A DNA stretch of 34,687 nt from Salinarchaeum sp. GTDB taxonomy: Archaea; Halobacteriota; Halobacteria; Halobacteriales; QS-1-68-20. Each line of letters opens with the position of its first letter. Within the stretch, counting starts at the first letter, position 1. Made by a program: the position numbers and the translations under genes. Below the pieces are notes generated by a model that saw nothing but the letters and a program-made list of their open reading frames with translations, had not been told where the DNA came from and did not search any database. Location of the stretch: assembly GCA_007122875.1 (NCBI GenBank), contig SKSS01000088.1:1-34687 (forward strand), given 5' to 3'. This document shows, piece after piece, positions 1 to 34,687 of the stretch.

Positions 1-427
1 CGTTGTGATCTCGCGTGTACAGCGAGTGGAAGATTCCGCGATCGAACTCGCTGTAGCCGTAGCCCACCTCGTCAAGCGCCTCCTTCGTCTCGACGAACCG
101 TTCGGGCGCAACGTCGAACGCAAGGTGATGGACGGCACCGAGTTGTGGCCGTAGCGGCGTGGGATCGGACGCGCGATCGTCCCGGACGAAGAACGTCAGG
201 ATTCGGCCGTCGCCCGTGTCGAAAAACAGGTGGGTGGTCTCCGGATCGTCGAGGTTGGGCTGTCTGAGCACCAGCGGCATCCCGAGGAGATCGCGGTAGA
301 ACTCGATCGTCTCCTCGGCGTTGCTCCCGATCAGCGTGACGTGGTCGGTTCCGCCAAGTTGGATCGGACTGTCGGGTCGGGTCGGATCGATCTCGAACTC
401 CTCGGCCGGTCGATAGTCACCAGTCAT
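1..427 (-). CDS. VOC-family (glyoxalase/dioxygenase-like) protein, partial
   Basis: The gene runs off the left edge; 142 codons from the ATG at 427 are visible. The N-terminal 25 residues are a charged lead-in. A vicinal-oxygen-chelate half-domain follows, starting GGTDHVTLIG, with a EFYRDLLGMPLV helix, a FFDTGDGRILTFF strand, and a second half beginning VHHLAFDV. The two DH/HH positions are where VOC enzymes place metal-binding histidines. The family covers glyoxalase I, extradiol dioxygenases and resistance proteins. The substrate cannot be told from this fragment. It is divergent from the aIF1A gene across a 180-base gap. Confidence 0.8.
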   Translation of the reverse strand, partial: MTGDYRPAEEFEIDPTRPDSPIQLGGTDHVTLIGSNAEETIEFYRDLLGMPLVLRQPNLDDPETTHLFFDTGDGRILTFFVRDDRASDPTPLRPQLGAVHHLAFDVAPERFVETKEALDEVGYGYSEFDRGIFHSLYTRDHN

Positions 428-607
428 CGTAACACCGGATAGGGGGCCTGAGCGTATCAGTCTGGTGCGTCCGACTCCAGTCGTGCGTGAGTGATGCGTC
501 CTGCTCGATCCATCCCGTGCTGTGGCATCTGACCGATTCACTCCTACCGTGTCATTTGCTACCAGTCGTCCCCAAAGACGTAACCGTGCTCACTCCGTTG
601 AACGGAT

Positions 608-892
608 GTGAGTGAAGAAACCGGGCGACGGAATCTCCGAATGCCCAACGACGACGAACTGTTTGGAATCGTAACCGAGCACAACGGCGGGAACCACGTT
701 CGCGTCCAGTGTGAGGACGGCAAAAACCGGATGGGGAGAATCCCCGGCCGGATGAAGTACCGGACCTGGATCGAAGAGAACGACATCGTTCTCGTCGAAC
801 CCTGGGACTGGCAGGACGAGAAGGCGAACATCGAGTGGCGCTACACGAGCCGCGACGCGGACCAGCTCCGGCGCGAAGGCCACATCGACTAG
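608..892 (+). CDS. eif1A: Translation initiation factor aIF1A
   Basis: 94 residues with a GTG start and a reading typical of archaeal aIF1A. The basic N-terminal tail (RRNLRMP) leads into an OB-fold of the S1/IF1 type: [22 protein letters not shown], then RIPGRM and the near-invariant [15 protein letters not shown] block. aIF1A binds the A site of the small ribosomal subunit and helps scanning-independent start selection. An internal ATG at 641 would remove the conserved basic tail, so the GTG is preferred. The gene stands alone. Many haloarchaea carry more than one aIF1A paralogue, and this copy differs from the commonest sequence in the GNHVRVQ strand, so it may be the second copy (inference). 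Confidence 0.9.
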
Positions 893-996
893 TTCAGATT
901 ACTTACTGACCGGTATCTCGAACGGCACGTCGACGCGAGCGGTAGCTTTGACCCGAACAAAACGTCGACCCGAACAGAGCGACGCTCGACTCGTGG

Positions 997-1695
997 CTAC
1001 TCCTCGTCGTCTTCGTCGCCGTCTTCCGATTCGTCTTCAATCGCCTCGTCGGCCGTTTCGGTTACCTCCTCGCCGGTTTCTTCGATCTCGTCGGCGGCTT
1101 CCTCACCGCGCTCTTCGACATCCTCGGCGGCTTCCTCTCCGGTTTCTTCGACCTCGTCGGCGATGTCCTCGGCTCCCTCTTCGATCCGCTCGGCGACCTG
1201 CTGTCCGCGCTCTTCAATCTCCACGGCGACCCCTTCGCCGCTCTCTTCGACCCGATCGGCCGCCTCGCCTGCGATGGTCTCCGTTCGCTCCGCGGCTTCC
1301 CCGATGACGTCGTCGGCCGACCCGAAACGGCCTTTCAACGCGTAGCCAATCGCGGAGAGCGCACCCGCTACCAGCAGTAGCGGGAGCAGACGCGAGCCGC
1401 CACCTCCGTCGTCAGTGTCCTCTTCGTCGTCGGTGGCCACGTCGGCCGACTCCGCGGGCGAGTCGTCGTCCGACGACTCGCCCACCGAGAGCCGCTCGTT
1501 GAAGAAGTACCCGATCGCGGCCCCGCCAGCGACAAGCAGCGCAGCGCCCGGAATCCGCCGCGCTCGGCTCGGTGTCGGTCGCTGCAGCTCGGCCTCCTCG
1601 ATACCTTCCCTGACGGCCCCCTTGATCGACGTTCGTAGCGTGCTCTCGACCGATTTCGACAGCGTCTCTTTCCGGTTGTCTGTTAGGATATCCAT
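997..1695 (-). CDS. Acidic membrane-anchored protein with 11-residue repeats
   Basis: 232 residues from the ATG at 1695. An N-terminal basic/amphipathic segment (about 1-45) is followed by a short hydrophobic stretch (IPGAALLVAGGAAIGYFF), an Asp/Ser/Glu-rich linker, and a second hydrophobic stretch (LLPLLLVAGALSAIGYALKG). The C-terminal part (about residues 133-220) is eight consecutive 11-residue units of the form EAAxxVEExGE, ending in a poly-acidic tail. Hendecad repeats of this kind form amphipathic or coiled helices, as in apolipoprotein- and LEA-like proteins. No catalytic motif is visible. It lies just downstream of the P-type ATPase on the same strand (83-base gap), so co-transcription is possible. 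Function unknown; membrane association is inferred from the hydrophobic pair. Confidence 0.75.
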   Translation of the reverse strand: MDILTDNRKETLSKSVESTLRTSIKGAVREGIEEAELQRPTPSRARRIPGAALLVAGGAAIGYFFNERLSVGESSDDDSPAESADVATDDEEDTDDGGGGSRLLPLLLVAGALSAIGYALKGRFGSADDVIGEAAERTETIAGEAADRVEESGEGVAVEIEERGQQVAERIEEGAEDIADEVEETGEEAAEDVEERGEEAADEIEETGEEVTETADEAIEDESEDGDEDDEE

Positions 1696-1778
1696 GGTGA
1701 ACCCCCGAACGGTCTGCCGTTCGATGGCCGGGCGGAAAACCGTTCGGGCTGGCGGACTGGCTCGACGGCGATTCGTCT

Positions 1779-4538
1779 TCAGTACCGGTCGAAGTATCGA
1801 TCCTGAACCGTGGCGAAGGCCGCCATCAAGAGCGCGAAGACGGCGGTTGCGATCGCGATCTGAACCCAGTGGACGAGTGCGAGCGGTTCGACGCCGAACA
1901 GTAGTTGTCCGGTCGGCGTATACAGGACGAGCAACTGCAGGGTCACCGCGACGCCGACGGCGAGGACGAGCCATCGGTTCGAAAACAGTCCGAGCCCATA
2001 CCGGAACCGAATCGCCTGAATTCGGACGATTTCCATGGCGACGAAGCCGGTGAATACCATCGTCTGGGCCAGTTCCCGGCTCGTTTCGTACCCCGGACGC
2101 CACCCGAACAGCGTGCCGGTCAGATCCGTTCCGGGAACGACGCTGCCCGTGAAGTTCAGGGTGAACAGCGGAAGCAAACAGATCGTCATGAACGCCGCGA
2201 TGCCGACGATCGAGGCCACGATCCGCGTGGTGATCACACCCTCGCCGGGCGGTCGTGGATCCCGATCCATGATGTCCTCGGCGGCCGGATCGACGCCCAT
2301 CGACAGTGCCGGGATCCCGTCGGTGACGACGTTGATCCACAGGATCTGGATCGGCGTGATCACGAGACCGAGACCGGCCATGGTGCCCGTGAAGATCATC
2401 GTCACCTCGCCACCGTTACCTGACAGTAGATAGTTGACGAACTTGCGTACGTTGTCGAAGATGCGACGACCGCCCCGAACGGCCTCCTGGATCGTCGCGA
2501 AGTTGTCGTCGAGTAAGACGATGTCGGAGGCCTGTTCGGTGACGTCGGTTCCGCGAATCCCCATCGCGACGCCGACGTCCGCGTTTTTCACGGCCGGAGC
2601 GTCGTTGACGCCGTCACCGGTCATCGCCACCGTGTGACCACGCCCCTGGAACGTCTGAAGAATCCGCGTCTTGTGTTCGGGTGACGTCCGAGCGAAGATG
2701 TCGACCTCCTCGACGACGTCGTCGAGTTCGTCGTCGCTCATCCGTTCGAGTTCCGGTCCCGTCACGACGCGTGGCGACTCGACGCCGATCTCCTCACCGA
2801 TCGCTCGCGCAGTGACGGCGTTGTCGCCCGTGACCACGACGACGTCGATACCGGCGTTCTTGCAGGCCGCGATCGCGTCCGGAACCTCCGGACGGGGGGG
2901 ATCGATCATCCCCTGTAAACCGAGAAACACCAGCTCCGATTCGAGGTTCTCACTCGCCTCAGCCGGGGCGTCGGACCGACGAGCGAACGCCATCACTCGC
3001 AACGCGTCGGACGCGAACGAGTCGATTCGCTCCTCGATCGCCGTTCGGCGATCGTCGGTCAGTTCAACCACGTCGCCGTCGCGCAGTTCCCGATCGCACC
3101 GTTCGAGGATCGTCTCCGGTGCGCCCTTCGTGTACGCGACCCGATCGCCGTCGGGCGTCTCGTGGACCGTCGTCATTCGCTTTCGGTCGGAGGTGAACTC
3201 CACTGTTCCGATGCGCGGGTACTCCTCGGCGAGCGCACGCTGGTCGAAGCCGGCCTTTCGAGCGGCGACGAAGAGAGCGATCTCCGTCGGATCGCCCAGA
3301 TACGTCGGCCCATCGCCGGATTCCTGTCGGCCGATGTCGACGTCGTTGCACAGGATGCCACAGCGGAGCACCTCACTCACCGCGTCCGGATCGACCGGCT
3401 CACCGTTACGGCGGAACTCGCCCTCGGTGTCGTGGCCGATGCCCGTGACCTCGTACGTCTCGCCGTTCGCGGCGATCCGCTGGACCGTCATCACTGCCTC
3501 GGTGAGCGTCCCAGTCTTGTCGGTGCAGATGACGTCGACCGATCCCAGCCCCTCGACGACCGGCAACCGACGGACGAGCGCGTTGCGTTCGGCCATCCGC
3601 CGTGCCCCAAGCGCGAGCGAGAGCGTGACGACGGCGGGAAGCCCCTCCGGAACCGCCGAGACCGCGATGCCCACTGCCGTGAGGAAGACCTGTAGCGGCG
3701 GCGTGTCCCCGAACACCAGTTCGGTGAGAGCGATGAGCGAGACGACGGCCACGACGCCGATCGCGATGAGCGTTCCCAGACGGTTCATTTCGGCTTGAAA
3801 CGGTGTCTCGCGGTCCTCGGCCTCCCCAAGCGCGGTCGCGATTCGGCCAATCTCCGATTCGGAGCCGGTTTCGACGACGACGGCGGTTCCGGAGCCACGT
3901 CTCACGACGGTGTCTTTGTACAGCATGTTCCGTCGGTCCGCGATCGGGGACTCCGGATCCACCACGTCGGTCGATTTCGAAACCGCGACGCTCTCGCCGG
4001 TGAGTGCTGCCTCGTCGACGCTCAGGTTCGTCTCCTCAACGAGGCGCGCGTCGGCTGGAACGATGTCGCCGGACGTGACGAAGATCACGTCACCGGGAAC
4101 GACGGTTCGCGCGTCGATCTCGGTCTTCTCACCGTCCCGTCTGACGAGCGCCTCGGTCGTCGATAGCTCTTCGAGCGCCGCGATGCTGCGCTCGCCCCGG
4201 TAGTCCTGGACGAAGCCGAAAATCGTGATGAACACGACGATCCCGGTGATGACGCCGGCGTCTAGAGTGTGTCCGACCGCCGCCATCACGCCGGCGGCGA
4301 CGAGCAACACCCAGATCAGCGCCGACCGGTACTGTTCGATCAGAATCCCCAGCGGCGAGATTCCGTCATCCGTTTCGACCTCATTCGGACCGTGCCGTTC
4401 GAGGCGCTCCTGGACGTCCGCTGAGGAAAGTCCGGCCGCCGACGTACCTAGCCGCGAGTACACCTCGTCGATGTCTCTCGCGTGCCACTCCAGGCCTGGC
4501 TCCGCCTCAGGACGGCTCTCGATCTCGTACTCCGACAC
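1779..4538 (-). CDS. P-type (type IIA-like) cation-transporting ATPase
   Basis: About 919 residues. In order: an N-terminal cation ATPase domain (ARDIDEVYSRLGTS), M1-M2, the actuator domain with TGES (about 180-183), M3-M4 with VPEGLP, the phosphorylation motif CTDKTGTLT with the catalytic Asp at about 340, the nucleotide-binding domain (KGAPE), the hinge TGDGVNDAP (about 637) and a C-terminal M5-M10 block with the M6 motif NVVTDGIPAL. VPEGLP and M6 are those of type IIA pumps (Ca2+, or Na+/K+-like), so it exports a cation at ATP cost. The ion cannot be fixed from sequence. A GTG at 4553 gives five more residues. The GTG at 4538 is preferred because a GTTAACG box at 4563-4569 on the minus strand lies about 26 bases upstream. 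Confidence 0.93.
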   Translation of the reverse strand: MSEYEIESRPEAEPGLEWHARDIDEVYSRLGTSAAGLSSADVQERLERHGPNEVETDDGISPLGILIEQYRSALIWVLLVAAGVMAAVGHTLDAGVITGIVVFITIFGFVQDYRGERSIAALEELSTTEALVRRDGEKTEIDARTVVPGDVIFVTSGDIVPADARLVEETNLSVDEAALTGESVAVSKSTDVVDPESPIADRRNMLYKDTVVRRGSGTAVVVETGSESEIGRIATALGEAEDRETPFQAEMNRLGTLIAIGVVAVVSLIALTELVFGDTPPLQVFLTAVGIAVSAVPEGLPAVVTLSLALGARRMAERNALVRRLPVVEGLGSVDVICTDKTGTLTEAVMTVQRIAANGETYEVTGIGHDTEGEFRRNGEPVDPDAVSEVLRCGILCNDVDIGRQESGDGPTYLGDPTEIALFVAARKAGFDQRALAEEYPRIGTVEFTSDRKRMTTVHETPDGDRVAYTKGAPETILERCDRELRDGDVVELTDDRRTAIEERIDSFASDALRVMAFARRSDAPAEASENLESELVFLGLQGMIDPPRPEVPDAIAACKNAGIDVVVVTGDNAVTARAIGEEIGVESPRVVTGPELERMSDDELDDVVEEVDIFARTSPEHKTRILQTFQGRGHTVAMTGDGVNDAPAVKNADVGVAMGIRGTDVTEQASDIVLLDDNFATIQEAVRGGRRIFDNVRKFVNYLLSGNGGEVTMIFTGTMAGLGLVITPIQILWINVVTDGIPALSMGVDPAAEDIMDRDPRPPGEGVITTRIVASIVGIAAFMTICLLPLFTLNFTGSVVPGTDLTGTLFGWRPGYETSRELAQTMVFTGFVAMEIVRIQAIRFRYGLGLFSNRWLVLAVGVAVTLQLLVLYTPTGQLLFGVEPLALVHWVQIAIATAVFALLMAAFATVQDRYFDRY

Positions 4539-4683
4539 GCACCCTACGACCACAGTTTCCGACGTTAACGTTCGGGTGTCTCGAACTGCATACCGAACCG
4601 CGACGACAGATTCCCGCGTTTCGGGAACGATGCTCCCGAATTACGCGAATAGGCGTGCTACCGTCGAATGGGGAGGGTCAAAC

Positions 4684-4926
4684 ATGAACTACTACGACAC
4701 GATTCTGACGGTGATCGGAATGAGTTTGCTGGGAGGGGTGCTCGTCGGCGTTCTGACGTCGGTCACCGTACAAACGGGAATCGTCGCCGGGAGTGCCGTC
4801 GCAACGATATTCGTCTCTCACGCGATCTTCGCCCGTCCTCCGACGCCGGTTCACGATCCACGGACGGCATACGCGGCGGCGGTGTGGCTCTGCTACCTGG
4901 TCGTCCTCCTGTTGGCGTACGACTGA
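4684..4926 (+). CDS. Small two-/three-helix membrane protein
   Basis: 80 residues from the ATG at 4684. Hydrophobic segments lie at about 7-29 (TVIGMSLLGGVLVGVLTSVT), 31-49 (GIVAGSAVATIFVSHAIFA) and 63-79 (AAAVWLCYLVVLLLAYD), with a short polar loop PPTPVHDPR between the second and third. It is divergent from the P-type ATPase. Haloarchaea have many such small uncharacterised membrane proteins. No family or function is recognised. Confidence 0.7.
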   Translation: MNYYDTILTVIGMSLLGGVLVGVLTSVTVQTGIVAGSAVATIFVSHAIFARPPTPVHDPRTAYAAAVWLCYLVVLLLAYD

Positions 4927-4962
4927 CCGCCCCATGGTCGGAGCCCGTTCACCCGTCCGCCG

Positions 4963-5045
4963 TCACTGGTACATCCCCATCGCCTGCGGTGGCTGTTCCT
5001 CACTCCGCCCCTCGGTCAGCTTCCGGTACTGCTCTGCGGTCTGTT
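4963..5045 (-). pseudogene. 3' remnant of a disrupted gene next to the TnpB element
   Basis: On the minus strand the last 27 or so codons before a stop at 4963 read QTAEQYRKLTEGRSEEQ, then a Pro/Met-rich end. They have protein-like composition and haloarchaeal codon use, but no start of their own. The open frame continues to the right only into the non-coding terminal region of the TnpB element. Joining the two flanks across the predicted element does not restore a long frame, because a TGA appears seven codons upstream. The gene was therefore either truncated further or rearranged. Parent gene not recognised. Confidence 0.4.
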
Positions 5046-5295
5046 TTGACCTCCTCCCACCCCTAAAGGGGTGGGATTCCCCGAAGGGGATATTCAGGTT
5101 GCGCGTTTCCTCGGCGGTGAGGGACGCTTTCGCGTCCCGCGTCAGCGGTCGCCGTCCAGTTATGACCCCGGACGTGCTTTTCAGCGCGTACAGCCGGGTC
5201 AAAGCGGCCTTCCTCCCCGATCACGCCGGGCGTCTGCGAAGCAGGCGGTGGAGTGTTCAGTCCACGAGGCCGCACGGTTCGCGGCACCCGAGGTG
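5046..5295 (-). ncRNA. Candidate omega (reRNA) guide RNA region of TnpB
   Basis: The 250 bases from the tnpB stop to the element end carry no independent gene and finish in the terminal hairpin. In characterised IS200/IS605 elements this position encodes the omega RNA, whose guide comes from the host DNA just outside the right end. Here that would be the minus-strand bases leftward from 5045. The location and the hairpin are seen; transcription and function are inferred. Confidence 0.4.
5056..5075. repeat. Right-end subterminal hairpin of the TnpB element
   Basis: Perfect 8-base stem with TAAA loop. It matches the hairpin at 6437-6456 except in the loop. It lies beyond the tnpB stop, so it marks the right end, and it would form the 3' hairpin of an omega RNA if one is made. 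Confidence 0.85.
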
Positions 5296-6342
5296 CTACG
5301 CCGTGCATGGTTCGCCCTCCCGTTGTCGGATGTTTTCAGCGGCGTTTAGGTCGGCGTGGCGGCCACGGTCGCACTCGGGACACCAAAAGTGGTCGCCATC
5401 TCGTGTGCCCTCGCCACCGCAGGCCGAACAGCGTTGACTCGTCTCGAACGGGTCAACTTCTTCGACCCGAATCCCGGCTTGTTCAGCTTTGTAGATGATG
5501 AACTGCTGCAACTGGTGGAAGTGCCACGAGTGGACGCCACGCCAGTCGCCCCCTTCTCTAATTCCTTCCAAGTCTTCGATTTTTACCACGGGATTCTCGA
5601 ACTGTTGTGCCCAGTCGATGAGGCGACGGGAGGCGTTGTGATTGAGGTCACGAATCCGGCGCTCCTCTTTGTTACCCACGCGGTTCCGTGCGCGAAGCGC
5701 ACCCGCTTCCGATAGCGACTCGCGTAGGGAACGATATTTGCGCCGGACGTATTTCGCCTCACGACCGGACACCAGCATCGACTCGCCACTCTCGGCGTCG
5801 GCGGCGAGCAGGTGGTTGTGGCCGATATCCACGCCAATCGCCGTCTCATCACCTGTCTCGGCGTCGGATTCGACGGTGAACGTACAGAACCAGTCGTCGC
5901 CCCGGCGGTACACCTGCAACCGGGACTTGCCGGCTTCGCCGTCCACGAGCCGGGCCACGTCGTCGGCTATGTCGTCGTACACGTCGATAGGCGTATACCA
6001 CCACCCCGAGATACAGGGGAAGCCGACGACGACGGAGCCGTTCTCAGTACGGTCAATCTCCCAGTTCTGGTTGTTGACCGCGAACGGTTGGCTGGTGTGG
6101 TATTCCACGATCCCGTCCTTCTTGTAGTCGGATTTGGCTTCGCGGATGGCCTGATTCTGGATGGCCGAGTAGAGCGGATTGTCGATGCTGGCCGTGGTCA
6201 CGCTCATCCCAAACTCGTCGGCTTCCCACCCATCGATGCAGAATTGCTTGGTGTCGCGGTACAGGCGAGTGGCGCGTTGCCACTCCCTACGGCGTTCGCG
6301 GGATGGGTTATGGAACGTCGTGGTGACGGTCGTCGTGACCAC
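5296..6342 (-). CDS. tnpB: TnpB RNA-guided nuclease (IS1341-type transposase accessory)
   Basis: About 348 residues from the GTG at 6342. A longer frame exists from a GTG at 6405, but a GTTTTACG box lies about 30 bases before 6342 and the extra residues are low-complexity. The N-terminal half is the wedge/REC-like region ([38 protein letters not shown]). The RuvC triad is intact: Asp in GVDIGHNHL, Glu in KIEDLEG, Asp in [11 protein letters not shown] four-cysteine zinc ribbon (CSACGG and CPECDRGR) sits between the last two. TnpB is the ancestor of Cas12 and cleaves DNA guided by omega RNA, which helps retain the element. All catalytic residues are present, so it is probably functional. Confidence 0.92.
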
Positions 6343-6436
6343 GGTTACAGTTGTAACGTCTGTCTGAATGATCGTAAAACGTGGGAATATCGGGCGGGCC
6401 GACACCCGTGGTTTGCTTCCCAGTTGTCGGCTTTAT

Positions 6437-6456
6437 CCCACCCCTGAAGGGGTGGG
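6437..6456. repeat. Left-end subterminal hairpin of the TnpB element
   Basis: Perfect 8-base stem with TGAA loop, upstream of tnpB. Family knowledge: such hairpins are recognised by the HUH transposase TnpA. Confidence 0.85.
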
Positions 6457-6508
6457 CTTTCGCCTTGCTACCGCTGTAACCGAGGATACCCGATTCACGC
6501 CCATCCTC

Positions 6509-6552
6509 AGAACGCCCCGCGTTCTGTGTGCGAACGAGAGCGTTGCTCTCGT
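6509..6552. repeat. Tandem compact hairpins upstream of the stress gene
   Basis: AGAACGC-CCC-GCGTTCT at 6509-6525 is a 7-base stem. ACGAGAGC-GTT-GCTCTCGT at 6534-6552 is an 8-base stem. Both are perfect with 3-base loops and lie 8 bases apart. There is no U-tract, so a bacterial-type terminator is unlikely. Confidence 0.6.
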
Positions 6553-6659
6553 CACCGCCCCCCAGAAATCAGAGATTGCCGGCTGGCACGCAAGACCGAT
6601 GGTCTCCGTTCACCGATGTGGCGTCGGGGTTCAAGACGCTCTACCCCGTACCAGGAACC

Positions 6660-7475
6660 ATGTACGAGGAGGTTCTGATCGCGACCGACGGAAGCGACGT
6701 CGCCGAGCGTGCCGCGACGTCGGGAATCGCGCTCGCGAGGGCGTTTGACGCGACGGTACGGGCGCTGTCGGTGGCCGAGATGCGAGACGAGGCGGAACGG
6801 TGTGAAGACGACGCGACATCGATCGCGACCCGCGCTACCGAAGCGGGGTGTGAGTCCGAGTGGCTCGTCCGCCGTGGACGCCCGGCCAGCGAGATACTGT
6901 CGGCTGCGGAGGATCTTGATGCGGATCTGCTCGTCGTCGGAACCCACGGACGGACCGGGATTCAACAGGTTCTGCTCGGGAGCGTCGCACTGGAGGTGAT
7001 CCGCGAGGCACGCTGTCCAGTCCTCTCGGTGAGTTCGACGGCCTCGCCGCTTGACGAGACGGGGGCGATCGACGAGGTGTGTCTCGCGACCGATGGATGG
7101 GCCGGATCGGATGGGGCCACGAACCACGCGATTGCACTCTCAGCGGCCTGTAACGCACGACTACACGCGCTGTACGCGGTGGACGTCGAGTCCGACGCAC
7201 CGGAGATCAGGGACGCGTTCGACGCTGACGGACGGCAAACGACCGACGAGGTCGTCGAGGAAGCGTCCGCCGCGGACGTCGAGGCGACCGGAACGGTGAC
7301 GCACGGACCGGCTCATGAGGTCATCCTCGACTACGTCGACGACGGCGACATCGATGTCCTCCTCATGGGCACCGAGAGCAAGTCGACCTTCCAACGGCTG
7401 GTCGTGGGAAGCGTCTCTCAACGCGTGGTCCCGAACGCGACGGTCCCCGTGATAACCGTCCGAACGCCCAACTGA
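6660..7475 (+). CDS. Universal stress protein, two UspA domains
   Basis: 271 residues from the ATG at 6660 (MYEEVLIATDGS). Domain 1 covers about 1-135 and has the ATP-binding pattern GTHGRTG plus GSVALEVIREARCPVL. Domain 2 covers about 142-271, with VCLATDGW at its start and MGTESKSTFQRLVVGSVSQRV near its end. In domain 2 the first glycine motif is degenerate (GTESKS for GTHGRT), so nucleotide binding there is less certain. Tandem UspA proteins are abundant in haloarchaea and bind ATP or AMP under stress. The gene lies beside the TnpB element and is convergent with the CBS-HPF gene. The partner is unknown. Confidence 0.9.
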   Translation: MYEEVLIATDGSDVAERAATSGIALARAFDATVRALSVAEMRDEAERCEDDATSIATRATEAGCESEWLVRRGRPASEILSAAEDLDADLLVVGTHGRTGIQQVLLGSVALEVIREARCPVLSVSSTASPLDETGAIDEVCLATDGWAGSDGATNHAIALSAACNARLHALYAVDVESDAPEIRDAFDADGRQTTDEVVEEASAADVEATGTVTHGPAHEVILDYVDDGDIDVLLMGTESKSTFQRLVVGSVSQRVVPNATVPVITVRTPN

Positions 7476-7517
7476 TCGCTCGGACGAGTGAGGGTCAGCC
7501 CATGCCGGGGACGGCGA

Positions 7518-8735
7518 TCACTCTTCGAGAATCCAGCCGAACCGTTTCTCCCAGAACTCCTCACTCGGCGGCTTCTTACTGCGGCCGTGCGTCTTCCGGT
7601 CCCGAATCCGTCGCTCCAGTTTGTCCCGGGCTTCGTTGAGGGCGTGCGACGCGCCGTATCCTTCGCCGGACGCGAGGTACATCCCTCGATCGGTGTGAAG
7701 CCTGATTCGGGCAAGCACGAGCGGCGTGCCGCGCATCGTCTCGTCGTGTTCGTGGAGGTGAATCTTCGCGTCGAGCACGCTCATCCCGTGATCTCTGTCG
7801 TCGAACTTCTCGATCATCGCGACGACCTTCTCGTAGTTCATATCGTCGAGCAAGTCGACGCCGTAGAGCTGGACGGCCCGGTTGCCGCCTGCTTCCCACG
7901 TGAGCGAATCGAGGGCGTCGGTCTTGGTCACGATTCCATGAGGGCTCCCGTTCTCGGTGACCACGAGCGACGAGGCACCGATCTCGAACATCTCCTCGAC
8001 GGCCGCGTCGAGCGTTCGGCCCGGCTCGATCGTTCGAACCGGCGAGACCATCACGTCACGGACCGGGAGGTCGAGCATCCGCGCGAGTTCGCCCTCCCGG
8101 GCCCCGAACCCACCCCGGCGCGTCCGGCCGCTGCTTTGGGTGAGTGGACCGCCGAACGAGTCCGTCGCCTCCGGGTCACCCCCCTGACTCCGCGCCATCT
8201 CCCGAATCCGTAGCGATGTGATGTCGTAGAGGCTGAGGATGCCAACGGCCGTGTCGTCCTCGACGACCGGAAGGTGCGTGATCCGATGCTCGCGGAATCG
8301 ATTGACCGATTCGCCGAACTTCGAGTCCGGGTCGACGGTGATCGTCTCCCTGCTAGCGGCGTCGCCAACGGTCACCGCGTCGAGAAACGGGAGCACCTCG
8401 CGAAGGATTCCATCGGCGGTGACGACGCCGATCAACTCTCCGTCCTCGAACACTGGGAGGAGCTGTGAGGCACTGTCGATCATGAGTTGGGCGACCTCAC
8501 GGATGTCGTGATCCGGGGCCAGCCAGGGGACGTTCCACGCGATCGAACTGAGTTTTTCGTTGGGCTGATGGTGCGAACTGGCGAGTTGCCGTCTGGTGAC
8601 GACACCCTCGAACTCGTCGCCGTGTACGACGACACCGTCGACTTCCGTGTCGTCGAAGGTGCCGACGAGTTTCGAGACCCGATCGTCCGGATCGAACGTT
8701 ACATACTCCGTCGAGACAGCGTCAGTGATTTCCAT
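7518..8735 (-). CDS. Four-CBS-domain protein with C-terminal HPF/S30AE-like domain
   Basis: 405 residues from the ATG at 8735. Four CBS repeats are visible: about 1-55 (AVSTEYVTFDPDDRVSKLV), 60-117 (IAWNVPWLAPDHDIREVAQL, with LIGVVTADGIL), 118-180 (DAASRETITVDPD, with AVGILSLYDI) and 222-283 (PVRDVMVSPVRTIEPGRTL, with GIVTKTDAL). A polar Gly/Arg/Ser linker (about 185-220) precedes the fourth. The C-terminal 120 residues (MIEKFDDRDHGMSVLDAKIH, then a LARIRLHTDRGMY strand and a basic tail) resemble the ribosome-hibernation S30AE/HPF fold. CBS pairs bind adenine nucleotides, so energy-state control of a ribosome-binding module is plausible but inferred. It is divergent from the ABC1 kinase gene. 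Confidence 0.85.
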   Translation of the reverse strand: MEITDAVSTEYVTFDPDDRVSKLVGTFDDTEVDGVVVHGDEFEGVVTRRQLASSHHQPNEKLSSIAWNVPWLAPDHDIREVAQLMIDSASQLLPVFEDGELIGVVTADGILREVLPFLDAVTVGDAASRETITVDPDSKFGESVNRFREHRITHLPVVEDDTAVGILSLYDITSLRIREMARSQGGDPEATDSFGGPLTQSSGRTRRGGFGAREGELARMLDLPVRDVMVSPVRTIEPGRTLDAAVEEMFEIGASSLVVTENGSPHGIVTKTDALDSLTWEAGGNRAVQLYGVDLLDDMNYEKVVAMIEKFDDRDHGMSVLDAKIHLHEHDETMRGTPLVLARIRLHTDRGMYLASGEGYGASHALNEARDKLERRIRDRKTHGRSKKPPSEEFWEKRFGWILEE

Positions 8736-9084
8736 GGGCGTTCTGGGTGGTCGTGTACTCGGTGCGCTGTACTCGGCTCCGGTGATGAGGAACGATAGTT
8801 GAGAGTCCGCCGCCAGACGGCAAATACCTTCGCGACATCCTCAGAATGTGGGAATCAACGGGGATGCAGTCGATCCGTTCGCCACCGACCGGTCGGGGGA
8901 CTCATCGGCTGCTCGGACGCCGGTCGGTGATGGACGCGACGTCCGAAACGGACCCTACGAGCGAGAGCGGTGGTGACAGCGGCGAAGACGGCCTCGACGG
9001 CGATCCGGATCGGTGTTCGAGACGAGTCACGTATTTGTGCCGGACGGTCGAATACGGGTCCATGCACGGCACGACCAGCGATCG
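8736..9084. other. Intergenic region between divergent genes
   Basis: About 350 bases between two divergent starts. A plus-strand frame at 8846-9103 has Ser/Thr/Arg-rich composition and no recognisable domain, and it overlaps the kinase start, so it was not called. No clear TATA box, repeat or RNA gene was seen. Confidence 0.4.
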
Positions 9085-10668
9085 ATGCGCCTCCAGCGGA
9101 TGATCGGATTCTTCCGCCGGTATCTCACCGTTCTCATTCGATTGGTTCCGTTCGCGCTAGCCGCCCTTCTGGATCGCCGACGGTTTCTCATCGCCGGGCC
9201 GCCGCGGTCGAGAAGCGAGGAGCATCATCGTCGCCGCGCCGAGCGCATGACGGCAGCGATGCTCGACCTCGGTCCTGCATTCATCAAGGTCGGACAGGTG
9301 CTCTCGACCCGTCCGGATGTCGTGCCGCCGATATACGCAGCGGAGTTCTCGACGCTGCAGGACGAGGTTCCGGAAGATGCCGGTGGCGATCCCCAGCGAG
9401 TCGTCGAGGCGGAACTCGGCGACGACATCGATCTCTCGACGCTCGAACCGGTCGCTGGCGGATCGTTGGCGTTCGTCTACACCGCCGTCGTCGCCGGCGA
9501 ACACGTGGCGTTGAAGGTTCGTCGACCCGGGATCAAACCGATGATCGAGCGCGACCTGCGCGTCGTCCGAGCGCTGGTCCCGCTGATCGGGGCGTTCGTC
9601 GACGAACGCCAGCGGCACTCGCTTCGAAACGTCGCCGACGACTTCGAGGAGATCATCCTCGACGAACTCGACTTCGAGCGCGAAGCCGAGATGATGATCG
9701 AAATCGGCGCGAACGTCGACGACGACCGTGTCGTCGTTCCGGTGGTTCACGAGGAGTACACCTCAGAGCGCCTCCTGGCGATGGAGTACGTCGCTGGGGT
9801 GAGGATCACCGACGCCGAGAGTCTCGCCGACCTGGGGGTCGAACCGGCCGAGATGGCGACGCTGATCGCAACGACGTACCTGAAGATGGGGCTCGTCGAC
9901 GGCGTGTTCCACGCCGATCCTCACCCCGGTAACCTCGCGGTTGACGACGACCGTCGACTCGTCATCTACGACTTCGGGATGAGCCAGCGCCTCACGCCGG
10001 CAGTGCAAGCGGAGATCGTCACGCTCTATCGGGCGCTCGTTCGTCGGGATGTCGATGAGCTGATAAACACGCTCATTGCCCTCGACGTCCTCGATCCGTC
10101 GGTCGACCGTACGGAGGTTCGAGCCGTCCTCACGCTCGTGATCGAGACCCTCGAAGGACATCCCCACGTCACCTGGCGATTGATCGTCACCGAACTCACG
10201 CAGATGCTTCACGACTTTCCGTTCCGTATTCCGCCGAACGTGATGTTGCTCATCCGCGTCGGCACCGTTGCGGAAGGTGTCTGTCGCTCGCTCGATCCCG
10301 AGTTCGACTTCCTGGCGGTTACCAGGACGTTTCTCGTCGATCACGGATTCATCGAGCGCGAACTTCGAGCCGTGATCGAGGAACTCCGTGGGGATCTCGG
10401 GCCGTCGGTTCCCGCCTTGGTCCGGGCCCCCACGAGATTCGATCGCGTGTTCGGCCAGCTAGAGCGAGGCGAACTCGTCGTCCGAACCGCTCCGCTCGAA
10501 CAGGCAGGTGACCGGCGAGCGACCGGCGACGCAGTCGTCGCGGGATCGCTGTTCGTCGCGGCTTCGATCCTCTCGCTCCACGAGCAGCCGATCGGGGCGA
10601 TCGCCGCCGTCGTGGGAGTGTGGTTTCTGATTCGGTATCTCCGCCGGAGCGGACGCGGTCGGACCTGA
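9085..10668 (+). CDS. ABC1/UbiB-family atypical kinase (AarF-like)
   Basis: 527 residues from the ATG at 9085; a GTG at 9013 adds 24 residues of unconserved sequence. The KxGQ motif is FIKVGQVLSTRPD (Lys about 68), followed by the ATP-loop region VAGGSLAFVYTAVV, the lysine strand VALKVRRPG, the ExD motif LDELDFEREAEM, the catalytic HADPHPGN (about 276) and the metal-binding YDFGMS (about 296). The C-terminus has two hydrophobic segments (VVAGSLFVAASILSLH; GAIAAVVGVWFLIRYL), giving membrane anchorage as in UbiB/ADCK proteins. The family supports quinone biosynthesis and lipid handling through an ATPase activity. In menaquinone-using haloarchaea the substrate is unknown. The usual alanine-rich loop is Gly-Gly-Ser here. 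Confidence 0.9.
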   Translation: MRLQRMIGFFRRYLTVLIRLVPFALAALLDRRRFLIAGPPRSRSEEHHRRRAERMTAAMLDLGPAFIKVGQVLSTRPDVVPPIYAAEFSTLQDEVPEDAGGDPQRVVEAELGDDIDLSTLEPVAGGSLAFVYTAVVAGEHVALKVRRPGIKPMIERDLRVVRALVPLIGAFVDERQRHSLRNVADDFEEIILDELDFEREAEMMIEIGANVDDDRVVVPVVHEEYTSERLLAMEYVAGVRITDAESLADLGVEPAEMATLIATTYLKMGLVDGVFHADPHPGNLAVDDDRRLVIYDFGMSQRLTPAVQAEIVTLYRALVRRDVDELINTLIALDVLDPSVDRTEVRAVLTLVIETLEGHPHVTWRLIVTELTQMLHDFPFRIPPNVMLLIRVGTVAEGVCRSLDPEFDFLAVTRTFLVDHGFIERELRAVIEELRGDLGPSVPALVRAPTRFDRVFGQLERGELVVRTAPLEQAGDRRATGDAVVAGSLFVAASILSLHEQPIGAIAAVVGVWFLIRYLRRSGRGRT

Positions 10669-10909
10669 GAACGCCGCTCTGCGCCTCGGCGTCTCGATTG
10701 CTCGAACATGGTCGTCTCACTCACGATCGGCTCCCATCGATCCGGATTGGTGGATACCTGATTGGACCGGGGCGGGCCGCCGACCGTCCCGCACGCATCC
10801 GGCGAGTCCACCGGACCAGTCGAACGGTGACGCACCGAACCGCCGAACGGTAGTCCCCCGACCCCGTCAGACCAAAACACATAGCATTCGAGGCGGCCAT
10901 CGTCCAGCC

Positions 10910-11407
10910 ATGACACTCAGAGCGCGAGAGATCATGACGGGGGACGTAGAGAGGGTCGATCCCGACGATCGGGTGAGCGACGTGCTCGACCGGCTGGCTC
11001 GCGTCGACTTCAACGGCTTCCCGGTCGTCGACGGGGACGACCGCGTCGTCGGGATCGTCACCCAGGGGGATCTCGTCCGGCTGTTTCGCGCGCCGGATCG
11101 GGTCGTCTGGATCCCGATCGGCGTCCCGCCGTTCAGCGAGACGCTCACCTACGCGGTCGATCTGTCGCTCGGCGACCTCGACATCGGAGCCGACCTCGTC
11201 TCGAACGCCCGCAAGCCGATCCGCGAGTTCATGACCGAGGACGTGGTGACCGTGCAGGCCGACACGTCCGCCGAGGAGATCCTCTCGATCCTCGCCGACG
11301 AGGAGCGCGACATCAACCGCGTTCCCGTCCTCGACGACGATCGACTCGTCGGGATCGTCACCCGGGAGGACCTGCTGCGCGCACTCCGAGACGAAATCGA
11401 GTGGTAG
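10910..11407 (+). CDS. CBS-pair domain protein
   Basis: 165 residues and almost nothing but two CBS motifs: residues about 5-62 (REIMTGDVERVDPDDRV, with VVGIVTQGDLV) and 100-160 (IREFMTEDVVTVQADTSAEE, with LVGIVTREDLL). Between them is an insert of about 35 residues containing a hydrophobic/Pro patch (VVWIPIGVPPFSET), seen in stand-alone CBS pairs. Such proteins bind AMP, ATP or SAM and usually regulate a partner. No partner domain is fused here. A weak TATA-like AACACATAG lies about 29 bases upstream. Confidence 0.88.
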   Translation: MTLRAREIMTGDVERVDPDDRVSDVLDRLARVDFNGFPVVDGDDRVVGIVTQGDLVRLFRAPDRVVWIPIGVPPFSETLTYAVDLSLGDLDIGADLVSNARKPIREFMTEDVVTVQADTSAEEILSILADEERDINRVPVLDDDRLVGIVTREDLLRALRDEIEW

Positions 11408-11468
11408 GCGACCGGTTCGACCGCCGATCGTCGACGGCTGGGATGCGAATCGATCGATAGTCACGCAC

Positions 11469-12005
11469 TCAGACCAACCCGGCCACGTCCTCCGTGAACG
11501 CCTCCACATCGTCCCAGTTCGTGTACTCGTAATCTCGCGACGTGTCGGTGTCTCCGCCGGCAGCGCTGGCGATCCGCTTCATCACGAACCGCTTGATGCG
11601 GCCGTACTGGCTATACTTGAGCGCGCCCGCGACGGCGAACGTTCGGTCGGGGTTCCAGCCCGTTTCGTCGAGGAACCGTTCGAGCATCTCCCGTACCGTC
11701 TCGCGGGCTTCGGGATCCGACTCGGCCGCCGTGAGGCTCACCGAGAAGAACGCCGATGGCGTTCGGTTCAGGTCGTCGACGTGTGTTCGAACGAACCGGG
11801 TGACGTACCGCTGATGTTTCCCGACGTGGATCGACGCGCCGACGACGGCGGCGTCGTACCCCGAGAACGAGAACCCCTCCGGCGGATGCCGCGCGTGGAT
11901 CAGCGTCACGTCGTGACCGCGCTCGTCGAGTCCGTCCCCAATCCGCTCGGCGATCGTCGCGGTCTGTCCCTCGCTCGACCCGTAGACGACGGCGATCCGG
12001 GCCAT
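11469..12005 (-). CDS. hemG: Flavodoxin-domain protein, HemG-like protoporphyrinogen oxidase family
   Basis: 178 residues from the ATG at 12005, which overlaps the upstream gene's stop (ATGA). It has the flavodoxin fold: the FMN phosphate loop YGSSEGQTATIAERI at the N-terminus, then AAVVGASIHVGKHQRYVTRF and SAFFSVSLTAAESDPEA, which are characteristic of the HemG subgroup (menaquinone-dependent protoporphyrinogen IX dehydrogenase), and a C-terminal YGRIKRFVMKRIA helix. In HemG this helix region helps membrane and quinone interaction. Archaeal members may act on another substrate, as the haem routes differ. It is probably co-transcribed with the LLM oxidoreductase. Confidence 0.8.
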   Translation of the reverse strand: MARIAVVYGSSEGQTATIAERIGDGLDERGHDVTLIHARHPPEGFSFSGYDAAVVGASIHVGKHQRYVTRFVRTHVDDLNRTPSAFFSVSLTAAESDPEARETVREMLERFLDETGWNPDRTFAVAGALKYSQYGRIKRFVMKRIASAAGGDTDTSRDYEYTNWDDVEAFTEDVAGLV

Positions 12006-12991
12006 CACCGATCACCGCCCCGTTCACGGTCGAGGTGTGGAAGCACGTCATCCCCGAACGTCTCGATGAACGCCCCTTGATTCCGGCAGACGTCGTGCAG
12101 GACGACCCGATCGACGTCGAGGTCGAGATCCCGGCGAAGCCACGTCACGTGCTCGTCGGGATTTGCGGAGACGCGCACGTTCTCTGCGACCTGCTCATCG
12201 TCGATCCCCTCGGCCAGCTCGTCGTACTCCGCCGGCGTTCGCAGTTCCTGTGTCACCGGTCCCGGCACGCAGTTCGTCCGCCACTGGTCGTGCGCCCCGT
12301 CGATCGCAGTCTTCTCATCCTCGGCGTACGCCAGTTGCACCTTGAGCGCGATCGGCTTCTTCGGGGCGTGCTCGCGAAACGCCTCGACGCGCCCGGCGAC
12401 GGCGTCGTGATCCGGCGTGGCGATCGTAATCAGCCCGTCGACCCACTCACGCTCGCCCAGCCAGCGGGCGGTCGCTTCGGACAGGGCAGCTCCGTACAAC
12501 GGTGGGGGCGAGTCGGGCCGGCTGTAGAGTCGCGCCCGTTCCGCGGTGATTCGCCCGTGGTGGGTCACCTCCTCGCCATCCCACAACCGGCTCATGACCT
12601 CGGCGGACTCCTCCAGTCGGGCGTTGCGTTCGTCCTTCGGCGGCCATCGCTCACCCGTGATCCCCTCGTTGAGCAGTTGGCCGCTCCCGACCGACAACCA
12701 GAACCGCTCCGGATACAGCGAGCGGAGCGTCGCGGCCGCCTGTGCGACGACCGCCGGGTGGTACCGATAGCCCGGCGCGTTGACCGTCCCGAACGGCAGC
12801 GAGGTCGCCTCCATCGCGGCTCCCAACCAGGACCAGACGTGCCCCGATTCGCCCTGGCGTTCGCTCCACGGATGGAAGTGATCCGACGCCAGCACGCCGT
12901 CGAAGCCGTGATCCTCGGCATGCTGGACGTACGCCAGCAACTCGCTCGGCGAGAACTGTTCGTGTGAGGCGTGGTAGTAACACTCGGTCAT
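12005..12991 (-). CDS. LLM-class flavin/F420-dependent oxidoreductase
   Basis: 328 residues. It is a luciferase-like monooxygenase TIM barrel of the F420-dependent glucose-6-phosphate dehydrogenase-like group. The N-terminus has HASHEQFSPSELLAYVQHAE and the cofactor motif ASDHFHPW, followed by GTVNAPGYRYHPAVVAQAAA, RFWLSVGSGQLLNE (with an 'N' turn after the glycines) and a C-terminal ENVRVSANPDEHVTWLRR. These fit the TIGR03885-type family. F420 rather than FMN is likely as cofactor in an archaeon, but this is inferred. The substrate is unknown. It is translationally coupled to the HemG-like flavodoxin (4-base overlap), suggesting a shared redox role. Confidence 0.87.
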   Translation of the reverse strand: MTECYYHASHEQFSPSELLAYVQHAEDHGFDGVLASDHFHPWSERQGESGHVWSWLGAAMEATSLPFGTVNAPGYRYHPAVVAQAAATLRSLYPERFWLSVGSGQLLNEGITGERWPPKDERNARLEESAEVMSRLWDGEEVTHHGRITAERARLYSRPDSPPPLYGAALSEATARWLGEREWVDGLITIATPDHDAVAGRVEAFREHAPKKPIALKVQLAYAEDEKTAIDGAHDQWRTNCVPGPVTQELRTPAEYDELAEGIDDEQVAENVRVSANPDEHVTWLRRDLDLDVDRVVLHDVCRNQGAFIETFGDDVLPHLDRERGGDR

Positions 12992-13109
12992 TCGTGCGTT
13001 TCCCTCCCCGGTCGGTGGCGGTCAGCGTCGTGTCTGAAACCCATGGGAACCCCCGCGTTCGCCCCACGACGTGGACCCTGTTGTAGGTTGGTACCGATCG
13101 TGTTCCCGG

Positions 13110-13856
13110 TCACTCCGCGTGATCGGCGGAGTTGTCCCGCGGATCGTATCCCAGCACGTCCCGTGCCCGCTCGATCGAGTAGTACTTTCGGTCGTTGTCG
13201 GAGATGCCGTAGACGACCTCGTAGCCGTACTCGGCCTCCAGACAGCGCTCGAAGAGATGTGCACAGTCGCGGTAGGAGAGCCACATCGCCTGGCCGCGTT
13301 CGTAGTCCTCGGGTGGGTGGCCCTTCGTGAGGTTGCCGATTCGGACGCAGACGACCGAGAGTCCGTGTGCGTCGTGGTAGTAGCGCCCGAGGGTCTCGCC
13401 GGCGGCCTTCGAGACGCCGTAGAGGTTTCCGGGCCGGGGAAGTTCGGTGCCGTCAAGTCGAAAGTCGTCGTGGGCACGGTAGAGATCGGGCGTTCGCTCG
13501 TCGGTCTCGAACGCCCCGACGGCGTGGTTCGAGGAGGCGAACGCCACCCGCTCGACGCCGGCGTCCACGGCCGCTTCGAAGACGACCTGCGTGCCATCGA
13601 TGTTGTTCGTGAGGACGCTCTCCCACGGGGCTTCGGGGCGTGGATCGCCCGCCAGGTGGATCACGGCTCCGACGCCCTCGACGGCCTCGCGGACGGCTTC
13701 GCGGTCGGTCACGTCCGCGACGACGGTCTCGCCAGGTACGTCGACTTCGGGCGGATAGCGGTCGAGCAGTCGCCAGTCGTACTCGTCGCCGAGGTCCGCG
13801 AGGATCGCCTCAGCGACCCGCCCGGACGCCCCCGTGAGCAACACCGGATCGTCCAT
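13110..13856 (-). CDS. azf: NAD-dependent glucose-6-phosphate dehydrogenase (Azf)
   Basis: 248 residues, SDR/epimerase fold. The Rossmann motif LLTGASGRVAEAIL is at the N-terminus, then ADVTDREAV, VIHLAGDPRPEAPW, the serine strand FASSNHAVGAFET and the catalytic NLYGVSKAAGE (YxxxK). WLSYRDCAHLF and YGISDNDRKYYSIERAR match what I recall of Haloferax volcanii Azf, which starts the haloarchaeal oxidative pentose phosphate pathway by oxidising glucose 6-phosphate with NAD+. The C-terminus stops shortly after GYDPRDNSA and looks somewhat shorter than the Haloferax protein. A CCTATTTGGG box about 28 bases upstream supports a leaderless start. Confidence 0.88.
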   Translation of the reverse strand: MDDPVLLTGASGRVAEAILADLGDEYDWRLLDRYPPEVDVPGETVVADVTDREAVREAVEGVGAVIHLAGDPRPEAPWESVLTNNIDGTQVVFEAAVDAGVERVAFASSNHAVGAFETDERTPDLYRAHDDFRLDGTELPRPGNLYGVSKAAGETLGRYYHDAHGLSVVCVRIGNLTKGHPPEDYERGQAMWLSYRDCAHLFERCLEAEYGYEVVYGISDNDRKYYSIERARDVLGYDPRDNSADHAE

Positions 13857-13880
13857 TCAGTTGGGGACAGGGACGGCCGT

Positions 13881-13890
13881 CCCAAATAGG
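13881..13890 (-). promoter_or_regulatory. TATA-like box for azf
   Basis: CCTATTTGGG on the minus strand, centred about 29 bases before the azf ATG. The spacing fits a leaderless haloarchaeal transcript. Confidence 0.5.
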
Positions 13891-14067
13891 GTGCGGTTCC
13901 GACCGTGACCGGACGCGCTCGATCTCGATCTCACTCGACGGCGTGACACGTTCACCCTCGACCGACGCCATGGCGCGCGCTGGGCCGCGTACGCGAGCGA
14001 CAGCGAGCGTCGCGGCCGACCGTCGTGCGAGGGATGAGGAGGAACGAGCCGGACGGCTCGTGACGAC

Positions 14068-14406
14068 GAATCGGCTGGGGAGGCGTGTGGCCCTCAGTAC
14101 GCCCGTGAGTTGTACTCTGCCCTGCCCCTGGCGACCGGCCGACAGGGAGGGTATTCCCCACCCGAACCCCACCGATCCCGTCGGCTGGCACGCGAAACAC
14201 TTTCGAGGCAGGATTCGATACACTGGACATATCCAGCTACATGGAAGTAACCTAAATAGATGGGTGAAAAAATTTTTTCAGTTATCTCCTGTTATATTCT
14301 GGTCCACTGGGAACCATCGGCGGGGGTTCGCGTCACAGCATCGGTGTTCGATGTAGGCACCGCGAGTCACGACACCACCGAGGGCCACACACCTCCCAAC
14401 CGATTC
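14068..14406. repeat. MITE-like unit: ~27-base inverted repeats around an AT-rich core
   Basis: The left arm at 14068-14095 reads GAATCGGCTGGGGAGGCGTG and then TGGCCCTC. The reverse complement of the right arm, 14380-14406, is the same except for two C/T changes and one missing G. The arms enclose about 285 bases with no open frame of note and a clearly lower GC core. This layout fits a non-autonomous element or a dispersed haloarchaeal repeat. No target duplication could be identified. Confidence 0.55.
14265..14280. repeat. 16-base perfect A/T palindrome
   Basis: TGAAAAAATTTTTTCA, perfect dyad, at the centre of the AT-rich core. It could be a protein-binding site, bent DNA or a bidirectional T-tract terminator. 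None of these can be chosen from sequence. Confidence 0.7.
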
Positions 14407-14502
14407 CGTCGCTCGCTCCCTGCGGTCGCTCGCGCGCCACCCGCACGAGAGTAAAATGCGAAAATCGAATCCCCAAACGGGGTCGGAATCCGGTGTCCAG
14501 TC

Positions 14503-15117
14503 TCAGTTCACGATCCGGGCGAACGCGAGCGTGCCGCTCACGTTGTCCACGTAGATCGTCGGTTCGTCGCCTTCCTTCGCCCCTGAGACGAAAATCGTGT
14601 ACTTGCCGCGTTCGGCGACGCCGTCGCCCTTTCGGCCGGTGCCCGTGATCTTCACCTCGTACGTCTCGCCCTCCTCGACCGCCTCGCGGGACTGGTGGGT
14701 TCGGCTTCGAGCGGTTCGCTTCGCGACCGGGCGGACGGCACCACAGGCGTCACACTTCAGCATCGGCGTGCGATCCTCGCGAACCAGCCGGGTGTCCGGA
14801 AGTCCACACTCGCCACAGCGGACGAACTCGTCGACGTACTCCTCGACGACCGCGTCGAGGTCGGAGCCCGTGAACCGACCGTTGTACCGGCCCCGCCCCT
14901 CCGAGAGCGACCCGGCCGTCGCCAGCGCCTTCTGGACGTGCCGGTGGAGGTGCTCTGGCTCCCGGTTGAGCGCGTCGGCGACCGACGAGAGGTTCGTAAA
15001 TCGGGTGAACGCACCGTCGGGCTGGGCGTTCGCGGGCGGTACGTCGAGTCGGTCGTCCCCGGTCGTGATGTCCGGCGTGTTCTCGATCGCGCGATCGAGA
15101 AGGGAATCGTACTCCAT
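14503..15117 (-). CDS. eif2b: Translation initiation factor aIF2-beta with C-terminal TRAM domain
   Basis: 204 residues. The N-terminal helix and central alpha-beta domain of aIF2-beta are present (ANAQPDGAFTRFTNLSSVAD; EPEHLHRHVQKALATAGSL; GRYNGRFTGSDLDAVVEEYV). They are followed by the C4 zinc ribbon CGECGLPDTRLV and CDACGAVRPV (about 103-130). The last 65 residues (EEGETYEVKITGTGRKGDGV through to TLAFARIV) are a TRAM domain, a small beta-barrel RNA-binding module. The fusion is known in haloarchaeal aIF2-beta. The protein is part of the heterotrimer that brings initiator tRNA to the ribosome. It is divergent from mptD, with a CTTTACG box 26 bases upstream. Confidence 0.93.
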   Translation of the reverse strand: MEYDSLLDRAIENTPDITTGDDRLDVPPANAQPDGAFTRFTNLSSVADALNREPEHLHRHVQKALATAGSLSEGRGRYNGRFTGSDLDAVVEEYVDEFVRCGECGLPDTRLVREDRTPMLKCDACGAVRPVAKRTARSRTHQSREAVEEGETYEVKITGTGRKGDGVAERGKYTIFVSGAKEGDEPTIYVDNVSGTLAFARIVN

Positions 15118-15138
15118 GCTCCCGGCAGGGTCCCGTCA

Positions 15139-15145
15139 CGTAAAG
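15139..15145 (-). promoter_or_regulatory. TATA-like box for eif2b
   Basis: CTTTACG on the minus strand, centred about 25 bases before the ATG at 15117; consistent with a leaderless transcript. Confidence 0.5.
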
Positions 15146-15216
15146 ACGTTCCGTGCGTCGACTCCCGCGCTCCGACGACCGGAATCACCTTTGCTGGCCC
15201 GCCCGACGCTCGACGC

Positions 15217-15573
15217 ATGACCGACGAGCCACCGACGACGGCCCAGGAAGCCTGCTTCGAGGCGGGCGTGAAGTTCGGATCGCTGTACCACCAGTTCGCC
15301 GGCACGCCCGTAAGCCCGGAGAGCGCGGCCAGCCTCGCCAGCGCTATCGAGGAGAGCATCGAGAATCAGCCAGCCTGCCGGGACGTGACGGTCGACATCC
15401 GCGAGGAAGTGCTGGCGGAAGCCTGTGAGACCGACCACGGCTACGTGGAGTTCACCGGCCGGTTCGCCGACGTCGAGGTGACGATCGTTCACGACGGCGT
15501 CGAGGTCATCGCACGGATGGCGATGGACGACGGCTATCCACTCATGCGCGTCGAGTCCGTCGACGAGACGTGA
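15217..15573 (+). CDS. mptD: Archaeal dihydroneopterin aldolase family protein (MptD-like)
   Basis: 118 residues. The pattern CFEAGVKFGSLYHQFAGTPV, SPESAASLASAIEESIENQP, then alternating strands (VTVDIREEVL; GYVEFTGRFADVEV) fits the archaeal PF04038 family. Its Methanocaldococcus member MptD cleaves 7,8-dihydroneopterin to 6-hydroxymethyl-dihydropterin on the way to tetrahydromethanopterin or folate. The length (about 120) is normal for the family. Haloarchaea use folate-type pterins, so the same aldolase step is expected. It is divergent from eif2b, sharing a 99-base promoter region. Confidence 0.8.
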   Translation: MTDEPPTTAQEACFEAGVKFGSLYHQFAGTPVSPESAASLASAIEESIENQPACRDVTVDIREEVLAEACETDHGYVEFTGRFADVEVTIVHDGVEVIARMAMDDGYPLMRVESVDET

Positions 15574-15825
15574 CCGAACCGATTCGAGGACGGTTGCTCG
15601 GTCAGTCCGGCCGTTTTCCGACGAGGGGAGAACTTCCGTCCTCCCGGTTCAGGACGAGGGGACACCATCGCTCGTCCGTTGGCTTAAAAAATATCAGTAA
15701 TTTGATGTTAGGTGTGAGCTGAACTTGTAGAGCGAACGCTGCGCACAGTATGAGCGAGTCTCATATGTTGCACAGTACTTTCAAAGAGTATTTACAATCC
15801 GACAGACGACACGACGTGATCACCC
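15574..15825. other. AT-rich promoter region of the halogenase-like gene
   Basis: From about 15680 this stretch is much richer in A/T than its surroundings. It contains GGCTTAAAAAATATC (about 15681-15695), an ATGAG-CGAGT-CTCAT dyad (about 15752-15766) and a TATTTACAAT box near the start codon. No gene is seen. Confidence 0.5.
15789..15798 (+). promoter_or_regulatory. TATA-like box for the halogenase-like gene
   Basis: TATTTACAAT, centred about 32 bases before the GTG start at 15826. This leaves a leader of only a few bases. Confidence 0.5.
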
Positions 15826-17451
15826 GTGAAGTCCAGATATGATGTAGTCATCGGCGGGAGCGGCATAGCCGGCTCGGCTGCTTCGATGATCCTCGCTGAC
15901 AATGACCTCGATGTCCTGATGATCGAAGCGAAAAAACATCCACGGTTTGCGATCGGCGAGGCGATGTTACCGCTGAGTGCGGTGTGGATGTGGATCGTCG
16001 GCGAGTACTTCGATATTCCAGAGATAAGACACATCAGCGACGCCAATAAGATCGTCGATAACATAACCCGATCCTGCGGGGTCAAACACTCGGTGGGGTT
16101 TGCGTACCACGAACGGGAGCATCCGCTCAGTGGCGAGCACGTCCATCAACTGGTTCCCCCGGAGATGCCCTTTTACAAAGAGAGTCATCTCGTCCGCGAA
16201 CACATCGATCACTACCTGGTTCAATCCGCTGAAACCTACGGCGTGGAGTACGTCGACGAAACGCCAATCACTGACGTCGAGATCAACGACGACGACGTGA
16301 CGGTGACCACCAGTCAGGGGACGACGACGGGAACCTTCTTCATCGATGCGACGGGTGGTAACTCAATTCTCGCCGAGAAGATGGGGTACCGAGACGAGAC
16401 GCCGGATCTAGAGACGAACACTCGGGCGATTTTCACACACGTCGAGGGACTCGACCCGTTCGACGATCTGATCGACGACGCGCATCTCCCCGACCAAACG
16501 AACCAATTGCACGACGGGACGCTCCATCACGTCTTCGATGGTGGCTGGATGTGGGTCATCCCGTTCGATAACTTCGAGCGCTCGGAGGAAACGAAAGCGA
16601 GCGTCGGACTCATGCTCGACCGGGACGCCCACCCCCGTGACGACACGCTCACTGCAGAGGAGGAGTTCTACGGAATCATTTCGTCGTATCCCGACATCGA
16701 TCGACATCTCGAGCCAGTTGAGCCGGTGATGCCGTGGATCCGAACGGGCCGGTTACAACGAAGTGCCTCCAAGTCGACCGGCCACCGGCATCTACTGACC
16801 AATCACACCTACGGATTCGTCGACCCACTCTACTCGCAGGGCCTGATCCACACGTTCGAATCGGTGTTCCGGTCGATGACCCTTCTCCTGGAGGCGTTCG
16901 AGGAAGACGACTTTTCTGCCGATCGGTTCACGCCGATCGACGACCTCCACCGAAGACAGCTGAAAACGGCGGATCTGCTCGTAAGCAACGCCTACATCTC
17001 GACGAGTGAGTTCGATCTGTGGAACGCCTGGACGCAGCTCATACTCGCCGAATCGGTGTTACCCGACCTCTACGTCCAACGATCCTGCCTGAAGTATCTC
17101 TCGTCAGGGGAGACGGCTGAATTCGATCACTTGCTTCAGGAGACCCGACCGGGAGATGACGCGCCGTTCGCCCCCGAAAGGGATGCGTTGTTAGAACGGT
17201 TCTCCGAGCTACTCGCTGCCTATGCCGACGGAGAGGTCGAGGGAGACGAGGCGACCCACTCACTCTTAGACGAGTTGACACAGGTCGACTGGCTCCCCAA
17301 AAACGTCTACGACTGGGGGAACGAGGACGCACGCCATATCGACTTCGCGGATCCGGAGCTCACCGCCGAACTGCTCGCCTGGGGGCAAACGGACGCGCCA
17401 GCACACATCCGTGAGGGACTGTTCGACTTCGAGATGCCGGAACTGATGTAG
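15826..17451 (+). CDS. Flavin-dependent halogenase-like FAD monooxygenase
   Basis: 541 residues, GTG start. The FAD-binding motif VVIGGSGIAGSAAS is at 8-20, followed by the family-typical HPRFAIGEAMLP (38-49). All three motifs used to recognise flavin-dependent halogenases are present: GxGxxG-type (GGSGIAG), WxWxIP (WMWVIP at 241-246) and FxxPxxSxG (FVDPLYSQG at 331-339). Lys87 in CGVKHSVGF sits where the catalytic lysine of tryptophan halogenases (K79 of PrnA) falls. The C-terminal 150 residues are helical and unrecognised. WxWxIP is thought to suppress ordinary monooxygenation so that HOCl or HOBr is formed. The substrate is unknown and no flavin reductase lies next to it. A non-halogenating relative remains possible. 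It ends 12 bases from the convergent FilR1 regulator. Confidence 0.75.
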   Translation: MKSRYDVVIGGSGIAGSAASMILADNDLDVLMIEAKKHPRFAIGEAMLPLSAVWMWIVGEYFDIPEIRHISDANKIVDNITRSCGVKHSVGFAYHEREHPLSGEHVHQLVPPEMPFYKESHLVREHIDHYLVQSAETYGVEYVDETPITDVEINDDDVTVTTSQGTTTGTFFIDATGGNSILAEKMGYRDETPDLETNTRAIFTHVEGLDPFDDLIDDAHLPDQTNQLHDGTLHHVFDGGWMWVIPFDNFERSEETKASVGLMLDRDAHPRDDTLTAEEEFYGIISSYPDIDRHLEPVEPVMPWIRTGRLQRSASKSTGHRHLLTNHTYGFVDPLYSQGLIHTFESVFRSMTLLLEAFEEDDFSADRFTPIDDLHRRQLKTADLLVSNAYISTSEFDLWNAWTQLILAESVLPDLYVQRSCLKYLSSGETAEFDHLLQETRPGDDAPFAPERDALLERFSELLAAYADGEVEGDEATHSLLDELTQVDWLPKNVYDWGNEDARHIDFADPELTAELLAWGQTDAPAHIREGLFDFEMPELM

Positions 17452-17463
17452 CGCGAAGCGACG

Positions 17464-18282
17464 TCATTCGTAATCGACGTTCCGTTGCTCTGCCGTGTCC
17501 ATCCACGTCTCTAGCGGCTGTGACTGATCGAGGTACTGCGCATAGAGTTCGCGAGCCCATTCGAGTGCCTCTGGATTCGCCGTATCAACGAGTGCACGCG
17601 GATGGCCGGTCCGTTCGTCGTGAACGGTGAACGTAAGCCGGTGATCGAACACCCCCAGCTGGACGGGAATCGATTCACGGGTGATCCGCATTCGTGCGTT
17701 CGGCTCCTCCAGCCACAGTGAGGCAGCCTCCGGATAGCGTTCGAGATACTGCGCAGCTGCTGTTGGTGTCCAAATGCTTTCTACCTCGACGTCACCGCGG
17801 AGCTGTGGTGTGATCCCCTCGACGATGTCGGGTGGGACAGCACCGATGCTCCGAACGCCACGTACACGCTCTGTGTCGTTCCACAGTTCGAGATAGCGCT
17901 CGTGCATCCGGTACGGCTCTTCGGACGTCGCCATCGTCACAGTCGACCCTTCGAGCAGGCGAATGTCAAACGCCACTGGACAGGCGTAGAGCTGTTCGAC
18001 GAGTTCCGGAAGCTGAGCTGCGACGTGCAGCTGGTGACAAACGCTCTCTACCTCCTCGAGGACGACCGTTCCAAACTCCGTAAGCGCGTGTTCGCCGTTC
18101 GTCGTCGTACTGAGACCGGCCTCACGGACGGCTGCCAGATGGCGATTGGTCGTTGCTCGTGACTGGTCGAGCCTTCGTTCGAGCTGCTGACTCGTGAGAC
18201 GTTCGTGCTTCCGGAGAGCGGTCAGCAGCTCGTGATGACCGACGACGGTTTCCGTAAGTTCGATGCCCCGGTCGGCGTCCAT
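17464..18282 (-). CDS. HTH transcriptional regulator with FilR1 domain
   Basis: 272 residues from the ATG at 18282. The frame is open further to 18498, but the added residues are Arg/Ser/Pro-rich and unconserved. An N-terminal winged HTH (about 10-75: HHELLTALRKHERLTSQQLE, QSRATTNRHLAAVREAGLS) is followed by the C-terminal FilR1/DUF1724-type domain (about 120-255: GSTVTMATSEEPYRMHERYL, RGVRSIGAVPPDIV, LGVFDHRLTFTV). The family contains archaeal regulators of cell morphology and motility and many unassigned haloarchaeal ones. It is convergent with the halogenase-like gene. A regulatory link is suggested only by adjacency. Confidence 0.85.
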   Translation of the reverse strand: MDADRGIELTETVVGHHELLTALRKHERLTSQQLERRLDQSRATTNRHLAAVREAGLSTTTNGEHALTEFGTVVLEEVESVCHQLHVAAQLPELVEQLYACPVAFDIRLLEGSTVTMATSEEPYRMHERYLELWNDTERVRGVRSIGAVPPDIVEGITPQLRGDVEVESIWTPTAAAQYLERYPEAASLWLEEPNARMRITRESIPVQLGVFDHRLTFTVHDERTGHPRALVDTANPEALEWARELYAQYLDQSQPLETWMDTAEQRNVDYE

Positions 18283-18482
18283 ACGCCCCTCAGCGGCCCA
18301 CAGCACAAAGTGATACGTGTTTGGGAATCGCTGGTCAAACGGTCGACACGGACGAGACTGGGTGGGCGACTCCACAGTCCGGATTGGGGTCCGTGATCCG
18401 TTCTGTGGCCAAGGGTCAGAGTCCACCTGAGACGCCGTAGAACGTTCAAACTGACGGGTTTCACTTTCAGCCTCCGGCGACC

Positions 18483-18488
18483 TTTTAA
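18483..18488 (+). promoter_or_regulatory. TATA box for the DUF5790 gene
   Basis: TTTTAA, centred 28 bases before the ATG at 18514; a good match to the haloarchaeal TATA element for a leaderless mRNA. Confidence 0.6.
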
Positions 18489-18513
18489 CCGTGATCACGT
18501 CGTATGTTGATAT

Positions 18514-18969
18514 ATGTCACAGTCCACCCTCGGTGACGACGACCTCTTCGGCGAGGCCGCCGACGAGATGCGCGCGGATGTCGAGGAGCACCTCGACGCG
18601 GCCCGCAGCGCGCTTCCGGAGGCGGACGACGTGTGGGCGACCGAAGCCGACAACGTCCTCGGCGTCCTCAACGGCCTCCGATCGGCGCTCGACACCGGTG
18701 ACGCCCGCGATCACCTCCGTGACGCGAAAAAGTGGTACACCGTCGGCGAACGGGCCGACGCCTTCGAGGACGCCGCCGACCTGAAAGCGACGATCGAAGA
18801 ACTCGACGACCTCGTCGCCGATGTCGAGGAGGCACACGAGCGCGTCGGTGATCTCACCGGTCTCGTTCCAGAACTCCGAAGCACGCTGACCGACCTGGAG
18901 ACGGACAGCGGCGACGACGCCGAGAGCGACGACGAAGACGCGAGCACGGCGGCCGAAGCCGACGACTGA
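18514..18969 (+). CDS. DUF5790-type haloarchaeal protein
   Basis: 151 residues. The helical, acidic sequence begins MSQSTLGDDDLFGEAADEMR and contains DVWATEADNVLGVLNGLRSA and RDAKKWYTVGERADAF, which I recognise as the haloarchaea-restricted DUF5790 family. The final 25 residues are Asp/Glu/Ser repeats. No catalytic residues, signal peptide or membrane segment is seen. Function unknown; probably a soluble helical bundle. It is tail-to-tail with the creatininase-family gene (15-base gap). Confidence 0.75.
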   Translation: MSQSTLGDDDLFGEAADEMRADVEEHLDAARSALPEADDVWATEADNVLGVLNGLRSALDTGDARDHLRDAKKWYTVGERADAFEDAADLKATIEELDDLVADVEEAHERVGDLTGLVPELRSTLTDLETDSGDDAESDDEDASTAAEADD

Positions 18970-18984
18970 ACGGCTCGGGCCGAC

Positions 18985-19722
18985 TCACCGTCCGTCCGGC
19001 CCGTCGAGATCCCGATCGGCGACGGCGTAGAGGAGGTCGGCGAGCGCGTCCGCAGCCAGCGCCAGCAACTCCTCGCCCCGGTCTGCGTCCCCATCGCTGG
19101 GATCGCCGACGACGCCGTTGTCCGTAAACGACGCGCTGTCGTGTGCGAGGTTGACGCCGGAGACCCACTCGCCCCACCGGTCGCTCGCGCCCGTCCGAGC
19201 CTCCTCGATCCGGTCCTCCCGGACGAGGTCGGGCGAGACGTGCCGCATCAGCGCGGTCTCCAGCGGTCCCCCGTGGCCCATCTCCCGTGAGTGCTCGCCG
19301 ACGGCGTCGAACCAGGTGAACGCGACCGCGTAGGCGTCGTCGTGACGCGAGACCGTGGCCGCGATCTCGGCCAGCGCGTCCACGTTTCCGCCGTGACCGT
19401 TCACGAGGACGATCCGATCCCAGCCGTGTGCCGCCAGGCTCCGGGCGGCGTCGCGGACGTACGCCCGGAACGTGTCCTCGCGCACCCACATCGTCCCGGG
19501 AAAGTGGCGGTGTTCCTCGGCGACGCCGATCGGAACGGTCGGGGCGACGACGACCTCGCCGTCGAACGCGTCCGCCCCGGCGTCCGCGACGGCTTCCGCT
19601 GCGAGCGCGTCGGTCCCGAGCGGGGCATGCGGGCCGTGCTGTTCGGTGCTGCCGACCGGCAAGAGGGCGAGATCCGTCTCCACGGCCGCGGCGTCGGTCC
19701 ACGTGGCGTCGGTCAGTCGCAT
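18985..19722 (-). CDS. Creatininase-family amidohydrolase (possibly ArfB)
   Basis: 245 residues from the ATG at 19722; the frame opens earlier at 19824 with unconserved sequence. Creatininase metal motifs are clear: GSTEQHGPHAPLGTD (about 22-36), EEHRHFPGTMW, VLVNGHGGNVDAL and MGHGGPLETALM. The family binds two metals and hydrolyses amide bonds. Archaeal members include ArfB, which deformylates FAPy in riboflavin and F420 synthesis, and haloarchaea need such an enzyme. The neighbours here do not confirm it, so the assignment is open between ArfB and an unassigned creatininase-like hydrolase. Confidence 0.82.
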   Translation of the reverse strand: MRLTDATWTDAAAVETDLALLPVGSTEQHGPHAPLGTDALAAEAVADAGADAFDGEVVVAPTVPIGVAEEHRHFPGTMWVREDTFRAYVRDAARSLAAHGWDRIVLVNGHGGNVDALAEIAATVSRHDDAYAVAFTWFDAVGEHSREMGHGGPLETALMRHVSPDLVREDRIEEARTGASDRWGEWVSGVNLAHDSASFTDNGVVGDPSDGDADRGEELLALAADALADLLYAVADRDLDGPDGR

Positions 19723-19842
19723 GCGCGAGCACAAGTGTCCCTGGGGCTTGTACTCCCCGCTCCGTCCAGCGGGGTCACACAGCGTCGATCGCGTCCGCGG
19801 ACTCAAGGGAGTGGAGGGCGTCATTCAGCCGGGGGAACGACA

Positions 19843-20160
19843 ATGGACGATGACTCACGAGCGCGCGAACAAGGTGTCGAGTTCGGCGATCTCGGCGACG
19901 AACTGGCCACCGCGGACTATCCACTTACGAACGACGAGGTGATCGATCGGTACGGGGACCGCGAAATCGTCATGGCCGACGAGACGGTGACGCTCGGGGA
20001 GGTTCTCGAACCGTTCGAGGAGACGTATCAGGACGACGGCGACGTTCGAACGGCCGTGCTCAACATGGTCGGCGACGAGGCGATCGGTCGGAAAGGCTAC
20101 AGCGATCGGACCCCGCCGGCACCCGGTGAGGATGAGGATCGAGAGCACGAATCGATCTGA
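19843..20160 (+). CDS. DUF5789-type (DUF2795-like) small acidic protein
   Basis: 105 residues from the ATG at 19843. The sequence REQGVEFGDLGDELATADYP, LTNDEVIDRYGDREI, then ETVTLGEVLEPF and AVLNMVGDEAIGRKGYSDR follows the haloarchaeal DUF5789 pattern, a small domain seen in many copies per genome. The end is charged and Pro-rich. Function unknown. It is divergent from the creatininase-family gene. Confidence 0.75.
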   Translation: MDDDSRAREQGVEFGDLGDELATADYPLTNDEVIDRYGDREIVMADETVTLGEVLEPFEETYQDDGDVRTAVLNMVGDEAIGRKGYSDRTPPAPGEDEDREHESI

Positions 20161-20318
20161 ACGAACGGTTCAGGTCATCGGATAATCGTGGCTTAACCCA
20201 TTCACGTCCGGGCATCGCTCGCACACACCGTGGGAGCATAGTGCAGGGTTATTCCAGTCGAACAGATCTGAACGGTGGGGGGGCTTATCCGCGACGAGAC
20301 GGTATCCGTGAGCCGACG

Positions 20319-20450
20319 ATGAACGACAACTCGACGGCACAGTCGGGACGACCGCACGACGAGCATGGATCGCGCGAATCGATGCCGCGTTTCGGAGCGG
20401 AGCGAACAGCGCGTTTCGGAGTGGACGGAGGCGACAGCCGAACCGTATGA
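20319..20450 (+). CDS. Possible leader peptide ORF overlapping otsA
   Basis: 43 codons from the ATG at 20319, ending in TGA inside the otsA start (ATGA, 20447-20450). A GCTTAT element near 20283-20288 lies about 33 bases upstream, so the ATG could begin a near-leaderless mRNA. The protein is Ser/Arg/Gly-rich with no domain. It contains a 12-base direct repeat CGCGTTTCGGAG at 20386-20397 and 20410-20421. It may instead be non-coding leader. Confidence 0.25.
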   Translation: MNDNSTAQSGRPHDEHGSRESMPRFGAERTARFGVDGGDSRTV

Positions 20451-21976
20451 CGGGGGAACTGGGTTCCGGGGCCGAGACAATCAGACGCGTGGCGGGCACG
20501 ATGGGAGACGACGACCTCGTCGTCGTGTCGAACCGACAGCCGTACAGCCACGAGTACGATGATGATGACGGCACGCGTTCGGTCGTCGCCGAGCCCGCGG
20601 TCGGTGGGCTCACGGCGGCGCTCGATCCGGTGATGTGCACCGTCGGCGGGACGTGGGTCGCGTGGGGTGACGGCGAGGCCGACCGGGAGGTCACGACGGG
20701 TGATCGAGTCGAGGTACCGCCGGACGATCCGGCGTACGATCTCCGCCGCGTCTGGCTCGACGACGACGCGATCGACGGCTACTATTACGGCTACAGCAAC
20801 CGCGCACTCTGGCCGCTCTGTCACTCCGATGTCGCTCGGGCGTCGTTCGACAGCGGTGAGTGGGAGCAGTATCGAGCGGTGAACGAGACGTTCGCCGATG
20901 CGGCGGCGGACGAAGCCGATGGCGAGTCGCCGGTGATCTGGTTTCAGGATTACCACCTGGCGCTGGCACCGCGCATGGTCCGCAGTCGGCTCTCGAACGA
21001 CGCGACGATCGCCAGCTTCTGGCACATTCCGTGGCCATCGTGGGACGCCTTTCGGGCCTGTCCCCAGGCGGAGACGATACTGTCAGGGCTGCTTGGCTGT
21101 GATCTACTCGGATTCCACACCGAACGGTACTGCGAGCGGTTCCTCGATTGCGTCGAGGAGGCGCTCGGTGCCAGCGTCGACCGGGCGACCGGCCGGGTTC
21201 GCCATCGGTGCGGGACGACGACCGTCCGGGCGTTCCCGCTTGGAACGGACGCCGAACGCCACCGATCCCTCGCGCTGTCCGACGACGCGACGACGTTCTG
21301 GCGGTCGTTCGAGGCCGATCACGGGCTGGAGGATGTCCGCGTCGCCGTGGGCGTCGACCGACTCGACTACACGAAGGGGATCGTCGAACGGCTCGACGGC
21401 ATCGAGCGGTTCCTCGGAACCCACCCCGAGTGGCACGGACGGTTCACCTACGTCGGAAAGCTCTCGGAGAGTCGGATCAGGATTCCTGCGTACAGACGCT
21501 ACCGCGAGCGCGTCGACGAACGGATCGAGCGGATCAATGACCGGTTCGCGACCGACGACTGGCAGCCGATCATCTCGCTGTCAGGAACCCTCTCGCCGGC
21601 CGCGTTGGCCGGGTTGTATCGGGGGACCGATCTCGCGCTCGTGACGCCGGTCAGAGACGGCATGAACCTCGTCTCGAAGGAGTACGTCGCGGCGAGCGAC
21701 GACGGGGTGCTCGTACTGAGCGAACTCGCCGGCGCTCACGAGGAACTCGGCGACTGGGCCGTGACGGTCAATCCCAACGACGCCGACGCGGTGGCCGACG
21801 CGGTCAGCCGGTCGCTGACGATGCCCGCGAGCGAACGGACGGGGCGACTCGAACACCTCCACCGATCGGTCTACGGCAACCAGGTGTACGACTGGCTCGA
21901 AGACGTGCTCCGTGCGGCGCGGACGGTCGGAAACGAGTGCGGCCGGATGGTTGCGGGCGGGCCGGCCGCCGAGTGA
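20447..21976 (+). CDS. otsA: Alpha,alpha-trehalose-phosphate synthase (GT20)
   Basis: 509 residues from the ATG at 20447. An internal ATG at 20501 directly before LVVVSNRQPYSHEY may be the true start. GT20 motifs run throughout: VGGLTAALDPVM, the QDYHLALAPRM block (IWFQDYH), FWHIPWPSWDAFRACP, LLGCDLLGFHTERY, AVGVDRLDYTKGI (UDP-glucose/phosphate site), RDGMNLVSKEYVA and the final VNPNDADAVADAV. The enzyme joins UDP-glucose (or another NDP-glucose) to glucose 6-phosphate, giving trehalose 6-phosphate, a compatible-solute precursor. No trehalose-phosphatase gene lies next to it in this window. Confidence 0.93.
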   Translation: MTGELGSGAETIRRVAGTMGDDDLVVVSNRQPYSHEYDDDDGTRSVVAEPAVGGLTAALDPVMCTVGGTWVAWGDGEADREVTTGDRVEVPPDDPAYDLRRVWLDDDAIDGYYYGYSNRALWPLCHSDVARASFDSGEWEQYRAVNETFADAAADEADGESPVIWFQDYHLALAPRMVRSRLSNDATIASFWHIPWPSWDAFRACPQAETILSGLLGCDLLGFHTERYCERFLDCVEEALGASVDRATGRVRHRCGTTTVRAFPLGTDAERHRSLALSDDATTFWRSFEADHGLEDVRVAVGVDRLDYTKGIVERLDGIERFLGTHPEWHGRFTYVGKLSESRIRIPAYRRYRERVDERIERINDRFATDDWQPIISLSGTLSPAALAGLYRGTDLALVTPVRDGMNLVSKEYVAASDDGVLVLSELAGAHEELGDWAVTVNPNDADAVADAVSRSLTMPASERTGRLEHLHRSVYGNQVYDWLEDVLRAARTVGNECGRMVAGGPAAE

Positions 21977-21978
21977 GT

Positions 21979-23901
21979 TCAGTCGTCGACGTCGGTTCGA
22001 GCGGTTCGCTGTGCGGCCTTCTCGATGAACTCCTCGGGGAGTTCGTCGATCTCGCCCGCCTGCACGCCCCAGAGGTGTGCGTAGAGCCCAGCCTCGTCGA
22101 GCAGTTCGTCATGCGTCCCGCGCTCGACGATCTTCCCGTCCTCTAAGACGACGATCTGATCGGCGTCCCTGATCGTCGAGAGACGGTGAGCGATGGCGAA
22201 CGTGGTGCGGTCGGCCGTGAGTTCGTCGAGGCTGCGCTGGATGAGCATCTCCGTCTCGGTGTCCACGTCTGAGGTTGCCTCGTCGAGGACGAGGATTTTC
22301 GGATCCTTGAGGATCGCGCGGGCGATCGAGAGGCGCTGACGCTGTCCGCCGGAGAGCTTCACCCCGCGCTCGCCGACCATCGTGTCGTAGCCGTCAGGGA
22401 GGTTGGTGATGAACTCGTGGGCCTCCGCGGCTTTGGCCGCCTCGACGATCTCCTCGTCGGTCGCGTCGAAGGTGCCGTAGGTGACGTTCTCCTTGACGGT
22501 TCCGTAGAACAGGAACGTCTCCTGGCTGACGTAGGCGATCGACTGACGCAGGCTCGGAAGCGTGACATCCCGGAGATCCTGATCGTCGATGCTGATTCCG
22601 CCGTCGTCGACGTCGTACATCCGCAACAGCAGTTTGAGGACGGTCGATTTCCCCGCACCGGTTGGGCCGACGAGTGCGGTCGTCTCCCCGCCCTCGACGG
22701 TGAAGCTCACGTCCTCGATGATCGTCTCGTCGTCTTCGTAGCCGAAGGTGACACGGTCGTACTCGACGCGCGCGTCGGTCACGACGAGGTCGTCGGCGTC
22801 GGTCTCCTCCTCGATTCGGCCCGTCTCGTCCATCAACCCGAACGCACGCGCGGCTGACGCCCGAGCACGCTGGTACATGTTGATAATCTGACCGAACTGT
22901 GCCATCGGCCAGACGAGTTGCTGTGTATAGAGGATGAACGTCACGAACACGCCGACGCTAAGCGATCCCGTCAGCGGTCCAGGGGCGGTCTCGGTGAACA
23001 CCCAGTAGCCGCCGACGAGGAAGGTGATCACGAAGCCGATCCCCGACAGCAACTGGAGACCGGGGAAGAACTTGATCCTGAGGGTGATCGCCCCCCAGTT
23101 GGTGTCGTAGTAGTTCTGGGAGACATCGTCGACTCGCTCCGACTCGTAGCCCTCGGTGTTGCTCGACTTGATCACCTGAATACCGCCGAGGTTGTTCTCG
23201 AGACGGGAGTTGACCTTCCCGACGCTGGAGCGGACCTGGGCGTAGCGGGGCTGGATGAGCTTGATGAAGTAGTACGTGAAGATGGCGATCAGCGGGACGG
23301 GCGCGAGCGAGACGAGCGCGAGCTGCCAGTTGAGGTAGAACAGCAGCACGCCGATGCCGAGTACCATTACCGACAGCCGGAAGAACGAGTTCATCCCGTC
23401 GTTGAGAAACCGTTCGAGCTGGTTCACGTCGTTCGACAGCACCGACATCATCTCACCGGTCTGCTTGTCGGCGAAGAACTCCATGTTCAGCCGCTGCATC
23501 TTGTCGTACGTGTCGGTCCGAACCTCGTGTTGGATGTCCTGGGCGAAGGCGTTGAACCCCCAGTTTCGGAGCCAGTGAAAGAGCGCGCCGAAGACGAACG
23601 ACCCGGCGATGATCCCCACCACGAGGAAGAACTGCTCCGTTTCGTCCGTCGGGAGCCACGCCGACGGGACGCCGGGCAGGTAGAACGCCTCCTGGCCCAT
23701 GAACACCGAGTCGATGGCGATTCCCAACATGAGCGGCGGCAGCAAGTCGAGAATCCGTGCCAGCACGCTTCCGATGATCCCGACGGTCGCGGAGAACCAG
23801 TTATCTCGCCCGTACTCGCGAAACAGCCGGAGCATCGGGTTCGGGATCTTATCCCGTTGCTCTTCGAACGGATCGTCTTTGTCCCAGTCGATACTGCTCA
23901 T
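21979..23901 (-). CDS. ABC-type exporter half-transporter (TMD-NBD fusion)
   Basis: 640 residues from the ATG at 23901. The N-terminal region up to about 370 has six predicted membrane helices of the exporter type (e.g. QFFLVVGIIAGSFVFGALF; VMVLGIGVLLFYLNWQLALV). The ATPase domain has Walker A GPTGAGKST (about 411), the Q-loop YVSQETFLF, the signature LSGGQRQR (about 516), Walker B ILVLDEATS (about 534) and the switch histidine in IAHRLST. It works as a dimer exporting lipids, drugs or peptides; the substrate is unknown. A GCTTATTGC box sits 26 bases upstream. It is tail-to-tail with otsA, 2 bases apart. Confidence 0.93.
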   Translation of the reverse strand: MSSIDWDKDDPFEEQRDKIPNPMLRLFREYGRDNWFSATVGIIGSVLARILDLLPPLMLGIAIDSVFMGQEAFYLPGVPSAWLPTDETEQFFLVVGIIAGSFVFGALFHWLRNWGFNAFAQDIQHEVRTDTYDKMQRLNMEFFADKQTGEMMSVLSNDVNQLERFLNDGMNSFFRLSVMVLGIGVLLFYLNWQLALVSLAPVPLIAIFTYYFIKLIQPRYAQVRSSVGKVNSRLENNLGGIQVIKSSNTEGYESERVDDVSQNYYDTNWGAITLRIKFFPGLQLLSGIGFVITFLVGGYWVFTETAPGPLTGSLSVGVFVTFILYTQQLVWPMAQFGQIINMYQRARASAARAFGLMDETGRIEEETDADDLVVTDARVEYDRVTFGYEDDETIIEDVSFTVEGGETTALVGPTGAGKSTVLKLLLRMYDVDDGGISIDDQDLRDVTLPSLRQSIAYVSQETFLFYGTVKENVTYGTFDATDEEIVEAAKAAEAHEFITNLPDGYDTMVGERGVKLSGGQRQRLSIARAILKDPKILVLDEATSDVDTETEMLIQRSLDELTADRTTFAIAHRLSTIRDADQIVVLEDGKIVERGTHDELLDEAGLYAHLWGVQAGEIDELPEEFIEKAAQRTARTDVDD

Positions 23902-23924
23902 TGACTTGCGTGTAGCGGGTTCCC

Positions 23925-23933
23925 GCAATAAGC
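23925..23933 (-). promoter_or_regulatory. TATA-like box for the ABC transporter gene
   Basis: GCTTATTGC on the minus strand, centred about 28 bases before the ATG at 23901. Confidence 0.45.
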
Positions 23934-23969
23934 GTTTCCTACGAATCGAAACCCCCCGTAGGTTGCCGC

Positions 23970-24239
23970 CTACAGCGATTTCGCTTCGATTTCGGGGTCG
24001 ATTCCGGCCTCGGTGAGGTCCGCTCGGATGCGATCGCGCAGGGGATCCGGCACCTCGTCTCGGGCGACCGGCGTGGCTGTCGACCCGTCCCCGGGTACCC
24101 GCCAGTAGAGGACCGAATCGGTCTCTGCGTAGAACTCGATGCCGTACCGATCGCCGTCGCCGTCGTAGTGAACTCGTGCGGCTCGTCCCTCAGCGTGCCA
24201 GCCCTCCTGTCGTGCGAGTCCGGCGGTCCGCTCGTCCAT
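23970..24239 (-). CDS. Small haloarchaeal hypothetical protein
   Basis: 89 residues from the ATG at 24239. It is soluble with mixed alpha/beta composition: RAARVHYDGDGDRYGIEFYA, SVLYWRVPGDG, and an amphipathic C-terminal helix DPLRDRIRADLTEAGIDPE. No known domain is recognised. Codon use is typical of neighbouring genes, and it is in line with the DUF192 and ABC genes on the same strand. Function unknown. Confidence 0.65.
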   Translation of the reverse strand: MDERTAGLARQEGWHAEGRAARVHYDGDGDRYGIEFYAETDSVLYWRVPGDGSTATPVARDEVPDPLRDRIRADLTEAGIDPEIEAKSL

Positions 24240-24298
24240 ATCCCGATCGTCGGTCGCCCGGTCAAAGGTGTTTGTGGATTGGCCGCGTCCTCAGGCGG

Positions 24299-24769
24299 TC
24301 ACTCGAACTCGATTCGGAGGCGATCGCCCTCGTCGATGTCGTGGTCCGCTGCAAACCCCTTCGGGACTTCGAGCACCCATTGGCCCGTTCCCTGGTAGCG
24401 GTCGAGGCTGCCGGGACCGTCGGGGACGGGGGCTTCGTGGATCGTCGTGATCTCGCCGTCGGCATCGGCGAAGACGATGTCGATCGGGAAGTCCATGTTC
24501 CGCATGACGAACGTGCGCTCGTCCTCGTCGTCGAAGACGAACAGCATTCCTTCGCCCTCGTCGAGGTCATCGTGGTCGCTCAGGCCGACGTAGCGCTGGT
24601 AGGGTGTGTCGGCGACCTCGGCGTCGACGGTCGCGAGTTCGGTTCCGTTCTCGGTTTCGATCGTGACCGTCGCTCGGTCGTGTTCGCCCGCGACGAGGGG
24701 ATTCCAGGCGACCCCGAGACCGAGTGCGAGTGTGATGACGACGAGTGCAGCGAGGCGGTACCGGCTCAC
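24299..24769 (-). CDS. DUF192-domain exported protein
   Basis: 156 residues, GTG start at 24769. The N-terminal hydrophobic segment (LAALVVITLALGLGVAW, about 6-22) is a signal anchor or signal peptide. The DUF192 domain follows (about 50-155): VADTPYQRYVGLSDHDDL, GMLFVFDDEDERTFVMRNM, FPIDIVFADADGEI, and GTGQWVLEVPKGF. This beta-barrel family is widespread and mostly uncharacterised, acting outside the membrane. A CTTACC box on the minus strand (24794-24799) lies about 27 bases upstream. Confidence 0.88.
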   Translation of the reverse strand: MSRYRLAALVVITLALGLGVAWNPLVAGEHDRATVTIETENGTELATVDAEVADTPYQRYVGLSDHDDLDEGEGMLFVFDDEDERTFVMRNMDFPIDIVFADADGEITTIHEAPVPDGPGSLDRYQGTGQWVLEVPKGFAADHDIDEGDRLRIEFE

Positions 24770-24831
24770 GGGATGGGATGCGTCGCGGAAAAGGGTAAGC
24801 GTTATTCCGGTCGGTCGGCTTGTCAGAGATA

Positions 24832-24906
24832 GGGTTCGTGGTCTAGTTGGTTCATGACGCGGCCCTTACAAGGCCGAGGTCGGTGGTTCAAATCCGCCCG
24901 AACCCA
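24832..24906 (+). tRNA. tRNA-Val (anticodon UAC)
   Basis: Full cloverleaf. The acceptor GGGTTCG pairs with CGAACCC, discriminator A at 24906. The D-arm contains GTCTAGTTGG, the anticodon stem CGGCC/GGCCG encloses loop CTTACAA, giving anticodon TAC, and the T-arm is GGTGG-TTCAAAT-CCGCC. CCA is not encoded. A CGTTATTCC box about 26 bases upstream (about 24800-24808) is a plausible promoter. Confidence 0.95.
24886..24906 (+). repeat. tRNA-Val 3'-end repeat, copy 1 (within the tRNA)
   Basis: GTTCAAATCCGCCCGAACCC plus A, the 3' 21 bases of the tRNA. It recurs exactly at 25017-25037 and 25085-25105. This is the usual crossover site for integrases that target tRNA genes. Confidence 0.9.
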
Positions 24907-24908
24907 CT

Positions 24909-24956
24909 TTTGCCAGCACAACGCGACGAGCGGAGCGAGGAGCCTGTGCTGGCAAA
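24909..24956. repeat. Perfect inverted repeat, 12-base arms, after tRNA-Val
   Basis: TTTGCCAGCACA at 24909-24920 and TGTGCTGGCAAA at 24945-24956 enclose a 24-base purine-rich loop. It begins 2 bases after the tRNA 3' end. Confidence 0.85.
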
Positions 24957-24988
24957 TGGTTGACGTGGATTTGAACTAGACCGAGGTT

Positions 24989-25003
24989 CTGCGCGAAGCG
25001 CAG
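24989..25003. repeat. Short hairpin between tRNA-Val repeat copies 1 and 2
   Basis: CTGCGC-GAA-GCGCAG, a perfect 6-base stem with a 3-base loop. Confidence 0.6.
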
Positions 25004-25016
25004 GTTCTCGGGCGTG

Positions 25017-25037
25017 GTTCAAATCCGCCCGAACCCA
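25017..25037 (+). repeat. tRNA-Val 3'-end repeat, copy 2
   Basis: Exact 21-base copy of the tRNA-Val 3' end, 131 bases downstream of the first. No 5' half of a tRNA precedes it, so it is not a tRNA gene; it resembles an att-type duplication. Confidence 0.85.
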
Positions 25038-25038
25038 T

Positions 25039-25074
25039 ATTCCTGCCGCGAACACGGTCGTGAGCGGCAGGAAT
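25039..25074. repeat. Perfect inverted repeat, 11-base arms
   Basis: ATTCCTGCCGC at 25039-25049 and GCGGCAGGAAT at 25064-25074 with a 14-base loop. It begins 1 base after tRNA repeat copy 2, mirroring the position of the first inverted repeat after copy 1. Confidence 0.85.
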
Positions 25075-25084
25075 CGACGGCGTA

Positions 25085-25105
25085 GTTCAAATCCGCCCGA
25101 ACCCA
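25085..25105 (+). repeat. tRNA-Val 3'-end repeat, copy 3
   Basis: Exact 21-base copy, 68 bases after copy 2. It is followed by CTT, as is copy 1, so the original downstream flank may begin here. Confidence 0.85.
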
Positions 25106-25153
25106 CTTGCGGAGTGTTCGAGATTCCAACAGAACGAGAAGGCGTTCCCGATC

Positions 25154-25465
25154 TCAGACGATATCGATCGAACCAAACATGAAGCCGGCGTGGGGCGAGC
25201 AGTAGTACTCCTGTCGTCCCGGCTCCTCAGCGGTCCACTCGAAGGTGTCGCCCTCCGACGAGATCGTTTCATCGAAGGTGTCCCCGCCGCCCGAGCGGCT
25301 ATCGAGGGAGTCGGTCGACGTGATCGTATGGAAGACGCCGTCCTGATTGCTCCAGACGACAGTGGTCCCAGCATCGATGCGCACGAATGGCGGATCGAAG
25401 ATGAACGCCGGTTCCCCGTCCTCTCCTTCGCGGGTGATCACCTCGACGGTTTGCTCACCGGTCAT
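25154..25465 (-). CDS. Halocyanin (type I copper) domain, signal peptide missing
   Basis: 103 residues from the ATG at 25465. This is a plastocyanin/halocyanin domain: FDPPFVRIDAGTTVVWSNQD, His in VFHTITS, and the closing YYCSPHAGFMFG supplying Cys, His and Met, so all four copper ligands are present. Halocyanins normally carry a signal peptide with a lipobox Cys and an acidic linker. Here the acidic linker (DDEDEEDAVEDLPTDPDDDE) is open in frame upstream of 25465 but meets a TAA near 25578 with no start codon and no signal sequence. The gene therefore looks 5'-truncated or degraded, and may be a pseudogene. It lies next to the tRNA-Val repeats. Confidence 0.75.
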   Translation of the reverse strand: MTGEQTVEVITREGEDGEPAFIFDPPFVRIDAGTTVVWSNQDGVFHTITSTDSLDSRSGGGDTFDETISSEGDTFEWTAEEPGRQEYYCSPHAGFMFGSIDIV

Positions 25466-25678
25466 GTCGACGAACTCGTCGTCGTCCGGATCCGTCGGGA
25501 GATCCTCGACTGCATCTTCTTCGTCCTCGTCATCCGCATCGTGCTCGTCGGGTACGTCGCCGTCTGCATCGCGCTTTTAACGGGGCGAGTCGTCTCCTGC
25601 GCTCCTATCCCCTACCCGTGTCAGCCTCAACGAATCGGCCCCCTCCACCATCGTTTCGTGCCCTCGCCTGATCGTCCC

Positions 25679-26074
25679 TCACTCGATCATCGTTTCGTGA
25701 AGATCGATCCACACGAGTGAATCGGCCGTCTCTCCGAAGAGAACGGTGCTGATTCTGCCCGTCGTCTCGTCGGTGGTCGTCTGCCACTCTTCGTATCGAA
25801 CCAGCGCATGTTCGTCGAACCGCTCGATGAGTTCGACGTTTCGGATGTCGATATCGAACACCTCCGGTTCGTCACGGTCATATCCTTCACGTATCCCCGC
25901 GATCACCGCCGCCCGATCGTGTCGCGTCCCGTCCGGAGTGACCATCTGGAACTCCGAGCCCAGTGCTGTTTCCAGCCGCCCGATCGCGTCCTGATCGAGG
26001 GTGCCAGCGTACCACCCAACAAAAAAGTCGTGGAGGGATTCGATTTCGCGCTCGAACGTCTCGCGTGTGGACAT
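25679..26074 (-). CDS. NTF2-like (DUF4440/SnoaL-type) protein
   Basis: 131 residues from the ATG at 26074. It has the cone-shaped NTF2-like pattern: N-terminal helices (REIESLHDFFVGWYAG, DAIGRLETALGSEF), QMVTPDGTRHDRAAVIAGIR, then strands VELIERFDEHALVRYEEWQ and SADSLVWIDLHETMI-like closing strands. Such proteins bind small ligands or act as isomerases or hydratases; no active site is assigned. A CTATTTCG box on the minus strand (26097-26104) lies 26 bases upstream, supporting a leaderless start. Confidence 0.78.
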   Translation of the reverse strand: MSTRETFEREIESLHDFFVGWYAGTLDQDAIGRLETALGSEFQMVTPDGTRHDRAAVIAGIREGYDRDEPEVFDIDIRNVELIERFDEHALVRYEEWQTTTDETTGRISTVLFGETADSLVWIDLHETMIE

Positions 26075-26096
26075 ACACCGACTGCGGGCCCATCGA

Positions 26097-26104
26097 CGAA
26101 ATAG
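26097..26104 (-). promoter_or_regulatory. TATA-like box for the NTF2-like gene
   Basis: CTATTTCG on the minus strand, centred 26 bases before the ATG at 26074. Confidence 0.5.
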
Positions 26105-26155
26105 ATTCCCGAACGGTCCTCGCCCTTTTTCGGCCGTTCGACGACACGTACTCCG

Positions 26156-26959
26156 TCACCCGTCGATCACGGTGCCGACCGACTCCCCGGACAGAAACCC
26201 GGATAGTTCCGCCGGACCGAAGATCGACGCCGGTGCGTCTAAATCGAGCAGCGTCCGCACCTTGGCTGCCATCCCGCCGGTCACGTCGGTCGCGTCGCTT
26301 CCACCGAGGACGGCTTCGACGGCGTCGTAGTCGTCGATCCGGTCAATCACCTCGTCCTCCGCGTCGAGCACGCCTGGAACCGTCGAACAGAGTCCGACCC
26401 GATCGGCATCGAGCCCCACGGCGAGTTCGACGACGAGTTCGTCACCGCTGACGATCGTCGTACCTGCCCCGACGTGAGCGATCACGTCGCCGTGGAGGAT
26501 GGGGACGAATCCTTCACCGAGCATCGTCTCGACCACGTTCGTCGGGAGCGATAGCCCGCCAGTCCCGTCTCGCGCGCCGACCGACAGCGGGTGGACGGGG
26601 AGTGCCGGAACGCCAGCGTTCTGGAGGCGTTCGACGACGGCGTACGCGAGCGTCGTCATCGCCCCGTGAATCGCCATCGTCGCGGCGGCGTCGGCGGTTC
26701 CGGCCGTTCGCGAGACGCCGTGATCCACCGCGTTCGGGTGGCCGAAGCTCCCGCCGCCGTGGACGATCACCAGCCGGTCGTGCGTTCCTCCTCGTCGCCG
26801 GTCCCGGGACGCGTCGGCTACCGCCGCGACCGCGCGATTGAGTGCGTCGTCGTCGATCGTCTCCCGGGCGTCCTTCTGGGTGATCACCGATCCCCCGAGT
26901 TTCAGCACCGTCGTCTGTCCGGCAGTTTCGTCGGCCGCGTTCGAATCACCGTCAGTCAT
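26156..26959 (-). CDS. ipk: Isopentenyl phosphate kinase
   Basis: 267 residues from the ATG at 26959, overlapping the mvk stop by 4 bases. Amino-acid-kinase fold: VLKLGGSVITQKD at the N-terminus, the IPK signature VHGGGSFGHPNAV with its substrate-binding histidine, PILHGDVI, and TIVSGDELVVELAV near the nucleotide site, then DVTGGMAAKVRTLL. It phosphorylates isopentenyl phosphate to IPP in the archaeal mevalonate route. Haloarchaea decarboxylate mevalonate 5-phosphate first and then use IPK. Pairing with mvk puts two steps of membrane-lipid precursor synthesis in one transcript. Confidence 0.93.
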   Translation of the reverse strand: MTDGDSNAADETAGQTTVLKLGGSVITQKDARETIDDDALNRAVAAVADASRDRRRGGTHDRLVIVHGGGSFGHPNAVDHGVSRTAGTADAAATMAIHGAMTTLAYAVVERLQNAGVPALPVHPLSVGARDGTGGLSLPTNVVETMLGEGFVPILHGDVIAHVGAGTTIVSGDELVVELAVGLDADRVGLCSTVPGVLDAEDEVIDRIDDYDAVEAVLGGSDATDVTGGMAAKVRTLLDLDAPASIFGPAELSGFLSGESVGTVIDG

Positions 26960-27942
26960 GGGTCCTCCACCCGGACGCCCTCCGTGGCCAACTCGGCACG
27001 AAACGCTTCCTGACACGCCGGTGCGTACGACAGCGCGGTTCGTGCACCATCGCCCTCGTCGAGGGCGACGATGCAACCGCCGCCGCCGGCACCGGTGAGC
27101 TTCGCGCCGAGCGCCCCGCCCTCCCTCGCGGCCCACACCATGTCGTCGAGCGTCCGACTGGAGACGCCAAGCGCCGAGAGCAACCCGTGGTTGACGTCCA
27201 TCAGCCGGCCCAACTCCGACAGGTCTCGATCGGCGAGCGCCCGCTCGCCGCTCCGAACGAGGGCGCCGATGCTCTCGACGGTGGTGGCCGCGAACCCGTA
27301 CTCCTCGCGGAGCCGGCGAACGCCCGCGACCAACTGGCCGGTGTCGCCCGCGCCACCGTCGAACCCGATGACGAACGGCAGTTCGGCAGCGTCGACCGTC
27401 CGGCAGTCGTCGCCCTCGACGCGGACCGCGCCGCCCATCGCCGAACAAAAGGTATCCGCGCGGGAGGCCTGACCGTCCTGTACTTCGTACTCCGCTCGAA
27501 ACGCGCGATCAGCGATTTCGCGCGGCGCAAGCGGCGTCCCGAGTTCGCGGGTCGCGGCGTCGATCAACGCGGTCGTCACCGCCGCTGACGATCCGAGTCC
27601 CGCGCCGAGCGGAATGTCGCTCTCGATGGTCACCTCGAAGCCGGCCTCCGGATCGCCGGCGGCGTCACGGGCTTGCGTGACGGCCTCCTCGACGTAGCTC
27701 ATCCCGTCCTCGACGAGCGACCGGGGGGCGTCGACGTTCGGCGGCCCATCACCGTCGCCGTACTCGACGGTGAACCCGTCGAGCGAGAGGTCGGTCGCGT
27801 TGACGCGCAGGCCCGCGTCCGATCGCTTCTCGGCGGTGACCCGCGCCCGACGCTCGATCGCACACGGGACGGCGGGCTCCCCGTAGACGACCGCGTGTTC
27901 CCCGAACAGGTAGACCTTTCCGGGGGCGCTACAGGTGGTCAT
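26956..27942 (-). CDS. mvk: Mevalonate kinase
   Basis: 328 residues from the ATG at 27942; a longer frame to 28014 adds unconserved sequence. GHMP-kinase motifs: APGKVYLFGEHAVVYGEPA at the start, the glycine loop PLGAGLGSSAAVTTAL and the C-terminal KLTGAGGGGCIVAL. Other family segments are DGQASRADTFCSAMGG and NHGLLSALGVSS. It phosphorylates mevalonate to mevalonate 5-phosphate. A TGTTACC box on the minus strand (27966-27972) about 27 bases upstream suggests its own promoter in addition to read-through from rps2, whose stop is 128 bases away. Confidence 0.94.
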   Translation of the reverse strand: MTTCSAPGKVYLFGEHAVVYGEPAVPCAIERRARVTAEKRSDAGLRVNATDLSLDGFTVEYGDGDGPPNVDAPRSLVEDGMSYVEEAVTQARDAAGDPEAGFEVTIESDIPLGAGLGSSAAVTTALIDAATRELGTPLAPREIADRAFRAEYEVQDGQASRADTFCSAMGGAVRVEGDDCRTVDAAELPFVIGFDGGAGDTGQLVAGVRRLREEYGFAATTVESIGALVRSGERALADRDLSELGRLMDVNHGLLSALGVSSRTLDDMVWAAREGGALGAKLTGAGGGGCIVALDEGDGARTALSYAPACQEAFRAELATEGVRVEDP

Positions 27943-28070
27943 AGTGGTTCGTGCGCAAGCGGGGGTAACAGAACTTCCGAATCGAGAACGCCGATCGACG
28001 ACCGCAAACGCCACGGCTCGCTGCTCCCGGAATCCTCGATGATGAACGCTTGGAAAACGAAACTCGTCGT

Positions 28071-28841
28071 TCAGATGCCGCCCTCGAAGTCGTCGAGGGA
28101 GTAGGCGGGCTCCGCGCCGCGGCGATCCAGCGTCTCGTTGGCGAGCAGCCAGTAGACCACCGACAGCGCCTTCCGCCCCTTGTTGTTCGTCGGGATTACG
28201 AGGTCGACGTTGTCGGTACCGTTGTTCGAGTCACACATCGCGATCACGGGGATACCGACCGTGATCGCCTCCGTGACGGCCTGTGCGTCCCCGATCGGGT
28301 CCGTGACGACCACCACGTCCGGCTCGATGTAGCCGGCGTACTTCGGGTTGGTGAGCGTTCCCGGAATGAACCGTCCCGTCCGGGCACGAGCGCCGATCGC
28401 CTCGGCGAACTTCTCCGCCGGGAACCGACCGTACTGGCGACTCGACGTGACGAGGATCCCCTCGGGGGTGTAGTTCGACAGGAACGACGCTGCCGTGCGG
28501 ATCCGTTCGTCGGTCTTGCCCACGTCGAGGACATAGAGCCCGTCGGTCCGCACGCGGTGGATGAACCGCTCCATGTCCTTGGTCTTCTGCTGGGTGCCGA
28601 TGTGAACGCCGGCACCCAGGTAGTCTTCGACCGGGATGAGCAGATCCGCCTCGTCGCCCTCCATCACGTCCTCGTCGAGTGCCGGCGGCTCATCCTCGAT
28701 CTCGTCGTCCTGTGCGTCGTCCGTCTGGGCCCCGACGTCCTCGTCGGGATCGACCTCGGGCTCCGCGCCGGCTTCGGCGGGGGCGTCGGCGTCGATCTCC
28801 TCCTCGGCTGCGTCGAGACCTTCCTGTTCGTCTTCGGTCAT
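28071..28841 (-). CDS. rps2: Small-subunit ribosomal protein uS2
   Basis: 256 residues. The first 65 or so are a very acidic extension ([19 protein letters not shown] and similar), common in haloarchaeal S2. The S2 core follows: [76 protein letters not shown] and [20 protein letters not shown]. It overlaps the enolase stop by 4 bases, so translation is probably coupled. Confidence 0.96.
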
Positions 28842-30043
28842 GCGTCGTCGGTTTCGATCCGAATGAGTTCGTTGAGTTTGGCGGTTCGCTCGCCGCCGAC
28901 CGCGCCGGTTTTGATGTACGGCGCGTCGGTCGCCACGGCGAGGTGTGCGATCGTCGTGTCGGTCGTCTCACCGCTTCGGTGGGAAACGACTGGCACGTAC
29001 CCGTTTCGGGACGCGATTTCGATCGCGTCGAACGCGTCCGAGAGCGTCCCGATCTGGTTGGGCTTGATCAGTACGCTGTTGGCAGCACCCGCTTCGATTC
29101 CTCGCTCGATCCGGTCTGTGGCCGTCACGAACAGATCGTCGCCACAGATCACCGTCCGATCTCCGACGGCGTCGGTTAGCTCCGCGAACCCGGCGAAGTC
29201 CTCCTCGTCGAGGGGATCTTCGACGTACACCAGTTCGTACTCGTCGACCAACTCGGCGACGTACTCGATCTGTTCGTCCGGCGTTCGGGTGCGGTCGCCG
29301 TAGACGTACTCGTCGGAATCGGCGTCGTACAGCTCCGTCGCCGCGACGTCGAGACCCATGCGGATCTCGAATCCCACGTCGTCGGCGACCGTCTCGATCG
29401 CCTCGTCGACGATCTCGAACGCGGTTGCGTCGTCGATCCTCGGGGCCCAGGCACCCTCGTCGCCCTTTCCGGCGACGTGGCCGCGTGTTTCGAGAAGCTC
29501 CCCGACGACGGCGTGAACCCGTGCGTTGGCGAAGACGGCGTCAGTGACGTTCGGTGCGCCGATCGGGACCGCGAGGAACTCCTGGATGTCGGTCGCATCG
29601 ACCGCGTGTTCGCCGCCACCGACGACGTTTCCCAGCGGAACCGGGAAGTCGTCGCCGCGGAACGTACCACCGAGGTGCTGAAAGAGCGGCGCGCCGATCA
29701 CGTCGGCGGCCGCCTTCGCGGTCGCCATGCTGATGGCGACCGCGGCGTTCGCGCCGATCTCCGAGAAGTTCTCGGTGCCGTCGGCAGCGCGAAGCGTTCG
29801 GTCGACCGACCGTTGATCGCCCGCGTACTCCCGTCCCTCGATCCGGGGGACGGCGTGGTCTCGCGCCGCGGCGATCGCCTCCGACGGCGGCCGTTCGACC
29901 GCTTCGTGAGCGCCCGTGCTCGCACCGCTCGGGGCAGCCGCGCGTCCGAAGCCGCCGCTTTCGGTGTGCACGTCGGCCTCGACGGTCGGGTTTCCCCGGG
30001 AGTCGAGCACTTGGCGAAGCCCGACCTCGGTGATTAGCGTCAT
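28838..30043 (-). CDS. eno: Enolase (phosphopyruvate hydratase)
   Basis: 401 residues, slightly shorter than typical bacterial enolases. N-terminal [14 protein letters not shown] and the mobile loop [14 protein letters not shown] are present. The barrel has metal and catalytic positions in [22 protein letters not shown], the catalytic lysine in [13 protein letters not shown], and [18 protein letters not shown]. It converts 2-phosphoglycerate to phosphoenolpyruvate in glycolysis and gluconeogenesis, with Mg2+. It overlaps rpoK and rps2 by 4 bases each. Its place in a ribosome/RNAP operon is conserved across Halobacteria and many Euryarchaeota. Confidence 0.96.
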
Positions 30044-30225
30044 CGTCGCCCCCGGCGAACCGTGAAGGGCAACACGCCTTCGTCGTACTCCTCTGCTGCG
30101 ATCAGGATCGGCTCGGTCTGATCGGTCTCGATCAGTACTGGTGCCCCATTCGACACCTGCAACGCTCGTGCGCCCAGGATTCGGGCCTTCTCGTACCGGT
30201 TGTACCGTCCCTGTGGCTGACTCAT
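30040..30225 (-). CDS. rpoK: DNA-directed RNA polymerase subunit K (Rpo6)
   Basis: 61 residues. The whole protein is the omega/RPB6-like helix pair: [39 protein letters not shown], and a basic end [10 protein letters not shown]. It stabilises the largest RNAP subunit. It overlaps rpoN and eno by 4 bases each. Confidence 0.95.
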
Positions 30226-30416
30226 TGGTACGGTGAGACGATGTCTACGAGGTCTCTGTGTGAGACGAGCATTCGCCGACAGCAGTGCCGTTCGAGCCCG
30301 AGCTCGTCGAGCACCTCGGCGGGGTCTTCGTCCCCTTCGAGCGCTCGCGCCCGGAACTCCTCCCAGTGTTCACCCACGACCGTCCCACAGGTGAAACACC
30401 GGACGGGTACCATCAT
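30222..30416 (-). CDS. rpoN: DNA-directed RNA polymerase subunit N (Rpo10)
   Basis: 64 residues with the RPB10 zinc-binding signature: CFTCG near the N-terminus and adjacent cysteines in HCCRRML near the C-terminus. [20 protein letters not shown] is characteristic; the second Met could be the start. It anchors subunits D and L during RNAP assembly. It lies 6 bases after rps9. Confidence 0.95.
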
Positions 30417-30422
30417 GTTCGA

Positions 30423-30821
30423 TCACCGGTAGGACTTCTGGTAGCGAGCGCGCGCACCCGGACCACCCCACTTCTTCGGCTCGGGCTGGCGCACGTCGTT
30501 GACCAGCAGCGACCGGTCGAACTCCATGAACGCGTCGCGGAGTTCGGCGTCGCCGGTATGTTCGACCAATCCACGCGCGATGGCGGTTCGCGTCGCATCC
30601 GCCTGTCCGCTGGTTCCACCGCCCTCGACCGCTACGTCGACGTCGACGTCGTCTCGTACCTCGTCGCCGCAGACGCGGAACGGCTCCATCATCTTCAGCC
30701 GAACGATCTCCGGTTCGATCAGTTCGATCGGGACGGCGTTGATGCGCACGCGGCCGACGCCGTCGCGTACGGTGGCGCGAGCGACGGCCGTCTTCTTCTT
30801 TCCACTCGTGTTCGTTACCAT
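30423..30821 (-). CDS. rps9: Small-subunit ribosomal protein uS9
   Basis: 132 residues. [20 protein letters not shown] starts the S9 core. [20 protein letters not shown] is the conserved helix motif, and the tail ends [17 protein letters not shown], whose final basic residues reach the P site. It overlaps rpl13 by 7 bases. Confidence 0.97.
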
Positions 30822-31252
30822 GTGACGTTCGCCCCCAGCTGTTCGCTAATCTCGCCCGTGTGGACGAATCGGATGTTCGATAGCCGATCCAGCGACGTGT
30901 CGTCGAGTCGCTCGGGCTCTTCGTCGAGCGGATTGCCGACGTAAACCCGAACGTTCTCGTAGGCCTCGCGGCCCCGTTCGCGCTTATACGGTAGCATTCC
31001 GCGGATCGCCCGCTTGACGATCCGGTCCGGCCGCTTCGGGTAGTGCGGTCCGCGGTCGGAGCCCAGTTGCTGGCGCTTCTCGTAGGTCGATAACACGTCC
31101 TCTTTGCGGCCCGTCACGACCATCTGCTCGGCGTTGACGACCGCGATTCGTTCGCCCTCCAGTGCGCGCTCGGCGACCTGACTGGCGACGCGTCCGAGGA
31201 TGCAATCCCGGCCGTCGACCACCAGATCGGCGTCGAACTCGGCGACGCTCAT
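30815..31252 (-). CDS. rpl13: Large-subunit ribosomal protein uL13
   Basis: 145 residues. [60 protein letters not shown] and [20 protein letters not shown] are L13 signatures. It overlaps rpl18e by 4 bases. Confidence 0.97.
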
Positions 31253-31602
31253 CCGATCACCCGCACGTTCGATCCGTCGGGGTTCTGTTCGAGTACCTGT
31301 TCGAGCCGCACGACCTCACCGTCGGAGCCTTCGATCTTCGTCTCCGCCGTCGACGAGAAGTCGACAGCGGCGACGGTGACGCCCTTCCGGAGCGCGCCGC
31401 TACCGAGGACCTTCCCCGGTACGACGATGGTCTCCTCCTCACGGGCGTAGCGATCGATCCGGCCGAGGTTGACCTCGGCGTGGCTGCTTCGTGGCTTCTC
31501 CAGGCGATCAGCGACGTCAAGCCAGACGTCGCCGCCGGAGTTGCGACCGGCAGCTTTCAGCTCGGCGATGAGGCTACGCAGCCTCGAGTTCGTCTTGCTC
31601 AT
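31249..31602 (-). CDS. rpl18e: Large-subunit ribosomal protein eL18 (L18e)
   Basis: 117 residues from the ATG at 31602. The frame is open upstream across the tRNA-Leu gene, but that part is not protein. [40 protein letters not shown] and [20 protein letters not shown] match archaeal L18e. It begins 28 bases after the tRNA-Leu 3' end, so tRNA processing would release its 5' end. Confidence 0.95.
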
Positions 31603-31630
31603 AACTCCCTCCAAGGTGTGTGAAAACTGA

Positions 31631-31715
31631 TGCAGGGAGCAGGATTTGAACCTGCGGACCCCTACGGGACAGCGCCCTGAACGCTGCGCCGTTGGCCAGA
31701 CTTGGCTATCCCTGC
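31631..31715 (-). tRNA. tRNA-Leu (anticodon CAG)
   Basis: Acceptor GCAGGGA pairs with TCCCTGC, discriminator A. Anticodon stem CAGCG/CGCTG with loop TTCAGGG gives CAG. A long variable arm (class II) and T-arm GCAGG-TTCAAAT-CCTGC complete it. It sits between rpoD and rpl18e in the operon, as in other Halobacteria. CCA is not encoded. Confidence 0.95.
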
Positions 31716-31719
31716 ACGC

Positions 31720-31737
31720 GATGCCCGACTGGGCATC
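31720..31737. repeat. Hairpin just upstream of tRNA-Leu
   Basis: GATGCCC-GACT-GGGCATC, a perfect 7-base stem, 4 bases before the tRNA 5' end. An ATAGATTTGG stretch lies beyond it. It may be an rpoD transcript end, a processing signal or a promoter-proximal structure. Confidence 0.5.
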
Positions 31738-31906
31738 CAAATCTATTGCGCGACCCTTCAAACCCCTTTCGGTCCGACCCGACCGGGACCGCAGGGGGCC
31801 GGCGGCGGTCTCCGATCGCCCGTCCATCCGTTCGCGTCGCGCGGTGCGTCCGCTTGAACGGGGCGGGCAGGGTCGTAGCTGGGGTGTGACGGTCATGGAT
31901 TCGATA

Positions 31907-32698
31907 CTATAGACTGACTGCTTCTTCGAGTGCACCGGCGCGGTCGCCGATGCTGTCGATGCTGGCCGCAACGAGGTCGGCAATCGGCATCGAGCCGTCC
32001 GACTCGACGTTGAACACGAACGCGTTCGGCACGTCGTGGACGACGACCTCCTTTCCGGGATACCGAACCGTCAGGTCGTGATCGAACGCCTCGGTCGGGA
32101 CCAACTGGCCGTCGGTGGGTTCCTCACCGTCCGTAGCGACGGCGTGTTCGGCCGCCCGCTCTTCGATCACGCCACGCAGGACCTCGGGTTCGTCGTCGTC
32201 GAACTCGCCGCGGTCGCCGACGACCTCGACCCACTGCAGGTGTCGGTAGCCGACGCCCACGCCGCCCTGGTGTTTGGCGTGGTCGCGACCCGTACTGAGC
32301 ACCGCTTCGGCCTCGATCTGCAACCGCTGATCCTCCTTGAGGTCGATGATCGGCACGTTCCGGTCGGCCGGTTCGACCATCGGATCCTCACAGACGAGGT
32401 CGCCCGAGTACGCCGTGTTCGGACCTTCGACGTCGAGGCTGAGGGTGACGCTGTCGCCGTCCTCGAACTCGCCGAGGGGCGTCGTCAGCGGCACCAGCCC
32501 GAGCCGAAGCCCGATCTGCTCGTCGAACATGACCGACGTGTTCTCGATCACCCGCACCGTGTCGATCGCCAGCGTCGGTACGTCGGCGAGCATCGCGCGA
32601 CGGACTCCGTTGGCGAACGCCGGGGTCACCCCACGGAGGACGAATCGCGCTTCGCGTTCGGTGTGGTCGACGAACTCGACCTCGACGTCCTCGTTCAT
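31907..32698 (-). CDS. rpoD: DNA-directed RNA polymerase subunit D (Rpo3)
   Basis: 263 residues from the ATG at 32698. The alpha-like dimerisation region is [40 protein letters not shown] and the conserved [16 protein letters not shown]. The insert domain includes [20 protein letters not shown] and [20 protein letters not shown]. The Fe-S cluster cysteines found in subunit D of several other archaea are absent; only one Cys is seen in the insert (LVCEDP). It forms the D-L platform for RNAP assembly. It starts 4 bases after rps11. Confidence 0.96.
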
Positions 32699-32702
32699 GC
32701 TA

Positions 32703-33083
32703 TCAGCCCATCCCCTTTGGACCGCGGGCGCCGTCGTGTGGGATCGGCGTGACGTCCTCGATGCGGCCGATCTCCAGACCGGCGCGAGCCAGCGCCCGGA
32801 TCGTCGCCTGTGCGCCCGGTCCAGGGGTTTTCTGAAGGTTTCCACCCGGACCGCGAACGCGAACGTGGACGCCGTCGATGCCGGCGGCCTTGACCTGTTC
32901 GGCGACGGTCTCGGCCATCTGCATCGCCGCGTACGGGGACGCCTCGTCGCGGTTCTGTTTCACCACCGAACCGCCGGACGACTTCGCAATCGTCTCGGCA
33001 CCCGAGAGGTCGGTGACCGTCAGGATGGTGTTGTTGAACGATGCGTGTACGTGGGCGATTCCCCACTTGCTGTCACTACTCAT
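32703..33083 (-). CDS. rps11: Small-subunit ribosomal protein uS11
   Basis: 126 residues: [60 protein letters not shown] and [20 protein letters not shown], all S11 signatures. It overlaps rps4 by 4 bases. Confidence 0.97.
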
Positions 33084-33610
33084 TGGCTCCCCTCCGCTCG
33101 TTCGGGATGCAAGTCGTCGGCGAGCGGGCTTCGCTCGTCGAACTCGATCGTCCCCTCCTCGTCGACTTCGACCCGGTACGACGGGATCCGTACCCGTCGG
33201 CCGTCGACGACGACGTGGCCGTGGCCGATGAACTGACGCGCCTGCTGGGGCGTGTTCGCCAGCCCTTTGCGGTAGGCGACGGTCTGGAGTCGGCGTTCGA
33301 GCAGATCGGTCACGTCGAGCGACAGCACGTCGTCGATCGTGTCGTCGGCACCGAGAACGCCCAGACGCTTGAGTCGGGCGACGAACTCGGCACCGGCTTC
33401 CTCGGCAGCTTCCGCGTCGCCACCGGCTTCGCCGAGCAGGTCGCGAGCCTCGCGTCGGAACGTGCGAAGCTCACTTTCGACCCGCCAGAGTTCCTGTTTG
33501 TTCTGTAGCCCGTATCGGTCCAGCAGGTTCCCCTCCTGGGCGATCCGTTCACCCTGGAACGGGTGGTTCGGCGTCTCGTAGAACTTGGTGTTCGTTCCGG
33601 GAAGCGCCAT
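33080..33610 (-). CDS. rps4: Small-subunit ribosomal protein uS4
   Basis: 176 residues from the ATG at 33610. The ATG directly before it (33613) overlaps the rps13 stop as ATGA and is an equal alternative. The N-terminal [20 protein letters not shown] is the archaeal form. The S4 RNA-binding domain follows: [40 protein letters not shown]. It is a primary 16S rRNA binder. Confidence 0.96.
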
Positions 33611-34119
33611 CACTCGTCACCTGCCGCTTCTTCCTCGGCTCGTTCTTCCTTGATCTCCTCGACGTTGACCCCGACCGTCCCCTCGGAGCGGCCGGTCGAT
33701 CGGGTTCGCTGTCCCCGAACTTTCTGGCCGTCCCGGTGACGGATGCCCCGGTAGGATTCGACCATCTGCATGCGGTTGATGTCCTGTCTGCGGGTGAGTT
33801 CGAGGTCGTTACCGATCTCGTGAGTCGTCTCGCCGCTGAAGAAGTCCTTCCGACGGTTGGCCATCCACTCGGGGGCCAGGTCGGCGAACCCTTCGACGGC
33901 CGCGACGATTCCGTCGATCTCGTCCTCGTCGAGCAGGCCGAGGGTGGCCGTTCGCTCGACACCGACGTCGTCGGCGATGAGTCTCGCCGACCGTCGGCCG
34001 ATTCCGTTCATCTCGGAGAGGGCGCGCTCGACCGACTTCGTCCCATCGAGGTCCGTCTGCCCGATGCGAACGAAGTACCGGAGGTCTTCGTCGCCCTCCT
34101 GTGATTCTTCCGCGCTCAT
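33610..34119 (-). CDS. rps13: Small-subunit ribosomal protein uS13
   Basis: 169 residues from the ATG at 34119. The frame is open further into the tRNA-Ser gene and is not coding there. [40 protein letters not shown], and the C-terminal [20 protein letters not shown] are S13. An acidic start and end are haloarchaeal features. It is the first protein gene of the core cluster. Confidence 0.96.
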
Positions 34120-34213
34120 GTGTGGTGTCTGTGTCGCACCCGGGGGACCGCCGGTCCCGCCGGGAAGGATCCGACTGCGGGGCGATACCCCGGAGTCGGA
34201 GATCGATGCGAAG

Positions 34214-34296
34214 CGTCGCGGCGGGGATTCGAACCCCGGAGGCTTGCGCCACATGGTTAGCAACCATGCGCCTTGGGCCAGCTTGGCTACCACGAC
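34214..34296 (-). tRNA. tRNA-Ser (anticodon GCU)
   Basis: Acceptor GTCGTGG pairs with CCGCGAC (one G-U), discriminator G. Anticodon stem CATGG/CCATG with loop TTGCTAA gives GCT. The long variable arm and T-arm CGGGG-TTCGAAT-CCCCG are class II features. It lies 94 bases upstream of rps13 and is probably co-transcribed with it. Confidence 0.95.
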
Positions 34297-34388
34297 GCGC
34301 GTGCTTTGACCGTCTAATCCTCGCCCATCTGGACTCGGGGCCCGATACCCCTACAGCGTATCGCAGTGGTTCCTACCGGCGTTGGGTA

Positions 34389-34397
34389 CTTAAACGT
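34389..34397 (-). promoter_or_regulatory. Candidate TATA box for the tRNA-Ser/ribosomal operon
   Basis: CGTTTAAGT on the minus strand, about 95 bases before the tRNA-Ser 5' end. It is the best TATA match in this gap; an unprocessed leader of roughly 70 bases would follow. Confidence 0.4.
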
Positions 34398-34477
34398 CAC
34401 GAACCTCGGTCGCGGGGTTCCGCGGTGACGCGGCCGCATCGGGGACTGTCACCGTTTCCCGAGTGCCAGACGACCAC

Positions 34478-34485
34478 CTATTAGA
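34478..34485 (+). promoter_or_regulatory. TATA-like box for the FAD oxidoreductase gene
   Basis: CTATTAGA, centred about 28 bases before the ATG at 34509; fits a leaderless start. Confidence 0.45.
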
Positions 34486-34508
34486 CGCTGGTGGACGACA
34501 ATCCGATC

Positions 34509-34687
34509 ATGACCGAAGAGACATCCTACGCGATCGTTGGCGGGGGAATCGTCGGAGCGAGCATCGCCTATCACCTCAGCGAACGAACGTCCGACCCGGT
34601 GACGGTGTTCGAACGGGGATCGATCGGCTCCGAGACGACGTACAAATCGATGGCGATGTACGGACTCTACGGCGACGAGACGCAGTA
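34509..34687 (+). CDS. FAD-dependent oxidoreductase (DAO-type), partial
   Basis: 59 codons are visible before the window ends. The N-terminus is a dinucleotide-binding fold: YAIVGGGIVGASIAYHLSE, then VTVFERGSIGSETTYKS. This arrangement is typical of the glycine/D-amino-acid oxidase superfamily (sarcosine, glycerol-3-phosphate or amino-acid oxidases). Substrate cannot be told from this part. Confidence 0.85.
   Translation, partial: MTEETSYAIVGGGIVGASIAYHLSERTSDPVTVFERGSIGSETTYKSMAMYGLYGDETQ

Follow-up and report, generated by a model that had tools for sequence, protein, structure and literature searches.

The open reading frame at positions 15,826–17,451 (+ strand) of the window, by which we mean the whole 34,687-nucleotide stretch of Salinarchaeum sp. 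contig SKSS01000088.1 that was analysed, can be explained with good confidence as coding for a PltM/CtcP/PrnC-class halogenase dependent on FADH2, which would act without a local biosynthetic gene cluster, belong to a lineage of bacterial origin and form a small transferable module together with the regulator that very probably controls it. What the analysis shows is the sequence with its catalytic residues, the predicted fold, the conservation and purifying selection, the gene pairing and the phylogeny, whereas the activity, halide, substrate, reductase partner and regulation are inferred. While the enzyme class is already known, its stand-alone, regulator-paired arrangement in haloarchaea is a new element. 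A preliminary description of this DNA had called halogenases little known in archaea. This holds in so far as no experimentally characterised archaeal flavin-dependent halogenase was found in the literature searched (most subscription journals being outside its coverage), but RefSeq already labels two haloarchaeal relatives, and according to a 2026 preprint (PMC12871659) Archaea do have flavin-dependent halogenases.

Identification of the halogenase

The frame starts with GTG, is free of internal stops and codes for 541 amino acids. The three marks from which the preliminary description had recognised a halogenase are all in place: a GxGxxG-type FAD loop (GGSGIAG, residues 10–16), which is the predicted FAD site, WMWVIP (241–246) and FVDPLYSQG (331–339). 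The latter two represent the WxWxIP and Fx.Px.Sx.G motifs, interpreted here after PMC8407142, and K87 and E119 are further marks of the protein. A search with PF04820 (Trp_halogenase), the Pfam profile named in that description, gave 53.8 bits for a cut-off of 21. No NCBIfam model scored over its cut-off, the best partial matches being to the GG-reductase superfamily and the CmlS halogenase. Amongst solved structures (phmmer, PDB), the best match is the tetracycline 7-halogenase CtcP (E = 6e-88), followed by the phenolic halogenase PltM (E = 5e-78), both over nearly the full length, with ChlB4, PltA, CmlS and Mpy16 (5buk) amongst the next matches. The PF04820 score and the near-full-length matches to CtcP and PltM indicate that the marks are not due to chance. 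The motifs are retained throughout the clade according to the alignment, with some drift: Ala replaces Ser of FxDPxYS in one haloarchaeal subclade, and Leu replaces Pro in one member.

An AlphaFold2 model built from 27 sequences (mean pLDDT 92, pTM 0.92) fits the CtcP-FAD crystal structure from end to end, with a TM-score of 0.92 and an rmsd of 2.0 Å over 535 columns. The TM-score is 0.81–0.86 for PltM, against 0.53 or less for the hydroxybenzoate and kynurenine monooxygenases listed. It follows from the CtcP and PltM fold matches that the C-terminal helical region (beyond residue ~400) typical of this class is included. Assignment to the PltM/CtcP/PrnC class rather than to the tryptophan class, and with it the proposal of an archaeal flavin-dependent halogenase of predicted activity, is therefore well supported by homology and by the predicted fold. 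The closest characterised relatives (CtcP, PltM and PrnC) are halogenases, not the monooxygenases or ketoreductases considered earlier as possible next of kin. A single-component halogenase with a fused reductase was rejected, as the 541 residues are wholly covered by the CtcP fold and contain no reductase domain.

The region upstream of the gene (15,700–15,825, + strand) contains a short AT-rich element, AAAGA-RTATTA, which is common to the five loci of the window's subclade in an alignment of their upstream regions and might be promoter-like. The same five-locus alignment showed no clear operator motif beyond this element.

The contig is archaeal and chromosomal: the ribosomal proteins S2 and S9, RNA polymerase subunit D, enolase and aIF2-beta encoded on it identify it as a piece of an archaeal chromosome. 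These housekeeping genes, the acidic character of the halogenase (D+E 19%, like its haloarchaeal relatives) and its 80% identity to the Halobellus rufus copy exclude contamination or misassembly, and the intact frame together with low dN/dS excludes a pseudogene. The halogenase has a GC3 of 0.73–0.74 and the regulator one of 0.66, against a mean of 0.81 (s.d. 0.05) for the genes of the window. No second close copy of the halogenase is present in the genome's own assembly (1.9 Mb, 60% complete).

Distribution and phylogeny

A homologue was found in 16 of 393 other Halobacteria genomes, with a patchy distribution which, counting the window's own genus, extends to 11 of 87 genera. Fifteen of these carriers, amongst them Halobellus rufus, Halorussus amylolyticus, Natronobiforma cellulositropha, Haladaptatus and several Haloferax, have sequences 59–80% identical over almost the whole length. 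The remaining one, genome G082, has a remnant (G082:C4:94841-95329) corresponding to residues 377–539 only, which indicates that the halogenase has been lost in some lineages. Pairwise dN/dS values of 0.07–0.22 point to purifying selection, and hence to a gene kept for a function.

In trees, the haloarchaeal halogenases form one group (81/90), joined to a sequence from a Balneolales MAG with support of 100/100. This set is nested within a branch of bacteria that also holds Nostoc, Myxococcales and Euzebyales and is separate from the one containing the actinobacterial, CtcP, PltM and PrnC sequences; the long branches leave the exact bacterial neighbour uncertain. The simplest reading of these sequence relations is that the gene moved from bacteria, probably halophilic ones, to haloarchaea, and then amongst haloarchaea. 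The viral contigs contained no relative of the halogenase.

The paired regulator

Convergent with the halogenase gene lies a gene for an HVO_A0261/FilR1-type regulator (17,464–18,282, − strand), combining an HVO_A0261_N winged helix-turn-helix domain (PF25213, 46 bits) with a FilR1_middle domain (PF08350, 98 bits). Its frame extends to 18,498 (344 amino acids), and its homologues begin at the ATG at 18,282 (272 amino acids). A PDB search gave no sequence match for it. A regulator of this type adjoins the halogenase at every one of the 18 haloarchaeal loci inspected (window, G106, Halobellus, Halorussus, Halostagnicola, Natronobiforma, Halomontanus, G215, G328, Haladaptatus, G277, five Haloferax, G217 and G329), with one large gene in between in G217. 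For five loci (window, Natronobiforma, G215, G217 and Halomontanus) the domains were confirmed with Pfam, and membership in the others relies on a genome search with PF25213, RefSeq annotation (Halostagnicola) or sequence similarity. The Halomontanus locus was examined after the rule had been noticed, and the neighbour annotated there as "hypothetical protein" proved to belong to the same regulator family. The orientation of the two genes varies (convergent, divergent or on the same strand), and the other neighbours of the halogenase differ from locus to locus.

About 1.2% of genes code for regulators of this family. The chance of finding one within two genes of the halogenase in 12 of 12 contexts is about 1e-16, or 5e-6 if only the four subclades are counted, both estimates being rough since the contexts share descent. 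In a tree including 37 background regulators, the linked regulators and four unlinked relatives occupy a single region of the family (94/95), where the linked ones group by halogenase subclade, each subclade having its own regulator type or types. The Balneolales halogenase has an AraC-type regulator gene upstream in place of the FilR1-type one. Judging from adjacency, the FilR1-type regulator very probably controls the halogenase, and we propose that the two genes constitute a small transferable module.

Very large proteins (1500–2100 amino acids) are also encoded beside or near regulators of this subfamily, both halogenase-linked and unlinked (L044:3268-7977, L092:1-5094, L093:6028-10536, L046:13025-19303 and L028:636-6989). 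The one from L044 carries GLUG, CARDB and CarboxypepD_reg repeats, and those from L092 and L093 are alike at their start. They are a possible second target of these regulators.

Gene neighbourhoods

Comparison of the haloarchaeal neighbourhoods revealed no PKS, NRPS or other shared biosynthetic genes. The bacterial relatives were found in the following surroundings: pyrrolnitrin-type genes in Azotobacter, NRPS/PKS-type genes in Sandaracinus, and P450s, a benzoate-CoA ligase and a salicylate synthase in Chroococcidiopsis. The 44%-identical halogenase of Nostoc favosum (L035:8980-17310) is clustered with an indole-glycerol-phosphate synthase (IGPS), a P450, a beta-eliminating lyase, an FAD monooxygenase and an O-methyltransferase, a set reminiscent of halogenated-indole pathways. 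In actinobacteria, a PKS-like protein of ~1800 amino acids (so named from the start of its sequence, not from a profile) is followed by several halogenase genes. The clusters concerned (L037:4515-15103, L036 and L038) have three consecutive halogenase-like genes after it, the third copies being 26–27% identical to the window protein.

The tailoring role that the relatives in bacteria have within natural-product clusters gives weight to the idea that the haloarchaeal enzyme, too, tailors an endogenous metabolite, the genes of whose pathway would be unlinked or dispersed. This is a real possibility, although one short of an even chance, for the haloarchaeal loci have no biosynthetic gene in common.

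An AhpD/CMD-like protein of 194–195 amino acids is encoded beside the halogenase–regulator pair in Natronobiforma (L032:11873-12457), Halomontanus (L097:9116-9703) and G277 (L048:7084-7671). The three sequences share 81–89% identity, and the genomes searched yielded no further close copy. This protein is a second, optional partner of the halogenase. Its presence next to the pair in three contexts, the constant pairing of the enzyme with a regulator of ligand-binding type in surroundings devoid of biosynthetic genes, and a patchy, partly plasmid-borne distribution that includes the truncated G082 remnant would also suit an inducible single-gene response. The regulator would then sense an aromatic compound from outside (an antimicrobial, a quinone or a pollutant) and turn on the halogenase, by which that compound would be inactivated or modified. 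The enzyme would be the same and would serve detoxification or chemical warfare instead of biosynthesis. Halogenation for detoxification is however unusual, and we consider this explanation doubtful, if still worth weighing.

As for the supply of reduced flavin, a two-component mechanism is supported by the Euzebyales homologue (42% identical), whose gene overlaps one for a PF01613 flavin reductase. No dedicated flavin reductase is linked to the halogenase in the haloarchaeal loci, and no PF01613 member was found in the 60%-complete genome to which the window belongs. Of eight relatives, seven have one or two PF01613 proteins and one, the complete G277 genome, has none; FMN_red (PF03358) proteins, of which G000:C34:10924-11346 is an example, are present both in the window's own genome and in G277. 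PltM was purified and assayed alongside the unrelated reductase SsuE (PMC6424973), which suggests that a general cellular reductase may suffice. About 3 kb from the halogenase, a flavodoxin-domain protein (window 11,469–12,991, − strand), a possible candidate for a redox partner, is encoded beside a TIGR03885 LLM-class flavin/F420 oxidoreductase.

Active site and substrate

K87 aligns with K87 of PltM, K98 of CtcP and K97 of PrnC, and this lysine is shared without exception by the 33 homologues in the alignment, CtcP, PltM and a PrnC amongst them. The K87A mutant of PltM is inactive (PMC6424973), K98 of CtcP is described as a conserved catalytic lysine (PMC12400496) and K97 of PrnC has been proposed as a key residue (PMC10770391). 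The alignment therefore favours the role of putative catalytic lysine which the preliminary description had given to K87. E119 corresponds to E115 of PltM and to E129 of PrnC, the latter belonging to a proposed triad (PMC10770391). The third triad residue (E49 in PltM, E60 in PrnC) is replaced by L50; this position is Leu in the window enzyme and its nearest subclade, and Gln in the other haloarchaea and in CtcP (Q61). Since CtcP also has Gln, this second glutamate does not define the class. S410 corresponds to S404 of PltM, and putting a bulky residue in place of S404 blocks the substrate. Other haloarchaeal subclades have a hydrophobic residue at this position, which suggests that the substrate pocket probably differs between subclades.

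CtcP (PDB 7v0b and 7xgb; 31% identity over 512 residues) shares the full-length fold with the C-terminal helical region, the lysine (K98), WxWxIP and FxDPxxSxG, but its pocket differs at Q61 (L50 in the window enzyme), R349 (Q338) and W456 (D445), and it belongs to the chlortetracycline pathway with a reductase of its own, CtcQ, whereas the window gene has neither cluster nor linked reductase. PltM (PDB 6bza), a phloroglucinol and phenolic halogenase with 33% identity over 455 residues, has its lysine at the same number and the counterparts of E119 and S410, but differs at E49 (L50) and N405 (V411), and its gene lies in the pyoluteorin cluster. For PrnC, the monodechloroaminopyrrolnitrin halogenase, identity is 33–35% with the gene of the Azotobacter prn cluster and related Burkholderia plasmid genes. 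The residues equivalent to K97 and E129 of its proposed triad are kept, whereas E60 is Leu and the prn cluster context is absent.

The missing second glutamate, the replacement of Ser by Ala in one subclade and the general PF01266/GGR-like similarity could be taken to mean that the protein is a flavin monooxygenase or other oxidoreductase of halogenase descent which no longer halogenates. This is improbable: K87, E119 and WxWxIP, a motif reported to block monooxygenation (PMC8407142), are kept under purifying selection, and the nearest characterised enzymes all halogenate.

The proteins from Halostagnicola larsenii (WP_084569102.1, 74% identical) and Halomontanus rarus (WP_276256768.1, 62% identical), both plasmid-borne and with the same paired regulator, carry the RefSeq product name "tryptophan 7-halogenase", but a genuine enzyme of that kind is very improbable and the name is unsupported as a statement about the substrate, since PrnA/RebH-type tryptophan halogenases are absent from the 19 PDB sequence matches and the best 50 fold matches, and the substrates of the closest enzymes are phenol, tetracycline and pyrrole. 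The substrate is more likely to be a phenolic or other electron-rich aromatic than tryptophan.

Discussion

The window enzyme very probably chlorinates or brominates small aromatic molecules. In the proposed mechanism, a separate, general cellular flavin reductase would provide FADH2, which would react with O2 to form a flavin C4a-hydroperoxide. This would oxidise chloride or bromide to HOX, which would pass through a tunnel lined by WxWxIP and FxDPxxSxG, and K87, with E119, would steer it onto an electron-rich aromatic ring, the likeliest being a small phenol or a similar compound. The enzyme would function without a local biosynthetic cluster. Haloarchaea live in habitats with molar chloride, and the natural product would be expected to be chlorinated there, unless the enzyme prefers bromide. 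Nothing in the analysis speaks for pigments as products, which the preliminary description had also considered.

The most specific form of our proposal is that haloarchaea acquired from bacteria a cluster-free module of two genes, whose halogenase modifies the very aromatic compound sensed by its FilR1-type regulator. We put this forward tentatively, and it is unlikely to hold in every part. The regulator–halogenase pair nevertheless offers a direct handle, as the ligand of the regulator should point to the substrate of the enzyme, and several carriers are culturable, including Haloferax, a genus with established genetics. Should the module be real, C-halogenation in an archaeon by a flavin halogenase would, within the literature searched, be shown for the first time, and this enzyme class would gain a new physiological role. 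If the enzyme is active, haloarchaea would be linked to natural organohalogen formation in brines, and their halogenases would be a possible source of salt-tolerant biocatalysts.
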